The translations under genes and the position numbers were made by a program. Under the pieces are notes generated by a model. That model saw nothing but the letters and a program-made list of their open reading frames with translations. It searched no databases and was not told the DNA's origin. Shown piece by piece: positions 1-64,000 of a stretch of 64,000 bases of DNA (positions are counted from its first letter, which is position 1; each line of letters opens with the position of its first letter). Origin of the DNA: Bacteroidales bacterium (GTDB lineage: Bacteria; Bacteroidota; Bacteroidia; Bacteroidales; Tenuifilaceae); NCBI GenBank assembly GCA_013376985.1, contig JACABB010000023.1, forward strand, positions 1-64,000. Reading direction: 5' to 3'.

Positions 1-46
1 AGCAACAAACATTTCAGAAGATATTACCATTAAATTTGTCCATTAA

Positions 47-1387
47 GCCTCATTTGCTCAAGATGGAAGCATTGGAAACAATGAACTTACTCAAATTCGT
101 AAAACATATAATAACAAGGATGCTTCTACAAAAGCTATTACAAATGCACTAACCAATAATGATATTAAAACCCTTGTAGTTAATCACGATAACATTGGTA
201 AAATTGACCATTTTTTTAAGTATAGAATTAAGGTAAATGGTATAACGGATCAAAAAAATTCTGGTAGGTGTTGGATGTTTACTAGTTTAAATACTTTTCG
301 TCAAAAAGTATCCAATAGGTTAGCTCTAAACACATTCGAATTTTCGGAAAGTTACCTCTATTTCTGGGATATCCTTGAAAAAGCAAATCTTTTCCTAGAA
401 AACACTATTGCAACGGCTTCTAAACCTTGGGACGATCGTTACGTTGAATGGTATTTTAAAACGCCCGTAGATGATGGTGGGGTTTGGAGTTCATATATCA
501 ATTTAATAAAAAAATATGGATTAGTACCCAAAACTATTATGCCCGAAAGCCATGGTAGTTCAAACACATCACAGATGCTAAGAATGATCAATCGTAAACT
601 TCGCGAGCAGGGTTACACTATCAGAGAAATGCTTACCAGCAAAAAGTCAAAACCAGAAGAACTCAAAAAAGAAAAGGTAAAAATGCTCGGCGATGTATAC
701 CGAATGCTTTGTCTTAGCCTAGGAGAACCTCCAACTGAATTTGAGTGGCGCTATCAGGATAAGGATGATAAAATCAGTGATACTAAGAAGTATACACCTT
801 TATCATTCCTAAATGAAATGCTTCCAGAAGTCAACTACAATGATTATGTGATGATTATGAATAACCCTTCACGTCCATACTATCAGTACTTTGAAATTGA
901 AAACTATAGAAACACCAAGGAGGGCGTAAATTGGAAGTATATCAACCTTCCCAACGATGTTATTAAGCAACTCTGCATGGCTTCAATAAAGGCAAATGAA
1001 CCCTTATATGCTTCCTGCGATGTTGGTCAACAGTTGGATAGTAAAGAGGGCCTGTTATCGTTAGATAATTATGATTACGAATCACTTTACGGAGTAAAAT
1101 TTCAGATGGATAAGAAAGCTCGAATTCTTACTCATGAGAGTGGCTCATCACATGGCATGGCCTTGATTGCTTTTGATGTAGATGAAAACGAAAAGCCAAC
1201 CAAATGGCAATTTGAAAATAGTTGGGGCAATACCAGTGGTCAGGATGGATTCCTGACTTTTACCGATGATTGGTTTAACGAGTATATGTTTCGATTTGTG
1301 ATCCAGAAAAGATTCCTCCCAACAGACGTTCTTAAAGTGCTTGAACAAACCCCAACGATGACACCACCCTGGGATCCAATGTTCTAA
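47..1387 (+). CDS. pepC: C1B family aminopeptidase C / bleomycin hydrolase, N-terminus broken or incomplete
   Basis: A papain-fold cysteine aminopeptidase that removes N-terminal residues from peptides. The active-site Cys lies in GRCWMF (about 266-277), the His in SSHGMALIAFD and the Asn in FENSWG, so the catalytic triad is present. The reading frame is open from 47 and reads ASFAQDGSIGNNELTQIRK, typical of exported Bacteroidota members that carry a signal peptide ending in FAQ. An in-frame TAA at 44-46 blocks extension, and no ATG lies between 47 and the catalytic Cys; the first ATG, at 275, falls after that Cys and cannot be the true start. The upstream frame (3, 6, 9...) reads QKILPLNLSI, which looks like the missing signal peptide, so a frameshift near 40-50 is likely (real or assembly). 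The gene otherwise covers the full C-terminal domain (446 codons). It converges on pgi. Confidence 0.85.
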   Translation, partial: ASFAQDGSIGNNELTQIRKTYNNKDASTKAITNALTNNDIKTLVVNHDNIGKIDHFFKYRIKVNGITDQKNSGRCWMFTSLNTFRQKVSNRLALNTFEFSESYLYFWDILEKANLFLENTIATASKPWDDRYVEWYFKTPVDDGGVWSSYINLIKKYGLVPKTIMPESHGSSNTSQMLRMINRKLREQGYTIREMLTSKKSKPEELKKEKVKMLGDVYRMLCLSLGEPPTEFEWRYQDKDDKISDTKKYTPLSFLNEMLPEVNYNDYVMIMNNPSRPYYQYFEIENYRNTKEGVNWKYINLPNDVIKQLCMASIKANEPLYASCDVGQQLDSKEGLLSLDNYDYESLYGVKFQMDKKARILTHESGSSHGMALIAFDVDENEKPTKWQFENSWGNTSGQDGFLTFTDDWFNEYMFRFVIQKRFLPTDVLKVLEQTPTMTPPWDPMF

Positions 1388-1397
1388 TCTATAAAAT

Positions 1398-1436
1398 AAC
1401 CCCAAGTGGAATTCAAAAAAATCCTTGGGGTTTAAT
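1398..1436. terminator. Bidirectional intrinsic terminator between pepC and pgi
   Basis: The 9-bp inverted repeat AACCCCAAG / CTTGGGGTT (1398-1406 and 1424-1432) has a 17-nt loop and lies between two convergent genes. T-rich sequence follows the right arm and A-rich sequence precedes the left arm, so it can serve both strands. Confidence 0.75.
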
Positions 1437-1437
1437 A

Positions 1438-2790
1438 TTAAAACTCACCTAGCCTTTTTCGCAACTCTTTTCCCTTTGCCTCAAACCCAGGCTTACCAAG
1501 TAAAGCAAACATATTCTTTTTGTACTCCTCAACTCCGGGCTGATCGAATGGGTTAACATTAATTGTATACCCACTTAAGGCACAAGCCCTCTCGAAGAAA
1601 TACATGGTGTATCCTAACCAGTATGGATTTAATTCAGGGATAGTAATTTTAATACTAGGAACTCCCCCATCAATATGAGCCAATATTGTCCCCAACTCAG
1701 CCATTCTATTTACTTCGGAGTAACGTTTACCCGAAAGGAAGTTGAGTTGATCGAGATTATCAGGATCATCAGGAATAACTAGGTTCTTAATAGGAGAACC
1801 TACACTTATTACCGTTTCAAAAAGAATTCTCTCTCCTTCTTGAATATACTGCCCCATTGAATGCAAATCGGATGTAAAATCAACGCCTGCTGGAAAAATT
1901 CCTTTATTCTCCTTGCCTTCACTTTCACCATAAAGTTGTTTCCACCATTCAGTTAGGAAATGAAGTTTAGGAGTATAGTTCACCATTACCTCAACATTCT
2001 TACCCTTACGATATAAAGCATTACGTGCAGCGGCATAAATACAGGCAGGGTTCTCATCGAATCGAACATCAGCACTTGTATGCTTTTCGGCATCTCTTGC
2101 ACCAGCAATCATATCGCTAATGCTAAAACCAGCAATGGCAATTGGCAGCAAACCGACAGGTGTTAGAACGGAGTAACGTCCTCCTATATCATCCGAAATA
2201 ATGAAAGTGCGATACCCTTCCTGATCTGCCAGTTTTCTTAGCGCTCCCTTGGATTTATCGGTAATAGCAACAATTCGTTGCGATGCCTCAGCCTTTCCTA
2301 CCTTTTTCTCCAGATGTTGCTTAAGCAAACGGAATGCAATAGCAGGTTCTGTTGTTGTACCTGATTTTGAAATAACAACAATTGAATAGGAACGAGAATC
2401 CAGCAACTCAAGCAATTCTTTATGGTAATCCTCGCAGATATTTTGCCCTGCGAAAAGTACAATTGGGTTATTTTTATTATTGCACAGACTTGCGAAACTA
2501 TTGTTTAACGCCTCAATAGCAGCTTTTGCGCCTAAGTAAGATCCGCCGATTCCAACAACTACAACAACTTCACTCTTCGAGATCAGATCTTTTGCTACAT
2601 TATCTATTTTTCCTAACTCTTCCGAAGTTATTGATGAAGGCAAATTAAGCCATCCTAAAAACTCATTACCCTTACCTGTTTTTGTTTCAAGAAGTTCCTG
2701 ATTACGTATCATCTCTTCTTTGTATGCAAATACCTGTTTATTGCTTACGAATTCGTAAATGTTGCTAATATCTACTGATAGTTTAGACAT
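1438..2790 (-). CDS. pgi: Glucose-6-phosphate isomerase
   Basis: Interconverts glucose 6-phosphate and fructose 6-phosphate in the cytoplasm (glycolysis and gluconeogenesis). The 450-residue protein is the short bacterial type. It shows the VVGIGGSYLGAKAAIEAL phosphosugar-binding loop near residues 80-95, the KSGTTTEPAIAFR segment, the GVDFTSDLHSMGQYIQEG motif that bears catalytic residues, and a C-terminal PGVEEYKKNMFALLGKPG block. It starts 25 nt downstream of gpsA on the same strand, so the two are probably cotranscribed. In many Bacteroidales lysS-gpsA-pgi are contiguous; here lysS lies about 14 kb away. Confidence 0.96.
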   Translation of the reverse strand: MSKLSVDISNIYEFVSNKQVFAYKEEMIRNQELLETKTGKGNEFLGWLNLPSSITSEELGKIDNVAKDLISKSEVVVVVGIGGSYLGAKAAIEALNNSFASLCNNKNNPIVLFAGQNICEDYHKELLELLDSRSYSIVVISKSGTTTEPAIAFRLLKQHLEKKVGKAEASQRIVAITDKSKGALRKLADQEGYRTFIISDDIGGRYSVLTPVGLLPIAIAGFSISDMIAGARDAEKHTSADVRFDENPACIYAAARNALYRKGKNVEVMVNYTPKLHFLTEWWKQLYGESEGKENKGIFPAGVDFTSDLHSMGQYIQEGERILFETVISVGSPIKNLVIPDDPDNLDQLNFLSGKRYSEVNRMAELGTILAHIDGGVPSIKITIPELNPYWLGYTMYFFERACALSGYTINVNPFDQPGVEEYKKNMFALLGKPGFEAKGKELRKRLGEF

Positions 2791-2814
2791 ATAAAAAATG
2801 TTTGAAATTATTCT

Positions 2815-3810
2815 TTATTTAAGTTTATCTGTTAAAAGTTTCATCTCAATTGCAGGAGAAATATTTTCATATAAAATATTATATACAGCATCAGTTATAG
2901 GCATCTTAACTTTGTATTTCTCATTAATCTCCTTAATACATGCTGTTGCATTATACCCTTCAGCAACCATACTCATTTCAAGCATTGCCGATTTAACGGA
3001 GTATCCTTTACCAATCATAGTTCCAAACGTTCTATTTCGGCTAAACTGAGAGTAGCAGGTAACAAGGAGATCGCCAAGATATGCGGATGTACTTGTTTTT
3101 CTTTTACTTGGATATGTTATATCAAGAAATCTTTGAATTTCAAGTTGGGCATTACTGGTTAATACTGCCAAAAAATTATCTCCATAGCCAAGTCCATGAG
3201 CAATACCCGCAGCAATAGCAAAAATATTCTTCAAAACAGTACTATATTCAGTTCCATAGATATCTGTCCCCGTTACTGTTTTAATATAATGACGTTCAAA
3301 AAGAGCAGCCACCTCTTTTGCTTTATCCTTATCTTTAAACGAAAAGGTAAGATATGATAATCGTTCGAGAGAAACCTCCTCTGCATGGCTTGGTCCGCTA
3401 ATTATTCCAAGTCTATCAAACGGTACAGAGTGATTTTTAAAAAAATACTCAGCAATTGTTGTATTATCGTGCGGAATAATCCCCTTAATGGCCGAAACAA
3501 CATACTTATTGTCAAATGATTCAGTAAGTGGCTCAAGCCATGCCTTTAAAAAAGCCGATGGGACAACAAAAATTAGTATATCCGAATTACTAACAATTTC
3601 GTTGATATCATTGCTAATGCTCAACCTCGAAGTATCGAAAAGAACAGAACTAAGAAATTGAGGGTTATGATGATGTTTTTTTAAGTGTCCAATAATTTCT
3701 TTTTCACGAATGTACCAATTCACACGAGGTAAATTTTCATGAAGAATTTTAACAATAGCAGTTGCCCAGCTACCGCTCCCAATTACCGCCACTCTTTTTT
3801 TACTATCCAT
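2815..3810 (-). CDS. gpsA: Glycerol-3-phosphate dehydrogenase [NAD(P)+]
   Basis: Reduces dihydroxyacetone phosphate to sn-glycerol 3-phosphate, the backbone for phospholipid synthesis. The 331-residue protein begins with the Rossmann dinucleotide loop VIGSGSWATAIVKIL. It contains the catalytic-domain signature LKNIFAIAAGIAHGLGYGDN, with the active-site Lys in the LKN segment, and a SxxxGDLLVTCYSQFSRNRTFG-type region. The product would feed the two PlsC-like acyltransferases encoded at 34.8 and 37.1 kb. It is followed closely by pgi. Confidence 0.95.
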   Translation of the reverse strand: MDSKKRVAVIGSGSWATAIVKILHENLPRVNWYIREKEIIGHLKKHHHNPQFLSSVLFDTSRLSISNDINEIVSNSDILIFVVPSAFLKAWLEPLTESFDNKYVVSAIKGIIPHDNTTIAEYFFKNHSVPFDRLGIISGPSHAEEVSLERLSYLTFSFKDKDKAKEVAALFERHYIKTVTGTDIYGTEYSTVLKNIFAIAAGIAHGLGYGDNFLAVLTSNAQLEIQRFLDITYPSKRKTSTSAYLGDLLVTCYSQFSRNRTFGTMIGKGYSVKSAMLEMSMVAEGYNATACIKEINEKYKVKMPITDAVYNILYENISPAIEMKLLTDKLK

Positions 3811-3838
3811 TTTATTATGAAATAAGAATTTTTATAAA

Positions 3839-4078
3839 TCAACTTACTTTTTGATGAGTATTTAATATGTGTTCAGATGGATTAACTGTAAAACAACTCG
3901 AATATAAAGCATTCTTTTTTTTACACTTACATTTTGATGTATTTGTTTTAGGTTGCTCTCCGGGTTTCACCCCAATTTTTCGATGGCATCCAGTCCATAT
4001 GAAAATCACTATAAAAAAACAGATAAATAAAGTGAAACGGTTAAGTACACAATTTTCCCGAACGCTTTTGCCAATCAT
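3839..4078 (-). CDS. Small putative lipoprotein
   Basis: A 79-residue protein of unknown function. It has a basic N-terminus, a hydrophobic stretch (FTLFICFFIVIFIWTGC) that ends in a lipobox-like TGC, then a short Lys- and Cys-rich tail (NTSKCKCKKKN). This suggests a small membrane-anchored lipoprotein. It lies 28 nt upstream of gpsA on the same strand and may be the first gene of that unit. An overlapping plus-strand frame of similar length was rejected because it lacks any recognisable protein feature. Confidence is limited by the small size and lack of a recognised family. Confidence 0.5.
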   Translation of the reverse strand: MIGKSVRENCVLNRFTLFICFFIVIFIWTGCHRKIGVKPGEQPKTNTSKCKCKKKNALYSSCFTVNPSEHILNTHQKVS

Positions 4079-4097
4079 TTTTATGATGTTTTTTTGA

Positions 4098-4553
4098 AGG
4101 GCTAAGGTAAATAATAGTTGTGTATTTACACTTATAGTCGTTTCTAAATATAACTTTCGGGAAAGATATTAGAAAAAAAGAATATCAACCGTTGTTAAAC
4201 TGATATTCCAACTTGTTCATTGAGTTAATAATTAATTGGACTCTCAAGTATAGTACAACTATTACTGAGCCTAACTATTAATGCTCTGAGAAAAATAAAA
4301 TCGACCCAGTAGCTATGGTGTAAAAGAAAGTTTTTTATCCTAATTAATTCCCTGAAAACATTGTTTAAGCCTAAACCGTTAGTTTAACTTTACTATTTAA
4401 CCTAAATTACTAGTTGCTGGTTACAAGTCGCTAGTTTGAAGATTTACAGTATTTTGGCATTAATTGTAAAAGGTGAAAATTTGTATCAAACAAAATATCG
4501 AACAAATAACCAGAAATCAGCATCTAGTATCTAGCAACTTGAGTTATTTATAA
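4098..4553. other. Long AT-rich spacer with one repeat element
   Basis: I see no gene between the small lipoprotein gene and rlmN. The left part has no clear structure. The right part holds a repeat element (4409-4544), then the rlmN promoter and a hairpin, listed separately. Confidence 0.6.
4409..4544. repeat. Dispersed palindromic spacer element, copy 1 (TAGTTGCTGGTTAC family)
   Basis: The ends are near-inverted: TAGTTGCTGGTTACAAG at the left and CTAGCAACTTGAG at the right. The interior shares blocks such as TTTACAGTA, TTTGCAT/TTGGCATT and AACAAATAAC with a second copy at 35608-35763. A shorter relative lies at 32475-32514. This is probably a non-autonomous, formerly mobile repeat. Confidence 0.6.
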
Positions 4554-4561
4554 TAAATTTG
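4554..4561 (+). promoter_or_regulatory. Putative -7 box for rlmN
   Basis: TAAATTTG matches the Bacteroidota -7 consensus TAnnTTTG. It would start transcription near 4568, about 15 nt before the hairpin at 4583 and 150 nt before rlmN. Confidence 0.5.
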
Positions 4562-4582
4562 CTTTTGAAATTTATCAACCCG

Positions 4583-4642
4583 ATGAAACACCCATGTTGT
4601 AGACTAAAACAAAAGGCGATGAACAAAATATGGGTGTTCCAT
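4583..4642 (+). ncRNA. Conserved leader hairpin, copy A (upstream of rlmN)
   Basis: This 60-nt imperfect palindrome pairs AACACCCATGTT with AATATGGGTGTT (12 bp, one G-U pair) across a 24-28 nt loop. It has the same length and flanking consensus (ATGAAA ... TTCnAT) as copies upstream of purE and the cyd operon. The stem pairs CACC:GGTG here are TGTT:AACA in the cyd copy and CATC:GATG in the purE copy, so pairing is kept while sequence changes. The flanks AATTTATCAAC and AATTTATAAAC are similar, which leaves a mobile-element origin open. Confidence 0.5.
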
Positions 4643-4717
4643 GATTGTAATTTATAAACGGTTACTATGACATATTCCTCTTGCTATAAATCAATCGTAT
4701 AATATATATTTATTCTT

Positions 4718-5752
4718 ATGAAACCCCCTCTCCTTGGGAAAACTCTTCCTGAAATAACAGAAATTGTTCAAACTCTCAGTGGACGAGCGGATCAAGCAAT
4801 TGCGATTTCAAAATGGTTATACAAAAAAAATGAATTTAACTTCGATTTAATTGAGTCAATTTCCAATACGCTAAGGAAATCTCTTGACTCCTCTTATTCT
4901 ATTGGGAAATACCCACCGTCTAAGGTAACAGAATCAAAAGATAAAACTCGAAAATATCTATTTAGCAATGATACAGAGCAGCAATTCGAATCTGTATTTA
5001 TGCCAAGTGCTAAGAGAAATACACTCTGTATTTCATCGCAATCGGGCTGTAGAATGGGATGTAAGTTTTGCTTAACTGGCAAGATTGGATTTAAAGGAAA
5101 TCTCTCAGTGCTAGATATTGTTAATCAATTCTATAGTATACCAGATTATAAAGATGTGAATAGATTGGTAATAATGGGAATGGGAGAGCCTTTTGATAAT
5201 TTTTTTGAAGTTAAAAAAGCTGTTGAAATTTTCACATCACAGTGGGGATTGGCATTTGGAGCATCAAATATTACCATTTCAACGGTCGGATTACTCGATC
5301 CCCTAAAACAATTCTTGGAAAACCCTTTCTGCAACCTTGCAATCAGCCTAAACAATCCAATTAGCGCTGAACGAAAAGAACTGATGCCTATTGAAAACAC
5401 AAATCCTATCTCTGAGGTCATAAATCTTATTAAACAAAGCCCACTAAAAAAACCGTTAAGATTATCATTCGAATATGTTGCTTTAGGAGGAGTAAATTTA
5501 TACCAGCAACATGCCGTGGGCATTATAGATCAGCTAAAAGGGGTAAACTGCCACCTAAACATTATTTGCTGGAATAGCCATAACGGTTCGCCATACTATA
5601 CTCCTAGTGAATTAGAACTAAACTCATTTATCAGCTGTTTAGATAAAAATGGCATATTAGCATCTGTTCGTCAATCTCGAGGGCAAGATATTGGAGCTGC
5701 CTGTGGGCAGATGGCCGGAAACCTATTAATAAATAACGTCTGTTCGATGTAA
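4718..5752 (+). CDS. rlmN: 23S rRNA (adenine-C2)-methyltransferase RlmN-like, radical SAM
   Basis: A radical-SAM enzyme that methylates C2 of A2503 in 23S rRNA (family activity; some relatives also modify tRNA). The 344-residue protein has an N-terminal accessory domain, a conserved Glu in ESVFMPS (E91), and the CxxxCxxC cluster motif C111-C115-C118 in GCRMGCKFC. It also has the GMGEPFDN motif and the C-terminal catalytic Cys (C329 in AACGQMAG). The last codons and the TAA stop lie inside a small mobile element (5742-5975), so the extreme C-terminus (CSM) is element-derived. Upstream are a -7 box and a 60-nt hairpin. Sequence around the C-terminal half is somewhat divergent from typical RlmN. 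Confidence 0.9.
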   Translation: MKPPLLGKTLPEITEIVQTLSGRADQAIAISKWLYKKNEFNFDLIESISNTLRKSLDSSYSIGKYPPSKVTESKDKTRKYLFSNDTEQQFESVFMPSAKRNTLCISSQSGCRMGCKFCLTGKIGFKGNLSVLDIVNQFYSIPDYKDVNRLVIMGMGEPFDNFFEVKKAVEIFTSQWGLAFGASNITISTVGLLDPLKQFLENPFCNLAISLNNPISAERKELMPIENTNPISEVINLIKQSPLKKPLRLSFEYVALGGVNLYQQHAVGIIDQLKGVNCHLNIICWNSHNGSPYYTPSELELNSFISCLDKNGILASVRQSRGQDIGAACGQMAGNLLINNVCSM

Positions 5753-5975
5753 GAAATAATGTATTAAATTGTATATCAAACAATTTATTTTATTTGAATC
5801 AATGGAAAACTGGAACCGAGCTTGCGAGTTCGACGAAGTCAAAATTGGAAGATATAAGCAAGAATCTAATCTCTTGTTTTCCAATATTCCATTTTTCCAC
5901 CATTCCATCCATAAATATTGTATTTACAAATAATTGTTTATTATATTGTTAATGTGGTTTCTTATATCGAGTTCA
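5742..5975. mobile_element. MITE-like element, family with TCGATRTAAGAAA ends, copy 1
   Basis: The left end GTTCGATGTAAGAAA and the right end TTTCTTATATCGAGTTCA are inverted over at least 13 bp (TCGATRTAAGAAA). The whole unit matches, in reverse complement, the element at 41754-41959, including the shared interior around AAGAGRTTAGATT and CCATTGATTCAAATAAA. This copy carries about 30-40 bp extra near 5815-5845. It supplies the rlmN stop codon. No coding capacity is seen. Confidence 0.75.
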
Positions 5976-6009
5976 AGTTAAATAGCAACATAAAATAACT
6001 GATAAAACT

Positions 6010-6540
6010 ATGGAATCCAACCCTGTGCTTAAAGCAATTTATACTCGTAAAAGCGTTAGGCTTTACGATGAAAGTGTAGAAGTAACAAAAGAGCAACTCG
6101 AGGAGTTGATGCGTGCAGGAATGGCTGCTCCTTCTTCGCGGAACTTGCAGCCATGGGCATTCATTGGGATTACCAATAGGAGTACCCTAAACCAGTTGGC
6201 TAATGGATTACCATACGCCAAAATGCTTTTCAAAGCTAAAGCAGCAATTGTTGTTTGTGGTATACCCGAACCCTCTGGGCAGGATAGCCCAGAGGGTTAC
6301 TGGATACAGGATTGCTCGGCCGCTACCCAAAATATTCTACTAGCAGCCGAATCAATTGGTTTAGGTGCCGTTTGGACTGGCGTTTTTCCTCGTCCTGAAA
6401 GAGTCCAAATTGTTAAAGAAATTCTAGGTATTCCCGAAAAAGTTATCCCTCTTAATGTTATACCAATTGGTTGCCCTAACGGAGTTGACAAACCAAAAGA
6501 TAAGTTTAGAAAGGATAATATTATGTGGGAGAGCTGGTAG
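6010..6540 (+). CDS. Nitroreductase family protein (FMN-dependent)
   Basis: A 176-residue member of the nitroreductase fold, using FMN and NAD(P)H to reduce an unknown substrate in the cytoplasm. The N-terminal TRKSVRLYDE segment (FMN phosphate binding) and APSSRNLQPWAFI motif are typical. So are the central AATQNILLAAESIGLGAVWTGVF block and the C-terminal IGCPNGVDKPKDKFRKDNIMWE. The start ATG follows a spacer with no Shine-Dalgarno sequence. It stands alone, between a MITE and a palindromic repeat. Confidence 0.9.
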   Translation: MESNPVLKAIYTRKSVRLYDESVEVTKEQLEELMRAGMAAPSSRNLQPWAFIGITNRSTLNQLANGLPYAKMLFKAKAAIVVCGIPEPSGQDSPEGYWIQDCSAATQNILLAAESIGLGAVWTGVFPRPERVQIVKEILGIPEKVIPLNVIPIGCPNGVDKPKDKFRKDNIMWESW

Positions 6541-6565
6541 GTAACTACTCAATATTATAAAGAAC

Positions 6566-6678
6566 TCTCACGCTAAGTCGCAAGAAAATTAAAAACTTGT
6601 AACGAAACAATTAATTAGCGCAAAGGGAAAAACTTTTAGTTTTTTCTTCTTAGCGAACTTAGCGGCTTTGCGAGAAAT
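6566..6678. repeat. Dispersed palindromic repeat (GCAAAGTCGC family), copy 1
   Basis: The ends CACGCTAAGTCGCAAG and CTTAGCGGCTTTGCGAG are near-inverted. The unit is degenerate and shares its end words with spacers at 26418-26568 and 33566-33662. It is probably a decayed non-autonomous element. Confidence 0.5.
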
Positions 6679-6818
6679 ATCAGCGCAAGAATTGGATATG
6701 TGATTGATATTCTATCGAATTTATAAATAATGTTAAATTCAAATTAAACCAAAAACAATACTAGGATCGAACTGTTGTTAAATACATCTATTTATTAATT
6801 TACTAAAAACAAATTAAC

Positions 6819-7160
6819 ATGAAACGTAAAATATTTATTACACTAACAATGGTTTTGGCCTTTGGAATGGGTTTAATGGCACAAAACCTGAAAACCGAAA
6901 AGGTAAAGGTTTATGGGAATTGTGGTTCGTGCGAAAAGCGCATCGATAAAGCAGCTAAATCAGTTGATGGGGTAACTAAAGCAAACTGGGATAAAGAAAC
7001 CTCGATGCTAGAGGTTACCTACGATCCTGCCAAAACAAACTTGGAAAAGATTCAAACAGCTGTTACAAAGGTTGGACATGATACCGATGCAATGAAGGCT
7101 GATGACAAAACCTACTCATCGCTGCCAAAGTGCTGCCAATACGAAAGACCTAAAAAATAG
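6819..7160 (+). CDS. Exported heavy-metal-associated (HMA) domain protein
   Basis: A 113-residue protein with an N-terminal signal peptide ending near MAQN, then one HMA domain (about 25-95). The metal-binding pair is C35/C38 in GNCGSCEKR, followed by the usual VDGVTKANWDKETSMLEVTYDP strand pattern. A second Cys pair occurs in the tail (PKCCQYERPKK). It probably binds copper or another soft metal in the periplasm. No P-type ATPase or metal regulator is adjacent. A strong terminator follows. Confidence 0.85.
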   Translation: MKRKIFITLTMVLAFGMGLMAQNLKTEKVKVYGNCGSCEKRIDKAAKSVDGVTKANWDKETSMLEVTYDPAKTNLEKIQTAVTKVGHDTDAMKADDKTYSSLPKCCQYERPKK

Positions 7161-7175
7161 TTAACTAGTGCTTAT

Positions 7176-7212
7176 AAAGAAAAGACAATCGTTTGATTGT
7201 CTTTTCTTTTTT
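7176..7212 (+). terminator. Intrinsic terminator after the HMA gene
   Basis: A 15-bp inverted repeat (AAAGAAAAGACAATC / GATTGTCTTTTCTTT) with a GTTT loop runs into a T tract, 16 nt past the stop codon. Confidence 0.85.
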
Positions 7213-7268
7213 ATAGCATTATACACCCCTGTTTTGTTCTAAAATAGGTCATATAAAAAGCAAACAAA

Positions 7269-7442
7269 ATGAAAAAACAGACATTAAATCCAGCAAACAG
7301 TATTAAGGAGGTTTTCCCGCTATACGAAACCTGTGACCTCGTCGTTTATAAGCAACAATTCAATAATCATGCTAATTCAAAATACAAAAACATCATACTC
7401 GCATATAAACCAACAAGTCGTATCGATTGGTGGCTACGATAG
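7269..7442 (+). CDS. Possible 57-residue protein of unknown function
   Basis: An ATG-initiated frame (MKKQTLNPANSIKEVFPLY... ending SRIDWWLR) in an otherwise empty spacer. It has balanced composition, no membrane segment and no family I recognise. It may be a small gene or the remnant of a longer one. No Shine-Dalgarno sequence precedes it. Confidence 0.3.
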   Translation: MKKQTLNPANSIKEVFPLYETCDLVVYKQQFNNHANSKYKNIILAYKPTSRIDWWLR

Positions 7443-7642
7443 TTGTAAAATTACCACTCTAAAGAGATTAACCTAATCATGGTACTAATGAGGTTTTAGT
7501 AGCCCTTTGATGATAAATGATAAATTTTTATATTTGAGAATGAATCAAAACATAGTTGTGCTTTTATATTTGTTTTTAGATATTCTGCCGTATCTTTAAT
7601 TTGATTTATAACGAGTTAACAAGCATAAAAAGATTCTATAAA

Positions 7643-8533
7643 ATGAAAATTATGATAAGAAAAACCTGCTTTATAATGTTAGCATTTATTTCTAAATCTT
7701 TATTTGGACAGCAAAATAGCGATTTACAAATTGATTATTTTGGACAAAATTCTCCGGGTGATTCAGCAATTATTTTTACTCCAATTGTAACTTCTATGCC
7801 TAATAGAAGTGATTTGAAAATAACTTTATCACCAGACGGTAAGGAGTGCTTAATTGGAACCAGAGTAAATGAAGTGCCTACAATCTTATATTCAAAGCAA
7901 GTTAATGGTCATTGGTCTGAATTTGAAACAGCAAGTTTTATTGTTGCTAATCAGCGTGAGAAAGAACCTTTTTTTTCTCCTGATGGAAAAAAAATTTTTT
8001 TTGTCAGATATGCTTCTATTTGGGTATCGAATCGGATAAATCAATCTTGGGCAGCCCCTGAAATACTTAACTCACCAATAAATGTGGATGCAGAACAGTA
8101 TCATCCTACAGTCACTTTGGATGGAACACTTTATTTTTGCTCCAACCGTGGAGGTGAATACAATATATACCGTTCTAAATATGAAAATGGACGTTATTCT
8201 ACAGTTGAAAAACTTGATGCAATAATAAACTCACACATTAACGGAGCAGATGGGGCTTACGATCAATATATTGCACCTGACGAAAGCTATATTATTTTTT
8301 CTTCGGTTCGTTCGGGCGGCTTTGGCAAAGAGGATCAATATATAAGTTATAATAAGGGCGGTCATTGGACTAATCCGATAAATCTAGGATCGAAGATTAA
8401 TACAGATGGGACTGAATATGGATCTTATGTAAGTCCCGATAATAAGTATTACTTTTTTGCCAGATATAATAATCGAAATCTAAGCGATATTTATTGGGTA
8501 AATGCAAAGTTTATTGAAAAATTAAGAGAATAA
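7643..8533 (+). CDS. Exported WD40-like (PD40) beta-propeller protein
   Basis: An exported protein of about 296 residues. I start it at the ATG at 7643 (MKIMIRKTC), which gives a proper signal peptide ending near SLFGQQN; a start 14 codons earlier would bury it. Several PD40-type blades follow, each with a DG or DN turn: LSPDGKECL, FSPDGKKIFF, VTLDGTLYFCSNRGG, IAPDESYIIFSSVRSG and VSPDNKYYFFARY. Related propellers occur in TolB and in PorE-like proteins such as the one at 46.0 kb, and probably bind peptides or other cell-envelope partners. No catalytic motif is visible. It is followed by decayed sequence, not an operon partner. Confidence 0.75.
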   Translation: MKIMIRKTCFIMLAFISKSLFGQQNSDLQIDYFGQNSPGDSAIIFTPIVTSMPNRSDLKITLSPDGKECLIGTRVNEVPTILYSKQVNGHWSEFETASFIVANQREKEPFFSPDGKKIFFVRYASIWVSNRINQSWAAPEILNSPINVDAEQYHPTVTLDGTLYFCSNRGGEYNIYRSKYENGRYSTVEKLDAIINSHINGADGAYDQYIAPDESYIIFSSVRSGGFGKEDQYISYNKGGHWTNPINLGSKINTDGTEYGSYVSPDNKYYFFARYNNRNLSDIYWVNAKFIEKLRE

Positions 8534-8602
8534 TGCAATAAAAAACGTTTGCTTGCTTATGCTAAACATATTGCAAGTTTTTAGAAATTTATCATGTGAT
8601 AG

Positions 8603-8836
8603 GTTTTCGACATTGCCTCCCAATTCTTCTGGACGGAAACGTCTTTCTTTGCCATAACAGATATTCACATTGCTGATAAAAAATCACCTACCCCGTTTGT
8701 TTATTTTGGGTACAATAAATTCCCCCCTACGGGTGTCGCTATAATGCTTTATACAACTCAAGTTCTTGATGCAGCCGCTAAAACGGCAAATGCAATGGAC
8801 TACTCTGGCCTCAAGCGGCAGGATAGTTTTTATTAA
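8603..8836 (+). pseudogene. Unidentified protein fragment without a start
   Basis: The frame from 8603 to a TAA at 8834-8836 is open for 77 codons and reads like real protein (FFWTETSFFAITDIHIAD, then FVYFGYNKFPPTGVAIMLY, then TTQVLDAAAKTANAMD). Two stops (TGA TAG) precede it and no usable ATG exists near its head. I do not recognise the family. It is probably the 3' part of a degraded gene. Confidence 0.4.
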
Positions 8837-8856
8837 AAATTAAATAGATAATAGTC

Positions 8857-9334
8857 ATGACTGCAAATCAGAATTTTTCAAGCAAAAAGATTAAATGGAC
8901 GGAATTAATTATTTTTTTTATTGTTTCTATTTAGTTTTGACCCCATTCCAATTAGTAATTATAAGAATGGATGAAAATTTCCTGTTACCTTATGGTTTGA
9001 GTATGTTTTATCGTATTTTGCGTGGCATAGGTTCATCCATTGGCTTTTGGTGGTATATTATATTCTCAAAAGTAAAGTTGACAAAAAATTATCATTCTGG
9101 GGAGTTAACAAATTATATAGCATATTGGCAGCAGCATTAATTACTCTATGTCTTACGATTGCGGGGGTGACTAATTCCGAAGGGCATAACCAACATTATT
9201 TTGGATTTATTACTGGTATCTTGCTAATATTTTATGCACTGGGCAAAGAGTATGGCTGGAGAGGTTATTTGCAGCAGGCTTTAGAGCCATTGAAACTTTT
9301 TTATAGGGTTTTAATTATTGCTGTTTTATGGTAA
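8857..9334 (+). pseudogene. CPBP-type intramembrane protease pseudogene with two frameshifts
   Basis: Three frames join into one membrane protein. It starts at the ATG at 8857 (MTANQNFSSKKIKWTELIIFFIVSI), shifts near a T-run at about 8918-8932, continues as YLVLTPFQLVIIRMDEN and so on to GFWWYI, then shifts again near 9050-9060 into LKSKVDKKLSFWG. The conserved CPBP motif EExxxRGYL is present as KEYGWRGYL, with the first Glu changed to Lys (codon AAA). The frame stops at VLIIAVLW, before the second His-containing motif. Downstream to about 9485 another frame encodes a hydrophobic stretch (IIVLVFAVIVWAILIISL) that may be leftover coding sequence. Two shifts, a lost catalytic residue and a missing C-terminus indicate a dead gene. 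Confidence 0.75.
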
Positions 9335-9620
9335 GTGTGGCAATAGTAGTAAGAAAATTATTGTCCTCGTTTTTGCTGTAATTGTTTGGGCTATTCTAAT
9401 AATATCGCTCAATAAAAAGAGAGTTCAAATGTTGGAAAGATCAACTCAACAACGCAGTATTTCCTTCTTTTCGTGTTTTAAATAACTTCACTTTAAAAAC
9501 TACATTATCAATTTGAGCAATGATTAATATTTAAACCCATAATTCACATAATTAAAAAGTCATATTACTTGAATATATAAAAGATATTTCATACTTTTGT
9601 AAAAGTATTTTTATTAAATT

Positions 9621-10577
9621 ATGTATATGGAAGATGTTATTGGAAAACTTGGCTTTTTAGCGGGAGGCTCCAGATTTCGTAGGATTTATGAGAAAATGCA
9701 AATTGATGGCGATAAGGCTTACAAGGAATCTGGGCTTGGTTTTAAATCCAGCTGGTTTCCAGTTTACTATGTTTTATCGAAATCGCAACAATCTCAAACG
9801 GTGATGGAGATTACCGATCAAATTGCATTCTCGCATATAACAGTAAAAAACATTATTAACGAGCTTAACAATGAGGGGTTAATTAAAATTTCTCCAAACC
9901 CAAACGACAAACGTTCAAAGCTGATTTCGTTATCCGAAAAAGGTCAGGCACTCTTATCACAACTAAGGCCAATCTGGTTCTCATTTTCAAGTTCGTTAAA
10001 AAACATTCTAACTTCAGGTCACCCCGATATTATAAATATTCTGAAAAGAATTGATTCGGAGTTGATCAAAGACCCTTTAAACGAGCGTGTCCGTCGTCAG
10101 ACCGAAAAGCAGGTTGTAATTTTAGATTATAGACCCAGTCTAAAAGAACATTTCTACGAATTAGCCGGTCACTGGCTGTTAGGTTTATTAAAAGGTAAAC
10201 TAGAGGAGGAGGATAAATTTACTCTCAACAACCCCGACATTGCTTACCTACAGCAAGGAGGTTTTCTGTTTTATGCACAGTATAAGGAAGAAATCATTGG
10301 ATGTGTTGCGCTAAAAAGGTTAGATGAAGAGGCATTTGAATTTGCTAAACTTTTTGTTGAACCAAAATATAGGAATCTTGGCGCTGCATCAAAGCTTATT
10401 AATCGTTGTATAAGTAGATGTAAGGAAAACAATGCCAGAGAACTTTGGCTGCAAACAACAAGTAGTTTGCGTGAGGCTCACAATCTTTATTATAAACTCG
10501 GATTTGTGGATAAAGATGCGCCGCCTCAAATGACGGTATTAAAAAGAACTGAAAAAATAATGTGCATTGAGTTATGA
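9621..10577 (+). CDS. MarR-type regulator fused to a GNAT acetyltransferase
   Basis: A 318-residue fusion. Residues 1-150 form a MarR winged helix, with ITDQIAFSHITVKNIINELNNEGLIK as the recognition helix region and NPNDKRSKLISLSEKG as the wing. Residues about 165-315 form a GNAT domain with the acetyl-CoA loop VEPKYRNLGAASKLINRC and the C-terminal LYYKLGFVDKDAPPQMTVLK. The fused pair is a known architecture whose ligands are mostly undefined; a small-molecule-responsive repressor that also acetylates a substrate is the likely role. The first Met is at 9621, but the Met at 9627 is equally possible. A second free-standing GNAT gene lies 133 nt downstream. Confidence 0.85.
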   Translation: MYMEDVIGKLGFLAGGSRFRRIYEKMQIDGDKAYKESGLGFKSSWFPVYYVLSKSQQSQTVMEITDQIAFSHITVKNIINELNNEGLIKISPNPNDKRSKLISLSEKGQALLSQLRPIWFSFSSSLKNILTSGHPDIINILKRIDSELIKDPLNERVRRQTEKQVVILDYRPSLKEHFYELAGHWLLGLLKGKLEEEDKFTLNNPDIAYLQQGGFLFYAQYKEEIIGCVALKRLDEEAFEFAKLFVEPKYRNLGAASKLINRCISRCKENNARELWLQTTSSLREAHNLYYKLGFVDKDAPPQMTVLKRTEKIMCIEL

Positions 10578-10709
10578 TACTCTTATTTGATGAGGAATAG
10601 TTGTCTTTATCCACCTTTACTATATTACCAAAATAAAACGGTTGTGTGCTACTGCTAATTCCAAACGATAAACTTCATCTACTTAAAAAAGAAACTAAAA
10701 TACTCGACT

Positions 10710-11234
10710 ATGAATAATCAAGATTATACAGTGCGTAATGCAAAACCTAGCGAATTTGAAGAAATAGGAAAACTAATGGTTTTAGTCTATTCACAATTAG
10801 ATGGATTTCCAAAAATTTCGGAACAACCAGAATACTATAAAATGCTTGCCAATGTTGGAGCGTTAACGAAGAAACCTGAAGCGGAACTTTTGGTAGCGGT
10901 TTCTGATGAAGGAAAAATTGGAGGATGTGTTGTATACTTCGGCGATATGCAGTATTATGGCTCAGGAGGTACTGCAACTCAGGAGAAGAACGCTTCGGGC
11001 TTCAGGCTATTAGCAGTCGATCCTTCAATGAGAGGAAACGGTCTTGGTAAACTCCTGACCATTGAATGTATTAACAAAGCAAGAGATAAAAAGCAACCTC
11101 AAATGGTTATACATACAACTATGGCTATGCAAACGGCTTGGAAAATGTATGAAAAACTAGGCTTTAAGAGATCGGAAGATTTAGATTTTATGCAAGGAAA
11201 ACTCCCTGTATTTGGCTTTAGATTAATGTTTTAG
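10710..11234 (+). CDS. GNAT family N-acetyltransferase
   Basis: A 174-residue single-domain acetyltransferase. It begins with the usual beta-1/alpha-1 pattern (YTVRNAKPSEFEEIGKLMVLVY). It carries the acetyl-CoA pyrophosphate loop DPSMRGNGLGKLLTIECIN (the R/QxxGxG/A motif), then TAWKMYEKLGFKRSEDLDF. The acceptor substrate cannot be read from sequence. It follows the MarR-GNAT gene on the same strand and converges on recJ. Confidence 0.88.
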   Translation: MNNQDYTVRNAKPSEFEEIGKLMVLVYSQLDGFPKISEQPEYYKMLANVGALTKKPEAELLVAVSDEGKIGGCVVYFGDMQYYGSGGTATQEKNASGFRLLAVDPSMRGNGLGKLLTIECINKARDKKQPQMVIHTTMAMQTAWKMYEKLGFKRSEDLDFMQGKLPVFGFRLMF

Positions 11235-11293
11235 TGAAGCAAAACAGGAAATGGCATTCTTAGCCAAATTCAATAATTGATTAAAATAGAATA

Positions 11294-13060
11294 TCAAAGA
11301 AGATAACTCTCTTTCTTTTTTGGTTCATCGAATTTGTCTGTTTGGTACATCTCGAACTTGATGTCTTTTACCCTAATTTGAAGAGTCGTTTCACCTCTAA
11401 AAATATTTTCAGTAATTGTGTAGCAAACGTCAAAGGGTTTTCCTTCGTGAATAGTTCTGTAATGCTCAGCAAGTTGGAATGCTATAGCGGGATAGGATTT
11501 TGTTTTATCGGTATGAACCAAGGATAGTTTGATATGTTCCTTATCAGGGCCAACTAGGCGACCCTCACCATTATCAGTAACATTTTCGGTAACGAATACT
11601 GGCGACATGTTACCAGGGCCAAAAGGTTGAAACTGCTTGAGAATTCTAAAGAATTTATCGTTAATATCATCAAGCGACAGCATGGCATCAATATCAATTT
11701 GAGGGATTAATAGTTCTGGGGTGATAGTTTTGCTAACAATATCCTCAAATCTATCCATGAATTGTTGTACTTTACTAACATTCATGGTTAAGCCTGCTGC
11801 GTACATGTGCCCTCCAAAACTATCAAGTAAATCAGAGCATGACTCAATAGCCTGATATAAGTCAAATCCAGTAACTGAGCGAGCAGAACCAGTGGCTACA
11901 TCTCCCGATTGGGTAAGCACAACAGTTGGCCTATAATATGTTTCGATTAACCTTGATGCTACAATACCTACAACCCCTTTATGCCATGATGGGTTGAAAA
12001 GCACCGTTGTATTTCTATGTTGCGCTTTTGGATCGGATGCAATCATTCGAAGTGCTTCGTGGGTAATGGTACGGTCAACGTTTTTGCGATCGTTATTACA
12101 GGAATTTATTACCGATCCCATCTCAAATGCAACAAGATCATCGCCCGCACAAAGAAGATCAACTGCCGATTTTCCCGACTCCATTCTACCCGCAGCGTTT
12201 ATCCTTGGGCCAATTCTAAATACGATATCATCAATCGCAATCTGCTGCTTTTCAATGCCCGCAATCTTTATAATTGATCTTAGCCCACGGCTAGGGTTTT
12301 CGTTCAATTTTAGTAAACCGAAAAACGATAGTACCCTATTCTCGTCAATAACAGGAACAATATCGGATGCAATGCTAACAGCAACCAAATCGAGGTATTG
12401 GTAAAGTTCCTCCATTGGTATATTATTCTTCTGGCAATAGGCCTGAAGTAACTTAAAGCCGACTCCGCATCCCGAAAGCTCTTTGAATGGGTATTTACAA
12501 TCGAGACGCTTAGGATCTAAAACGGCAACAGCTTGGGGTATTAGCTCCCCTGGCAAATGGTGATCGCAGATAATAAAATCGATTTTACGTAGATTGGCAT
12601 AAGCTATTTTTTCGTTGGCTTTAATGCCACAATCAAGCGCAATTATTAGGCTATATCCATTCTCGGCAGCGTAATCAATACCTTTTAGGGAAATACCATA
12701 CCCTTCAGTGTACCTATCGGGTATGTAATATCCTATTTTTGAATATTTTTTCTGGAAGAACGAGTAGATAAGTGCAACAGCAGTTGTTCCATCTACATCA
12801 TAATCACCATAAACCAAAATTCTCTCATTGCCACGTATTGCTCTTTCTATGCGTTCTACAGCAGCTTGCATATCCTTCATTAGGTATGGATCGTAGAGAT
12901 CTTCAAGGGAAGGCCGAAAGAATTTTTTTGCCTCATCGTAGGTTGATATTCCACGCTGAACCAACAGCGTTGCAAGAACTCGTTCAACCCCAAGCACCTC
13001 TGCTAAATGATTGATAGTGTCAGGGTTTCCCTTATCCTTATATACCCACCTTTTTTCCAT
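11294..13060 (-). CDS. recJ: Single-stranded-DNA-specific 5'-3' exonuclease RecJ
   Basis: Degrades single-stranded DNA 5' to 3' in RecF-pathway recombination, mismatch repair and base-excision repair. The 588-residue protein shows the DHH-family motifs: DYDVDGTTA (86-94, Mn-binding Asp), the ALDCG motif near 141-145, DHH at 166-168 and GGHMYAAG of the DHHA1 domain near 410. A C-terminal OB-like RecJ domain follows. Length and order are normal. It is about 60 nt from the convergent GNAT gene and is transcribed away from lipB, with a 55-nt gap. Confidence 0.96.
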   Translation of the reverse strand: MEKRWVYKDKGNPDTINHLAEVLGVERVLATLLVQRGISTYDEAKKFFRPSLEDLYDPYLMKDMQAAVERIERAIRGNERILVYGDYDVDGTTAVALIYSFFQKKYSKIGYYIPDRYTEGYGISLKGIDYAAENGYSLIIALDCGIKANEKIAYANLRKIDFIICDHHLPGELIPQAVAVLDPKRLDCKYPFKELSGCGVGFKLLQAYCQKNNIPMEELYQYLDLVAVSIASDIVPVIDENRVLSFFGLLKLNENPSRGLRSIIKIAGIEKQQIAIDDIVFRIGPRINAAGRMESGKSAVDLLCAGDDLVAFEMGSVINSCNNDRKNVDRTITHEALRMIASDPKAQHRNTTVLFNPSWHKGVVGIVASRLIETYYRPTVVLTQSGDVATGSARSVTGFDLYQAIESCSDLLDSFGGHMYAAGLTMNVSKVQQFMDRFEDIVSKTITPELLIPQIDIDAMLSLDDINDKFFRILKQFQPFGPGNMSPVFVTENVTDNGEGRLVGPDKEHIKLSLVHTDKTKSYPAIAFQLAEHYRTIHEGKPFDVCYTITENIFRGETTLQIRVKDIKFEMYQTDKFDEPKKKESYLL

Positions 13061-13115
13061 GTTCTAAAAATACGTTTTTTAAAGCTAAACTCAAACCGAA
13101 AGGATGAAGCAATTT

Positions 13116-13796
13116 CTATTTTTTATAATTAAAGTCAAATTCACTAGCAAACAACTTTTCAAGGTCATTCTTAACAACCAACATGTCAATTTGCCTCCCA
13201 GTCTCCTGTTGCAACGATGTTACCCCTTTATCCATAAAACCGCAAGGGTTTATATAACCAAAATAATCTATGTTTGTATTGATGTTGAAAGCCAATCCAT
13301 GCATAGTAACAAAGCGACTTGCCCTAACACCAATAGCACAAATTTTACGCTCTTTGCCTTTAACTCCAACATCAAGCCAAACACCAGTTGCTCCTTGAAG
13401 TCTACTAGACTTTATAGAATAACTCTCAAGGAAACGAATTATTATTTCCTCAAGTTTATGAACATATTCTTTTAGGGAAATTCCAAATGCTTCCAGATTG
13501 AGAATTGGGTATATAACTATTTGCCCAGGGCCATGGTAGGTAATATCACCTCCTCTATTGATCTTGTAATATGTGGCATTGATTTGCCTGAGCATCTCTT
13601 CGCTGATGAGCAAATTGGATCTCTCGCCACTTTTGCCGAGTGTATACACATGTGGATGCTCGCAGAAAAGGAGGTAGTGCAAATCACCTGTTGCGGTCAT
13701 TTTTTGTTGCATCACCTTCTCGAAAAGTTCCTCCTGATAATCCCAAGCCTTTTTATAATCGATTAATCCAATATCTTCAAAAATTACTTGTTGCAT
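13116..13796 (-). CDS. lipB: Octanoyl-[acyl-carrier-protein]:protein N-octanoyltransferase LipB
   Basis: Transfers octanoate from acyl carrier protein to lipoyl domains, the first step of endogenous lipoate synthesis. The 226-residue protein has the EHPHVYTLGKSG strand, the family motif RGGDITYHGPGQ (81-92), the catalytic Lys (about K151 in KICAIGVRAS) and the catalytic Cys185 in PCGFMDKGVTS. It lies 49 nt downstream of lipA on the same strand, so octanoyl transfer and sulfur insertion are encoded together. A separate lipoate ligase at 31.2 kb gives a salvage route. Confidence 0.95.
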   Translation of the reverse strand: MQQVIFEDIGLIDYKKAWDYQEELFEKVMQQKMTATGDLHYLLFCEHPHVYTLGKSGERSNLLISEEMLRQINATYYKINRGGDITYHGPGQIVIYPILNLEAFGISLKEYVHKLEEIIIRFLESYSIKSSRLQGATGVWLDVGVKGKERKICAIGVRASRFVTMHGLAFNINTNIDYFGYINPCGFMDKGVTSLQQETGRQIDMLVVKNDLEKLFASEFDFNYKK

Positions 13797-13845
13797 TTAT
13801 ATGATTGACTTTATTTATATACAAACAATGAAAACGGTTAAAGTG

Positions 13846-14709
13846 TTAACCGCTGTTTTGGTTTTTTAAATGAGCTTGCTCTGCGTGGTACGATGAACGA
13901 ACCAATGGTCCAGATTCGGCAAATAAAAAACCTTTTTCTAATGCAGCCTTTTTGTAAAACTCAAACTCTTCAGGCTCAACATACCGATCAACCTTTAAGT
14001 TACCGTTACGTGGTTGAAGGTACTGACCAATTGTAATATACTTACAGCCTACTGCAATTAAATCATCCAAAACCTGTAAAACCTCTTCCTTGGTTTCACC
14101 CAACCCAAGCATGATACCCGATTTAGCAATATGTCCCGTTTTATTTATATGTTCTATAATGCTTAAACTTGTATGATATTTTGCCTTTGTACGAACCAGC
14201 GGGGTTAATCGTTCTACCGTTTCTAGGTTATGCCCAATTACATGAGGTTTCGACTCAAGGAAGATATCTAGTAACTCAAGTTTGCCACTAAAATCGGGGA
14301 TTAAAACTTCAACCCTAGTATTTGGGTTATGTTTCTTAACTTCTACGATAGTTTCACGCCAATGAGCTGCACCCTGATCTACAAGATCATCACGGGTAAC
14401 CGAGGTGATTACACAGTGCTTTAGTTCCATCAGTTTAACTGACATTGCAACGTTAAAAGGCTCAAGAGGATCGGGTGGAAGTGGCTTCCCTGTGGTTGTT
14501 GCACAGAATCCGCACGAACGGGTACAAGTATCACCCAAAATCATAAAGGTTGCAGTTCCATTCCCCCAGCATTCTCCTATATTAGGACACATTCCACTGC
14601 TGCAAATTGTATGTAACTTATGATTTTTTACAATATTACTTACCCTTGTATAACCCTCACCTCCTGGTAATTTTATTTTAAGCCATGAGGGTTTTCTTGG
14701 AGCATTCAT
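13846..14709 (-). CDS. lipA: Lipoyl synthase LipA
   Basis: A radical-SAM enzyme that inserts two sulfurs into the octanoyl chain on lipoyl proteins. Both iron-sulfur motifs are intact: the auxiliary cluster C36-x4-C41-x5-C47 (CSSGMCPNIGEC) and the radical-SAM cluster C62-x3-C66-x2-C69 (CTRSCGFC). The C-terminal RSSYHAEQ segment carries the Ser ligand of the auxiliary cluster. At 287 residues the length is normal for the family. It is first in the lipA-lipB unit. Confidence 0.96.
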   Translation of the reverse strand: MNAPRKPSWLKIKLPGGEGYTRVSNIVKNHKLHTICSSGMCPNIGECWGNGTATFMILGDTCTRSCGFCATTTGKPLPPDPLEPFNVAMSVKLMELKHCVITSVTRDDLVDQGAAHWRETIVEVKKHNPNTRVEVLIPDFSGKLELLDIFLESKPHVIGHNLETVERLTPLVRTKAKYHTSLSIIEHINKTGHIAKSGIMLGLGETKEEVLQVLDDLIAVGCKYITIGQYLQPRNGNLKVDRYVEPEEFEFYKKAALEKGFLFAESGPLVRSSYHAEQAHLKNQNSG

Positions 14710-14949
14710 TAACGGAAAGTTTATGCAAAAAAACGAAAAAAAAATGGTTTAATCTTGGTAATAGAGTAGAATCATTCTAAAAAAGATTTATTCCTACTTC
14801 TGCTTAGTGAGTTACTATAGCAACTATTTATTTAAGATGGCACATTCTATTTTGATTGTAATAAGAACAGGAATGAAAAAGCGATGACTAAATTTATATG
14901 TAATATTATATTGATAATTAAGCGACAAGTTAAAAAATAAATTAATAAT

Positions 14950-14991
14950 TATAAAAATAGTTGTATGACTATAAAAATAGTTATACATTTG
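14950..14991 (+). promoter_or_regulatory. Promoter with tandem operator candidate before the BlaI-like gene
   Basis: TATAAAAATAGTTGTA (14950-14965) and TATAAAAATAGTTATA (14970-14985) are near-identical 16-mers spaced exactly 20 bp apart, each containing a near-palindrome. They overlap a Bacteroidota -7 box (TACATTTG, 14984-14991). Two sites two helical turns apart over the promoter fit autorepression by the dimeric BlaI-like protein. The start ATG at 14996 is so close that the transcript may be almost leaderless. Confidence 0.55.
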
Positions 14992-14995
14992 TTCC

Positions 14996-15379
14996 ATGGA
15001 AAGTAAAGAGCTAACAAAAGCGGAAGAACAGGTAATGCAATATCTATGGAACATTAAAAAGGGTTTCTTAAAAGATATTGTGGATCAATTCCCCGAACCG
15101 AAACCTGCTTATACAACCGTTTCTACAGTTATTCGGGTTATGGTGAAAAAGGGGTTTATCGGGTTTAATTCATATGGAAAAATTCACGAATATTTCCCTT
15201 TGATTGCGAAAGGTGAATATTTTCAGAATCATGTAAAATCATTAATTAATAATTATTTTAATGGTTCTGCCCCTGAGTTTGCTTCATGTTTTGCAAACGA
15301 ACAGTTGAATCTTTCAGAGTTGGAAGAGATAAAAAAGTTAATTGACGAGAAGATAAAGAGTATTAAATCAAATAAGTAA
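14996..15379 (+). CDS. BlaI/MecI/CopY family transcriptional repressor
   Basis: A 127-residue winged-helix repressor. Residues 5-75 form the Penicillinase_R domain (LTKAEEQVMQYLWNIKKG and YTTVSTVIRVMVKKGFIGF); the remainder is the helical dimerisation region. Relatives are inactivated when a partner M56 membrane protease is triggered, and the next gene, 2 nt downstream, encodes such a protease. Tandem near-palindromes overlap its promoter. The controlled signal is probably cell-wall related, judging from the M23 domain on the partner. Confidence 0.9.
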   Translation: MESKELTKAEEQVMQYLWNIKKGFLKDIVDQFPEPKPAYTTVSTVIRVMVKKGFIGFNSYGKIHEYFPLIAKGEYFQNHVKSLINNYFNGSAPEFASCFANEQLNLSELEEIKKLIDEKIKSIKSNK

Positions 15380-15381
15380 TC

Positions 15382-16695
15382 ATGATCATTTACTTTTGGT
15401 ATCTGCTTAAGGTATCTATTTGCCTTATAGTATTATATGTATTCTATATTGCGGTATTAAAGCAGAGTACATTTTTTATCTTAAATAGAATTTACCTTAT
15501 AACAGGTCTTCTTCTCTCTTTTTCTATTCCAATTCTAAAGCTATCAATATTTAAGGTTCAATCATCTTCTGTACTTTCAACAATATCAGGTATAGTATCG
15601 GATGAACCGGAGTATTTAATTTTTCAACCACAAAACCTATCGAATGGTATAAATACAATAAACTATTCATTGATACTAACAATAATCTATTTTTTGGGAG
15701 TATCAGTATTGCTTTTGAAACTTTTACTTTCCATTTCCAGGGTTATTTTGGCAAAGGGCAAAGCAGAAAATTATCGGTTAGGCATGTTCAGAATTGTAAA
15801 AACGGATTCAGTAATCCCTTTTTCGTTTTTTAACATGATTTTTTTACCGATAACTGAAAGCAACCCAATGATCATTGAACATGAGATGGCGCATGTTAGG
15901 CAAGCCCATTGGTTCGATTTAATTTTAACCGAAATAGCCTCAATATTACTTTGGTTTAACCCTTTTGTTCCTCTTTACAAAAGTTCGCTCAAACTTCAAC
16001 ACGAGTATCTTGCCGATTCGTATGTAATTAAAAATAATAATCGAATCGAAAATTATCTCGATTGCATGTTAAAACAGATACAGATTGTGAGTTTGGGTGT
16101 TCTTACCAGTCAATTTTATTATAAAACAATTAAAAAGCGAATTACTATGATCACTAAAAATAAAACATCTTTAAAATATTTGGGAGTTTACTTTTTGGCA
16201 TTGCCACTTGTTTGCATGTTACTATTTGCATTTACAACCAACAAATACAAATCGCCATTGACTCAGAGTAACATTGCAAGTGTAGACTCCGATGAGTATC
16301 AACCATCCATTTACCCAATTAATAAAAAGAGTGTGAAGATGACCGCTAATTATGGCGAGTGGGTAAATCCTGTTTCTAAGAAAAAGGATTTTCACTACGG
16401 TATCGATTTAGCAGCAAAGGAAGGCGAGGAGATAATGAGTACGGCAAAAGGAACAGTTGTTGAGGCTACATTCGATTCTAAGAAGGGTAATTATATATTG
16501 ATTAAGCATAACAATATGTTTTCTACTTTTTATGCTCATCTGAAAAGTATTTCGGTAAAGGTTGGCGAAACCCTGGAGAAAGGTCAAGTTATTGGCTATG
16601 TTGGAAGTTCAGGTATTTCAACAGGATCACACTTACATTACGAGGTAATTAAGAATGGTGAAAGGGTAAATCCTAACGATTATCTACCTAAATAG
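15382..16695 (+). CDS. BlaR1-like M56 membrane metallopeptidase fused to an M23 endopeptidase domain
   Basis: A 437-residue membrane protein. Transmembrane segments lie near 5-25, 35-55, 95-120 and 265-285. The M56 zinc motif HEMAH is at 167-171 and the third ligand region HEYLADSYV near 207. After the last membrane segment, where BlaR1 carries a penicillin-binding sensor, residues 330-437 form an M23/LytM peptidase. Its zinc ligands are visible: H338 and D342 (HYGIDLA), H386 (YAHL) and H417/H419 (SHLHYE). The periplasmic part may therefore sense or cut peptidoglycan cross-links while the cytoplasmic protease inactivates the repressor encoded 2 nt upstream. M56-M23 combinations occur in Bacteroidota, but ligand and target are not evident here. 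Confidence 0.85.
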   Translation: MIIYFWYLLKVSICLIVLYVFYIAVLKQSTFFILNRIYLITGLLLSFSIPILKLSIFKVQSSSVLSTISGIVSDEPEYLIFQPQNLSNGINTINYSLILTIIYFLGVSVLLLKLLLSISRVILAKGKAENYRLGMFRIVKTDSVIPFSFFNMIFLPITESNPMIIEHEMAHVRQAHWFDLILTEIASILLWFNPFVPLYKSSLKLQHEYLADSYVIKNNNRIENYLDCMLKQIQIVSLGVLTSQFYYKTIKKRITMITKNKTSLKYLGVYFLALPLVCMLLFAFTTNKYKSPLTQSNIASVDSDEYQPSIYPINKKSVKMTANYGEWVNPVSKKKDFHYGIDLAAKEGEEIMSTAKGTVVEATFDSKKGNYILIKHNNMFSTFYAHLKSISVKVGETLEKGQVIGYVGSSGISTGSHLHYEVIKNGERVNPNDYLPK

Positions 16696-16740
16696 ATTGG
16701 TAAATTGATAAGGTGCGCTTTTAAGTCACCTTATCATTAT

Positions 16741-16886
16741 CAATAGTTCAGTAATCTTTTTAGTGGATTTTTGTGACTTGGTGATTTAGTGGCTTTTAAT
16801 GTTTTTTAGCCACCAAAACTCAAAAGCACCAAATTATACCAAATCAATAATTTAAAAAGATTGATTAAGAATTTACTGAACTATTG
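16741..16886. mobile_element. MITE-like element, CAATAGTTCAGTAA family, copy 1
   Basis: A 146-bp element with perfect 14-bp terminal inverted repeats (CAATAGTTCAGTAA / TTACTGAACTATTG), flanked on both sides by CATTAT (16735-16740 and 16887-16892), a likely 6-bp target duplication. An internal hairpin pairs GTGGCT with AGCCAC. A closely similar 147-bp copy is at 43234-43380. No open reading frame is present. Confidence 0.85.
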
Positions 16887-17040
16887 CATTATAAAATCAC
16901 CAAACAAAAGTCAACGATCAAATCTAAATATTCCCCCATAATCATTTTTCCGACTAACTTCCGATTAACTTCTGTTTTAATTCTGATAACATCCGACTAA
17001 CTTCTTACATCTTCTTTTTCTCTATTCTCTTTCCTTTTGG

Positions 17041-17048
17041 TATATTTG
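17041..17048 (+). promoter_or_regulatory. Putative -7 box for lysS
   Basis: TATATTTG matches TAnnTTTG, 20 nt before the lysS ATG. Short imperfect repeats of CCGACTAACTTC lie just upstream (16950-17006); their role is unknown. Confidence 0.55.
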
Positions 17049-17067
17049 CGGGCTAATTATTTTAAAA

Positions 17068-18789
17068 ATGAATAGTTTAGAACTAAACGAGCAGGAGATA
17101 ATCCGCCGTCAATCGCTTGACGAATTAAGGAAGTTGGGTATTGACCCTTACCCTGCAGCACAATTCCCAGTATCGCATCTTTCATCCGATATCATCGCAA
17201 ATTTCGAAAAGATGTGTGAGGATAAAACCGAGGTTGTTGTTGCCGGTAGAATTATGGCACGCCGTATTATGGGTAGCGCATCCTTCTTCGAACTTCAAGA
17301 TGAGAAAGGTAAGATTCAGATTTATGTGAAACGTGATGATATTTGCCCCGGTGAAGATAAAACCCTATACAATACTGTTTTTAAGAGACTTCTAGATATT
17401 GGAGATATAGTTGGCGTAAAGGGCTTTGTATTTCGTACCCAGATGGGCGAGGAATCGGTTCATGCACAGGAACTAAAACTACTATCGAAATCAATAAAAC
17501 CCCTTCCAATTGTGAAGGAGAAAGATGGTCAGGTATTCGATGCGTTCTCCGATCCAGAGCAGCGTTATCGTCAGCGTTATGTAGATTTAATTGTTAATCC
17601 ACAGGTTCGTGATGTATTCATCAAAAGAACCAAGTTAATGAATACCCTCAGAGATTTCTATAATTCGAAAGGGTATATAGAGGTTGAAACGCCGATTCTA
17701 CAGCCTATTCCTGGCGGAGCAGCGGCACGACCATTCATCACACATCATAATGCTCTTGATATCCCATTATACCGGCGTATTGCCAATGAGCTTTACCTAA
17801 AACGTTTAATTGTCGGCGGGTTTGCAGGGGTATACGAGTTCTCTAAGGATTTCCGTAACGAGGGTATGGACAGAACTCATAACCCAGAATTTACCGTTAT
17901 GGAGATTTACGTTGCTTACAAGGATTATTTCTGGATGATGGATTTTACCGAGGAGATGATTGAGCGTGTAGCCATGGCTCTTCACGGAAAAACCAAGGTA
18001 ACTGTTGGCGAAAATGAGATTGATTTTAAACGCCCTTACCGCCGTATCACAATGATTGATGCTATTAAGGAGTACACAGGGATTGATATTAGCGGAATGG
18101 GAGAAGAGGCACTACATAAGGTTTGCAAGGATTTAGGCATTGATGTTGATAATACAATGGGTAAGGGCAAACTGATTGATACCATTTTTGGGGAGAAGTG
18201 CGAGCATAACTTTATCCAGCCAACATTTATAATGGATTACCCCATTGAGATGTCGCCGCTGTGTAAACGCCATAGGAGTAATCCAGAGCTAACCGAGCGA
18301 TTCGAACTGATGGTTAATGGCAAGGAGCTTTGCAACGCATACAGCGAATTAAACGATCCAATCGATCAGCTAGAGCGATTCCAAGAGCAGCTTAAATTAA
18401 GTGAGAAAGGCGATAACGAGGCGATGTTCATTGATATGGATTTTGTTCGTGCGCTGGAGCATGGTATGCCAACCTGCTCAGGTATGGGTATTGGCATTGA
18501 TAGGTTGACCATGTTTATGACCAACCAACCATCCATTCAGGATGTGCTATTTTTCCCACAGATGCGCCCAGAGAAGAAGGCTGTTAAGGATTCCGATGAG
18601 GCTTACACCGCAAAGGGTATTCCTGCGGAATGGGTTCCAGTACTTCAGAAGATGAGTTTTACAACAGTTGCCTCATTATCCAATGTTGCACCAGGAAAAC
18701 TCTTTAATGATATTTGCGGTTTTAATAAGAAGAATAAACTTGGCCTACAGAATCCTTCCATGGAGGATGTTAAGAAGTGGGTTGAGTAA
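17068..18789 (+). CDS. lysS: Lysine--tRNA ligase (class II)
   Basis: Charges tRNA-Lys in the cytoplasm. The 573-residue protein has an N-terminal OB-fold anticodon-binding domain (about 55-160), class II motif 1 with the [16 protein letters not shown] region, motif 2 ([20 protein letters not shown]) and motif 3 ([15 protein letters not shown]). A C-terminal extension of about 70 residues after motif 3 is usual in Bacteroidota LysRS. Codon use is richer in GC than the neighbouring island, as expected for a highly expressed gene. It stands alone here, with its own promoter and terminator. Confidence 0.97.
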
Positions 18790-18807
18790 CATTTAAAACG
18801 ATAAAAA

Positions 18808-18841
18808 GAAGGGTGTTCTGAAAAGCGGCACCCTTTTTTAT
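18808..18841 (+). terminator. Intrinsic terminator after lysS
   Basis: The stem AAGGGTG / CACCCTT (18809-18815 and 18829-18835) is followed by a T run, 20 nt past the stop codon. Confidence 0.7.
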
Positions 18842-18856
18842 TTGTACATTTTTAGT

Positions 18857-18923
18857 TTTGAATTAGCGTGGTCACAAGACCGCTGTTTAAAAAGCCAAAG
18901 TCGTAGACTTTGGCTAGCGGGGC
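18857..18923. repeat. Double-hairpin repeat (AAGTCGTAGACTT family), copy 1
   Basis: Two hairpins in series: GCGTGGTCACAAGACCGC and CCAAAGTCGTAGACTTTGG, ending TAGCGGGG. The same order occurs at 19494-19556. Both copies interrupt a reading frame on the minus strand at their CCCCGCTA end. Confidence 0.7.
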
Positions 18924-19412
18924 TTTAAATAATGCGACCAACTGAAATCGTCAGACGCCATCTGACCTTTTGAATAAACTAATATGAGTATCCGTTTAGA
19001 TTACAATTTCAATAAACGAACTTAGTTGTCATTCCGGGCGAAGTCTCGGAATCTAGATATAAACAAAGGGATTCCTGCATTCGCAGGAATGACAGTACAA
19101 TTGTTTGATTTTGTTATTTAAACGGATACTCATATAAACTAAATAAAAACTTCTCATCTGTTTCAAATTAGTTGATGAAAACCCTTTCCCAAATTCATCC
19201 GAAAGTCTTTTGGACAAATCATTAATCAAGTTCTGTCCATATTTCGCTTTTTCTTCACCTTTTTGCTCTTCCTCAACTATCAACCGCCCAATCTCAAAAT
19301 AGGTTATAAACATAGTGGTATTAACTGATTGAAGAACTGTTTTATGGGCTGTTTTTAGTAATTCTAAAATCTTAGAGTAAAAAGTGTCAATATGCTTATT
19401 CAATCCAGTCAT
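18922..19412 (-). pseudogene. DUF1016 (YhcG-type) nuclease gene, interrupted by a MITE and truncated
   Basis: From 19412 the frame encodes the DUF1016 N-terminal domain: HIDTFYSKILELLKTAHK, then TYFEIGRLIVEEEQKG, then GQNLINDLSKRLSDEFG, ending KQMRSFYLVY. There it runs into a 154-bp mobile element (18982-19135). Removing the element and one copy of the target duplication restores the frame exactly: FYLVYSKGQMASDDFSWSHY, a recognisable DUF1016 continuation. The frame then ends in the double-hairpin repeat at 18922. The C-terminal PD-(D/E)xK domain is absent. DUF1016 proteins are often found beside restriction and defence genes, which fits the neighbours. As it stands the product would be a non-functional N-terminal piece with an element-encoded tail (CHSCECRNPF). 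Confidence 0.88.
18982..19135. mobile_element. MITE-like element with REP-type core, inserted in the DUF1016 gene
   Basis: A 154-bp element with perfect 17-bp terminal inverted repeats (ATATGAGTATCCGTTTA at 18982-18998 and its complement at 19119-19135), flanked directly by AAACTA on both sides (18976-18981 and 19136-19141). The core holds the widespread REP-like palindromes GTCATTCCGGGCGAAG and ATTCCTGCATTCGCAGGAAT. Paper excision with one AAACTA repairs the DUF1016 frame. A related element is at 36870-37084. Confidence 0.9.
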
Positions 19413-19493
19413 TTAATCATAATTTTCTCAAATATAATTTTAAAATCTGAAATGTTGATTTGGTAGGGAGAACGAAGGATGGCTTATTTTTTT

Positions 19494-19556
19494 GAATTTG
19501 AGCGGTTAAAAACCGCTATTTAAAAAAGACAAAGTCGCAGACTTTGCCTAGCGGGG
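19494..19556. repeat. Double-hairpin repeat (AAGTCGTAGACTT family), copy 2
   Basis: Hairpins AGCGGTTAAAAACCGCT and CAAAGTCGCAGACTTTG in series, ending TAGCGGGG, as in the copy at 18857-18923. This copy truncates the PIN-domain gene. Confidence 0.7.
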
Positions 19557-19642
19557 AATAATTCTTGAACAATGTGATAAGGGTAACTACGTTGAATTAG
19601 CGCAGAAACAAGAACATTGGTGTCAACTACGATTTTTTGCAT
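19520..19642 (-). pseudogene. PIN-domain toxin, truncated after about 29 residues
   Basis: The ATG at 19642 overlaps the end of the antitoxin gene by 20 nt. It encodes MQKIVVDTNVLVSALIQRS then YPYHIVQELF, a typical PIN N-terminus with the first catalytic Asp in VVDTNV. The frame then enters the double-hairpin repeat (from about 19556) and stops at 19520. The three other acidic residues of the PIN nuclease site are lost, so no active ribonuclease can be made. Confidence 0.8.
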
Positions 19643-19850
19643 TTTTTCTAACCGCTTTAACTTCTTTAGTGATTTCATCCATTGTCATTCCTGAAAGTCC
19701 AAATTTTTCTGCAAGTTTCAAGCTCTCATTAAGTCTTTGTTTCGACAACTCTTTGCTTACAATATCCAAAAAGTCAGAAAATGAAAGGCTTGACTTTAAA
19801 CCGAACTTATCGAATTCAAGGTCTGATACTGAAACATTTATTGTTTTCAT
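19623..19850 (-). CDS. Antitoxin-like small protein, partner of a truncated PIN toxin
   Basis: A 75-residue protein. Its position, overlapping the start of a PIN-domain gene by 20 nt, is that of a type II antitoxin. The N-terminal half (MKTINVSVSDLEFDKFG) fits a short beta strand and helices that could bind DNA. The C-terminal half (LSGMTMDEITKEVKAVRKN) is charged and helical, as expected for a toxin-neutralising tail. With the toxin truncated it is an orphan. It may still act as an autorepressor or protect against related toxins. Confidence 0.75.
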   Translation of the reverse strand: MKTINVSVSDLEFDKFGLKSSLSFSDFLDIVSKELSKQRLNESLKLAEKFGLSGMTMDEITKEVKAVRKNAKNRS

Positions 19851-20064
19851 GATTAAAGCAATTATTGTTTTCTTCTAATCCTAAGTATACAAAATTTTCA
19901 AGACCCTTAATTATTTCGAAAAACAAGCCTGTGAATTTACCTGCCATTTGCAGGCGTAGCCTGATACAATAGAACGACACAGGCACGCTCCGCTAACCTA
20001 TGCCAAACTTAATAATTTTTGTTTTTTACTTGCAGCCTTTAGTGAACGGGGTGAATATTGTTCT

Positions 20065-23000
20065 TTATTTTACTAATATTTCTGATATTCTTTTCCATTC
20101 CATTCCACTCAATGAAGAGTTTGAAGGTTTTAGACCATCCCAATCTGAATTAGTCAAATTATTTACTCTTTTTCTCAAATCTCTATATGAATATTGATTT
20201 AAGTTTTTATACAAGATGTTTTGTAAAGAAAAAGACAACGCTCTTGGTACTCCAATCATTCTAAATGCCAATGCCTTTTCATTATCTACCCCAAAATAGA
20301 CTAATGAAGGGATATGTGAATCTTTTATTTCTTCATTTCCCCTGACAATTCCTTCTAGTGCGCTTAATCCCCATGAGGCTTTAAAGCGAATATCATTCAT
20401 TTTTTTAACGAATTCAGTCATTCTTTTTTCAGTCTCTTTTTCATCCTTACCTTGAGAATTAAATGCAGGATGCAAATCGGATATACTTCCGAGTTTTTTC
20501 CCTTTTACCCAATCAATAATTATTCTAGCATATAGCTCTGCATTAAACGGGGTATTAGTTGATTCCATTCCTAATTTTGTCTCTCGCAAAGCTGCAATCA
20601 CTCTTATTTTTTCTGCAAGATTGTCTGGATTTCCAGAATTAAAAAGTTGTTCTTTTGACCAAGACTTTAAATCTTTAATATCCTTATCTTGAGAGGCCGC
20701 TGTCATAACTCTTAAAACAGAAGGAACAGAAAACCCGGTTTTATCTGCAAATTTCAATACTCCTTTGTCTTGATATTTTGATTGAATATGCAAATAGATT
20801 GATTTGCAGATGGAAATGAATTTTCTCTTTTTTTCTACGGTATCAAGTAAGTAATACTCTAAAGAGTCTTTAAAAAGGTCTTCTATTTCTGAAGCATAAT
20901 ATTCATTCTCGCCAACAGTAAGCAAGTGCACGAAATATTGTATTAGTGGAGATAATGAGTTTGAATAGTCCCTGAACAAATCAGACAATCCATTAACTTC
21001 TTTCAATTTCCGTTCTATGGTATCAGCATTTTCAAAAAGTTCTGCCAACACACTTGTTAACACATTTGCACTATCGTTAATTAAATCTCTTGCACTTCTA
21101 ATATTTGTAGGACTGTTAAAAGGCAGAATAATTTTTCCGTAGTTATCAACTAATGTTCTTCCTGCTCTTCCTGCAATATTCCAAAAGTCGTTTGCATCAA
21201 GTTTATTGTCTCTCCCTTTTCTGTAATCATCAAAGAAAACCGTTGAAACAGGAAAATTTACCCCTTCGGCTATTGTTGTTGTTGCACAGACAAACTTTAT
21301 TTGTTTTTCTCTAATCAAATGTTCAACTAATAATTTTGTCTCATCTGACATTCCTGAATGGTGTGTAACAATACCTTTTTCAATCACCTTTGACAAAGTT
21401 GTTTGTCTTCCGACTTCATCTTCAATAAACTTCTTGACAAGTTTAACATCATCATGAACGCAATATTTACTTACTTTATTATAAATAAATTCAGCTCTGG
21501 TATTGGCTGTTCCTTTTCCATAGCACAATACCAAAAATGTTTTTTCTTCCTCTGAAAAATGCTTAATTGAGAATTCGAGGATTTTATCTTTTGTCCCTGT
21601 ACTTTCTATCCGATAGGGATTTATTATAATTGTTTTTTCAATCGGCTTTATTGATTCATAAGGTGAGGGAAGAACTTCAATATGTATCTCATCTTTTGTT
21701 CTGCTTATCATAGTATTTATTCCCAAAATCAACTTTTCAGAAGGTTTCCAATCAATAGCAATGGAATTTCCTCCTCCAAGCCATTCGGTAATTACATCAT
21801 CTGCATTTTTTATAAAAGGCGACAATAACATATACTTTGCATTTGGTCTTTCCCTCCTTAAAATTGCTAATAACAATTCCAATTTAGCCCCTCGTTCTCC
21901 ATTTTGAATAGTGTGGGCTTCATCAAGAATAAACATTGAAACATCCTCTACTGATGGGTGCTTTCTTCTTATTAACAAATCTAATTTTTCGGGAGTTGAG
22001 ACAAGAATATCTATTTTTTCGCCTCCACTTAAGAATGAATCTTCTGTTGGGTCTATTTCAATTGCAGAAGATGTTTTTTCAATTACAAAATCAAGCGGTT
22101 CTAAATCTGATTTTAAATCAAAATATATTTGATTTACTAACGCTCTAGAGGGTACAATGTAAACAATCTTTGCATCCGATCTTAACGCCTTTGTAACAAT
22201 AATATTGAATTCTGCCAAAAGTGTTTTCCCTGCACTTGTAGGCATTTGCAAAACTGTAACATTTGAAGCGACATCCAATAAATTTTTTGATAATGCTTCC
22301 CTTTGAGAGGGTAAGAGTTCTAAAATACCTAATTTAGCTTTCCTTTTACAAAGCAACTTAATTTTGTCATTGAATTTTGTTGAAGTCCAAATTGCATTTT
22401 TGTATATAGCATTTAATCCAAACTCAAAAATATTGAAAACACTAACCAATCTTGGATGTCCCTTTGCTGTTTTTTTTGCAATATCAATGTGCTGCCGAAT
22501 AACTGCATCCAACCTCTCTTTGTAATCATAACCATTTTTCAGATATGTTGCGGTTTCGACAACAGCTTTTGACAAATGATATATAGAAAGCAATACATAG
22601 GCCTCGCTTACTTCATTTGCAGTAGAAAATTGTTTTAAATATATTTCTTCATATTCTAGCTGCTCCTTTTTTAAGGTTTCGATAATTGAAAGTGCTTTTT
22701 CGATATCTGAATACCCATCGTGCTTGCGAATTAACAGTATATAGGCTTCTAATGCTTTGTTGAGTAACCTATATTTCCAATTCGAATTTTTCTCAGCATT
22801 AGGATTATATTCTTTTAAATCTACTCGGATACTGATTTGTTTATCTGCTTTTAAAGCGATATTAGCCAAATAGAAATAATAAAGTGTTTCTGAATCGACA
22901 CCTTCAATGCCAAATATTTCAAAAAACTGTTGGACATTTTCATCAGATTCTAAATGAAATGTTTTTAAAAGTTTGTAAGCAACTTCTTTTGTTAGAATTG

Positions 23001-23184
23001 AAATATCTTGTTCCGATGAAAAAATTGCGTTGGACAAAAAGAAGGAAAGACGCAGGAGCTCACCCCCATTTAATTCAGATTTATAAGGAAGTTTGAGTTG
23101 ATCAAAAATGTAGTCTTTTTCACTTTCACTAAGAAGTGAAATGATAGTTTCTTCTTGCAATATGGTATTAATAATATTACTCAT
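20065..23184 (-). CDS. Ski2-like DEAD/DEAH superfamily 2 helicase, HamB/AbpB-like
   Basis: A 1039-residue ATP-dependent helicase. Residues 1-285 are a helical N-terminal region. The core motifs are Q (LPSQREAL, near 291), I (PTSAGKT, 315-321), Ia (VPSRALVNQ), II (DEAH, 421-424), V (TTTIAEGVNFP, near 635-645) and VI (AGRAGR, 671-676). Motif III reads LSPF in place of the usual SAT. A long C-terminal region (680-1039) has no motif I can name. The nuclease-like gene ends 1 nt upstream on the same strand, so the two are certainly cotranscribed. The pair resembles Hachiman (HamAB) and AbpAB defence systems, where the helicase senses phage DNA and licenses the nuclease. The family assignment is by architecture only. 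Confidence 0.75.
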   Translation of the reverse strand: MSNIINTILQEETIISLLSESEKDYIFDQLKLPYKSELNGGELLRLSFFLSNAIFSSEQDISILTKEVAYKLLKTFHLESDENVQQFFEIFGIEGVDSETLYYFYLANIALKADKQISIRVDLKEYNPNAEKNSNWKYRLLNKALEAYILLIRKHDGYSDIEKALSIIETLKKEQLEYEEIYLKQFSTANEVSEAYVLLSIYHLSKAVVETATYLKNGYDYKERLDAVIRQHIDIAKKTAKGHPRLVSVFNIFEFGLNAIYKNAIWTSTKFNDKIKLLCKRKAKLGILELLPSQREALSKNLLDVASNVTVLQMPTSAGKTLLAEFNIIVTKALRSDAKIVYIVPSRALVNQIYFDLKSDLEPLDFVIEKTSSAIEIDPTEDSFLSGGEKIDILVSTPEKLDLLIRRKHPSVEDVSMFILDEAHTIQNGERGAKLELLLAILRRERPNAKYMLLSPFIKNADDVITEWLGGGNSIAIDWKPSEKLILGINTMISRTKDEIHIEVLPSPYESIKPIEKTIIINPYRIESTGTKDKILEFSIKHFSEEEKTFLVLCYGKGTANTRAEFIYNKVSKYCVHDDVKLVKKFIEDEVGRQTTLSKVIEKGIVTHHSGMSDETKLLVEHLIREKQIKFVCATTTIAEGVNFPVSTVFFDDYRKGRDNKLDANDFWNIAGRAGRTLVDNYGKIILPFNSPTNIRSARDLINDSANVLTSVLAELFENADTIERKLKEVNGLSDLFRDYSNSLSPLIQYFVHLLTVGENEYYASEIEDLFKDSLEYYLLDTVEKKRKFISICKSIYLHIQSKYQDKGVLKFADKTGFSVPSVLRVMTAASQDKDIKDLKSWSKEQLFNSGNPDNLAEKIRVIAALRETKLGMESTNTPFNAELYARIIIDWVKGKKLGSISDLHPAFNSQGKDEKETEKRMTEFVKKMNDIRFKASWGLSALEGIVRGNEEIKDSHIPSLVYFGVDNEKALAFRMIGVPRALSFSLQNILYKNLNQYSYRDLRKRVNNLTNSDWDGLKPSNSSLSGMEWKRISEILVK

Positions 23185-23185
23185 A

Positions 23186-24019
23186 TTAGCCTGCTATCAG
23201 TTCTTGTACTTTTTGATAAAATAAATCAACCGTTTCATTTATACTTTTATCGCTAAAGGAAAGAATGGAAAAATGCACTTTCCCTGGTTCAAATTCCTTT
23301 GTGTGTTTTTTCATTTTTCCAAAATCGGAATCTTCATTCACACATGTATGATCTCTGATTAAAGTACAACCGTAGGTAATGCTGATGTTATCTACTAGCC
23401 TGTGTTCGATACTAATTATTGCAAAACCTAAAATCTCAGCATCATTTGAGTTTAATCTACGGGCATAATCCGATAACCTTTGCACAACTATTGGTGTTTC
23501 ATTCTTGTGTTTTAACTGTGTATTAAAAATTGAATCCTCGGTGGCATCAACAACTGGTGGCGGTGATTTTTTATCAGCGGAAACTTTAGCCTCCCCTAAA
23601 AGTACTTCCACCTTGGCATCATCTACCTTTCTATATCCGATGGCATCAAGACCTCTACCGGGCAATTCTGCACGTTCTCTAAATGTGATATTTTTTAATG
23701 GAATAATGAATCGTTCTCCATCAAGCAATTTTTCTTCAAAATAATAGGTCATTAATAATTCGCCCAAATCACTTCTATATATATCATTCAACACATTTGG
23801 ATGTAAACCTTGCTCTCTTTTATTATCAATAGGAGTAGCATTTTTTTTAATTATCTGTTTTAATGCGTCAGTACCAAATCCAAGATTTTTATATAACACT
23901 TGTTCATCGATCCCACTGTAATCAAATTGTGTTTGAGAACGCTGCTCCAAATACATTTCAGCGAACTTTTTGATAAAAGCATCAATTACGGGGATGTCAA
24001 TTTTTTTGTGTTCGTGCAT
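23186..24019 (-). CDS. HamA/AbpA-like (DUF1837-type) PD-(D/E)xK nuclease candidate
   Basis: A 277-residue protein that I read as the effector of a two-gene defence system. A PD-(D/E)xK site is visible: E87 in SDLGELLM, D125 in PGRGLDAIGY and E143-x-K145 in LLGEAKVS. The order and spacing match the DUF1837 fold of HamA and AbpA, which degrade DNA when released by a helicase partner. The helicase gene follows after 1 nt. A -7 box (TACATTTG) lies 18-25 nt upstream. I am sure of the nuclease motif, less sure of the exact family, and only infer the anti-phage role from the pairing and the neighbouring decayed defence genes. Confidence 0.65.
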   Translation of the reverse strand: MHEHKKIDIPVIDAFIKKFAEMYLEQRSQTQFDYSGIDEQVLYKNLGFGTDALKQIIKKNATPIDNKREQGLHPNVLNDIYRSDLGELLMTYYFEEKLLDGERFIIPLKNITFRERAELPGRGLDAIGYRKVDDAKVEVLLGEAKVSADKKSPPPVVDATEDSIFNTQLKHKNETPIVVQRLSDYARRLNSNDAEILGFAIISIEHRLVDNISITYGCTLIRDHTCVNEDSDFGKMKKHTKEFEPGKVHFSILSFSDKSINETVDLFYQKVQELIAG

Positions 24020-24036
24020 AAGTTAAAAATCAATTA

Positions 24037-24044
24037 CAAATGTA
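24037..24044 (-). promoter_or_regulatory. Putative -7 box for the nuclease-helicase operon
   Basis: TACATTTG on the minus strand matches TAnnTTTG and lies 18-25 nt before the nuclease start codon. No clear -33 element is seen. Confidence 0.45.
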
Positions 24045-24052
24045 TATTAATT

Positions 24053-24238
24053 TCACTTAATCATTAGAAATTCTCTCTTCCTCGTTTCTGTTAGCATAGT
24101 ATCATTATTGGCGTTTTTATGGTGAATCATAACTTTTTTGTCACCCACAAAAACTTTCTTTATATATATAACAACAGAAACCAAACCACGCTTTTTTGTA
24201 AAGTCTATTCTCAAATCTAATAAATTATTACTAATCAT
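24053..24238 (-). CDS. Doubtful 61-residue frame upstream of the defence operon
   Basis: A frame with protein-like middle part (GLVSVVIYIKKVFVGDKKVMIHHK), somewhat like the C-terminal segment of serine recombinases, but too short to assign. It overlaps the likely promoter region of the nuclease gene. It may be a remnant of an integration module or spurious. Confidence 0.2.
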   Translation of the reverse strand: MISNNLLDLRIDFTKKRGLVSVVIYIKKVFVGDKKVMIHHKNANNDTMLTETRKREFLMIK

Positions 24239-24287
24239 CCAAGAATAGTTTTTCTCCTATCTCCCTATAATAGATAAAACCCACCCC

Positions 24288-26357
24288 CTAAAACCTCACC
24301 CTTACCATCACCCTCAAATCATTCTTTTGGTTGCCGTTGATTAGGTCGAGGCCTTGGCCTATTTCTTTAACGTCGGAGTAGTAGGTTTGTGACCAGCGTA
24401 GCCAGCAATCGATGCGGCTTGTTGGGCTATAGGCTAGCATTATGTAGGTACGGATTCCCTTGGATGAGTAGGCGGGAACGGAAAAGGTGTAGAGCATATC
24501 GCTCTCGTAGCTGTAAATTCGGGTGTTCCACGAGGGGGTGTCGAATATTGCGAACCGAAACGATACGGTAATCGGGTATTTTGGGTGGGTGTAGCCAATA
24601 TCCTGCGAAAGGGCATATCCACGCTCCCGCCCTGTGCTATCGTTGCTAAATTCTGTAAAATCGAAACGGCTTCGAAGCATTAACCCCTTATCGGGAGCGT
24701 AGGTGAGCTGAACCCTTGCGGATTGTGATTTTTGGGGAATAACAACCACCATCCTATCGCATTCTGAGATATAGTTCTGCTCCGAACTCTTTATTCTATA
24801 GCGTACCTGCCCTGTAAACGTTGCGCTAAAGCGATATTCGGATTGCACTAGGTACTCATGCCCTGTGGAGGGCGCATTTACCCTATACTTCAGCCATGGG
24901 AATGAGAAGATATCGATATACCCCGATAGGGTTAACCGCTTAATGGGAAACAGGGTAATGCCTGTAAATATGCCCTTCTCGTTGTACGCCCCGCTGCCCT
25001 CGGCAAATGCGGATGTGTAGATATTTGTATAACCTCTGGTGTAACTCCTGCCAAGCACCGAGAATTCTACTAATGGTGATAGTTTGAATAGCCCACCAAT
25101 AAGCATGGCATGTTCAGAGGTTTTGGGTTCGAGGGTTACTTCGCCAAAGAGGAGGTGGTTCTTAATATATCGCTGGAGGTTAAAGCCAATATTTGTTCTA
25201 CCTGTGGGTGAAGGACTGTAGAGTTTGTACAGCGAACTATCAACTCTAAAACCGCCATCAACCCTAACGTGCGAGATGGTTATTCCTCCAGTTATCTTTC
25301 GCCCTTTGTAGGATATGTTACCTCCGGCAATCAGTTCGCCCAGTGCGCCCTTGCTCGATATTTCGGTTGGAGTTCGGTGTAACCCCGATTGGGGCAATGA
25401 GGTAAAGTATTTTTGACCATCAATCAAAGTGTCATCAAGGCTTGCATCAATCTTTTTGTATGAGCCGAAGACTGTAAAATCAAATTTTTTTATTGGAATG
25501 GTCACCCCTGCGCCTCTCAGGAATATATTTTCATTCGCCGAGGAGTGCTTCACCAACCCACGAGGTCGTTTTCGTATGCCTAGTGGGTCGGATGACTTCC
25601 CGGCGGACAGATTGCTCCAAAATGTTAATCCCTGCCCAAATTCTGCATCAAAATCGCCAACAACGAGTTTCTTTATCACCCCAACTTTTGAAAGGGTGAA
25701 ATAGCCCGATAGGTAATCGAATCCTTTCTGATTTGCACCCTTAAAGAATTGTTCGCCCGCATCCTTTTCTGCTAACAATCCAAACGCCATCCGATCCTTG
25801 GCCTGAAAACTATAGCGGGTATAAAGTGAATATTTACTCCCCAAGTATCTTGATGCTTCGGGCGTTGAAGGGTTTTTATAACCAGCCTGATTTTCGAGAA
25901 TTGTGCTTGATTTTACGCTTACCTCATGCCTGCCATTTCTTAAAAGATATTTAAGCGGCTCTAAATCGTTAGGATTACCAATTTTAATAAACGGAACGAT
26001 TCTTTGTATATCAGCCTTCTCAAAACCAAATACTAGCTGCAGTTCATAGATGCTTAGTACATTTCCGTTCGTTTGAATGTAATCCCAAAGGCTTTTTATC
26101 TGAAAATCGGACAGAAAGGCCAATTTGGATAGATCCTCAAGGCTGCACTGGTTAATGTTTAAAGGGTTTTCGAGTAGATACGTCAAATCCTCAACAATTG
26201 GGGTGTAATCTATCTCCTGATCTGTTTTTGATGACATATCCTCAATGATATCGGATATTAGCTGCTGGGGATCAACCACAACTCCCTGCGACCAAACCTT
26301 TTGCATAGCAAAAAGGAGAATCAGTATAAATACTATTTTGTATCTATTCAGGCACAT
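24288..26357 (-). CDS. Exported helix-hairpin-helix protein with a probable outer-membrane barrel
   Basis: A 689-residue protein with a signal peptide (cleavage near VWSQG). Residues about 50-130 hold ComEA-like helix-hairpin-helix motifs (PLNINQCSLEDLSKLAFLSDFQIKSL; GNVLSIYELQLVFGFEKADIQRIVPFI). From about 150 to the end there are repeated alternating strands with aromatic ends, finishing MVRVRF, as in an outer-membrane beta-barrel. Similar HhH-barrel proteins are common in Bacteroidota, with no settled function; a link to DNA handling at the surface is only suggested by the HhH motif. It is rather GC-rich compared with the defence genes next door. The neighbouring gene on the same strand also encodes a barrel. 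Confidence 0.75.
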   Translation of the reverse strand: MCLNRYKIVFILILLFAMQKVWSQGVVVDPQQLISDIIEDMSSKTDQEIDYTPIVEDLTYLLENPLNINQCSLEDLSKLAFLSDFQIKSLWDYIQTNGNVLSIYELQLVFGFEKADIQRIVPFIKIGNPNDLEPLKYLLRNGRHEVSVKSSTILENQAGYKNPSTPEASRYLGSKYSLYTRYSFQAKDRMAFGLLAEKDAGEQFFKGANQKGFDYLSGYFTLSKVGVIKKLVVGDFDAEFGQGLTFWSNLSAGKSSDPLGIRKRPRGLVKHSSANENIFLRGAGVTIPIKKFDFTVFGSYKKIDASLDDTLIDGQKYFTSLPQSGLHRTPTEISSKGALGELIAGGNISYKGRKITGGITISHVRVDGGFRVDSSLYKLYSPSPTGRTNIGFNLQRYIKNHLLFGEVTLEPKTSEHAMLIGGLFKLSPLVEFSVLGRSYTRGYTNIYTSAFAEGSGAYNEKGIFTGITLFPIKRLTLSGYIDIFSFPWLKYRVNAPSTGHEYLVQSEYRFSATFTGQVRYRIKSSEQNYISECDRMVVVIPQKSQSARVQLTYAPDKGLMLRSRFDFTEFSNDSTGRERGYALSQDIGYTHPKYPITVSFRFAIFDTPSWNTRIYSYESDMLYTFSVPAYSSKGIRTYIMLAYSPTSRIDCWLRWSQTYYSDVKEIGQGLDLINGNQKNDLRVMVRVRF

Positions 26358-26417
26358 AACTTAGTAGTAGTTCCTTTTGGAAGAAAATATGCTCACGCTA
26401 GTTTCGAGTTAATAGTT

Positions 26418-26568
26418 CACGCAAAGTCGCGAAGTTCGCGAAGAAGAGGATTTCTCTGAAGCTTTACGCTTTGCTCTGTGCAATATGTTATGACATTGTT
26501 ACACTGAGATACACCGAGAAGCACAGTTGGAAACAACAATTTCTTTGTGGCTTTGCGACTTTGCGTAC
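26418..26568. repeat. Dispersed palindromic repeat (GCAAAGTCGC family), copy 2
   Basis: The ends CACGCAAAGTCGCGAAG and CTTTGCGACTTTGCGT are inverted over about 15 bp, with a degenerate interior. Related copies lie at 6566-6678 and 33566-33662. Confidence 0.6.
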
Positions 26569-26595
26569 AAATCTTCTCTATTTTTAATCTGATTC

Positions 26596-27471
26596 TCATT
26601 TCTCAGGCTTATCCTGTTTGCTGGTTTTGCTATTGAATGTATAGGCAACCGATAGGTACGGCGTATATCCCAAAACTTCGTGGTATGAGAATGCCAAATC
26701 GAAATCTAATGATTTTACCTTCCACCCAAGACCAAATGCCAACGACATAGGATTCGAGGACATCCCTGCCCTAAAATATAAGTTTTTAGCGGGTGAATAC
26801 TCAAGACCCGTTCTGAAAACTGGGCTAGATTGGGTGTTATCGTCACCCTGGAGGGTTATAAGAACATACCTGGAAGGTCTGTAAGCCAATCCAATACCGA
26901 AAAAAGTGTTGAGATTCTGATTACTCCCAAGCGACGAATGTGTTGGGTTAAAAGCATAAGCCCCAATCGCAACTTTTTCGAGAGGTTGATAAATGATTCC
27001 CCCTTCGGCGGTTAGGCAATTCGAGCTGCCGTATCCTCCCGCTAATTGCACAGTGTGGTAATTGAATCCAACCCCAGCAGCAATTGTCTTGGATAGCATC
27101 ATTCCATAGGAAAGGCCAAATCTCGATTGGCTGTACTGGCTGTAGCCAAAATGGGTAATAGCAACCCCAAAAGTTCCTGGTTTCACTGGGATACAACCGC
27201 CCAAAGAGCTATAGTTGAGCTCCTTTACAAAATATCTATTCTCGTGGTAAACACCAGCCCAGTAATCGTGCTGCCATCCCAAACCAGCCTGATTATTGAA
27301 CATCGACCAAGAGTCCGTTAGGGCAATTGCGCTATTCCCCATACCAGAAGCCCTAGCTCCAATAAGCTTATCGGGCTCTGATGAATATGAAAGTAGGGGG
27401 AAAAGAAGTGGGAGTAGAAAAAGTTTGCTTGTATTGATAAAATCAAAAGGCTTCAATCTGCAAAAAATCAT
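26596..27471 (-). CDS. Outer-membrane beta-barrel protein, PorV/PorQ-like fold
   Basis: A 291-residue exported protein. After a signal sequence it reads GARASGMGNSAIALTDSWSMFNNQAGLG, the N-terminal plug signature of FadL/PorV/PorQ-type barrels. Alternating strands follow to the end (YLSVAYTFNSK). PorV and PorQ are T9SS outer-membrane components, and T9SS substrates are encoded in this window, but paralogues of unknown role are frequent. No lipid or substrate can be deduced. It overlaps nothing and ends one nt from purE in the genome, so it is immediately downstream of purE on the same strand and probably cotranscribed. Confidence 0.7.
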   Translation of the reverse strand: MIFCRLKPFDFINTSKLFLLPLLFPLLSYSSEPDKLIGARASGMGNSAIALTDSWSMFNNQAGLGWQHDYWAGVYHENRYFVKELNYSSLGGCIPVKPGTFGVAITHFGYSQYSQSRFGLSYGMMLSKTIAAGVGFNYHTVQLAGGYGSSNCLTAEGGIIYQPLEKVAIGAYAFNPTHSSLGSNQNLNTFFGIGLAYRPSRYVLITLQGDDNTQSSPVFRTGLEYSPAKNLYFRAGMSSNPMSLAFGLGWKVKSLDFDLAFSYHEVLGYTPYLSVAYTFNSKTSKQDKPEK

Positions 27472-27472
27472 G

Positions 27473-27985
27473 CTAATTCACTTTATACTCAAACTTAACT
27501 TTAGATAATTCTTGATTTGCAGATATTACCTTTTTGGCAAGACTTTGCTTGAACTCAATCATTTGTTTTTGAACCTCGGGTTCGCCAGTTCCAATAATCT
27601 GGATAGCAAGAATACCCGCATTGCGAGCGCCATCCAGAGCTACGGTTGCTACTGGAATTCCTGCAGGCATCTGAAGAATGGAGAGGATTGAATCCCAACC
27701 ATCAATTGAATTTGACGATTTAACTGGCACTCCAATTACTGGAAGTGGAGTTAATGCAGCAATAACGCCTGGAAGATGAGCAGCTCCGCCAGCTCCGGCA
27801 ATTATCACCTTAATTCCACGGGTATGAGCATTGCGGGCAAAATCCAAAACCTGATCGGGTGTACGATGCGCCGATAGGGCATTCATCTCGAATGGAATCA
27901 TCATCTCGTTCAGTACCTTCGCAGCCTCTTCCATAATTGGTAGGTCCGATGCGCTGCCCATAATTATGCTTACTTTAGGATTCAT
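27473..27985 (-). CDS. purE: 5-(carboxyamino)imidazole ribonucleotide mutase PurE
   Basis: Converts N5-CAIR to CAIR in purine biosynthesis. The 170-residue protein carries SIIMGSASDLPIMEEAAKVL, the catalytic SAHRTPD loop (near 40-46), GAGGAAHLPGVIA and SILQMPAGIPVATVALDGARNAG, the full class I PurE signature. No purK is adjacent. Upstream in the leader, in sense orientation, lies a 61-nt hairpin also found before rlmN and cyd. Confidence 0.95.
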   Translation of the reverse strand: MNPKVSIIMGSASDLPIMEEAAKVLNEMMIPFEMNALSAHRTPDQVLDFARNAHTRGIKVIIAGAGGAAHLPGVIAALTPLPVIGVPVKSSNSIDGWDSILSILQMPAGIPVATVALDGARNAGILAIQIIGTGEPEVQKQMIEFKQSLAKKVISANQELSKVKFEYKVN

Positions 27986-28015
27986 CTGTCTATTTTTTGT
28001 TTTTAAAGGTTACAG

Positions 28016-28076
28016 ATGGAACATCTATAGATAGTCATTCTCGTGTGTGTTAAGACTACTATCATGGATGTTTCAT
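28016..28076 (-). ncRNA. Conserved leader hairpin, copy B (upstream of purE)
   Basis: Read on the minus strand, this 61-nt unit begins ATGAAACATCCATG and ends GATGTTCCAT. The stem pairs ACATC with GATGT and continues as GATAGT / ACTATC with a bulge. Length and end motifs match copies A (4583) and C (38646). It begins about 90 nt before the purE ATG. Confidence 0.5.
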
Positions 28077-28099
28077 TTTATGTTTTTTTTAGGATTTTA

Positions 28100-28329
28100 A
28101 GATACAAATTTGTTAACAAACCACCAAACTTCAAAAAAATATAATATTTCTCTGCTAATTTTTATAAGATATAAAATATTTCCTAAAACGTTGTCACAAA
28201 ACAAACACCTCGCTATTTAATTGGATTATAGCAAATTTCAAAGAGCAGATATGATGTTAATCAATCAGAATAATAATAGGATTCCTTGTCCAACTGATAT
28301 GGAGTCGATTGCACAATCGCTTTATTTTA
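28100..28329. other. AT-rich spacer between purE and hpt
   Basis: Divergent promoter region. Apart from a palindromic CAAATTTG (28105-28112) and the hpt -7 box at its right edge I see nothing definite. Confidence 0.5.
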
Positions 28330-28337
28330 TACCTTTG
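28330..28337 (+). promoter_or_regulatory. Putative -7 box for hpt
   Basis: TACCTTTG matches TAnnTTTG, 24-31 nt before the hpt ATG; likely promoter of the hpt-adk-obg-PAP2 run. Confidence 0.5.
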
Positions 28338-28360
28338 CTGGATGTTAGAAAAACGTAATT

Positions 28361-28903
28361 ATGAAGAATGTGAGAATAAAAGATTTAGAATTTAAGCTAT
28401 GCTATACCTCCGATGATATTCAATCGGACATTGATGTATTATCATCCAAACTCAACCACGATTTTAAAGACACTAAGACTCCAATACTATTTCTGTCGAT
28501 TCTTAACGGAGCGTTTATGTTTACTGCTGATCTAATGAAGCGCATTCAATTCCCTTGTGAGATTTCATTTATTAGATTAGCTTCATACGAGGGAACGTCT
28601 TCAACAGGAACCATTAGAGAGATTATTGGGCTAACCGATAATATTGAAGGGCGTACTGTTATTATTCTTGAAGACATTGTTGATACTGGACTTACACTCC
28701 AAAAATTATACGAGGGACTAACAAAAAAAAATCCAACACAATTACTTATTGCCACTCTCCTCTTTAAACCAGATGCTTACAAGGGTAGCATTAAAGTAGA
28801 TTATATAGGCAAATCCATTCCAAATGATTTTATTGTAGGTTACGGGCTTGATTATGATGGATTGGGAAGGAACTTACCTAATATTTACACCATAGTTGAA
28901 TAA
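28361..28903 (+). CDS. hpt: Hypoxanthine phosphoribosyltransferase
   Basis: Salvages hypoxanthine (and usually guanine) to IMP/GMP using PRPP. The 180-residue protein shows the PRPP-binding loop VIILEDIVDTGLTL (near 103-116) and the flexible-loop region with SFIRLASYEGTSSTG. The C-terminal IGKSIPNDFIVGYGLDYDGLGRNLPNIY block carries the purine-contact residues. It is first in a run with adk (37 nt away) and obg. The divergent purE makes this a purine-related pair of transcription units. Confidence 0.95.
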   Translation: MKNVRIKDLEFKLCYTSDDIQSDIDVLSSKLNHDFKDTKTPILFLSILNGAFMFTADLMKRIQFPCEISFIRLASYEGTSSTGTIREIIGLTDNIEGRTVIILEDIVDTGLTLQKLYEGLTKKNPTQLLIATLLFKPDAYKGSIKVDYIGKSIPNDFIVGYGLDYDGLGRNLPNIYTIVE

Positions 28904-28940
28904 ATCAATTTAAAAAGTATTAATTCCTAATAATTACCCT

Positions 28941-29513
28941 ATGCTAAATATCGTTTTATTTGGCCCTCCCGGTGCGGGCAAAGGAACTCAATCCGAAAAA
29001 TTGATAGAGAAATACAACCTACAGCACCTATCAACAGGAGATATTTTGCGCAAAGCAATTCAAAATCAAACACCACTTGGACTTGAGGCTAAACAGTTTA
29101 TCGATAAAGGCGAACTAGTACCCGATGAAACTGTTATTGGTCTTATTGCAAAGGAACTTGATATTCATAAAAATGTAAAAGGGTTTATTTTCGACGGTTT
29201 TCCTAGAACTACAGTTCAAGCGCAAAAACTCGATGAAATGTTAAACAGCAAAGGCATTTCCATAACCCTTATGATGGCTCTTGAGGTTGATCATAAGGAA
29301 TTGGTTAAAAGATTGCTTAACCGGGGACTTCTTTCTGCACGAACCGATGACCAGAATGAAACTGTAATTGAAAATAGAATTAAAGTTTATAACGAATACA
29401 CCCAAATTGTTGCTGAGTACTACAAAGCACAGAATAAATTTAAGACAATTGATGGCATGGGTAGCATCGATGAAATATTCGAAAGGCTTTGCAAGACGAT
29501 TAAAGAGTTTTAA
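28941..29513 (+). CDS. adk: Adenylate kinase, short form
   Basis: Interconverts ATP + AMP and 2 ADP. The P-loop GPPGAGKG is at 7-14 (in [17 protein letters not shown]). The AMP-binding [11 protein letters not shown] and [18 protein letters not shown] motifs follow. The lid is short ([24 protein letters not shown]), without Cys pairs, as in other 190-residue Bacteroidota enzymes. It lies between hpt and obg. Confidence 0.95.
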
Positions 29514-29545
29514 TTGATTTACTAGAGATTTGTAGGGAAGAAACC

Positions 29546-30535
29546 ATGGCATCATCAAATTTTATTGATTACGTAAAAATTTACTGTCGTTCGGGTAAAG
29601 GGGGCGCAGGAAGTGTACACTTCCGCAGGGAGAAATTCATCCCCAAAGGAGGCCCCGATGGCGGTGATGGAGGCCGTGGGGGTCATATCTACCTTAAAGG
29701 TAGCGAACAGATGTGGACGCTACTCCACCTTAAGTATAAACGCCATATAATTGCCGAAAGTGGTCAATCGGGAAGCGGTGCTCGCTGCTCTGGCTCTGAT
29801 GGGAAAGATATAATCATTGAGGTTCCACTCGGTACTGTAGCCAAAAATGCCGAAACTGATGAGGTAATATGCGAAATCACTCAGAAAGACGATTTGGTTA
29901 TGCTTATGAAAGGGGGACGAGGCGGACAAGGGAACTGGAATTTTAAAACAGCAACCCTACAAACCCCAAGATTTGCGCAACCGGGAGAACCAGAAATTGA
30001 GGGACACATAATTCTTGAACTTAAAATTCTTGCCGATATTGGGCTGGTTGGATTCCCAAATGCAGGTAAATCGACCCTACTATCGGTAGTTTCGGCAGCA
30101 AAGCCCAAGATTGCCGATTATCCATTTACAACTCTAGTTCCTAACATTGGAATCGTCTCCTATCGCGATAACAGATCGTTTGTAATGGCTGATATACCGG
30201 GGATAATTGAGGGTGCTCATGAAGGAAAGGGTCTTGGGCTTCGTTTCCTTAGACATATTGAGCGAAACTCAATGCTTTTATTCATGATACCTGCCGATAG
30301 CGATAGCATTCGTGAACAGTACGACATACTTGTTAACGAGCTAAAAATGTATAACCCCGAGCTGCTGGATAAGAAAAGGGTACTCGCTATCTCCAAATGC
30401 GACCTGATTGATGCTGAACTTAAGAAAGGCATTAAAAAAGATTTACCTAAATTACCAACTGTTTTTATTTCAGCACTAACGGACATTGGAATAACCGAAT
30501 TAAAGGATTTGCTCTGGGAGCAACTCAATAGCTAA
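29546..30535 (+). CDS. obg: GTPase ObgE/CgtA
   Basis: An essential GTPase that binds the 50S ribosomal subunit and influences ribosome assembly and the stringent response. The 329-residue protein has the Gly-rich Obg fold (1-158: [34 protein letters not shown]), then the G domain. The latter shows G1 GFPNAGKST (near 170), G3 [16 protein letters not shown] and G4 SKCDL. The optional C-terminal OCT domain is absent, which is common. It begins 32 nt after adk and is 4 nt from the PAP2 gene. Confidence 0.96.
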
Positions 30536-30539
30536 AAGC

Positions 30540-31103
30540 ATGGTTGATACGCTACAACATCTGGATACTCAACTATTCCTATTCCTAAATGGACTTAATT
30601 CCCCATTCTGGGATCCCATTATGCTTTTTGTATCGGGGAAAATTCAATGGGTACCATTTTATCTATTACTAATCTATTTTATTGCCCGTAAATATGGGTG
30701 GAAAACGCTATGGTGGCTGCTTGCCATAACTATTGTTGTTGTAGCAACAGATAGGGTTTCATCTGGTTTGTTTAAAAACGTTTTCCAACGATTAAGACCC
30801 TGCCATAATCCCGATTTGCAAGGGATAATGCATTTAGTTGGAAAATGTGGAGGTCAATACGGGTTTATATCATCACATGCAGCAAATACATTTGGCGTTG
30901 CTGTATTCCTGTCGTTTCTTTTCAAAAATAGGTGGGCTACCATTGGTCTCCTTTTCTGGGCTGCATTCGTATCCTATAGCAGAATTTACCTAGGGGTTCA
31001 TTACCCCGGCGATGTGCTATGCGGAGCAATTGTTGGTGCTGGAATTGGAATAAGCATTTGGTTACCTGCAAACCATTTCATCAACCGAAAAAGAAGTGCC
31101 TAA
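30540..31103 (+). CDS. PAP2-family membrane phosphatase
   Basis: A 187-residue membrane protein with about five transmembrane helices and the three PAP2 motifs: KNVFQRLRP (KxxxxxxRP), SSHAANT (PSGH-type, with the catalytic His), and SRIYLGVHYPGD (SRxxxxxHxxxD). It removes phosphate from a lipid phosphate such as undecaprenyl diphosphate or phosphatidylglycerol phosphate. The substrate cannot be told apart by sequence. It starts 4 nt after obg, so it is translated from the same transcript. Confidence 0.9.
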   Translation: MVDTLQHLDTQLFLFLNGLNSPFWDPIMLFVSGKIQWVPFYLLLIYFIARKYGWKTLWWLLAITIVVVATDRVSSGLFKNVFQRLRPCHNPDLQGIMHLVGKCGGQYGFISSHAANTFGVAVFLSFLFKNRWATIGLLFWAAFVSYSRIYLGVHYPGDVLCGAIVGAGIGISIWLPANHFINRKRSA

Positions 31104-31105
31104 AA

Positions 31106-31190
31106 TGCCTAGAGTTTGGAGTGACTAAAGTATTACTATGGGAACTGCAAACTCTAGGCACTCTAGGCACTCAAAACTCTTGGCACTAAC
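31106..31190. repeat. Inverted and tandem CTCTAGGCA repeats
   Basis: TGCCTAGAGTTTG (31106-31118 region) pairs with CAAACTCTAGGCA about 30 nt later, followed by a second CTCTAGGCACT. The structure lies between the PAP2 and lipoate-ligase genes and may act as an attenuating hairpin. Confidence 0.45.
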
Positions 31191-31192
31191 CT

Positions 31193-32173
31193 ATGCTTCT
31201 TATTCAACAAACATCAACTAATCCCTACTTCAATATTGCATCAGAAGAATTTCTGTTGAGATATTTCCTAGATGATATCTTTATTCTTTACCGTAATGAA
31301 CCATCCATTATTGTAGGAAAACATCAAAACACATTATCCGAAATAAATCTTGAATACGCCACAAAGAATGCACTTAAAGTAATTCGAAGATTATCGGGTG
31401 GCGGAACTGTTTACCATGATTTGGGTAACCTTAACTACACCTTCATTGCTAATGGAAAAGAAGGAACTTTGGTCGATTTCAAAAAATTCACACAGCCAAT
31501 CATCAACGTACTTCAAAATTTGGGTGTTGATGCTAAACTGGGAGGTAAAAACGATATCCGAGTAGGAGATAAAAAGATATCGGGAAATGCGGAGCATGTG
31601 TATAAGAACAGAGTACTCCACCATGGCACTTTGCTATTCTCATCGAATCTGGATGAGCTGAATGAATCTATTAAAATCAACCCGAATACCTATTCCGATA
31701 AGGCGGTAAAATCTATCCGAAGTGAAGTTGCGAACATCTCCGAGTTTTTAAAAGAAACAATTACCATTACTGAATTTGCCGACTTAATTGCAAACCACAT
31801 AAAACAAGCATTCCCAAGCAGCAAAAGCTATCAACTTAACATCAATGACATAAAAAAAATTAACGATCTAGTTGATACTAAATATTCAACGTGGGATTGG
31901 AACTACGGCTACTCCCCTACTTATACATTGAAAAAAGAGATTCTTATTGGGGAAAATATTTTAGGAATTATGATTAGCGTTGATAAGGGTATAATTCGTG
32001 AAGTTAAGCTGAAAGGGGATTTTTTGAAGAATGAAGATCTTTTAAAAATTGAGCAATCGATCACCGATTGCCCTCATGATATTAAAGCTATTACAGAAAA
32101 AATATCAACAATTGGGTTAGAAAATATCAACCCGAACCTAACTGTTGATGGGATTTTGAGGGGATTGTTTTGA
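31193..32173 (+). CDS. lplA: Lipoate--protein ligase (LplA-like)
   Basis: Activates free lipoate (or octanoate) with ATP and attaches it to lipoyl domains. The 326-residue protein contains the BPL/LplA motif RRLSGGGTVYHDLGNLNYTFI (near 65-85), GGKNDIRVGDKKISGNAEHVYKNRVLHHGTLLFSSNL with the catalytic Lys in KISGNA, and a C-terminal accessory domain (residues about 240-326) as in full-length LplA. Together with lipA-lipB at 13 kb the organism would have both synthesis and salvage of lipoate. It stands alone, with repeat-filled DNA on both sides. Confidence 0.92.
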   Translation: MLLIQQTSTNPYFNIASEEFLLRYFLDDIFILYRNEPSIIVGKHQNTLSEINLEYATKNALKVIRRLSGGGTVYHDLGNLNYTFIANGKEGTLVDFKKFTQPIINVLQNLGVDAKLGGKNDIRVGDKKISGNAEHVYKNRVLHHGTLLFSSNLDELNESIKINPNTYSDKAVKSIRSEVANISEFLKETITITEFADLIANHIKQAFPSSKSYQLNINDIKKINDLVDTKYSTWDWNYGYSPTYTLKKEILIGENILGIMISVDKGIIREVKLKGDFLKNEDLLKIEQSITDCPHDIKAITEKISTIGLENINPNLTVDGILRGLF

Positions 32174-32205
32174 ACTCTAAGTATAACCACAATGAATCCA
32201 AAGAA

Positions 32206-32405
32206 TATTAGCCACTATCGCAAAATGCGATATAATAGGTTGCTGCTTTGAGTTATAAACCCCAACCCCTTGAAAAGGGGCTGTAACAGAGTGATGCAAG
32301 GGATTCTGTTCCATTTATCGTAGTGAATTGCTTTGTGTTTTTTGTGCCTTCTTTGTGCCTTTTGTGGAATAGCCATGTTAGCCATTATCGCAAATTGCGA
32401 TATTA
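32206..32405. repeat. Direct repeat of a palindrome, TATCGCAAAATGCGATA
   Basis: TATCGCAAAATGCGATA (32216-32232) and TATCGCAAATTGCGATA (32386-32402) are near-identical 17-bp palindromes, each preceded by TTAGCCAYT, 170 bp apart. Between them are CCCCTT / AAGGGG and TTTGTGCCTT repeats. The 435-bp spacer holds no gene; its right part (32475-32514) has a fragment of the TAGTTGCTGGTTAC family. Confidence 0.6.
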
Positions 32406-32474
32406 TTACCCGTGGGGTTTATGGGAAGGGAAAAACCTCTGTTGATATATTCACAATGGTTATTCTGCCAATTA

Positions 32475-32514
32475 CTGGTTGCTAGTTGCTATTAACCAGT
32501 AACTTGAATTAGCC
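32475..32514. repeat. Fragment of TAGTTGCTGGTTAC family
   Basis: ACTGGTTGCTAGTTGC and AACCAGTAACTTGAATT, the two end words of the family, are joined here without the interior. Confidence 0.4.
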
Positions 32515-32559
32515 ATAACAATCCGAGTTGGCAAACATTCGTCGCCACAAAAATGTTTG

Positions 32560-32604
32560 TATTTTTGTATCAAAATTAGATCTATTAAAAACTTAAGGAG
32601 GAAT
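32560..32604 (+). promoter_or_regulatory. Promoter and strong ribosome-binding site of the MBL-fold gene
   Basis: A -7 box TATTTTTG is at 32560-32567. AAGGAGGA lies 8 nt before the ATG at 32609, a strong Shine-Dalgarno sequence that is unusual among genes in this window. Confidence 0.6.
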
Positions 32605-32608
32605 TAAA

Positions 32609-33520
32609 ATGAGTATAAAAACTATTTTCCGAGATGCATTTCTATCTGCTATAGCTATAGTACTATTCACATCAATATCAACTGGACAAATTAAGCGTAT
32701 GGATCACGATTTAGTGGTTGGCGATTTTAAAGTTCGCACACTTCAGGATGCTCAAATGTACCTTAAGCTAAACCTCCTTTCGGGGATTGAACATCAAGAT
32801 GCCGTAAATTTAACAGGGGGCGCCGATTCTGCATGGACTCCAGTGAATGCTTATCTTGTGCAAACTCCAAATCATATAGTTTTAGTTGATGCTGGGGTTG
32901 GGAAATATCCTGGCGAGGATTCGGGGTATCTTTTGGAACAGCTCAAAAATGCAGGTGTTGATCCTTCTAAAATCGATCTTATACTCATCACCCATTTCCA
33001 TTTTGATCATATCGGCGGATTGGTTTCGCCCGATGGGAAGCGTTTATTCCCAAATGCTGTTGTTCGTGCATCGCAAACGGAGAGTGATTTTTGGATGCGC
33101 GACTCTTCGTTGATACCCAAAAATCTGCGGGTTAGAGCAGGTAAAATTAAGGCCACTCTTGCTTCGTACATTTCAGCAAACTCATACCGAACATTTCTCC
33201 CCAACGAGGATCTTGGCGATGGTATTAAGGCCTTATCTGCGTTCGGACATACTCCTGGGCATACCGTATTCTCCTTTTCATCGAAAGGGAATGAGCTTTG
33301 GTGTATTGGCGATTTAATCCATTTTGGTGCTATTCAGTTCAAGCACCCTTTGGCTGGTGTTGTATTCGATAGCGATGGACAAATGGCCATTAACTCCCGT
33401 ATTGACTTTTTTAGCCGTGCGGCTATGGCTCATATTATTCTTGCCGCTGCACATTTACCAGAGATGGTTCGTATTGAAAAGAATGGGGATACATTCGTTG
33501 CGATACCTGTTGAGAAGTAA
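32609..33520 (+). CDS. Exported metallo-beta-lactamase-fold hydrolase
   Basis: A 303-residue protein with a signal peptide (cleavage near STGQI) and an MBL fold. The zinc motif HFHFDH is in ITHFHFDHIGGL; a second His is in FGHTPGHT, an Asp in CIGDLIHFG and a late His in AAAHLPEM. The domain order is like AHL-lactonase and related hydrolases, but many exported Bacteroidota MBL proteins have unknown substrates, so no specific reaction is claimed. Its strong Shine-Dalgarno sequence stands out. It is monocistronic. Confidence 0.88.
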   Translation: MSIKTIFRDAFLSAIAIVLFTSISTGQIKRMDHDLVVGDFKVRTLQDAQMYLKLNLLSGIEHQDAVNLTGGADSAWTPVNAYLVQTPNHIVLVDAGVGKYPGEDSGYLLEQLKNAGVDPSKIDLILITHFHFDHIGGLVSPDGKRLFPNAVVRASQTESDFWMRDSSLIPKNLRVRAGKIKATLASYISANSYRTFLPNEDLGDGIKALSAFGHTPGHTVFSFSSKGNELWCIGDLIHFGAIQFKHPLAGVVFDSDGQMAINSRIDFFSRAAMAHIILAAAHLPEMVRIEKNGDTFVAIPVEK

Positions 33521-33565
33521 TTCAATTTTTTGATAAAGATTTTTTTTGATAAAAAAGATTAGCTA

Positions 33566-33662
33566 TTAACCGCAGAGTCCACAAAGAAAAAAACGCAAAG
33601 AGCGCAAGTATTTATTAACATCATTGCGAACTTTGCGAAATCTTATAATACTTTGCGGTTAA
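33566..33662. repeat. Dispersed palindromic repeat (GCAAAGTCGC family), copy 3
   Basis: TTAACCGCAGAGTCCACAAAG and TACTTTGCGGTTAA are inverted at the ends. The interior contains GCAAAGAGCGCAAG and GCGAACTTTGCGAAA, as in the copies at 6566 and 26418. Confidence 0.55.
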
Positions 33663-33731
33663 TTGACTTTAAGCCTTTACGAGAAATATTTTGATAACTT
33701 AAAGAGTTGATAGTATGATGAAAAAGCCACT

Positions 33732-34325
33732 CTATTTCTTCGGTTGCTCCTTGGGTGGATTCAAACCATATGCAACACCCTCAACAAGATGTGTGGGAAC
33801 TTCACCATAGCCGCCCTTTGATTCTCTCTTTTTAATTAGCACAATATATGCTCCCATGTTGGCGGCCTTTTTTTGGAGTCGAATGTTTGCACTTTGCTGT
33901 GCCGATTTGGCATCTCTGGCATTCTTAGATGATTGGGCATTAACCTTGCCCAGCTCATATAAACCGTTCACCTCTTCTGGGTTATCCGTTAAAACAATGG
34001 TTTTAAAATCACCTTGATCAACCATCTCAAAAGCGGGTTTATTAAACATCTCAACCCTACCCGTACTATAAAGAATCTTATTGATTTGCTTCCTGGCCAA
34101 CTCCTCCATCTTCGATTTATTTAGAGGAAAGTATGATATTTTTGAGGAAGATACTCCATGAATTTTTCCCAAAAGTTTTTTTCCACTAACAAGAATAATG
34201 GTATCCACTTTTTCTGTGCCATCCTGATTGGCATTCTGGGTCCATCCGGGGAATGTCAAAAGCATAATAAAGAGAAAAAATAAAATCTGCTTTAACCCCC
34301 TAACCCTTTTGAATAGTTGAAACAT
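33732..34325 (-). CDS. Exported protein of unknown function
   Basis: A 197-residue protein with a signal peptide (cleavage near GWTQN). Residues 35-85 (DTIILVSGKKLLGKIHGVSSSKISYFP then KQINKILYSTGRVEMF) look like the beta-rich exported domain seen in many Bacteroidota proteins that begin with 'D-x-I-x-L-x-x-G-x-x-L-x-G'. The C-terminal part has a helix LQKKAANMGAYIVLIKKR that recalls YbjQ/DUF4156-type sequences. No catalytic residues are evident. It is divergent from the MBL gene. Confidence 0.6.
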   Translation of the reverse strand: MFQLFKRVRGLKQILFFLFIMLLTFPGWTQNANQDGTEKVDTIILVSGKKLLGKIHGVSSSKISYFPLNKSKMEELARKQINKILYSTGRVEMFNKPAFEMVDQGDFKTIVLTDNPEEVNGLYELGKVNAQSSKNARDAKSAQQSANIRLQKKAANMGAYIVLIKKRESKGGYGEVPTHLVEGVAYGLNPPKEQPKK

Positions 34326-34434
34326 AATAATATGATTTTGTTATAAATATACAAAGTCAATGCCAAGCACCCATTAATCAAAATGTAAATTTAACATTAT
34401 AGGCATAACGAATCAAACAGGAAAATAGTTTCAA

Positions 34435-34773
34435 TTATTTATTTCCCTGACATAAGAAGAAAAATCCCATAGAAATTGGGAAAAGATACATTACAAGACC
34501 TATATCAATTCGTCCATTAAACGATATTACGAGCTGGTAAACCGAGAGCAAGAATATTATTAGGCCTGATATTACCGTTAATCCGGGTTTTGATAGAAAA
34601 CCTCCGACAAGCAGAAGAACTGCAAAAATTACGAATGCTAACGATACATAAAACCGAATGCTTTCAAAATTAATTGGACTTATTCTGTTAATATAACTAA
34701 GAAACAAGTATAGTGCTAGGGTTATTCGGAGTAACCACATGGCAATAACTTGTCCGTATTTGAATGGCTGCAT
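34435..34773 (-). CDS. Small four-helix membrane protein
   Basis: A 112-residue protein with four hydrophobic helices (about 8-25, 42-62, 66-84, 92-108). The pattern resembles small DoxX-like membrane proteins, but no diagnostic motif is present. It sits alone, divergent from the PlsC gene. Confidence 0.6.
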   Translation of the reverse strand: MQPFKYGQVIAMWLLRITLALYLFLSYINRISPINFESIRFYVSLAFVIFAVLLLVGGFLSKPGLTVISGLIIFLLSVYQLVISFNGRIDIGLVMYLFPISMGFFFLCQGNK

Positions 34774-34842
34774 ACTTGTTTAGTTTTTTTTGTTAACCTA
34801 TTTTTGTTGTATCTAATTTTCAAAAATAGTTAAATCATCGAT

Positions 34843-35610
34843 ATGAGAACAAATACGTTCCTCAAAATAGTTCAGATAATCTACTCCATAATAGTTTGGC
34901 TATTCCTAGTTGTCTCATGTATTCCTCTTTTTATAGTTGATTTTATTATCTGGCTTTTAACTTTTTGGTGGGATAAAAGAACATGGATTTTACACAGGTA
35001 TTCTATTTTCTGGGCATTAATATATATTTGGCTAAATCCGCTGTGGAAAATAGATGTCAAAGGACGTAAGAATATCAAGAAAAAGAAAACGTATGTGATT
35101 ATTTCCAATCATCAAAGCGCACTGGACATAGTGGTTCTCTATGGTTTACAAACCCATTTTAAATGGATAGCAAAGCGTGAACTTTTTAAAGTTCCAATCG
35201 TTGGCTGGAATTTAAGACTTAACCATCATGTTCCGATTAATCGTAATAACCCTAAAAGTGCTCTTGAGATGATGCAAAAAGCCGTTAACCATTTGAATCA
35301 GGGGAGTTCAATACTCGTTTTCCCAGAGGGAACACGCTCGGAGGATGGAACTATTAAGCGATTTAAGGATGGTGCCTTTATAATAGCAAAAAAAGCAGAA
35401 GTAGCTATTTTGCCTGTAGTTATTAACGGCACACTAGAAACACTTCCCAAAAGTGGTATGGTTGGAGGTCGTCAAACTTTTGTAATACGGGTATTACCAG
35501 AAATCCCTTACGATTCATTTAAGGATAAAAGTCTTACTGATATCTCGAAAGAGATGCATCAGCTGCTTACAGAGGAGCATAAGAAGATAGCCCCGAAGTA
35601 TTATAGCTAA
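34843..35610 (+). CDS. 1-acyl-sn-glycerol-3-phosphate acyltransferase (PlsC-like)
   Basis: Adds the second acyl chain to lysophosphatidate in phospholipid synthesis. The 255-residue protein has N-terminal membrane helices (10-40), the catalytic HX4D motif NHQSALD, the glycerol-phosphate motif FPEGTRSEDGTIKRFKDGAF and the VINGTLETLPKSG block. These are the four LPLAT motifs of PlsC. It is a monocistronic gene with a repeat element after it. Another acyltransferase of a different subtype is at 37.1 kb. Confidence 0.92.
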   Translation: MRTNTFLKIVQIIYSIIVWLFLVVSCIPLFIVDFIIWLLTFWWDKRTWILHRYSIFWALIYIWLNPLWKIDVKGRKNIKKKKTYVIISNHQSALDIVVLYGLQTHFKWIAKRELFKVPIVGWNLRLNHHVPINRNNPKSALEMMQKAVNHLNQGSSILVFPEGTRSEDGTIKRFKDGAFIIAKKAEVAILPVVINGTLETLPKSGMVGGRQTFVIRVLPEIPYDSFKDKSLTDISKEMHQLLTEEHKKIAPKYYS

Positions 35611-35763
35611 CCGTAGTTGCTAGTCACTGGTTGCAAGTTTCTAATTTTGTGGTTTACAGTACTTCATTCTTTTTGCATTTAATTTTAGTTATAACGATGA
35701 AATTTTGCATCAATAATAATATCAAACAAATAACAAGATATCAGTAACTAGTAACTTGAGCTA
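35608..35763. repeat. Dispersed palindromic spacer element, copy 2 (TAGTTGCTGGTTAC family)
   Basis: TAGTTGCTAGTCACTGGTTGC at the left and AGTAACTAGTAACTTGAG at the right flank an interior with TTTACAGTACTT, TTTTTGCATTTAATTTT and AACAAATAACAAGA, matching 4409-4544. Confidence 0.6.
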
Positions 35764-35900
35764 ACTAGATAAACCTATCACTCTAATCTTTTTTATTATT
35801 CCCTATCACAAAGTTTTTACAACCTTTTTTGCCTTCTGTTGTTAAAAGTATCGGCACGAAAAAAATTGCTTTTAACTACAAACCTTTTAAATTGATAGGA

Positions 35901-36812
35901 ATGTTTAACAAGATGATTGCAGCAATGCTGCCCTATTTCCCTAAAAAACTAATCTGGATTTTTTCGAAGCGATATATCGCTGGTGAGAGTGTTGAAGATG
36001 CAATTAGAGCATCTAAGGAGCTGAATGCTCAAGGAATTAAAGTTACCATTGATATCCTTGGCGAATTCATAAAAACCCTTGATGAGGCTCAAAGGAATAA
36101 GGTTGAGTATATTGAGCTAATAGATAAAATTCAGAAGGAGAATATTGATGGAAATTACTCATTAAAGCCAACCATGTTCGGATTGCTCTTGGACAAAGAG
36201 GTTTGCTACAATCATATCCGCGAGATTGTTGCAAAAGCCGCATCGTATGGCAATTTTATTAGGGTCGATATGGAGGACTCTCCTTGCACCGATATGGAGA
36301 TAGAACTTTATCGTAGGCTGAAAGCCGAATTTCCGAGAAATGTTGGGTTGGTTGTACAGGCATATCTCAAACGCACTTTGCCCGATCTGCAGAACTTAAT
36401 GGACATTCATACTAAAGAAATTCCCCTCAACTACCGATTATGCAAAGGCATATACGTTGAACCTGCTGCAATAGCATATAAGAAGTATGAGGAGGTGAAT
36501 GAGCATTACCTCGAGGATCTTGAGTTTATGTTTAAGAATGGCGTTTACCCAGGAATTGCAACGCATGATAAACCGTTGATAGATGGTGCATATAAACTCA
36601 TCGAAAAGTATAATGTTCCAAAAAACATGTATGAATTCCAGATGCTCTATGGTGTAACCCCAGAATTACGAAAATCAATAGTAAGCAAAGGGCATACAAT
36701 GCGAGTATACGTTCCATTCGGCAAACAATGGTTTGGCTACTCAACACGTCGCTTAAAGGAGAATCCAAAAATGGCAAGCCTCATAATAAAAGCATTGTTT
36801 TTTAGAGGATAA
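35901..36812 (+). CDS. Proline dehydrogenase
   Basis: An FAD-dependent enzyme that oxidises proline to pyrroline-5-carboxylate. I place the start at ATG 35901, preceded by ATAGGA, giving 303 residues, the usual size of free-standing PRODH. The frame is open upstream to a TTG at 35829 without protein-like sequence. Motifs include FIRVDMEDSPCTDMEIE, GLVVQAYLKRTLPDL, YRLCKGIYVEPAA, GIATHD and EFQMLYGVTPELR, with the C-terminal YVPFGKQWFGYSTRRLKENP. The P5C dehydrogenase partner is not adjacent. A strong terminator follows. Confidence 0.92.
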   Translation: MFNKMIAAMLPYFPKKLIWIFSKRYIAGESVEDAIRASKELNAQGIKVTIDILGEFIKTLDEAQRNKVEYIELIDKIQKENIDGNYSLKPTMFGLLLDKEVCYNHIREIVAKAASYGNFIRVDMEDSPCTDMEIELYRRLKAEFPRNVGLVVQAYLKRTLPDLQNLMDIHTKEIPLNYRLCKGIYVEPAAIAYKKYEEVNEHYLEDLEFMFKNGVYPGIATHDKPLIDGAYKLIEKYNVPKNMYEFQMLYGVTPELRKSIVSKGHTMRVYVPFGKQWFGYSTRRLKENPKMASLIIKALFFRG

Positions 36813-36818
36813 AATAAG

Positions 36819-36847
36819 AAAGAGACTTTGACGGAAGTCTCTTTTTT
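36819..36847 (+). terminator. Intrinsic terminator after proline dehydrogenase
   Basis: AAAGAGACTT / AAGTCTCTTT with a 6-nt loop and a T run, 7 nt past the stop codon. Confidence 0.85.
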
Positions 36848-36869
36848 ATTTTGGAATGATATTGTTTTT

Positions 36870-37084
36870 ATATGATTGTCCGTAATAATACCTAATGAAG
36901 AATAAATGATCCGAATTGTCATTCCTGCAAATGCAGGAATCCAGTTCTTTATAATAGAGATTCCGGGACTTCGCCCGGAACCGAGTTTACGAACCGAACG
37001 TAGTGTGTTCAACGGAGTTAGTTCGGCGGAGCCAATGACAATGGGTTGTGTTTTGCTTATAGGTATTATAACGGATATGAATAT
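36870..37084. mobile_element. MITE-like element with REP-type core, copy 2
   Basis: The ends are inverted with mismatches: ATATGATTGTCCGTAATAATACC at the left (split as ATATGATTGTCC + GTAATAATACC) and its near-complement ending ATAACGGATATGAATAT. The core holds GTCATTCCTGC / GCAGGAAT and CCGGGACTTCGCCCGG palindromes, as in the element inside the DUF1016 gene (18982-19135). Target duplication is unclear. It ends 4 bp from the stop codon of the next gene. Confidence 0.7.
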
Positions 37085-37088
37085 ATTT

Positions 37089-38435
37089 TTATATTGATGG
37101 TGATATCGTATTGTAAATTGAATTATTAAGTTGAATTAACTTTTCTGCTTTTTCGGTATTTCTAAATTTACAAATAACCCATTTAATATCTTCAAAAGAC
37201 TTTAAAGCATATTTACGCCAATGATAAGCAATAATTGCTCCCAAAATCAAACTCAATAAGTAGTAAAGTGAATAAATCCCATTACCAGAAATAGCCCAAA
37301 ATACCAGAGTTTGAATTATAAACATTATTGGGAAAATAAACATTCCCACCACAAGCCGAATAGAGCTGATAAACTGAACATCTTTAATTTTATTACTGGC
37401 TTTTTTAGTAACAGCAATTGGGATTATATTATTTACAAACCCATAAACAAATAGAGGAAGAGTGATTAAGAGTACTGGAAGTTTTATCAGCAAACCCCAA
37501 AGTTTAAGACCCTTTGCCTGAATCGAATTCGATGACAAACCTGTTTCAGAAATCAGCTTTGAGCAGGATCTAACTTCGTCCATTAGACTTTGAAATTGCC
37601 CCGGACTATTTGTTTTGATTTTATCAACGGCAGCAATCATTTTTTTGTCTACCTCAAACCGAGAGTTTTGGTGTTTAGGCAGCTTTTTCGCTTTGATGTA
37701 TGCTGGAGTAAATATTTCTCTGAGCATCTCATACTCGTCATAGTATGCTTCGTCATCAATCTGAATCATCTCAGCCTTCATGCCAACTTCAAGTTCCTCA
37801 ATAAGGGCATTATAGGCTAAAGCAGTGTTTTGGCGATATAAATCAAGATATTTGCTAATATCAATGGGTTTACCAAAACGAATAAGCATTTTACTCCTAA
37901 AATTAACGTAGTTGCTATAATTAAGGCCAACAGGAATTATATGAATATTCAATTTACCCTCACAAGCATCCTCTGCCTGAAATGCAATCCGGGCAATCCC
38001 CTTCTTTAGCGGACGAAGTCTACGTTGTCCAAAGTGGTTGCCTTCGGGAAGAATGCCTATACCTCTGTGGATTCTTAGAACGTCCAATGTTTTTCTAAAG
38101 ACATCATCGTTTAGCTGGAGGTTCTGATATCCATCACGAATTCGATAAACCGGCAATATTTTCAGGAAAGTCAGAATTTTCCTTAAAGTTGATGTTTTAA
38201 ACACATCGGCCCTTGCCAAATAAACGAGTTGCCATCTCCGGGCGCTAAGCACTGCTAACGCATCAATTAACGAATTTTGATGATTAGCGGCAAATATCAA
38301 ACTTTTATCAAATGGAATATCCTTAATACCTACAACAGTTGTATTAAAGTAGATTTTGAAAAAAAAATCGTGATACGATTTCAACAGGTGATAACCAAGT
38401 GACCATTGCTCAATTCTCTCTCTATCTGTAGGCAT
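37089..38435 (-). CDS. PlsC-domain acyltransferase with C-terminal membrane helices
   Basis: A 448-residue protein. The LPLAT domain (about 25-220) carries ANHQNSLIDAL, an HX5D version of the catalytic motif that is usual in the GPAT-like subgroup, and LPEGNHFGQRRLRPLKKGIARIAFQ. A helical linker (220-300) precedes three or four membrane helices (about 305-420). This arrangement is common in Bacteroidota for a glycerol-3-phosphate or related acyltransferase. GpsA would supply the glycerol phosphate. The exact acceptor is unproven. A MITE lies just after its stop codon. Confidence 0.82.
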   Translation of the reverse strand: MPTDRERIEQWSLGYHLLKSYHDFFFKIYFNTTVVGIKDIPFDKSLIFAANHQNSLIDALAVLSARRWQLVYLARADVFKTSTLRKILTFLKILPVYRIRDGYQNLQLNDDVFRKTLDVLRIHRGIGILPEGNHFGQRRLRPLKKGIARIAFQAEDACEGKLNIHIIPVGLNYSNYVNFRSKMLIRFGKPIDISKYLDLYRQNTALAYNALIEELEVGMKAEMIQIDDEAYYDEYEMLREIFTPAYIKAKKLPKHQNSRFEVDKKMIAAVDKIKTNSPGQFQSLMDEVRSCSKLISETGLSSNSIQAKGLKLWGLLIKLPVLLITLPLFVYGFVNNIIPIAVTKKASNKIKDVQFISSIRLVVGMFIFPIMFIIQTLVFWAISGNGIYSLYYLLSLILGAIIAYHWRKYALKSFEDIKWVICKFRNTEKAEKLIQLNNSIYNTISPSI

Positions 38436-38632
38436 AGTAAAATAAAATCAATGAATACATTATTAAATCAGCGATTGTAAAAATGATTATTTCTTTTCAA
38501 TTTGCCAAACCATCATCCAGAATCAACTTTCCCTAATTTATTTCTAATCTTACTAATCTTTTTAATCATTCATTTGTTGTTTAAACGGTAATATTAGCGT
38601 AATCCTTTAGCCCATGGTATTTATAAAAACCT

Positions 38633-38640
38633 TATTTTTG
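38633..38640 (+). promoter_or_regulatory. Putative -7 box of the cyd operon
   Basis: TATTTTTG matches TAnnTTTG. Transcription from it would begin close to the start of the leader hairpin at 38646, about 150 nt before the DUF4492 gene. Confidence 0.5.
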
Positions 38641-38645
38641 ATAGT

Positions 38646-38705
38646 ATGAAATGTTCATGTTGACAAAGAACACCAAGCACAATGATCAAAACATGAACAT
38701 TCTAT
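38646..38705 (+). ncRNA. Conserved leader hairpin, copy C (upstream of cyd operon)
   Basis: A 60-nt unit with a perfect 12-bp stem AATGTTCATGTT / AACATGAACATT (38650-38661 and 38690-38701) and a 28-nt loop. It matches copy A at 38 of 60 positions by eye, and all four bases that differ in the stem (TGTT for CACC) are matched by compensating changes (AACA for GGTG). No T run follows, so it is not a simple terminator. The rest of the spacer 38436-38798 shows nothing definite. Confidence 0.5.
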
Positions 38706-38798
38706 CTGAGCCTTGGTGATTAATATTATTCGAAGAAAAATGACAACTAATTATATATTAATTATTTATGAAATTTCATTCAGATAAATAATGGAAAG

Positions 38799-39017
38799 AT
38801 GCCGAACAATCCGATTAAATCTATAATTCAATTTTATTATGATGGTTTTAAAAGCATGACCATTGGTAAGACCCTTTGGACAATCATAATCATAAAACTC
38901 TTCATAATGTTTTTTATCCTCAAACTTTTCTTTTTTCCTGATTTGCTAAAAAAGAATTTTAAAAACGATTCCGAAAGAAGTCGACATGTGCTCGAACAAT
39001 TAACGAATAAAAAATAG
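38799..39017 (+). CDS. DUF4492 small membrane protein of the cyd operon
   Basis: A 72-residue protein with one membrane helix (about 23-48: LWTIIIIKLFIMFFILKLFFF) and the family's YYDGFKSMTIGKTLW segment. DUF4492 genes regularly precede cydA in Bacteroidota and some Campylobacterota, suggesting a role in assembly or stability of cytochrome bd. Here the gene is 9 nt upstream of cydA on the same strand. The reaction, if any, is unknown. Confidence 0.85.
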   Translation: MPNNPIKSIIQFYYDGFKSMTIGKTLWTIIIIKLFIMFFILKLFFFPDLLKKNFKNDSERSRHVLEQLTNKK

Positions 39018-39026
39018 AAGCCATAT

Positions 39027-40592
39027 ATGATTGATAGTTTGGATATTTCGGTAGTCAGCTGGTCAAAAGCCCAGTTTGCGCTCACAGCCATGTATCATTG
39101 GATATTCGTACCACTAACTCTTGGACTGGCATTTATAATTGCCTTCATGGAGACCCTATACGTCAAAACTGGAGACGAGGAGTGGAAAAAGATTACAAAA
39201 TACTGGATGACACTCTTTGGGATAAACTTTGCTATTGGGATTGCAACGGGTATAATCCTTGAGTTTGAGTTTGGAACTAACTGGAGCAACTACTCGTGGT
39301 TTGTAGGTGATATTTTTGGTGCCCCCCTTGCCATTGAGGGTATCATGGCATTTTTCATGGAAACTACTTTTATAGCAGTGATGTTCTTTGGTTGGAATAA
39401 GGTTAGTAAGAGGTTTCACTTGATTTCGACATGGCTTGTTGCGATTGGTGCAAACCTTTCCGCCCTCTGGATTTTGGTTGCCAATGCATGGATGCAATAC
39501 CCTGCAGGTATGCACTTTAATCCCGACACGGTGAGAAATGAGATGGTTAATTTCTGGGAGGTTTTATTCTCACCAGTGGCAGTGAATAAGTTTCTACACA
39601 CCATTACATCAAGCTTTTTACTTGCATCGGTTTTTGTAATTGGAATAAGCGCATGGTATATGCTAAAAGGGCGACACATTCTTTTAGCAAAACGAAGTAT
39701 TATAATTGCATCGGTTTTTGGACTTATTTCATCAGTATTTGTAGGATTTACTGGCGATGGTTCGGCCATAGAGGTTGCCCACAAGCAACCCATGAAACTT
39801 GCAGCAATGGAGGGGCTTTACAAAGGAAGCGAAGGGGTGGGATTGATTGCAATTGGGATGCCCACACCGGGTAAGGTTTATAACGATAATAAAGATCCTT
39901 ATATTTTTAAAATTCAAATCCCAAAGATGCTTTCAATTCTCGGATACCACGATAAGGATGCCTTTGTACCCGGTATTACAGATATAATTGATGGTGGCTA
40001 TACTTATAAAAACAAGAATGGCGAAGAGGTTGTTGCGCCTTCCACCGCTCAAAAAATTGAGAAAGGAAAGTTAGCCATTCAAGCTCTTGCCGACTATACA
40101 ACTTCATCGGCAGAGGGAAACAAGGAGATGATGGCTTACCACAAGAATATTCTTAACGAAAATTTTGAGTATTTTGGATATGGCTACCTTAAAGACCCTG
40201 CTAGTACTATTCCAAATGTCCCTCTGGTTTTTTACAGCTTTAGAGTGATGGTTGGATTAGGATTACTATTTATCGTCTTTTTCGGGTTGATTTTATTTTT
40301 GGTTCTCGAAAAGAATCTTGAGCAAAAACGATGGTTACTAAAAACTTCAATCTTTATGATACCCCTAGCCTACCTTGCCAGTCAAGCAGGCTGGATTGTT
40401 GCTGAGGTTGGTCGTCAACCCTGGGTTATACAGGATATTCTTCCAACCTCTGCCGCAGTGTCGAATATTGGAGTTGGAGCGGTACAGGTAACATTCTTCC
40501 TTTTCTTTATAATTTTTACAATTCTACTTATAGCGGAGCTGAAAATTATGTTTAAACAAATTAAACTTGGACCAAAAGAGGGAGGAAATTAG
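39027..40592 (+). CDS. cydA: Cytochrome bd ubiquinol oxidase subunit I
   Basis: The quinol-oxidising subunit of the bd-type terminal oxidase, which reduces O2 with high affinity. The 521-residue protein has about nine membrane helices. It contains the N-terminal heme ligand His in LTAMYHWIFVPLTLG, the HTITSSFLLASVFV helix with a second heme ligand, the periplasmic Q-loop region (about 255-385) and GWIVAEVGRQPWVIQ near the C-terminus. It is followed 2 nt later by cydB. The presence of this oxidase fits life at low oxygen. Confidence 0.97.
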   Translation: MIDSLDISVVSWSKAQFALTAMYHWIFVPLTLGLAFIIAFMETLYVKTGDEEWKKITKYWMTLFGINFAIGIATGIILEFEFGTNWSNYSWFVGDIFGAPLAIEGIMAFFMETTFIAVMFFGWNKVSKRFHLISTWLVAIGANLSALWILVANAWMQYPAGMHFNPDTVRNEMVNFWEVLFSPVAVNKFLHTITSSFLLASVFVIGISAWYMLKGRHILLAKRSIIIASVFGLISSVFVGFTGDGSAIEVAHKQPMKLAAMEGLYKGSEGVGLIAIGMPTPGKVYNDNKDPYIFKIQIPKMLSILGYHDKDAFVPGITDIIDGGYTYKNKNGEEVVAPSTAQKIEKGKLAIQALADYTTSSAEGNKEMMAYHKNILNENFEYFGYGYLKDPASTIPNVPLVFYSFRVMVGLGLLFIVFFGLILFLVLEKNLEQKRWLLKTSIFMIPLAYLASQAGWIVAEVGRQPWVIQDILPTSAAVSNIGVGAVQVTFFLFFIIFTILLIAELKIMFKQIKLGPKEGGN

Positions 40593-40594
40593 TC

Positions 40595-41746
40595 ATGATA
40601 GATAGCACATACATCATATTACAGCATTATTGGTGGTTTATAGTTTCTCTACTTGGGGCATTGCTCGTATTTCTACTTTTTGTTCAGGGAGGACAAACGT
40701 TGATTTACATTCTTGGTAAAAACGAATCGGAACGAACAATTCTGGTAAATGCACTTGGACGTAAATGGGAATTTACTTTTACAACGCTTGTAACCTTTGG
40801 TGGTGCGTTTTTTGCATCGTTCCCGCTATTCTATTCCACGAGTTTTGGTGGTGCCTACTGGGTTTGGATTGCAATACTTTTCTGTTTTATAATTCAGGCT
40901 GTCTCGTATGAGTATCGTTCAAAACCTAATAATTTCTTAGGACAACGCACTTTTGAAGTATTCCTTTTCGTCAACGGCTTGCTTGGAACTATTTTGTTAG
41001 GAACCGCTGTGGCAACATTCTTTACGGGTTCTTTATTCTCTGTCACAAAGATGAATTTAACAAATATTGGTAATCCCGTAATCTCATCGTGGCAAACTCC
41101 ATGGCATGGTTTAGAGGCAGCACTAAATGTTCATAACCTATCGCTTGGATTGGCTGTTTTCTTTCTTGCGAGAGTTTTAGCAATTCTATATTTTATGAAT
41201 AGTGTTAGTAATGAGAATATTTTTTCAAGAGCAAAAAAGCAATTACTAATCAACTCAATTCCTTTCCTAGTATTCTTTTTAACCTTTGTTATTTGGTTAG
41301 TTCTTCGCGATGGGTTTGCTGTTAATCCAACAACCGGGAATGTTTCTATGGAATCATTCAAATATCTTCACAATTTATTAGCAATGCCAATAGTTTTGGC
41401 ACTTTTCCTTGCTGGGGTTTTACTTGTACTTTGGGGAATTTTCAAATCATTGATAACCGATTACACTAAAGGTGTTTGGTTCTCGGGCATTGGAACGGTT
41501 CTTACTGTTTTAGGGTTATTTCTTGTAGCAGGTTATAATAATACGGCTTACTACCCATCAACATTCAATTTGCAGAGTTCACTTACTATTTACAACAGCT
41601 CCTCAAGTAAGTTTACCCTAACGGTAATGAGTTTTGTTTCGTTGCTTGTTCCGTTTGTAGTGGCCTACATATGGCATACATGGAGGTTAATCAATGGTAA
41701 AAAGATTGATGCTGATGAGATGAAAAACGAAGGACATGTTTATTAA
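40595..41746 (+). CDS. cydB: Cytochrome bd ubiquinol oxidase subunit II
   Basis: Partner of CydA. The 383-residue protein has about nine membrane helices. It starts WWFIVSLLGALLVFLLFVQGGQT and contains NALGRKWEFTFTTLVTFGGAFFASFPLFYS and the middle WHGLEAALNVHNLSLGLAVFF segment. It begins 2 nt after cydA, with GGGAGGAAA overlapping the end of cydA as a ribosome-binding site. The stop codon is 8 bp from a MITE-like element. Confidence 0.96.
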   Translation: MIDSTYIILQHYWWFIVSLLGALLVFLLFVQGGQTLIYILGKNESERTILVNALGRKWEFTFTTLVTFGGAFFASFPLFYSTSFGGAYWVWIAILFCFIIQAVSYEYRSKPNNFLGQRTFEVFLFVNGLLGTILLGTAVATFFTGSLFSVTKMNLTNIGNPVISSWQTPWHGLEAALNVHNLSLGLAVFFLARVLAILYFMNSVSNENIFSRAKKQLLINSIPFLVFFLTFVIWLVLRDGFAVNPTTGNVSMESFKYLHNLLAMPIVLALFLAGVLLVLWGIFKSLITDYTKGVWFSGIGTVLTVLGLFLVAGYNNTAYYPSTFNLQSSLTIYNSSSSKFTLTVMSFVSLLVPFVVAYIWHTWRLINGKKIDADEMKNEGHVY

Positions 41747-41753
41747 TGAAATG

Positions 41754-41959
41754 TGAACTCGATATAAGAAATGCAATAATATATTCATTTGCAGAGACAT
41801 ATAATTATTTAGTGCGATGATGGAAGGTTGGAATGATGGAATAATGGAGAACAAGAGGTTAGATTTTTGCTTGTATCTTCCATTTTTTCACTATTCCATT
41901 GATTCAAATAAAGCAAATTAATTGATATATAGGTTAATGCATTTTTTCTTACGTCGAAC
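41754..41959. mobile_element. MITE-like element, family with TCGATRTAAGAAA ends, copy 2
   Basis: TGAACTCGATATAAGAAA at the left and TTTCTTACGTCGAAC at the right. The unit is the reverse complement of the element at 5742-5975 and shares both ends and the GGTTAGATTTTTGCTTGTATCTTCC-like interior (here split GGTTAGATT / TTGCTTGTATC). It separates cydB from the small ORF at 42012. Confidence 0.75.
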
Positions 41960-42011
41960 TGACGTTAATGAAAATTTATAATCTGATTTCAAATTATTAA
42001 TCTTTTAACGT

Positions 42012-42140
42012 ATGACATACTTACCACAAATACTCTGGTTGTTAACGTGGCCAATGTTAATTTATATCAGCTACAGGTTATCTATTTTAGCCCTTAGATA
42101 TTATGAAGCAAAAGAAAAAATCAGTTCATCAAGCAAGTAA
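42012..42140 (+). CDS. 42-residue single-helix membrane protein, possible cyd accessory subunit
   Basis: Encodes MTYLPQILWLLTWPMLIYI followed by SYRLSILALRYYEAKEK and a Ser-rich end. One hydrophobic helix (about 6-28) is followed by a charged tail, the layout of single-helix oxidase subunits such as CydX or CydS. It lies 265 nt after cydB on the same strand, with a MITE between them, so it may once have been adjacent. No match to CydX sequence is claimed. No Shine-Dalgarno sequence precedes it. Confidence 0.45.
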   Translation: MTYLPQILWLLTWPMLIYISYRLSILALRYYEAKEKISSSSK

Positions 42141-42200
42141 AAACTGCTATAATATATGATTGTGAGATATGATTTGAGTCATAAAAAATTATAATTACGC

Positions 42201-42461
42201 CTATTTCAAATAAATCATCTTAGGTAAATTTACATTTGGATTTTCTTTCAAGGCTTGTGAGTGAACCCTATCTATAAAACTTTTAGCATGTTCAATATCG
42301 TTAATCCGAAAAAGGAATAGAATCTCATTTTCGTCATCTACATTTTGCCATAAATGCTCAAGAAATAACCCTTCTTGGGCATGAACCAGGGCATCATTTT
42401 CAAGAACTTGATTAATTACTTCATATTTAACATTCCTGAGTTTTGCAAGTAGGTGTGCCAT
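42201..42461 (-). CDS. 86-residue protein of unknown function
   Basis: The start is fixed at 42461 because AGGAGGAAA lies just upstream of that ATG; a start ten codons earlier (42491) would include the ribosome-binding site in the gene. The product (MAHLLAKLRNVKYEVINQVLEND, later EILFLFRINDIEHAKSFIDRVHSQALKENP) has the beta-alpha-beta rhythm of small ferredoxin-like dimeric proteins, but I do not recognise the family. No signal peptide or membrane helix. It faces the cyd operon. Confidence 0.65.
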   Translation of the reverse strand: MAHLLAKLRNVKYEVINQVLENDALVHAQEGLFLEHLWQNVDDENEILFLFRINDIEHAKSFIDRVHSQALKENPNVNLPKMIYLK

Positions 42462-42545
42462 CTTATTTCCTCCTAATATAATTTCATTCAAAAATTATTT
42501 TTTGTAATAGCAGAGTCCTTTACATCACCAGTTAATGCTTTGACA

Positions 42546-43043
42546 TTAATCAATATTACTACTCAGAATCAAATCAAATTTACCATTTGTTAAATTAGCA
42601 CTATCCATTAGAGTTGGGTTGGAACTTTTATAGTAATAGAGTTTTCCATTAAATTCTCCAGATATCTTATTCCCTTCTAAATAATTAATTGTCAGAAAAA
42701 AATTATTATTAGAACCCGAACGGAAAGCAAAATTAGGCCAATTCGATACTCTATAGAACTTATTTATACCATTATCAATATTTACAAAAAATGTGTCGTT
42801 GGGCATTGCATAAGAGTCTTTTTGGTAATCCTTAAATTTAATTGTAATGTTATTACTTCCACCCTCCCCGTAAAGAACCAAAAAATCAAACTCATCGGTT
42901 ATTTGTTTTGCAAATCCTGAAGTATAATTATATTGTTTGCCATCTAAATTAAAAGAGATAACAGTGTTTCCATCATCTTTCTTACAACAACTTAAAATAA
43001 TTTGAAGTAGAAACAGGTAAATTATTATTTTTTGCTTGGGCAT
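42546..43043 (-). CDS. Putative lipoprotein
   Basis: A 165-residue exported protein with a lipobox (LLQIILSCCKKDD), typical of Bacteroidota lipoproteins. The mature part is beta-rich, with GKQYNYTSGFAKQITDEFDFLVLYGEG and LEGNKISGEFNGKLYYY. The last segment resembles small exported domains that bind surface partners, but no family is recognised. It is not in an obvious operon. Confidence 0.65.
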   Translation of the reverse strand: MPKQKIIIYLFLLQIILSCCKKDDGNTVISFNLDGKQYNYTSGFAKQITDEFDFLVLYGEGGSNNITIKFKDYQKDSYAMPNDTFFVNIDNGINKFYRVSNWPNFAFRSGSNNNFFLTINYLEGNKISGEFNGKLYYYKSSNPTLMDSANLTNGKFDLILSSNID

Positions 43044-43233
43044 TGCTTAGTTGCAGTTAAACTTACTATTACTCTTGTGTGTAAAATTTACGCATCAATC
43101 GATTTTTCGTATTTAATACGAAGTTAAGAACATTTTAAGATTTACCAAAAAAGCGAATTTTGAAACATTTTCACTTGATGACACTTTACTATGTAAATTC
43201 TACAGACAAAATATTATCAGTTTCTAATTTTAA

Positions 43234-43380
43234 CAATGGTACGGTAATCTTTTTGGTGGATTTTTGTGACTTGGTGATTTAGTGGTTTTTAATATTTTTT
43301 AGCCAACAAAACCCAAAAGCACCAAAATTACATAAAATCAGCATCTTAAAAATATCGATTTAAAATTTACTGAACTATTG
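43234..43380. mobile_element. MITE-like element, CAATAGTTCAGTAA family, copy 2
   Basis: A 147-bp element flanked by exact 7-bp direct repeats ATTTTAA (43227-43233 and 43381-43387). The right end is TTACTGAACTATTG; the left end has three changes (CAATGGTACGGTAA). The interior aligns end to end with 16741-16886, including GTGGATTTTTGTGACTTGG and the central hairpin. It ends 23 bp from the GNAT stop codon. Nothing else is seen in the 43044-43402 spacer. Confidence 0.85.
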
Positions 43381-43402
43381 ATTTTAAAAATCTCTGCTTA
43401 AA

Positions 43403-44008
43403 TTATTGTTTACCTGTATAATAACGAACCATTGGCCTGTTCTTAGATTTCCTATCTACAACCTCAAAACCTGCACGTTCAAAAGATTTATATAATCCTA
43501 TCCAAGCAAATGAATCCGGGAGATTTTCCTTAGTTGGAATTGTTGGATATGCCTCTATAATTTTGATGCCATTCGCTTTGGCATATTTTATAACACCTTT
43601 CAAAAGTTCAACGGAAACACCGTTGCGTCTAAAGTTTTTATCAATAAAGAAACAGGGTATTGACCAAACAGAATTATTGTCGATACGCTTATGAACTCTC
43701 GAGTTTTCGAGTTTTAAATAGTGTTCTCTGGGAGCAAATGCACACCATGCAATTGGTTGTCCATCATAAAATCCAAGGATTCCTGTGGGCTTATTTTCCA
43801 TCACAAGTTTTTTCATCGCCTCTTTGTTTCCCTCGTCTGCCTTTCCTTCAACAAAATCGACCTTTTTAAGACGATAATACATGCACCAGCAATTTCCACA
43901 AGCCCCTTTAGTTCCAAAAAGTTGAACAAACTTCATCCAATTATTGGGGTTTAAAGGCTCGAATGTTAATTGACTCAAAAAGTCTTTATCAATAACTGAT
44001 TTTGCCAT
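43403..44008 (-). CDS. GNAT family acetyltransferase with Cys motif
   Basis: A 201-residue acetyltransferase. It has a Cys-rich N-terminal motif GACGNCWCMYYR (near 35-46), found in a subgroup of GNAT proteins. The core follows: WCAFAPREHYLKLENSR, then IPCFFIDKNFRRNGVSVELLKGVIKYAKANG with the acetyl-CoA loop (RRNGVS). The tail is GLYKSFERAGFEVVDRKSKNRPMVRY. The substrate is unknown. Confidence 0.8.
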   Translation of the reverse strand: MAKSVIDKDFLSQLTFEPLNPNNWMKFVQLFGTKGACGNCWCMYYRLKKVDFVEGKADEGNKEAMKKLVMENKPTGILGFYDGQPIAWCAFAPREHYLKLENSRVHKRIDNNSVWSIPCFFIDKNFRRNGVSVELLKGVIKYAKANGIKIIEAYPTIPTKENLPDSFAWIGLYKSFERAGFEVVDRKSKNRPMVRYYTGKQ

Positions 44009-44098
44009 ATCTAAATGATTTTATATCAAATCTATTGAAAATAGGCCTATCACCAAAAAATTGGTAAAATTATTTAGTGATTGAGAAAAGTAAAACTT

Positions 44099-45523
44099 TT
44101 ACGCTACAGCTTTGGAGTTTGGATCGAACTCCCCTTCCCAACGTGCTATTACCGCAGTGGCTAGACAATTACCAATTACATTAACGGAGGTTCTGGCCAT
44201 ATCCATCAGTACATCAATTCCGAGAATAATAAAAATAGGCTCTACAGGAAGTCCAAATTGGGCTACAGTGCCTAAAAGAATTACCAATGATGCTCTGGAT
44301 ACACCAGCAACCCCTTTGCTTGTAAGCATCAGCGTTAGGCATAAAAGTATTTGCTGGGACAGCGAAAGGTTAATACCGGCTACCTGAGCAACAAAAATTG
44401 AGGCTAAGGAGAGATAAAGTGTTGTACCATCGAGGTTAAAGCTATATCCTGTCGGAATAACAAAAGCAACTATTTTTCGAGGTATTCCGAATTTTTCCAT
44501 CGACTCCATTGCTGAGGGGAGAGCCGATTCTGAATTCGATGTGGCGAATGCGATTGTTGCCGGTTTAGAAATAGCCTGTGCAAATCGGATAATTGGAATT
44601 TTAAATGAGAGGGCGATAGGAACAAGAACTAATAAAATGAACGCGAATAATGCAACATAAAGCGTTGCAAGCAATTTGATTAGACTATAAAGGATATCAA
44701 TTCCCATATGCCCCACCGTATAAGCTATTGCTCCAAAAACGGCAATTGGAGCATAGTACATTACAATGTTTGTAAATTTGAACATCGTTTCCGATAAACT
44801 CTCAGCAAATCGGAGCATTGGGGTACGATGCTTTTCTTTTATCAGAGCTACAGCTATAGCAAAAATGATACTGAAAACGACAATCTGTAGAACTTGACCA
44901 TCATATATCGATTTCGCAAGATTTTCTGGGAAAATGTGAAGAAAAAAATCTGATGTTGTTTGTGCCTTGACTTGGGCAATGGGCAACGCTCCCTCAACTT
45001 TAGGTAAAACAATTCCAACTCCTGCTTTACTTATATTGATTGCTATTAAACCAATAATCAATGCAAGTGTTGATACAACCTCAAAGTACAAAAGCGATTT
45101 CCAGCCCATTCGTCCAATTTGTTTCAAGTTGGCATGACCCGCTATTCCAACAACAAGTGTTGAAAATAGCAGAGGAGCTATAATAGTTTTGATCATTCTA
45201 AGAAATATATCGCTTAATACCTGAAGGTTCTGTGAAATGCTAGGTAAATCGTGCCCAAACTCAACACCTACAACCATACTTATCAGAATCCAAGTGGTAA
45301 GCGATTTGCGGAACACTGCATAGCCAACAATGACAGCAACAGCAATCCACCTGAAAATCATAAGAACAATACTGTCTACACTAATAATATCATAGTGATT
45401 AACTAAAGTAAGAACAGAAACTACAAATAAAGTTGATAGTAGAATAATTAAATAGTAGGCTGGTACTTTAGTATTATCCGATTTTTTCTTATCGGGATCA
45501 AGGGAAATATTATTGTTTGTCAA
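44099..45523 (-). CDS. Dicarboxylate/amino acid:cation symporter (DAACS family)
   Basis: A 474-residue transporter of the GltP/DctA type that takes up glutamate, aspartate or C4-dicarboxylates with H+ or Na+. Eight membrane helices and two re-entrant loops are expected. The diagnostic serine-rich loop ATSNSESALPSAMESMEKFGIP and the IPTGYSFNLDGTTLYLSLASIFVAQ motif are present, as is SKGVAGVSRASLVILLGTVAQFGLP near the end. It has an N-terminal extension with two extra helices (about 20-80). No regulator is adjacent. Confidence 0.92.
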   Translation of the reverse strand: MTNNNISLDPDKKKSDNTKVPAYYLIILLSTLFVVSVLTLVNHYDIISVDSIVLMIFRWIAVAVIVGYAVFRKSLTTWILISMVVGVEFGHDLPSISQNLQVLSDIFLRMIKTIIAPLLFSTLVVGIAGHANLKQIGRMGWKSLLYFEVVSTLALIIGLIAINISKAGVGIVLPKVEGALPIAQVKAQTTSDFFLHIFPENLAKSIYDGQVLQIVVFSIIFAIAVALIKEKHRTPMLRFAESLSETMFKFTNIVMYYAPIAVFGAIAYTVGHMGIDILYSLIKLLATLYVALFAFILLVLVPIALSFKIPIIRFAQAISKPATIAFATSNSESALPSAMESMEKFGIPRKIVAFVIPTGYSFNLDGTTLYLSLASIFVAQVAGINLSLSQQILLCLTLMLTSKGVAGVSRASLVILLGTVAQFGLPVEPIFIILGIDVLMDMARTSVNVIGNCLATAVIARWEGEFDPNSKAVA

Positions 45524-45708
45524 TTTATTTGATTTTTAGTTTAACCACAATTGCAAACATACTTAATAATGTGATTTGAGCAATATCAAAGGGTTTAAAT
45601 CAACTACTCCGCATAATGAAAAATTACAGGTGTTCGGAAAAGGATGTTTGAATCCCTACGGAATCTCTTTTCAACGGATAAGATCAAATATTTTTAAATA
45701 GAGAGAAA

Positions 45709-45742
45709 AATACCCGCAAAAAATATTTTTCTGCGGGTATTT
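45709..45742 (-). terminator. Intrinsic terminator after the zinc-ribbon gene
   Basis: AATACCCGCA / TGCGGGTATT with a 14-nt loop. On the minus strand it is followed by TTTTTCTC, 29 nt past the stop of the zinc-ribbon gene. Confidence 0.8.
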
Positions 45743-45770
45743 AATAAAGTCTTCAAATCAATAATAATTG

Positions 45771-45980
45771 TTATTGAGTCTGCAACTCAGCATGTTTTAA
45801 TTTAACTATTTGAATATTTCCACAATTTGAACATTTTTTAGTTGCGATTTCCGTTACCCCAAGAGTAACATTAACACTGGATTCCTTATCGTCAACTATA
45901 CCACATTTTTCACATTTGAATTTATAAGTAACTGAAGTATCAATTTGCTTTGATATTACTCCTCCACTAATTGTTATCAT
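45771..45980 (-). CDS. Small zinc-ribbon protein
   Basis: A 69-residue protein with two CxxC pairs (CEKCG near 23-27 and CSNCG near 50-54), likely binding one zinc ion as a ribbon. The sequence between them (VDDKESSVNVTLGVTEIATKK) is beta-rich. No enzyme domain is attached. It may bind nucleic acid or a protein partner; no specific role can be given. It has its own terminator. Confidence 0.7.
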   Translation of the reverse strand: MITISGGVISKQIDTSVTYKFKCEKCGIVDDKESSVNVTLGVTEIATKKCSNCGNIQIVKLKHAELQTQ

Positions 45981-46043
45981 AATTAATAGTTTTACACGTC
46001 ATGCAAATATTCAATCGTAGGTCTTCCCTTAGTAAATTTTAAT

Positions 46044-48296
46044 TTAGAAAGATAACACTTTTATTTCAGTTCTACGATTTTGCTGATGCTCTGCCTCAGA
46101 GCAAATAACTCCATCGGCACAACGATTCTTAAGTTTCGATTCGCCATAACCCTTTGCCGAGATTCGTGAACCGTCGATTCCGTGACTAACAATGTACTCA
46201 ACCGCCGATTGAGCTCGCTGTTGTGATAGTATCTGATTTGATTGTGTACTACCCCTTGAATCAGTATGCGAACCAAGCTCTACAGTGATGTATGGGTTGT
46301 CCTTCAAAAACTGTACAACCTTATCTAGCTCAACAGCAGCATCGGGTCTTATATTCCACTTTCCTAAATCATATAGAATGTTTGGAATATCAATAATCTT
46401 ATTGAGTACCAGTTTTTCCACCTTAATTTCAATAAACTCGTTAACGTCCACATATCCTGGTTCACGCCCTTCAGTTGTATATTCGGCACGTTTGGTAAGA
46501 AATCCTCTCTTTTCAAATACTAAGTCGTACTTGGTATTTGGTTCGAGTCTAACCCGGAAGCCATCCATTGTGGTAATATAAGTTGTTACATTTGCGGCAT
46601 CTCCCGCTTTATTGATATGTAGGTTAACCTGCGGAACAATCTCATTTGTTCCAAGAACAAAAACATTGCCATAAATACCCCACTCCGCTTCACGTTTAAG
46701 CGGAACAATAACTTTAATCAAATCCTCCCCTTCTGCTCTTTTCGATGGATCTACATCGATAGTTGAGGGAAGATAACCCTTACGTGTAACTTTAACTTTG
46801 TACTTTAAATCGGGTTTTATTTGAAAACCGAACTGATTAAGATTTCCTGTATTTACAATTTGAACAGGAGTTCCATCCTCAAGAATTAACTCAACCTTAG
46901 CGCTATCGAGTTTATTCCCATTCAATGCATCAATAACAGTTCCTTCCAAATCTAACACAGTAATGTTTTTATCGGTATTGGTAAACTTGTATATATCATC
47001 ATCACCTTTACCACCGGGGCGATTCGATGCCATGTACCCGCTAATACCATCAGGTAAAAGGTAAAAACTAAAATCATCAAAAGATGAGTTAAGCGGACAA
47101 CCCATGTTGATTACTTTATATGATCCATCAGGGTTTTTAATAGCCTCGAAGATGTCAAGACCACCCATTCCTTGATGTCCTGTTGAAGAAAAGTACAGGT
47201 GTCCATTTTTATGGATAAATGGAGTCATCTCATCACCTTCGGTGTTTATATCTGAGCCTATATTTTTAGGTTCAGACCACCCGTTTTCTGTTCTTGTAAC
47301 ATAGTAAATATCTGTTCCTCCTTTTCCTCCCGGCATATTGGAAGCAAAATAGAGTGTTTTTCCATCGGGTGAGAGGCTTGGATGACCGCATGAATAATCG
47401 TTACTGTTGAAAGGCAGTTCTTTTAAAGAACTCCATGTACCAATCATATTTTTTTTGGCTGTAAGAATTTTCAGGTTATTAATCCCCTCCTTACCCTTAC
47501 GTGGAATTCTATGCTTGTAGTTATTTCTTGTTACAAACACCTCATTCTCGGTAGTGTCAAAACAGGCTGGTCCATCATGGTAAATGGTATTAAATTTTTT
47601 ACCAAACGAGGTTATCCTAACTGCTGATGATTGATCGCTTTTAATGGAATACAATGCGTAAAAAGGGGTTTCCTTCCAAGAGTCCTGAAAGCGAATGATT
47701 GACTGATCGTTTCGTGCCGATGTAAATTGCAAATGTCCCTGATATGGGGTTGCACCAAAATCGGAATACACGGAGTTGAAAGGAACTTCTTCAATTTTGT
47801 AATGCTCTTTCTCCTTAAGTTTATTAATAAATGCCACAGTCCCTTTCTGCTCAGTTGCTTTTTTATCGTTAGGATTCATGGACAGATATTTGTTTAGCCA
47901 AATATCCGCCTCTTCATACTTCCCGTTAAATTTTAGGGTTTGAATATAGAAGTAAAGTTCTTCGGGAGAGTATTTGTTCCTATCGATTATCCTTCTAAGA
48001 TAAAATTCGGCATTCTGTCCATCGGATATCTTATAACAAGCAACTGCAAGATTTCTTTCCAAGGAGTCGTTCTGATAACCTTTATTAACCAAATCCTTAT
48101 AGATATGAATGGCTCTAATATAGGCTGTTAGTTCAAAGTAACGATTAGCCTTATTCTCTTGCATTCGATAAATCACAGAGTCAATTTTAGAGATTTTTTG
48201 AGCAAAAATCCGTTGGTTAAAAGAAATAAGGATTATTAGCAGAACTATCAATCTATTAAGATTTAGCTCTTTTATATCTGAATAAATATTTTTCAT
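46044..48296 (-). CDS. PorE-like OmpA-family protein (TPR, PD40 propeller, OmpA_C)
   Basis: A 750-residue envelope protein. Domains in order: signal peptide (cleavage near FAQK), TPR-like helices (about 35-150), a PD40 beta-propeller (about 165-450, with LSPDGKTLYFASNMPGGKGGTDIY and ASNRPGGKGDDDIY blades), two carboxypeptidase-regulatory-like beta domains (about 455-625), and a peptidoglycan-binding OmpA C-terminal domain (VELGSHTDSRGS, NRRTEIKVL). This is the architecture of PorE, the T9SS protein that links the secretion ring to peptidoglycan, though paralogues are common. It is third in a run with a PorP/SprF protein and a giant adhesin on the same strand. Confidence 0.88.
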   Translation of the reverse strand: MKNIYSDIKELNLNRLIVLLIILISFNQRIFAQKISKIDSVIYRMQENKANRYFELTAYIRAIHIYKDLVNKGYQNDSLERNLAVACYKISDGQNAEFYLRRIIDRNKYSPEELYFYIQTLKFNGKYEEADIWLNKYLSMNPNDKKATEQKGTVAFINKLKEKEHYKIEEVPFNSVYSDFGATPYQGHLQFTSARNDQSIIRFQDSWKETPFYALYSIKSDQSSAVRITSFGKKFNTIYHDGPACFDTTENEVFVTRNNYKHRIPRKGKEGINNLKILTAKKNMIGTWSSLKELPFNSNDYSCGHPSLSPDGKTLYFASNMPGGKGGTDIYYVTRTENGWSEPKNIGSDINTEGDEMTPFIHKNGHLYFSSTGHQGMGGLDIFEAIKNPDGSYKVINMGCPLNSSFDDFSFYLLPDGISGYMASNRPGGKGDDDIYKFTNTDKNITVLDLEGTVIDALNGNKLDSAKVELILEDGTPVQIVNTGNLNQFGFQIKPDLKYKVKVTRKGYLPSTIDVDPSKRAEGEDLIKVIVPLKREAEWGIYGNVFVLGTNEIVPQVNLHINKAGDAANVTTYITTMDGFRVRLEPNTKYDLVFEKRGFLTKRAEYTTEGREPGYVDVNEFIEIKVEKLVLNKIIDIPNILYDLGKWNIRPDAAVELDKVVQFLKDNPYITVELGSHTDSRGSTQSNQILSQQRAQSAVEYIVSHGIDGSRISAKGYGESKLKNRCADGVICSEAEHQQNRRTEIKVLSF

Positions 48297-48324
48297 AGTC
48301 TCGAAGATATTTTAACTCTGAACT

Positions 48325-49266
48325 CTAAAAATAACGTGGTGATTTAATTTTTTTAGGAGAGAATTTATCGAAATCGATACTCAGTAAAATCTCATGACTC
48401 CCTTTACTAAATCCCGATAGTTTTGAAAGGGTTATATCGTAGGAGTATCCAAGCATTAGCTGATCATTCATCCTCATCTCGAAAAGGAAAGCAATTGCAT
48501 CACCAAAGCGATAGGATGTGCCAAACCAAAACCGCTCCTTATAGAAAAACTGTGCCGTGATATCTGTTGATAATGGTGCTCCTTCTACAACCTTCTCAAC
48601 AAACGAGGGCTTAAAAACTAAATCCGGGTTGAGATGAAAAACATACCCTGCAATTAAGAAATAGTGGCGTTTCAATTCGCTAATGGAATTTGTGGATGGA
48701 GTTTGCTTTCCCAACTCGGATTGAATCAACTTTGGTATTGCTAGCCCAACATACCATTTTTCTGAATAGTAGTATGCGCCAAATCCAAGATTGGGTTGGA
48801 ATTTTTTAGACTGATTTTGCTGAAAAGAAGGATCGTTACCTTGTGTTAAATTAAGACTACTAAGTCCAACAGTGTTATTGTAGAAACCTGCTTTTAAACC
48901 CAATGATAGCGTTGTGTTTTCAGATAATTTGAAACGATATGCATAACTTCCGCTTAAATAGAAATTTCGAACAGGTCCTACTTCATCGTTGACAATGGAC
49001 AATCCCACCCCTGCTTTTTTTGCATTTAGAGGTGTATGCATTGAAAATGTATAAGTTCTTGGTGCTCCATTAATCCCTACCCATTGAATCCGCGATAAGG
49101 CTAACATATTAAGAGCATTGGTAGTACCAGTATAAGCAGGATTTACGGATAATGTGTTGAACATATACTGCGTATAAAGTGGTTCCTGCTGTGCCATAAC
49201 TGTATTAGCAAATCCTATGCTAACAGTCAGAATCAGGCCTATAGATATTTTTTTTCTGATATTCAT
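48325..49266 (-). CDS. PorP/SprF family type IX secretion membrane protein
   Basis: A 313-residue outer-membrane barrel protein. The signal peptide is followed by the family signature QEPLYTQYMFNTLSVNPAYTGTTNALNML, then SRIQWVGINGAPRTYTFS and further strands, ending FDKFSPKKIKSPRYF. PorP/SprF proteins help particular T9SS cargo, such as SprB-type adhesins, reach or stay on the cell surface. The cargo here is almost certainly the 2520-residue adhesin encoded 12 nt upstream on the same strand. The PorE-like gene follows after 28 nt. Confidence 0.93.
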   Translation of the reverse strand: MNIRKKISIGLILTVSIGFANTVMAQQEPLYTQYMFNTLSVNPAYTGTTNALNMLALSRIQWVGINGAPRTYTFSMHTPLNAKKAGVGLSIVNDEVGPVRNFYLSGSYAYRFKLSENTTLSLGLKAGFYNNTVGLSSLNLTQGNDPSFQQNQSKKFQPNLGFGAYYYSEKWYVGLAIPKLIQSELGKQTPSTNSISELKRHYFLIAGYVFHLNPDLVFKPSFVEKVVEGAPLSTDITAQFFYKERFWFGTSYRFGDAIAFLFEMRMNDQLMLGYSYDITLSKLSGFSKGSHEILLSIDFDKFSPKKIKSPRYF

Positions 49267-49278
49267 ACTCTATAATTT

Positions 49279-52200
49279 CTATTTGTTCAGATAAACGTAG
49301 CCAGTGAATTTTTTACCATTATCGATGATCTTGGCAATATAGAAGTAGGTTCCAACTGGTAGTTGGTTGCCAATAGATATTCCCGTATTGGATTTACCAT
49401 CCCAATCGTTTTTATAATCATTGGATTTGTAGACGACATTTCCCCAGCGATTAAATATCTCAAGACTAACCTTATTATATTTGGCTATATCAGGGATTAC
49501 AAAATTATCGTTGATTCCATCACCGTTGGGTGAGAATCCATCCGGAATTACTAGTTCGGATTCAATAGTGATATACACATTTGCACTTGAGCAATCTCCA
49601 TCAGCATCACAAACCTTATAGGTAAAAACATCTTCACCTTTATAGCCTAGGGCTGGCTTATATGTTACGGTATTATCGTTATTTACAACAACAGTACCAT
49701 GAGAAGGCTGAGTGGTAATTGTGATGGTTAATGGGGCATCTTCAAGACCTGAGTCGTTGGTTAGTATACTAATAATAACCTCTTCATCGATTTTGGTTTT
49801 AGCATTGTCATCAACAGCAAGAGGAGTGTGATCTACAATTGTAGGTGTTGCCGAAGAGGTATTATTTCCCAGAATAGGATCGTCTTGATCTCCAGAAACA
49901 GTTGCTGTATTAATTCGTTCACCTACATCATTCACTTGAGCAGTGATATTGAGCGAAACGGTTGAACCGTTAGCTAGATTACCAATTGTCCATTGTCCGT
50001 TCGAATGAGAGTAGTCACCGCTTCCGTTGTCCGAAACATAAGTATAACCAGAAGGTAAAACATCTGTGACTTTAACTCCAGTCGCACTGCTTGGCCCGTG
50101 ATTGGTTACCACAAGGGTAAAAGTAACATTATCGCCATAGTTAAATGTACCACTGCTCACTGTTTTAACAATCTCAAGATTACATTGCGGCACAGGAATA
50201 GGTGTATTTGTTGATGTATTATTGCTGGTAACAGGATCATTCTGATCTCCAGCCACCGAAGCAGTGTTAGCGTAAGATCCTGTAGCATTAACCGTTGCTG
50301 TAATCCTAAGTGATTTTGAAGAACCGTTTGACAGATTGCCAATAGTCCACAATCCCGAGGATTGAACATAGGCGCCACTCCCATTATCAGAAACATAGGT
50401 ATAACCCGAAGGTAGTATATCAGTAACTTTTACACCCGTAGCATCACTTGGACCATTGTTATTAATAGTAAGGGTGAAAATCACGTTATCACCAACTATA
50501 GGAGTAGAATTATCTACTGTTTTAACAATTATTAAGTTAGCTCGCGGGATTGGCACAGGCGTGACAGTTGATGAATTATTTGTTAATACAGGATCGTTCT
50601 GATCACCAGTAATGGTTGCTGTATTTACATAGCCTCCAGAGGCTTTAACCAATGCTGTGATTTTTAATGTTGATGTTGCACCATTTGCAAGACTACCAAC
50701 ATCCCAAAGTCCTGTGTTTGAATTGTATGAACCACTCCCGTTATCCGAAACGTATGTATAACCTGATGCAAGCGCATCAGTAATCTTAACACCCGTAGCA
50801 TCACTAGGGCCATTATTTGTAGCGGTTAAAGTAAATACAACATTATCTCCAACATTAGGATTATTGTTATCAACGGTTTTAACTATTGATAGGTTGCTTA
50901 CAGTTAATGGTATGGGTGTATTTGTTGAAGTATTATTGCCAGGAACAGGATCACCTTGATCTCCTATAACTGATGCTGTATTTGCATAGCTACCTGTGGC
51001 ATTAACCGTAACGGTTATTTTTAAAGTTGTTGATGAGCCATTTGCAAGATTACCAACAGTCCAAAGTCCAGTTGTGGAATTATAGTTTCCACCAGCATCA
51101 TCCGACACATAAGAATATCCAGATGGAGTGACATCTGTCACTTTAACGCCAGTTGCATCAGCAGGACCATTATTTGTAACAGAGATAGTAAATACGATAT
51201 TGTCCCCAACGTCTGGGCTAGAATTATCAACAGTTTTACTAATAGATAGATCTGAACATATTGGGGCATTCAGAGTAACATTTGTGGTTGCTGCGGATAT
51301 GCAACCAAATGAATTCTTCGAGGTAACCACATAGTTCCCTGCTGAAACACCTGTAAATACCCCTGTTGAATTGGTATAATCAGTCCCGTCTATACTAAAA
51401 TTCAACCCAACTATGCTTGAACTAACTTCAATTGTTCCTGATGGAACTAAGCAGGTTGGTTGCAATGTTGCGCTTGCAGTGGGTGCAATTGGCGTTGGTG
51501 GCTGTGAACTAATCACAACATTTGCCGAGGCAATAGATGTACAACCATCGGCATTCGTAGCTGTAAATGTATAAGTTGTTGCAGCTGTTAAACCACTAAA
51601 TGTATAGGCTGCTCCACTTCCAGTAGCAGCAGTTCCTAAAGAAGGTGTGATTGTCCAAGTTCCAACAGCAGGTAATCCGCTGAGATCAACTTGACCAGTT
51701 GCAACAGAGCATGTTGGTTGAACAATTGTTCCAACAATCGGAGCGGTTGGTATTTCTTTAAAAAATATCGTGACTAAAGACTCCGAAGAAGTACAGGGGG
51801 AATTGCTAATAGTCCATTTTAAAGAATAGGTTGTACTTGCTGTTCCTGTGAAAGTAGTTGTTGGATTAGTTGCATCCAAGAACGATCCGCCAGTACCGCT
51901 AACGATTGTCCATAACCCAGAGCCAACTGTTGGGGGATTTCCTGTCAGAGTTGTTGAGGTTAAACCACACATTGATGACCCTGTTTGATCCAACCCTGCA
52001 TTTGAAATAGTAGGATTTTGGGGAAAAGTTATTGTAACATCATCAGTTGACACACATGCAGCACTAGTGATAGTCCAGCGAAGAACATATGTATCTCCAG
52101 GATTACCAGTAAAAGATGATGTTCTGCTTGCAGTGTTTCCAAAAGAACCACCAGTTCCTGAAACAATACTCCAAACTCCTGTTCCAACGGTTGGGTTGTT

Positions 52201-55200
52201 TGCAGCAAGAGTTGTTGATGTAAGTCCACATAGTGCCAAACCTGTTTGATCAATCCCTGCATTTGCAGTAGTCACATTGGATGTGCTGACCTGTAGTTGA
52301 ACATCGTCTGAACTGGAAGTGCAAGGGCTATTAGCAATTGTCCACCGGAACACATAAGTTCCATTAATAAGACCTGTAATAGTTGATGTTCCTGAATTTG
52401 GTGATGTTATTGTTGGTGTGTTAGGACCACTAATTCTTGTCCACGTGCCAACTCCAACAGTTGGTGTATTTCCTCCCATTGTAGCAACATTAGTTCCGCA
52501 GATTATCTGATCAGAACCAGCGTTAGCTATTGTTGAAAGATCCGCTATTGTTACTTGAACCTGATCGGATGATGTACAAGGACCATTAGCAACCGTCCAA
52601 TCAAACACATATACCCCAGGTATTAGCCCATTAACAGCAGTATTAGCAAGATTAGCGTTCACAAAAACAGGGATATTAGGTCCGCTCACCTTTGTCCAAG
52701 TTCCGACACCTTTAGTTGCTGCTGTTCCTGCTAAATTAGTGGTAACTACATTGCAGAGGTTCTGATCGGTACCTGCAATGGCAATTGAGGGTAAGTCGTT
52801 TATTGTAATATCAACATCAGCAGTACTAGCAGGACAACTACCATTGGAAACAGTCCACCTGAATGTATATGTTCCAACCATTGTACCTAAAAGGGTGGAG
52901 TTTGGCAATGCGGTATTGGTTATTGTCACAGTATTTGGTCCTGCTATTTGAGACCATTTTCCAACTCCGATGGCAGGATTAACTCCATTTAGCGTAGGTG
53001 TTGTGTAGTTGCAAATCGACTGATTAGCCCCTGTTGATGCAGTTGACGGTGTTGCGTAAACATTGATGGTCACATCATCAATAGCACTGCACGTTAGATA
53101 TGTAGAAGTCCATCTAAACACATAAGTACCAGCAATAAGATTTGTAATTGTAGAAAGAGGATCGCTAGAATCTGTTATAGTTGCAGTATTAGGTCCAGAT
53201 ATTTGAGACCAACTGCCAGTTCCTGTGACAATTGTATTACCTGCAAGAGTAGCAGATGTTAGGTTACACAGATTCTGATCTGATCCCGCATTAGGAACTG
53301 TTGGTGGTACGTTGATATTTAAAGTAACATCGTCTGTGGAAGATGTACAAGTACCGTTTGATATTGTCCATCGGAAAACATAGGTTCCACTTGCAGAACA
53401 TGTAACGCTGCTTGTTGGTGTTATTATCGATCCAATATCGGATGTTCCTGGCCCGCTAATTTGAGACCAATTCCCCATTCCGATAGCAGGTGCATTACCT
53501 GCAAAGTTAGTCGTGTAACCACAAATATTTTGATCTCCACCAGCATTAGAAGCTGTTGGATTTGCATAAACTTCAACCTTCACCTGATCAACAGATGTAC
53601 AAGCTCCATTTGTAATAGTATAATCAAACAGATATATACCAGTTGTTGCTCCAGTGAAGGTTGCATTTGTACCATTAGGGCTAAATGTTGATCCACCCGG
53701 ACCTGATGCTTTTGACCAAAGACCTGAGCCAATTACAGGAACATTTCCCGTTAGGGCAATTGTAGTTCCTCCACATTGTCCTAAATCCAATCCTGCATCA
53801 GCAAGAGATGAAATACCATCAATTTTCACAACCATATCATCCTGAGAATTACACCCTGGGGCACTGATGGTATAGCGAAATGTATAACTCCCCTCAATTA
53901 ACCCAGTTGCATTCGCAGTATTACCTCCAGTGGTGGTAATAGTAGGTGTGTTGGGTCCACCAACTAACGACCAAACTCCTGAACTTGGAGAGTTACCTGT
54001 AAGTTGAACTTCTGATTGATTACAAAAATTTTTATCAGCACCAGCATTTGCTGTTGGAGTAACTATAATATCTACATTATCAGTGCTTATTGGGCAATTA
54101 GCACCATTCTGTGATACCCATTGTAAGGTATATGTCCCCATAACAAGGCCAGAGACAGTAGCCGTAGGGGAGCTATTATTTGAAAAAGTAGGTGTGTTTG
54201 GTGATGAGACAACATTCCAATAACCAGTTCCTGTTGTGATAGAATTAGCCGTCATTGCTATAGAGGTTCCTCCACAAACAGTTTTATCAATACCCGCATC
54301 TGCAATCGTTGGAGGTGTAGTAACTTTTATTACTACATCATCAAAGTTACTCGAACAGGCATTGTTACTAATAGTCCATCGGAAGGAGTAGTAACCATCA
54401 GTTAAATTGGTTACTGTCGAATTAGGTAAAGTCGGATCTGTAATAATCGCCCCAGCATTTCCTAACAATTGTGTCCAATGACCAGTTCCAACTGCTGGTG
54501 AATTTGCTGCAAGTGTTGTTGAGTTCCCACAAACTGTTTGATCTGTTCCTGCATTTGCAACAGTTGCAGGAGCAGAAATTGTTACAACAACTGTATCGCG
54601 ACTAATGCTACATGAATTATGGGTTATTGCCCATTCAAGCACATAGGTTCCATTTGTAGCACCCGTTATTGTTGAGTTTTGGAGATTGATATTTGTAATT
54701 GAACAGGCAGGACCTGAAAGTTCAGTCCATGTTCCAGTACCAGGTGATGGATTATTCCCAGCAAGAACTATTGAAGTTGTCCCGGAAGGTAGGCATTGAT
54801 CTGACCCAGCAACAGATTGGACAGGCCCTTGAGTAGATCCAGTAGTGATAACAACCTGATCGTTTGATGAGCCACAAGTATTGGTAATTGTCCATGTAAA
54901 TGTATAGGTTTGCGAAGCACTTAACCCTGTAACAACCGCTTTGGGACTATGTGTATCAGAAAAACTCACACCCGTACTTGGAGTTACTGTCCAAGTACCT
55001 ACTTCATTCAAAGCGGGTGTATTTCCTGCTAGAATTAGTGGTGTTGAGTGACATATTGAGCGATCTACCCCAGCATTTGCAATAGTAGGTGTTACAGAAG
55101 CAACAACTACAGTCACTTCATCTTGAGTAGGGACTGAATTTGACCCAGCCTGAATTGTCCATCTGAAGATATATCTCCCACTGATTAAATCTGAAATTGC

Positions 55201-56841
55201 CGTATTATAAAGCGATGGATCTGCTATTGTTGCTGTATTAGGGCCGCTAACTTGCGACCAATTCCCAGTTCCAATCGTTGGAACATTACCTGCTAGTGAA
55301 GTATTTGTAATATTACACGCAAGTAGTTGATCTGTACCAGCATTAGATCCTGTGGGCGATTTCGAAACGTATATTGTAACATCATCATAAGACTCATAAC
55401 AACTACCAACACCGCTAATTGAAAACCGCTTAAACCTAGCAATGTAAGTTCCTATATAATTCAGCCCTAATATACTTTGTGGTGATGTAGCATTTGTCCA
55501 TGCGGGAGGAGTATAACCAACAGGGTAGCTAATTACCGTATATTGTGTCTGATTGCCTCCTGATGTAACATAAGGAACACTTGCTGATGTAGCGTTAGGC
55601 GCAAGTATCATATCATTCCCGCTATTTACAGTAATACTAGGTGCGGTCGTAAATGAGATCGAACGTGCCGCAGCAGATGAACTACAACCAGTTATGGAAT
55701 TGGTTATTGTATAGTTATATACCGTTGAACCACTCAAACCCGTAACTGTTGTTGTAGGGTTTGTGGGGTTTGTTATTGTACCAACACCTGTACCCGACCT
55801 AATCCATTGAACCGTTTCATTAACTCGAGAAGGAAATGTACCTTCTAAAATAGTCTGTGTTCTTCCATCACAAAAAACCTGATTGCCTGACAAAATATTT
55901 GCATTTGTAACAGCTCCAACACTTGGTGCAACTGTAATCTTCATCTCATCCACTCCTGATGCACATGCACCACTAACAGTCCATCTAAGCGTATATACAC
56001 CTTGCTTTAGGTTAGTAATCTTTGTATTATATACTGTAGCATCATCAAAACTAGGCACAGTTGGTCCTAATACGCACGTCCAAAGGCCTCCTTGTCCACC
56101 AGTGCCATTGCCAGCAAATGAACTACCAAGTAAAGCAGAAGTAGTAGTAGCATAACAGCCACTAACATTTTGGTCTAAGCCCGCAGTAACTATAGCTATG
56201 CCTCCTCGATTAGAGATTATAACATCATCGTATGCCGAGCAACCTGTAGCAACATTAGATAAAGTCCATCGCAAAGTAGTTGCTCCTGCGCTATTGTTAT
56301 CCAAAATAATATCGCTTGTGGGAGAATTTGGAGTTGAGATGGTTACACCATAATTGGTGCCAACTATCGTCCACGCTCCAGTTTCTCCAGAGCCTGGAGC
56401 ATTGGCCGCTAATGTGTAAGTCCCTGGGCAGTAAATGGCATCTGGTCCTGCATCTGGTGTAGTTAGGGGATTAGTATTAATTGTAACAACATCGGTTACT
56501 AATGTTCCATCCTGGCAAGTGGCCTGTATTACAAATTTGTAGGTGGTGTTGGGTGCAATACCAGAGATACCACTTGTTAGCGCATTTGGGGAATTTATGG
56601 TTACCGATGGACCACCCACTTGACTCCACGTCGTTACACCAGCACCTTGGAATAAACCAGACTTTGTTCCAGTTAGGTTTATTGGAACATTAGGACACGA
56701 GGTAAAATCTATTCCCGAGTTTACAGAGCAGTTTTGCCCCATAATGCTAACATGCAATAAAATAAGCAGTGTTGTAAAGAGCCATCCACTATGTTTCTTT
56801 AATCTACACAGAATAGGACTAGATAAAAATTCGTTAGGCAT
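49279..56841 (-). CDS. Giant repetitive adhesin with T9SS gliding-motility C-terminal domain
   Basis: A 2520-residue surface protein. After an atypical signal sequence (SGWLFTTLLILLHVSIMGQ) I count about 19 PKD/Ig-like repeats of 80-95 residues. Their core is NAGxDQxxC, then LAGNxPxxGTGxWSQxSGPNTxTI and GTYxFRWTISNGxCTSSxDDVxI. The later copies (about 9-19) are most alike. Two further Ig-like units come next. Four DUF11 repeats follow (KTVDNSSPxVGDNVxFTxTxxNNGPxDATGVKVTD type), then one cadherin-like domain (AVDDNAKTKIDEEVIISILTND). The end is a type B T9SS sorting domain (FSPNGDGINDNFVIP, FNRWGNVVYKS, LPVGTYFY). The protein is probably exported by T9SS and displayed as an SprB-like adhesin with help from the PorP/SprF protein. 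Confidence 0.92.
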   Translation of the reverse strand: MPNEFLSSPILCRLKKHSGWLFTTLLILLHVSIMGQNCSVNSGIDFTSCPNVPINLTGTKSGLFQGAGVTTWSQVGGPSVTINSPNALTSGISGIAPNTTYKFVIQATCQDGTLVTDVVTINTNPLTTPDAGPDAIYCPGTYTLAANAPGSGETGAWTIVGTNYGVTISTPNSPTSDIILDNNSAGATTLRWTLSNVATGCSAYDDVIISNRGGIAIVTAGLDQNVSGCYATTTSALLGSSFAGNGTGGQGGLWTCVLGPTVPSFDDATVYNTKITNLKQGVYTLRWTVSGACASGVDEMKITVAPSVGAVTNANILSGNQVFCDGRTQTILEGTFPSRVNETVQWIRSGTGVGTITNPTNPTTTVTGLSGSTVYNYTITNSITGCSSSAAARSISFTTAPSITVNSGNDMILAPNATSASVPYVTSGGNQTQYTVISYPVGYTPPAWTNATSPQSILGLNYIGTYIARFKRFSISGVGSCYESYDDVTIYVSKSPTGSNAGTDQLLACNITNTSLAGNVPTIGTGNWSQVSGPNTATIADPSLYNTAISDLISGRYIFRWTIQAGSNSVPTQDEVTVVVASVTPTIANAGVDRSICHSTPLILAGNTPALNEVGTWTVTPSTGVSFSDTHSPKAVVTGLSASQTYTFTWTITNTCGSSNDQVVITTGSTQGPVQSVAGSDQCLPSGTTSIVLAGNNPSPGTGTWTELSGPACSITNINLQNSTITGATNGTYVLEWAITHNSCSISRDTVVVTISAPATVANAGTDQTVCGNSTTLAANSPAVGTGHWTQLLGNAGAIITDPTLPNSTVTNLTDGYYSFRWTISNNACSSNFDDVVIKVTTPPTIADAGIDKTVCGGTSIAMTANSITTGTGYWNVVSSPNTPTFSNNSSPTATVSGLVMGTYTLQWVSQNGANCPISTDNVDIIVTPTANAGADKNFCNQSEVQLTGNSPSSGVWSLVGGPNTPTITTTGGNTANATGLIEGSYTFRYTISAPGCNSQDDMVVKIDGISSLADAGLDLGQCGGTTIALTGNVPVIGSGLWSKASGPGGSTFSPNGTNATFTGATTGIYLFDYTITNGACTSVDQVKVEVYANPTASNAGGDQNICGYTTNFAGNAPAIGMGNWSQISGPGTSDIGSIITPTSSVTCSASGTYVFRWTISNGTCTSSTDDVTLNINVPPTVPNAGSDQNLCNLTSATLAGNTIVTGTGSWSQISGPNTATITDSSDPLSTITNLIAGTYVFRWTSTYLTCSAIDDVTINVYATPSTASTGANQSICNYTTPTLNGVNPAIGVGKWSQIAGPNTVTITNTALPNSTLLGTMVGTYTFRWTVSNGSCPASTADVDITINDLPSIAIAGTDQNLCNVVTTNLAGTAATKGVGTWTKVSGPNIPVFVNANLANTAVNGLIPGVYVFDWTVANGPCTSSDQVQVTIADLSTIANAGSDQIICGTNVATMGGNTPTVGVGTWTRISGPNTPTITSPNSGTSTITGLINGTYVFRWTIANSPCTSSSDDVQLQVSTSNVTTANAGIDQTGLALCGLTSTTLAANNPTVGTGVWSIVSGTGGSFGNTASRTSSFTGNPGDTYVLRWTITSAACVSTDDVTITFPQNPTISNAGLDQTGSSMCGLTSTTLTGNPPTVGSGLWTIVSGTGGSFLDATNPTTTFTGTASTTYSLKWTISNSPCTSSESLVTIFFKEIPTAPIVGTIVQPTCSVATGQVDLSGLPAVGTWTITPSLGTAATGSGAAYTFSGLTAATTYTFTATNADGCTSIASANVVISSQPPTPIAPTASATLQPTCLVPSGTIEVSSSIVGLNFSIDGTDYTNSTGVFTGVSAGNYVVTSKNSFGCISAATTNVTLNAPICSDLSISKTVDNSSPDVGDNIVFTISVTNNGPADATGVKVTDVTPSGYSYVSDDAGGNYNSTTGLWTVGNLANGSSTTLKITVTVNATGSYANTASVIGDQGDPVPGNNTSTNTPIPLTVSNLSIVKTVDNNNPNVGDNVVFTLTATNNGPSDATGVKITDALASGYTYVSDNGSGSYNSNTGLWDVGSLANGATSTLKITALVKASGGYVNTATITGDQNDPVLTNNSSTVTPVPIPRANLIIVKTVDNSTPIVGDNVIFTLTINNNGPSDATGVKVTDILPSGYTYVSDNGSGAYVQSSGLWTIGNLSNGSSKSLRITATVNATGSYANTASVAGDQNDPVTSNNTSTNTPIPVPQCNLEIVKTVSSGTFNYGDNVTFTLVVTNHGPSSATGVKVTDVLPSGYTYVSDNGSGDYSHSNGQWTIGNLANGSTVSLNITAQVNDVGERINTATVSGDQDDPILGNNTSSATPTIVDHTPLAVDDNAKTKIDEEVIISILTNDSGLEDAPLTITITTQPSHGTVVVNNDNTVTYKPALGYKGEDVFTYKVCDADGDCSSANVYITIESELVIPDGFSPNGDGINDNFVIPDIAKYNKVSLEIFNRWGNVVYKSNDYKNDWDGKSNTGISIGNQLPVGTYFYIAKIIDNGKKFTGYVYLNK

Positions 56842-57061
56842 ATTATCAATTTTATGTATTATGCAAAAATGGATATATTTGGGGGTATTTTTTATTTATT
56901 TTTAATGAATAATCATTCTTTGTTACTAAAATAACACATGCAAGTATACTAGAATAGCACTAGGCAATTATCCAAAAAGGTTAGCAAAATGTTAGCATGG
57001 TTTTTTAAAATGATAAACTGGTCTGTAGCAAAGACAAAAGGTGATTTTGATATGACAAACA

Positions 57062-57895
57062 TTAAAAGGCGGAAAGAAAGACTTCAAGATTTTGATCTTG
57101 ATCAAGGTTTAATTTTTTTCTTAATCGGGATCTTGAAACTTTTATACTATCCATACTCTGATACAAAACAGCCGCTACATCCTTGATACTCATACCAATT
57201 CTAATTAATATGCAAAGTTTAAGTTCTGCTGGTGAAAGATTAGGATATTTCTTAAGTAATTTGTTGTTGAAGTTAGGGTGGATGTTATAAAATGCAATGT
57301 TAAATCGATCCCAACTGTCTGTTCTAATTTTATTACTCAAATCCTCAATTATTAGATCTAACTCACTTGATACCGTTGGAATTAGTTCTAGGTTTCTGGA
57401 AAAACCTTTGAGCTTTTCTTTTAGTTCAATCATGAACTCGTTATTTTTTACAAGATTGAGTGTATATTCTGCTAATTCGTGATTTTTTCCTTCAATAATT
57501 TCCTTATGCAATTTAGAAATCATAATAGCAGAATTAATTCTTGCTTGTAATTCTATAGAATCAATAGGTTTGCGCAAAAAGTCAACAGCTCCTGCTTCAA
57601 GTGCTATCTTCAAATTCTCTGAGGTAACCATAACTCCCGATGCAACAACGAAAGGAATTGTCTTTGTTGATTCATTATTTTTAAGATTTCGAATAAATTC
57701 AATACCATTTATCTCTGGCATATCCCAATCGGTTATAATTAAGTCGGGTAATATTTTTTGCGCAATGGAAATGGCTTTAACACTCGAATTCGACTGAAAT
57801 AATTTAAATTCTGGGTTTGAACGTTGTAACTGTAAAACAATTACTTTAAGTGACTCTATGTCATCGTCAACAACAAGTATTTTTATACTATTCAT
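57062..57895 (-). CDS. Response regulator with REC and LuxR-like HTH domains
   Basis: A 277-residue two-component regulator. The REC domain (1-120) has acidic pocket D10/D11, phosphoacceptor D56 in TDWDMPE, a conserved Ser/Thr region (FVVASG) and Lys in FLRKPID. A helical linker (125-210) leads to a C-terminal helix-turn-helix (LSPAELKLCILIRIGMSIKDVAAVL then SMDSIKVSRSRLRKKL), the form common in Bacteroidota. It overlaps the sensor kinase gene by 8 nt. The giant adhesin gene follows 220 nt downstream on the same strand, so control of that operon is possible but not shown. Confidence 0.88.
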   Translation of the reverse strand: MNSIKILVVDDDIESLKVIVLQLQRSNPEFKLFQSNSSVKAISIAQKILPDLIITDWDMPEINGIEFIRNLKNNESTKTIPFVVASGVMVTSENLKIALEAGAVDFLRKPIDSIELQARINSAIMISKLHKEIIEGKNHELAEYTLNLVKNNEFMIELKEKLKGFSRNLELIPTVSSELDLIIEDLSNKIRTDSWDRFNIAFYNIHPNFNNKLLKKYPNLSPAELKLCILIRIGMSIKDVAAVLYQSMDSIKVSRSRLRKKLNLDQDQNLEVFLSAF

Positions 57896-60248
57896 CCAAA
57901 AACGAATTTATCAGTTTTGAATATTTACTTTGATTGCATTGCATTACTGATTCAGCAACAAGATTAATCCATCGCTGAAACTTAACGTTAATCGACTTTA
58001 TCTTTTCTAAGGCATTAAAGATATCAGAAACTTGATAAACCTCGTACCGCTTCAAATCTTCTATATATGGCAATATTTCTTCTATATCTTCGGTTGAAAT
58101 ACTTTTTTTGATATTTAAATCCCCTTCACCATTCTCACTTATCGAATGTTTACTATCGTTATTACTAATATTTTTAATAGGGAATGTAATAGTAAAAGTA
58201 GTACCGTCATTCGAATTAGACTCCAAACTGATATTACCACCGTGCGATTCTATGGCTATTTTACAGAAATGCAATCCTAATCCGGTTGAAAGCATTACAC
58301 TATCTTTTATAGTTTCCGAATGATATCTATCAAATATTATTTTCTGCCTTTCAGGGTTAATTATTGGGCCATTATTCCAAATCGAAATATTAATCAACTC
58401 GTGGTTATCTATACTTGTAAATATCTTTACTTTTCCTGAAAGCGGTGAAAATTTAATAGCATTGGTAAAAAGGTTAACCAATGTTCTGTGCATTATAGTA
58501 TAATCAACAAAAATTGCTATATCATTATTCTTTTGACAATTGATTTCTGTGTCTCTTATTTTCCCAAGAAACAAAACATCTTTTAAAGCACTATCAATTA
58601 AATCATTGAGTTTAATTGGTTCGATACTCAGATTCATTGATGTTTTTTCGTACTTATACACATCAAGAATATTCGAAACAAGGTTCAACATTCCTTTTCC
58701 TGCCTCGTAAATTATTTTATTTTTATCATCAAAATCCTCTAACATAGAAAGGTTTATGATAGTATTTAGAGGGTTTTTAAGATCATGAACTATCATCTGT
58801 GTCATGTTCTCCTTGAACTCATCCTGCTCTGTTAATTTCTTATTGGTTTCTTTTAGAATTATTGCCTGTTTTTCAATCTCCTGTTTTTGTTCAAGAACCA
58901 CTTTAGTCCTCTCTTCAACCTTATTCTCGAGTTCCAAGTTATTTTTTCCAAGTTCCGTGGTTAATGCTTCAATCGTTAGGAAAGAGTTGGAAAATCGGCG
59001 TGAAAGAGTGAAACCATTAACAAGAACAATTGAAAACAAGCCGAATGGTAGTAAGAATGCAGAGTGTAAAAGATTATTATAATACAAAATGTCATTTATA
59101 ACCGCAATGAAAAAAATGAGATAACCCGATAGCATTAAATACGAGTTTTCTCTTTTATTTAATACCGATTTAATTAGGCCAATAAGAGTAATAACAGCGG
59201 TTAATCCTACTACATTTTGATAGAAAAGCGGAGTGTAGGAGAAAATTTTCACGGGCAAAAAAACAACAATTAAAACAACTACAACACATAAAAATGAAAT
59301 AATTCTTTCATATAGTTTATAAAATTCATCAGGAAATAGGCACCTCATGAATGCATACATCAGAGGCGGTATGACTGTGTATGAAATATATTCAACTCGA
59401 ATTAAAAATCCCCAACTAATTGATGGGTAGATGTTATAAATTATTTTCTCTCCTGTTGATATTAGTCTGATTATTATGAAGAAACAAACCAGGCTGAATA
59501 TTAGATTAGAAATCTCTTTCTCCCTGACAATGTAAAGTCCATAGTGGTATATGAACATAATAACTAGAATCCCCAATAGGAAATATGAAAAAGCAATTTG
59601 CTTATGCTTATAGGAAAGAATAGAATTCGATTTGCCAAAAAGCATTAAATCTTCGGGCCCTCCTTTTCTGTGAACAAAATTAGAAACCTGAAAAACAAGT
59701 TCTACAACTCTATCTTTTGAGAAAAAAATTATTTCGTTCCTTTTCCAATTTGGGTTTTCCCCTAATTCATCGGTACCAACAATACCTCTTTCTAAATATA
59801 CTCCATTAACCCACATTTTATAGGCGCAGTCAAACTCTTTAACCTTTATGGCGTAATAATCTTCATCGGGAACTTGAATTATAAGCCTAAATGTTGCATA
59901 ACCATCACCTTTGAGTTTTTCACCATCTAACACAAACCCATTCCACAGTCCCGGAAGTTCAAGATAACCTGTTAACTGCTTTTTTGTAGAATCCAAGAAA
60001 TTAGTGGGTGTCAGTAGCTGTTTCCAGTAGAACTCATATTCACCTGTAAGGCCAACGAGTTTGTTTTTGTTGAAATCAACATTTGTAAGATTTGCTACAC
60101 CCTTTAATGAATTGGCATGAAATGACGTGTTATCTTCTAGTTCAATTACCAGTAGATAAAGCGTGAAAATGGACGCTATTAAAATAAATAGCCCAAAAAA
60201 TATTATTGGAGATTTGCTTCTAAACAATTCTTGAACAATTAACGTCAA
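57888..60248 (-). CDS. Sensor histidine kinase with 7TMR-DISM sensor module
   Basis: A 786-residue membrane kinase. Domains in order: membrane anchor (about 15-35), an extracytoplasmic 7TMR-DISM-type jelly-roll domain (about 45-205, with ELPGLWNGF and WVNGVYLERG), seven membrane helices (about 215-415), a coiled coil (425-480), the dimerisation/phosphoacceptor helix with H488 in MIVHDLKNPLN, and the ATPase domain (N box NLFTNAIKFSP; G box GLGLHFCKIAIESHGGN). About 95 further residues follow the ATPase domain. 7TMR-DISM sensors often bind carbohydrates or related ligands. Its response regulator gene overlaps the 3' end by 8 nt. Confidence 0.9.
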   Translation of the reverse strand: MTLIVQELFRSKSPIIFFGLFILIASIFTLYLLVIELEDNTSFHANSLKGVANLTNVDFNKNKLVGLTGEYEFYWKQLLTPTNFLDSTKKQLTGYLELPGLWNGFVLDGEKLKGDGYATFRLIIQVPDEDYYAIKVKEFDCAYKMWVNGVYLERGIVGTDELGENPNWKRNEIIFFSKDRVVELVFQVSNFVHRKGGPEDLMLFGKSNSILSYKHKQIAFSYFLLGILVIMFIYHYGLYIVREKEISNLIFSLVCFFIIIRLISTGEKIIYNIYPSISWGFLIRVEYISYTVIPPLMYAFMRCLFPDEFYKLYERIISFLCVVVVLIVVFLPVKIFSYTPLFYQNVVGLTAVITLIGLIKSVLNKRENSYLMLSGYLIFFIAVINDILYYNNLLHSAFLLPFGLFSIVLVNGFTLSRRFSNSFLTIEALTTELGKNNLELENKVEERTKVVLEQKQEIEKQAIILKETNKKLTEQDEFKENMTQMIVHDLKNPLNTIINLSMLEDFDDKNKIIYEAGKGMLNLVSNILDVYKYEKTSMNLSIEPIKLNDLIDSALKDVLFLGKIRDTEINCQKNNDIAIFVDYTIMHRTLVNLFTNAIKFSPLSGKVKIFTSIDNHELINISIWNNGPIINPERQKIIFDRYHSETIKDSVMLSTGLGLHFCKIAIESHGGNISLESNSNDGTTFTITFPIKNISNNDSKHSISENGEGDLNIKKSISTEDIEEILPYIEDLKRYEVYQVSDIFNALEKIKSINVKFQRWINLVAESVMQCNQSKYSKLINSFLDE

Positions 60249-60263
60249 AAAAGAAAGTAAATA

Positions 60264-60292
60264 TAGCCATTAAAACTTAACGCTAATGGCTA
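60264..60292. promoter_or_regulatory. Inverted repeat upstream of the kinase gene
   Basis: TAGCCATTA / TAATGGCTA, a perfect 9-bp inverted repeat with an 11-nt loop, 16 nt before the kinase start codon. It could be an operator or a leader hairpin. Confidence 0.35.
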
Positions 60293-60348
60293 ATTTCTCC
60301 AAAATAGGGCTATAAATTTGTTTGATTTTATCTGTGCAAGTATTGAAC

Positions 60349-60390
60349 TTATTTGTTGCAAAAAGGACAAGCCGTTTTTGCAACAAATAA
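60349..60390 (-). terminator. Intrinsic terminator after the NRAMP-like gene
   Basis: A perfect 16-bp inverted repeat (TTATTTGTTGCAAAAA and its complement) with a 10-nt loop, 24 nt past the stop of the NRAMP-like gene. A and T tracts on either side of the loop could terminate on both strands. Confidence 0.8.
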
Positions 60391-60413
60391 TAAGCATCTC
60401 TAAAATATTGACT

Positions 60414-61679
60414 TTAAAAAGAATTCCATATTCTAGTAATAATTGGCATTAGCAATAGCATGACCGATAGGCCAACTAAAATGCCAATAGTAGACCAGCC
60501 AATGATATTATTAATGGGTTTATTTACATACTCCCCCATTATTTCCTTTTTATTTACCAATAGTATCATGCAAACTAGAACTACCGGTAACAACAAACCA
60601 TTTAGCACCTGCGACCATAGAGATATTTGAATTAATGGTGCATTTGGAAGAAGGATAATTCCAGTAGCAATAACTAGAATGCTTGTATACAAAGTATAAA
60701 ACTCAGGGGCTTCCTTCCATTTTTTATCGATTCCAGCCTCAAACCCAAAAGCCTCAGAAATGTAAAATGCTGTTGCCAAAGGAAGAATTGTTGCTGAGAA
60801 TATTGATGCAATAAAAAGCCCAAATGCAAATACGTGAGATGCAATTTTACCGGCTAACGGTTTTAGTGCTAGCGCAGCGTCCTTAGCTTCGTTAATTTGA
60901 ATACCACTTTTATGAAGAGTAGAGGCGCAAGCAACTATAATGAAGAACGCAACAACTACAGTAGCGGTACATCCAACAATTATATCGATTACAGAATATT
61001 TATAGTTCTTCATCTTTAGACCCTTCTCAATCACGGATGATTGCATGTAGAATAGCATCCAAGGAGCAATTGTTGTTCCCACTAATCCAATAATCATAGC
61101 AATACTTTGCCCGTTAACGGCAAATTGTGGGCGAACAATCGCACTCCCAATCTCACTCCACTCTGGTTTACCCATTAATGCGGAAACCACATACATAAGG
61201 AGTGAAATGCTAAAAAGCAAGAAGATACGTTCGGCTATTTTGTAGGTTCCTTTTACAACCAATAGCCAAACAAGGATTGCAACTATTGGTACCGAAATGT
61301 ATTTAGTAACCCCCAAAACGTCCATACTACCTGCAACTCCTGCAAATTCGGTAGTTGTATTGCCTATATCACCTATAAATAATCCTAAAAAAATGAAAAA
61401 GGTTGCTTTTACCCCTGCATTTTCTCTAATTAAATCGGCAAGACCCTTCCCTGTTACAATACCCATACGGGCATTCATCTCCTGAATAACAATTAGGACA
61501 ATAAACGAAGGGATAAGAGTCCATATTAGGTTATACCCATAAATTGCCCCAGCAACCGAGTATGTAGTGATTCCACCAGCATCATTATCGACACTACCTG
61601 TGATTATTCCTGGTCCTAAGATTGCAAGAAAGACGGCTAGTCTCTTGAAAAATCTCTTATTTCTTAATTCTAATGTCAT
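60414..61679 (-). CDS. NRAMP (SLC11)-family divalent cation transporter lacking the DPGN and MPH motifs
   Basis: A 421-residue membrane protein with about 11 helices. The NRAMP fold is recognised from GPGIITGSVDNDAGGITTYSVAG in TM1 and the TM6 region VGTTIAPWMLFYMQSSVIEKG. The canonical metal-binding motif DPGN in TM1 is replaced by DNDAGG, and the TM6 MPHN motif by IAPW, so the selectivity Met is missing. NRAMP-related magnesium transporters also lack the Met, so Mg2+ rather than Mn2+ or Fe2+ is a reasonable guess. The gene lies 6 nt after a soluble MgtE_N-CBS protein, which supports Mg2+ sensing. Direct transport has not been shown here. Confidence 0.85.
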   Translation of the reverse strand: MTLELRNKRFFKRLAVFLAILGPGIITGSVDNDAGGITTYSVAGAIYGYNLIWTLIPSFIVLIVIQEMNARMGIVTGKGLADLIRENAGVKATFFIFLGLFIGDIGNTTTEFAGVAGSMDVLGVTKYISVPIVAILVWLLVVKGTYKIAERIFLLFSISLLMYVVSALMGKPEWSEIGSAIVRPQFAVNGQSIAMIIGLVGTTIAPWMLFYMQSSVIEKGLKMKNYKYSVIDIIVGCTATVVVAFFIIVACASTLHKSGIQINEAKDAALALKPLAGKIASHVFAFGLFIASIFSATILPLATAFYISEAFGFEAGIDKKWKEAPEFYTLYTSILVIATGIILLPNAPLIQISLWSQVLNGLLLPVVLVCMILLVNKKEIMGEYVNKPINNIIGWSTIGILVGLSVMLLLMPIITRIWNSF

Positions 61680-61685
61680 CCCCTT

Positions 61686-62963
61686 TTACCTTTTGAAAGT
61701 TCTACGCTTATTCACCAAATCCTCAACAACGTCATCAATAACAACCATTCCCTGTAGGATGTTATTTTTATCAATAACAGGGATTGCAAGGAGGTTGTAC
61801 TTTGAGATAATTTCAGCAATATCATCAATACCTTGATCATCATAAAGGTAGATGGGTTCCTCTTTCATAATCTGGTTGATTGTTGTCTCTGGTTCGGAGA
61901 CAATCAAATCGCGAAGGGTAAAGAAACCGATTAGCTCATCATTAGCATCGGTAACAAAAAGATTATATAACTCAACAGCCTCAGGTTTTCTGTGACGAAT
62001 CTCCTTTATAACATCATCTACAGTTTTTGCTGGGTTGTATGCAAGAATTTCGGTAGTCATAATACTGCCCACGGAGTCATCTTCATACTCAAGTAGTTCG
62101 CGCACCTCTTGTGACGATTCTGCCTCCATCTCCTTTAGCAAACTTTCGGCCTTATCATCCTCTAGTTCATCAAGGATATCTGCAACCTCATCGGCGGGCA
62201 TCTTCTCAAGCACATCGGCAACTTTGCCAACAGGTAAACTTTCAACCAGATGAATCTGTGCTTCGGTTTCAAGTTCTTCGAGTACATCGGCAGCCTGTTC
62301 CTCATCAAGTGCATTGAAAAGGGTTTCGCGTGATGGTCTGCCTAGCTCCTCCATAATATCCGCTAAATCCGATGGGTGGAGGGTATTAAGTTTTGAGTAA
62401 ACCTTGGATAGTTTAATGCTATGACTAGAGAAATCGATGGCTTGTACATCATCCCATAGTATGAATTTTGCTGGTATGCTGATGCCTAAAAGTGATAGGA
62501 TAAACTTTATGGGTTTTTCAATGTCGATTCTACGAAGTAATCCCTCAATCCCTATATCTACAGCAATAGCAAATGTACCAGCAGGTAGATCGACTAGTCT
62601 GATATCATTAACCCGAACAAGCTTTCGCCCATTGAGGTCAACAATCTGTTTATCGAGCATTAATTGAGCTAAGGAGAAACCATTGTGTATTACTTCTTCA
62701 GTTAGTTCAACCAGATTATTGCACTTAACGGTAAGTCTCCCCTCTATTCTAAACACATCGAAAAATTCGAATGAAAAGAATTTTACCCCCTTTTTTGTTT
62801 TGACTTTAACGCCAATAACTTTGGGTTTATCGGGAATATCGTTAGGGTTGGCTGTAAGAGTATCAACCATTAAATCTTTTACAACACCAGTTTTTTTACC
62901 TTCGGCATTGTAAACCCTTTTTCCAATAATACGGCTTAAATAAAAAGTTGAAAGATTTGCCAT
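61686..62963 (-). CDS. Soluble PRC-barrel, MgtE_N and CBS protein, probable magnesium sensor
   Basis: A 425-residue soluble protein. The start is ATG 62963, since AGGAGG is 5 nt upstream; a GTG two codons earlier is less likely. Two PRC-barrel-like domains (about 8-75 and 95-165) are followed by an MgtE_N superhelical domain (about 185-300: LHPSDLADIMEELGRPSRETLFNALDEEQAADVLEEL) and two CBS domains (about 305-420; MTTEILAYNPAKTVDDVIKEI; LAIPVIDKNNILQGMVVIDD). This is the cytoplasmic Mg2+-sensing half of MgtE without its membrane pore. The NRAMP-like transporter follows after 6 nt, so the soluble protein could gate or sense for it. Confidence 0.88.
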   Translation of the reverse strand: MANLSTFYLSRIIGKRVYNAEGKKTGVVKDLMVDTLTANPNDIPDKPKVIGVKVKTKKGVKFFSFEFFDVFRIEGRLTVKCNNLVELTEEVIHNGFSLAQLMLDKQIVDLNGRKLVRVNDIRLVDLPAGTFAIAVDIGIEGLLRRIDIEKPIKFILSLLGISIPAKFILWDDVQAIDFSSHSIKLSKVYSKLNTLHPSDLADIMEELGRPSRETLFNALDEEQAADVLEELETEAQIHLVESLPVGKVADVLEKMPADEVADILDELEDDKAESLLKEMEAESSQEVRELLEYEDDSVGSIMTTEILAYNPAKTVDDVIKEIRHRKPEAVELYNLFVTDANDELIGFFTLRDLIVSEPETTINQIMKEEPIYLYDDQGIDDIAEIISKYNLLAIPVIDKNNILQGMVVIDDVVEDLVNKRRTFKR

Positions 62964-63098
62964 ATTCACCTCCTAATTTTTTACACACAGAAGGTGGATT
63001 GGCTTAAAGCAAACTACCTGTCTGTATGCGGGTTAATAATTTGTATCGCAGGGTCGTCGTCCATATAAATTTGAATACTGATTAGCGATGCAAAAGTA
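62964..63098 (-). promoter_or_regulatory. Structured 5' leader of the MgtE_N-NRAMP operon, riboswitch candidate
   Basis: A -7 box (TACTTTTG, 63091-63098 on the minus strand) would start a leader of about 115 nt. It begins with TTGCATCGC, which can pair with GCGATACAA 35 nt later (8 of 9 bp). A second hairpin CAGACAGGT / ACCTTCTG (one bulge) sits directly before the AGGAGG ribosome-binding site. A metal-responsive leader would suit the genes, but no known riboswitch consensus was recognised. Confidence 0.45.
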
Positions 63099-63099
63099 G

Positions 63100-63337
63100 G
63101 TCTCTCTTTTTATTATCCAAAAAAAAAGCGCAAAATTTTGTTAAGAAAAATGAACAGGAAAAATGGAAAGTATACGTTTTTAATTTGTTTGCTGATTAAA
63201 CTAACAGTAGATCAATTTTATCGAATAATTACAACTCTTTCTAACTGTTCCTATAAAACAAGATTTATAAGATATCACAACCACTAACAACCTTCGTTTA
63301 AACAATAAACTTCCGAATAGGTTCTGATTTATTCTTA
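63100..63337. other. AT-rich spacer upstream of the VOC gene stop
   Basis: No gene or clear structure seen between the MgtE_N operon promoter and the VOC gene. Confidence 0.5.
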
Positions 63338-63739
63338 CTAATCCACTCGAACTTTGGGCTGTATTAAATCCCATTTATTTCCATATAGATCCTTGAAAAC
63401 AGCAACTCTTCCATAGGATTCATCTGATGGTTCTCGCTCAATAGCTATTTTCTGATCAATTAAATTCTTATAATCCCTATCGAAATTATCGGTGAATAGG
63501 AACAAGAAAACTCGTCCGCCTGTTTGATTACCAACTCTTTCTTCTTGCTCTGTGTCCGATGCTTTTGCAAGAAGCAAGCAACAATCACTATTCCCTTTTG
63601 GTTTTATTCTAACCCATCGTTTTGTTTCGCTCAACTTAGTATCCTCAACTAATTCGAAGTTTAGCTTTTTAGTATAGAACTCAATTGCCTCATCGTAATC
63701 TGCTACTAAAATTGAAATGTATGCTATTCTCTGGTTCAT
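63338..63739 (-). CDS. VOC (glyoxalase/bleomycin-resistance) family protein
   Basis: A 133-residue protein with the paired beta-alpha-beta-beta-beta modules of the VOC superfamily. It starts RIAYISILVADYDEAIEFYTKKLNFELVED, has the middle KRWVRIKPKGNSDCCLLLAKA strands and ends GRVAVFKDLYGNKWDLIQP, where the last metal-ligand Glu is replaced by Asp (WDLIQ). Reaction unknown; related proteins range from lyases to antibiotic-binding proteins. It is 28 nt from the Fic-like gene on the same strand. Confidence 0.85.
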   Translation of the reverse strand: MNQRIAYISILVADYDEAIEFYTKKLNFELVEDTKLSETKRWVRIKPKGNSDCCLLLAKASDTEQEERVGNQTGGRVFLFLFTDNFDRDYKNLIDQKIAIEREPSDESYGRVAVFKDLYGNKWDLIQPKVRVD

Positions 63740-63766
63740 TGTTTTTTAGATTAAGTATTGTGTTTA

Positions 63767-64000
63767 TCATCGTTTGAATAGAAGTTCAAATAATGATTGA
63801 TTAATATAATAATTCCCTGTCCCTAATTTTTCTTTTCGTAACAGGCCATCCTCTGATAGTTTATTTAAATAATTCGCAGCTGTTATTCTTGAAACATTTA
63901 AGTCCTTAACAACAATCTCAATTTTGGTGTAGGGATGTTTAAAAAGGTTATTCAGTAAATGACTGTAAAACTTGTAGTTTTCTCTCAAAGTATACTTGTA
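63767..64000 (-). CDS. Fic/DOC family protein, C-terminal part (runs off the right edge)
   Basis: The frame is open to the end of the window, and the visible 78 residues are a C-terminal winged helix (LFKHPYTKIEIVVKDLNVSRITAANYLNKL then DGLLRKEKLGTGNYYINQSLFELL). That is the usual tail of Fic-domain AMP-transferases. The catalytic Fic motif HPFxxGNGR must lie beyond the edge. Partial gene. Confidence 0.75.
   Translation of the reverse strand, partial: YKYTLRENYKFYSHLLNNLFKHPYTKIEIVVKDLNVSRITAANYLNKLSEDGLLRKEKLGTGNYYINQSLFELLFKR

Follow-up and report, generated by a model that had tools for sequence, protein, structure and literature searches.

Three related hairpins stand in the sense leaders of unrelated genes within the 64,000-nt stretch of Bacteroidales DNA analysed here (the window), and the question is whether they form a cis-regulatory RNA family, as proposed from the sequence alone, or belong to a folded mobile element, the alternative named at the same time. 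An exact re-check agrees with the positions given for the three units, 4583-4642 (copy A, + strand, 60 nt), 28016-28076 (copy B, - strand, 61 nt) and 38646-38705 (copy C, + strand, 60 nt). A recount likewise gives 38 of 60 identical positions between A and C. The stem quartets CACC:GGTG, CATC:GATG and TGTT:AACA and the G-U pair of copy A are all present, which confirms three related hairpins in sense leaders with paired changes that preserve the stem. Scanning the window for hairpins of the form ATGAAA...TTCnAT in which 6 or more of 8 stem bases pair returns these three copies and one chance-level site; 200 dinucleotide shuffles of the window contain a mean of 0.27 and a maximum of 2 such hairpins, and never three or more (0/200).

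The sequence-only reading closed each unit at the hairpin. The hairpin itself stands, but a conserved spacer continues from it up to the start codon, and the whole unit of 91 to 138 nt consists of the head ATGAAA, the hairpin, TTCYAT and the spacer, followed by the ATGAA of the gene. Copy A spans positions 4583 to 4717 (+ strand, 135 nt, long-spacer type), with the head at 4583-4588, the hairpin at 4583-4642, the guide TTCCAT (see below) at 4637-4642 and the spacer at 4643-4717. Its insertion target is the rlmN start codon, ATGAA at 4718-4722 (ORF 4718-5752, TIGR00048, RlmN). The words AATTTATCAAC and AATTTATAAAC that flank this copy had been taken for a possible target duplication and are none; the repeated word is ATGAA, found at the head and at the gene start. 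Copy B spans 27986 to 28076 (- strand, 91 nt, short-spacer type), with the head at 28076-28071, the hairpin at 28076-28016, the guide TTCCATCTG at 28021-28013 and the right end CAG at 27988-27986; its target is the purE start codon, ATGAA at 27981-27985 (- strand; ORF 27473-27985, TIGR01162, PurE). Copy C spans 38646 to 38783 (+ strand, 138 nt, long-spacer type) ahead of a 72-aa ORF and the cydA operon, with the hairpin at 38646-38705, the guide TTCTATCTG at 38700-38708 and the right end CAG at 38781-38783.

In the consensus, the 5' part runs from ATGAAA through a variable stem segment YRYY, CATG, a loop with the conserved core ACACA-GGAG-ATGA-TA, a second CATG and RRYR to TTCYAT, and the 3' part reads STGACC...AATCAAA...TTATAAACAS up to the gene's ATGAA. 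Spacers are either short (~28 to 31 nt) or long (~70 to 80 nt), and near-identical spacers sit among unrelated flanks. Tandem units are stacked head to tail, the ATGAAA head of one occupying the start-codon position of the other. The stem has 13 pairs with an invariant A.C mismatch. In 64 diverse copies, stem pairing is 98% and drops to at most 50% once the strands are slid, and 82 cells are changed on both sides, versus 29 in shuffles, in a set that is partly selected for covariation by the purine/pyrimidine classes fixed in the pattern scan of reference genomes, the choice of C-G versus T-A being unforced. This supports the proposed selection on structure. Such covariation is compatible with a function in RNA or in single-stranded DNA alike, and a regulatory effect after insertion is possible.

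The related genomes contain empty sites. The purE gene of the congener G002 displays a precise one, with ...TCTTAAAATCCTAAAAAAACATAAA joined directly to ATGAATCCTAAAGTAAGC, and the window has matching flanks with the 91-nt element between them; purE in the congeners G001, G003 and G004 likewise lacks the element. The cyd locus of G002 is also a precise empty site (...CCTTATTTTTGATAAT followed by ATAAATAACAG), where, in the window, the 138-nt element precedes ATAAATAATGG. Two further empty sites come from two genome pairs of Balneolales, at genes for one protein starting MKEVVVIDAARTPIGSF (thiolase-like by eye) and one starting MKFNTKTIHAGQQPEETTGA; these derive from diverged relatives, and losses are conceivable in principle. 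Copy A is common to the window's genome and G002; in G003 and G004, no copy was seen ahead of the best rlmN match. Orthologous regulon leaders would not show a pattern of this kind. Together with the 1 to 39 copies per genome within the genus and the stacked units, the empty sites bear out the folded mobile element: each hairpin belongs to a copy of a non-autonomous, ~90- to 140-nt mobile element, whose mobility, judged from these sequence comparisons, is near certain. In G002, the rlmN ortholog that carries copy A (L272; window 4718-5752) contains an in-frame TAG, and a second, more distant rlmN match is also present.

The element inserts mostly at start codons. Among 191 assessable non-tandem copies, the next ORF opens at [AG]TGA (ATGA or GTGA) in 150 and from another start in 10, and no ORF follows in 31; as the ORF test somewhat favours finding starts and the copies are related, these counts are given without a p-value. 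About 10 of the 31 copies without an ORF belong to a cassette-like repeat (CCCCAATTATTC...GAATAATTGGGG) of genus g7, where ATGAA does not serve as a start. The window itself has 11 ATGAA words at starts and 38 in noncoding DNA. Since the noncoding occurrences outnumber those at starts, the start-codon bias is strong and exceeds what the 5-nt target alone explains. The non-random orientation of the copies stems solely from the nature of the insertion site, since most ATGAA words used are start codons. Upstream of the head, the frequency of A is 0.57 at positions -13 to -11, 0.53 at -6 and 0.47 at -3, versus ~0.33, in a count that leaves out copies possibly following an older unit. In Flavobacterium johnsoniae, these upstream positions are reported to determine initiation (PMC6847099); this signature of Bacteroidota start sites indicates that the head stands at a former start codon. 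The copies thus show precise insertion at ATGA(A), usually at a gene start and in sense, with the start left intact and the element as its new upstream sequence. Copy C is an exception, with ATAAA instead of ATGAA on its right (38784-38788, + strand), which lies within the 5' leader, 15 nt ahead of the ATG at 38799, and is not itself a start codon; the identical word is found at the empty site of G002. A search for a gene family common to the targets, as a mover or a regulon, gave a largest cluster of four. A translational bypassing element, considered because of the ATGAAA at both ends, was rejected, as the ATG at the right end already serves as a start codon.

Full complementarity between the triplet that follows TTCYAT and the triplet ahead of the ORF start is seen in 97 of 160 copies, where 5000 shuffles give an expectation of 25.8 and a maximum of 42, and in 71 of the 83 copies with short spacers; the ORF starts used in this count were picked without reference to complementarity. 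The matching pairs include CTG/CAG, GTG/CAC, ATG/CAT, CCG/CGG and CCT/AGG, and several copies with a TTCCAC guide have GTGAA ends. This covariation of the post-hairpin triplet with the triplet before the start codon shows that the element has its own guide segment, which is complementary to the site of insertion. This guide consists of TTCYAT and the next three bases, and its complement is the junction, i.e., the three terminal bases and ATGAA. The guide TTCYATNNN at the hairpin foot faces NNNATGAA, and the pairing of NNN, combined with that of TTC-AT with ATGAA, makes an 8-bp duplex with one bulged base across the right junction. TTCYAT also pairs with the head. Mobility, start-codon insertion and the guide, taken as a joint claim, are highly probable.

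The right end of the element is variable in its sixth base and, in some copies, in the fourth and fifth (ATGAAT, ATGACA, ATGAGA), and the head is almost invariably ATGAAA, though the finder favoured such heads. The varying right end, the constant head and the position of the empty-site cyd word on the right favour a polarity in which the head would be the element's own and the target would lie at the right. No terminal inverted repeats, a feature of classical MITEs, are seen in the unit listing. ATGAA at both ends is readable as a target-site duplication, but the element itself encodes the complement of ATGAA.

At L217 and other loci of the genomes G023 and G016, near-identical copies of the element are embedded in a repeat (CCCCAATTATTC...GAATAATTGGGGTTAAC) at a spacing of 1.4 to 2.1 kb, between small genes that include HTH and RelE-like ORFs. 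These loci look like an integron-type cassette array with the element riding on the recombination site. Identity with an integron attC site was considered and set aside: the G023 copies look like insertions into the cassette-array repeat and not like the repeat itself.

A covariance model built from seven copies, used on the window's genome and its relatives, finds ~22 to 25 copies in the former (5.26 Mb); 22 of the 39 relatives also have copies, the four congeners 1, 39, 2 and 9. The pattern scan of reference genomes gives at least 117 stretches, and the taxa among the matches listed are Bacteroidales, Marinilabiliales, Balneolales, Sphingobacterium, Chitinophaga, Chryseobacterium, Sinomicrobium and a Chlorobiota MAG. 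The 64-copy model under strict filters matches in only 10 of 295 other genomes sampled from the phylum. Thus, the element is found patchily in Bacteroidota and neighbouring phyla. Rfam searches at gathering and loose thresholds give no credible match, and the element is not described in the literature searched. One copy lies before a small ORF on an IMG/VR viral contig (L340:7813-7874), and a Balneolales-type element is found on a contig of a “Candidatus Nealsonbacteria” MAG (L105, PWOE01000024), probably a misbinned contig.

The closest known parallel is provided by the IS200/IS605 elements and their gene-less derivatives, such as IS608 (PMC5934647). Both they and the present element have a subterminal hairpin, which here is imperfect and lies near an end, and a short guide at the hairpin foot that is complementary to the cleavage site and target. 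Both insert next to a short target of fixed sequence, and the element ends in that target word too, here ATGAA/TTCAT at both junctions and at empty sites; the IS200/IS605 elements lack inverted terminal repeats, as the present element appears to. However, IS608 has a hairpin at each end, whereas the present element has one hairpin, and its other end pairs with the same guide, which appears to serve both ends; its target is a 5-nt start-codon word, and neither a Y1 transposase nor a full-length parent has been found. In IS608, the guide 5' of the hairpin pairs with the cleavage site and the target, the left-flank target is retained and a circular junction is formed (PMC5934647), which suggests a comparable guide-directed mechanism here. 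In this mechanism, the hairpin and guide would act in single-stranded DNA. On the bottom strand, the element follows TTCAT, and the guide ATRGAA at the 5' foot of the hairpin would pair both with the TTTCAT of the 3' foot and with the flanking TTCAT target. The guide would thereby direct excision as a circle and then reinsertion 3' of TTCAT, with the enzyme supplied in trans. This single-strand step is the likeliest mechanism, though taken alone it has a little under an even chance of being right.

No Y1 transposase tracks the element: the bearing genomes G016 (18 model matches) and G225 (6 copies) have none. The independent copy number of G016 is lower, since some of its 18 matches lie inside the cassette repeat. 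No neighbouring Y1 gene with the element's own ends is seen, and no autonomous parent is found among 217 copies. Y1_Tnp was rejected as the mover, being missing from two bearing genomes, while the resident Y1 genes of the window's genome are flanked by other palindromes. One of these loci (L012, G000:C1:118265-118831) is a RAYT gene with its own flanking palindromes CCGCTAGCGCGGATTTGCAATCCG, and each of five further Y1 genes (L007-L011) is flanked by different ones.

The same genes bear on whether the element might be REP-like and moved by a resident REP-associated Y1 transposase (RAYT or TnpA-REP). Like REP sequences (PMC8266576), it is a short dispersed palindrome without a gene that would rely on a helper in trans, and RAYT and Y1 genes do exist in the window's genome. 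However, REPs are generally intergenic, whereas here insertion is at start codons, and the GTAG-like tetranucleotide and an adjoining RAYT gene are absent. Each Y1 or RAYT gene is adjoined by its own different palindromes, and RAYT presence does not track copy number; RAYT was rejected as the mover on these grounds, and a REP-like origin is highly improbable. Movement at the RNA level, with a reverse transcriptase copying a small RNA whose end is splinted to the mRNA start by the guide, would directly explain sense insertion at start codons. Yet the window's genome, which has a lineage-specific purE insertion, has zero RVT_1 matches, and RVT_1 does not track the element, so that a reverse transcriptase was likewise rejected as the mover and this route appears extremely improbable.

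The reading as a cis-regulatory RNA, i.e., a riboswitch-like or protein-binding leader family that pairs or releases the start codon and so controls a global regulon, would account for the sense leader position, the covarying stem and a second helix, which contains the AUG and forms in the folds of the single copies B and L126. It conflicts with the precise empty sites and the orthologous congener genes that lack the element, with the erratic copy number and tandem units, and with the copies inside cassette-array repeats, away from any gene start. The target genes are unrelated, neither conserved orthologous placement nor a coherent regulon is seen, an Rfam match is absent, and the covariation-supported structure is predicted likewise by a function in single-stranded DNA. 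A regulon as the origin of these hairpins is largely contradicted by these observations, and the RNA family as such is highly improbable. An effect of the mobile element on expression is a separate matter. After insertion, the mRNA would keep the old start as a short upstream ORF, which in 154 of 160 copies ends ahead of the main start (a raw count, without chance control), and a second hairpin, predicted in the mRNA folds of copy B and L126, would hold the new AUG, possibly altering translation. As initiation in this phylum is modulated by structure near the start codon (PMC6847099), an effect on the gene is plausible. The element might even have turned into a portable translation-control module that spreads as DNA and whose copies are kept for a useful expression change, given this leader layout with its own start-site context, a share of copies retained at start codons that far exceeds the ATGAA background, and a second helix maintained by covariation, GTG starts included. 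However, a DNA guide predicts that helix equally, and recent insertions, e.g., at purE, already display the same layout, which leaves this reading unlikely. Only tentatively, with some lean towards doubt, can the mobile-element reading be extended to a widespread class of guide-carrying mobile hairpins that target the start codon, relegate the native start to a short upstream ORF and supply the gene with a portable start site; the mover would be neither a tracked Y1 nor a reverse transcriptase.

Two further systems share some of these features. The NTGA target-adjacent motif of ISC/IsrB elements (PMC9581776) includes ATGA, but the present hairpin element has no long omega RNA or nuclease. The TAACTGA direct repeats of Beggiatoaceae, Cyanobacteria and some Bacteroidetes, for which a post-transcriptional role is suspected (PMC4679880), are similarly patchy and lie just upstream of the starts of unrelated genes, but they are heptamer tandem repeats without a hairpin, a guide or shown insertion sites. 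If the present reading is true, the niche of this mobile element is the gene start, where insertion leaves the protein unbroken and can rewire how housekeeping genes, purE, rlmN and cyd among them, are translated. Thanks to the guide, targeting is open to direct test and might be reprogrammed, and the search for the missing enzyme has a clearly defined object. A more general caution is that compensatory changes in a sense-strand leader can mark a DNA element and need not point to a riboregulator. Some copies carry inserts of their own: in the window's genome, the loops of L021, L032, L033 and L035 contain a second small palindromic insert of the GAGTTTACGAGCT..ACGAAGT type at two different positions, and L025 and L037 have other inserts between TTC and CAT at the hairpin foot.
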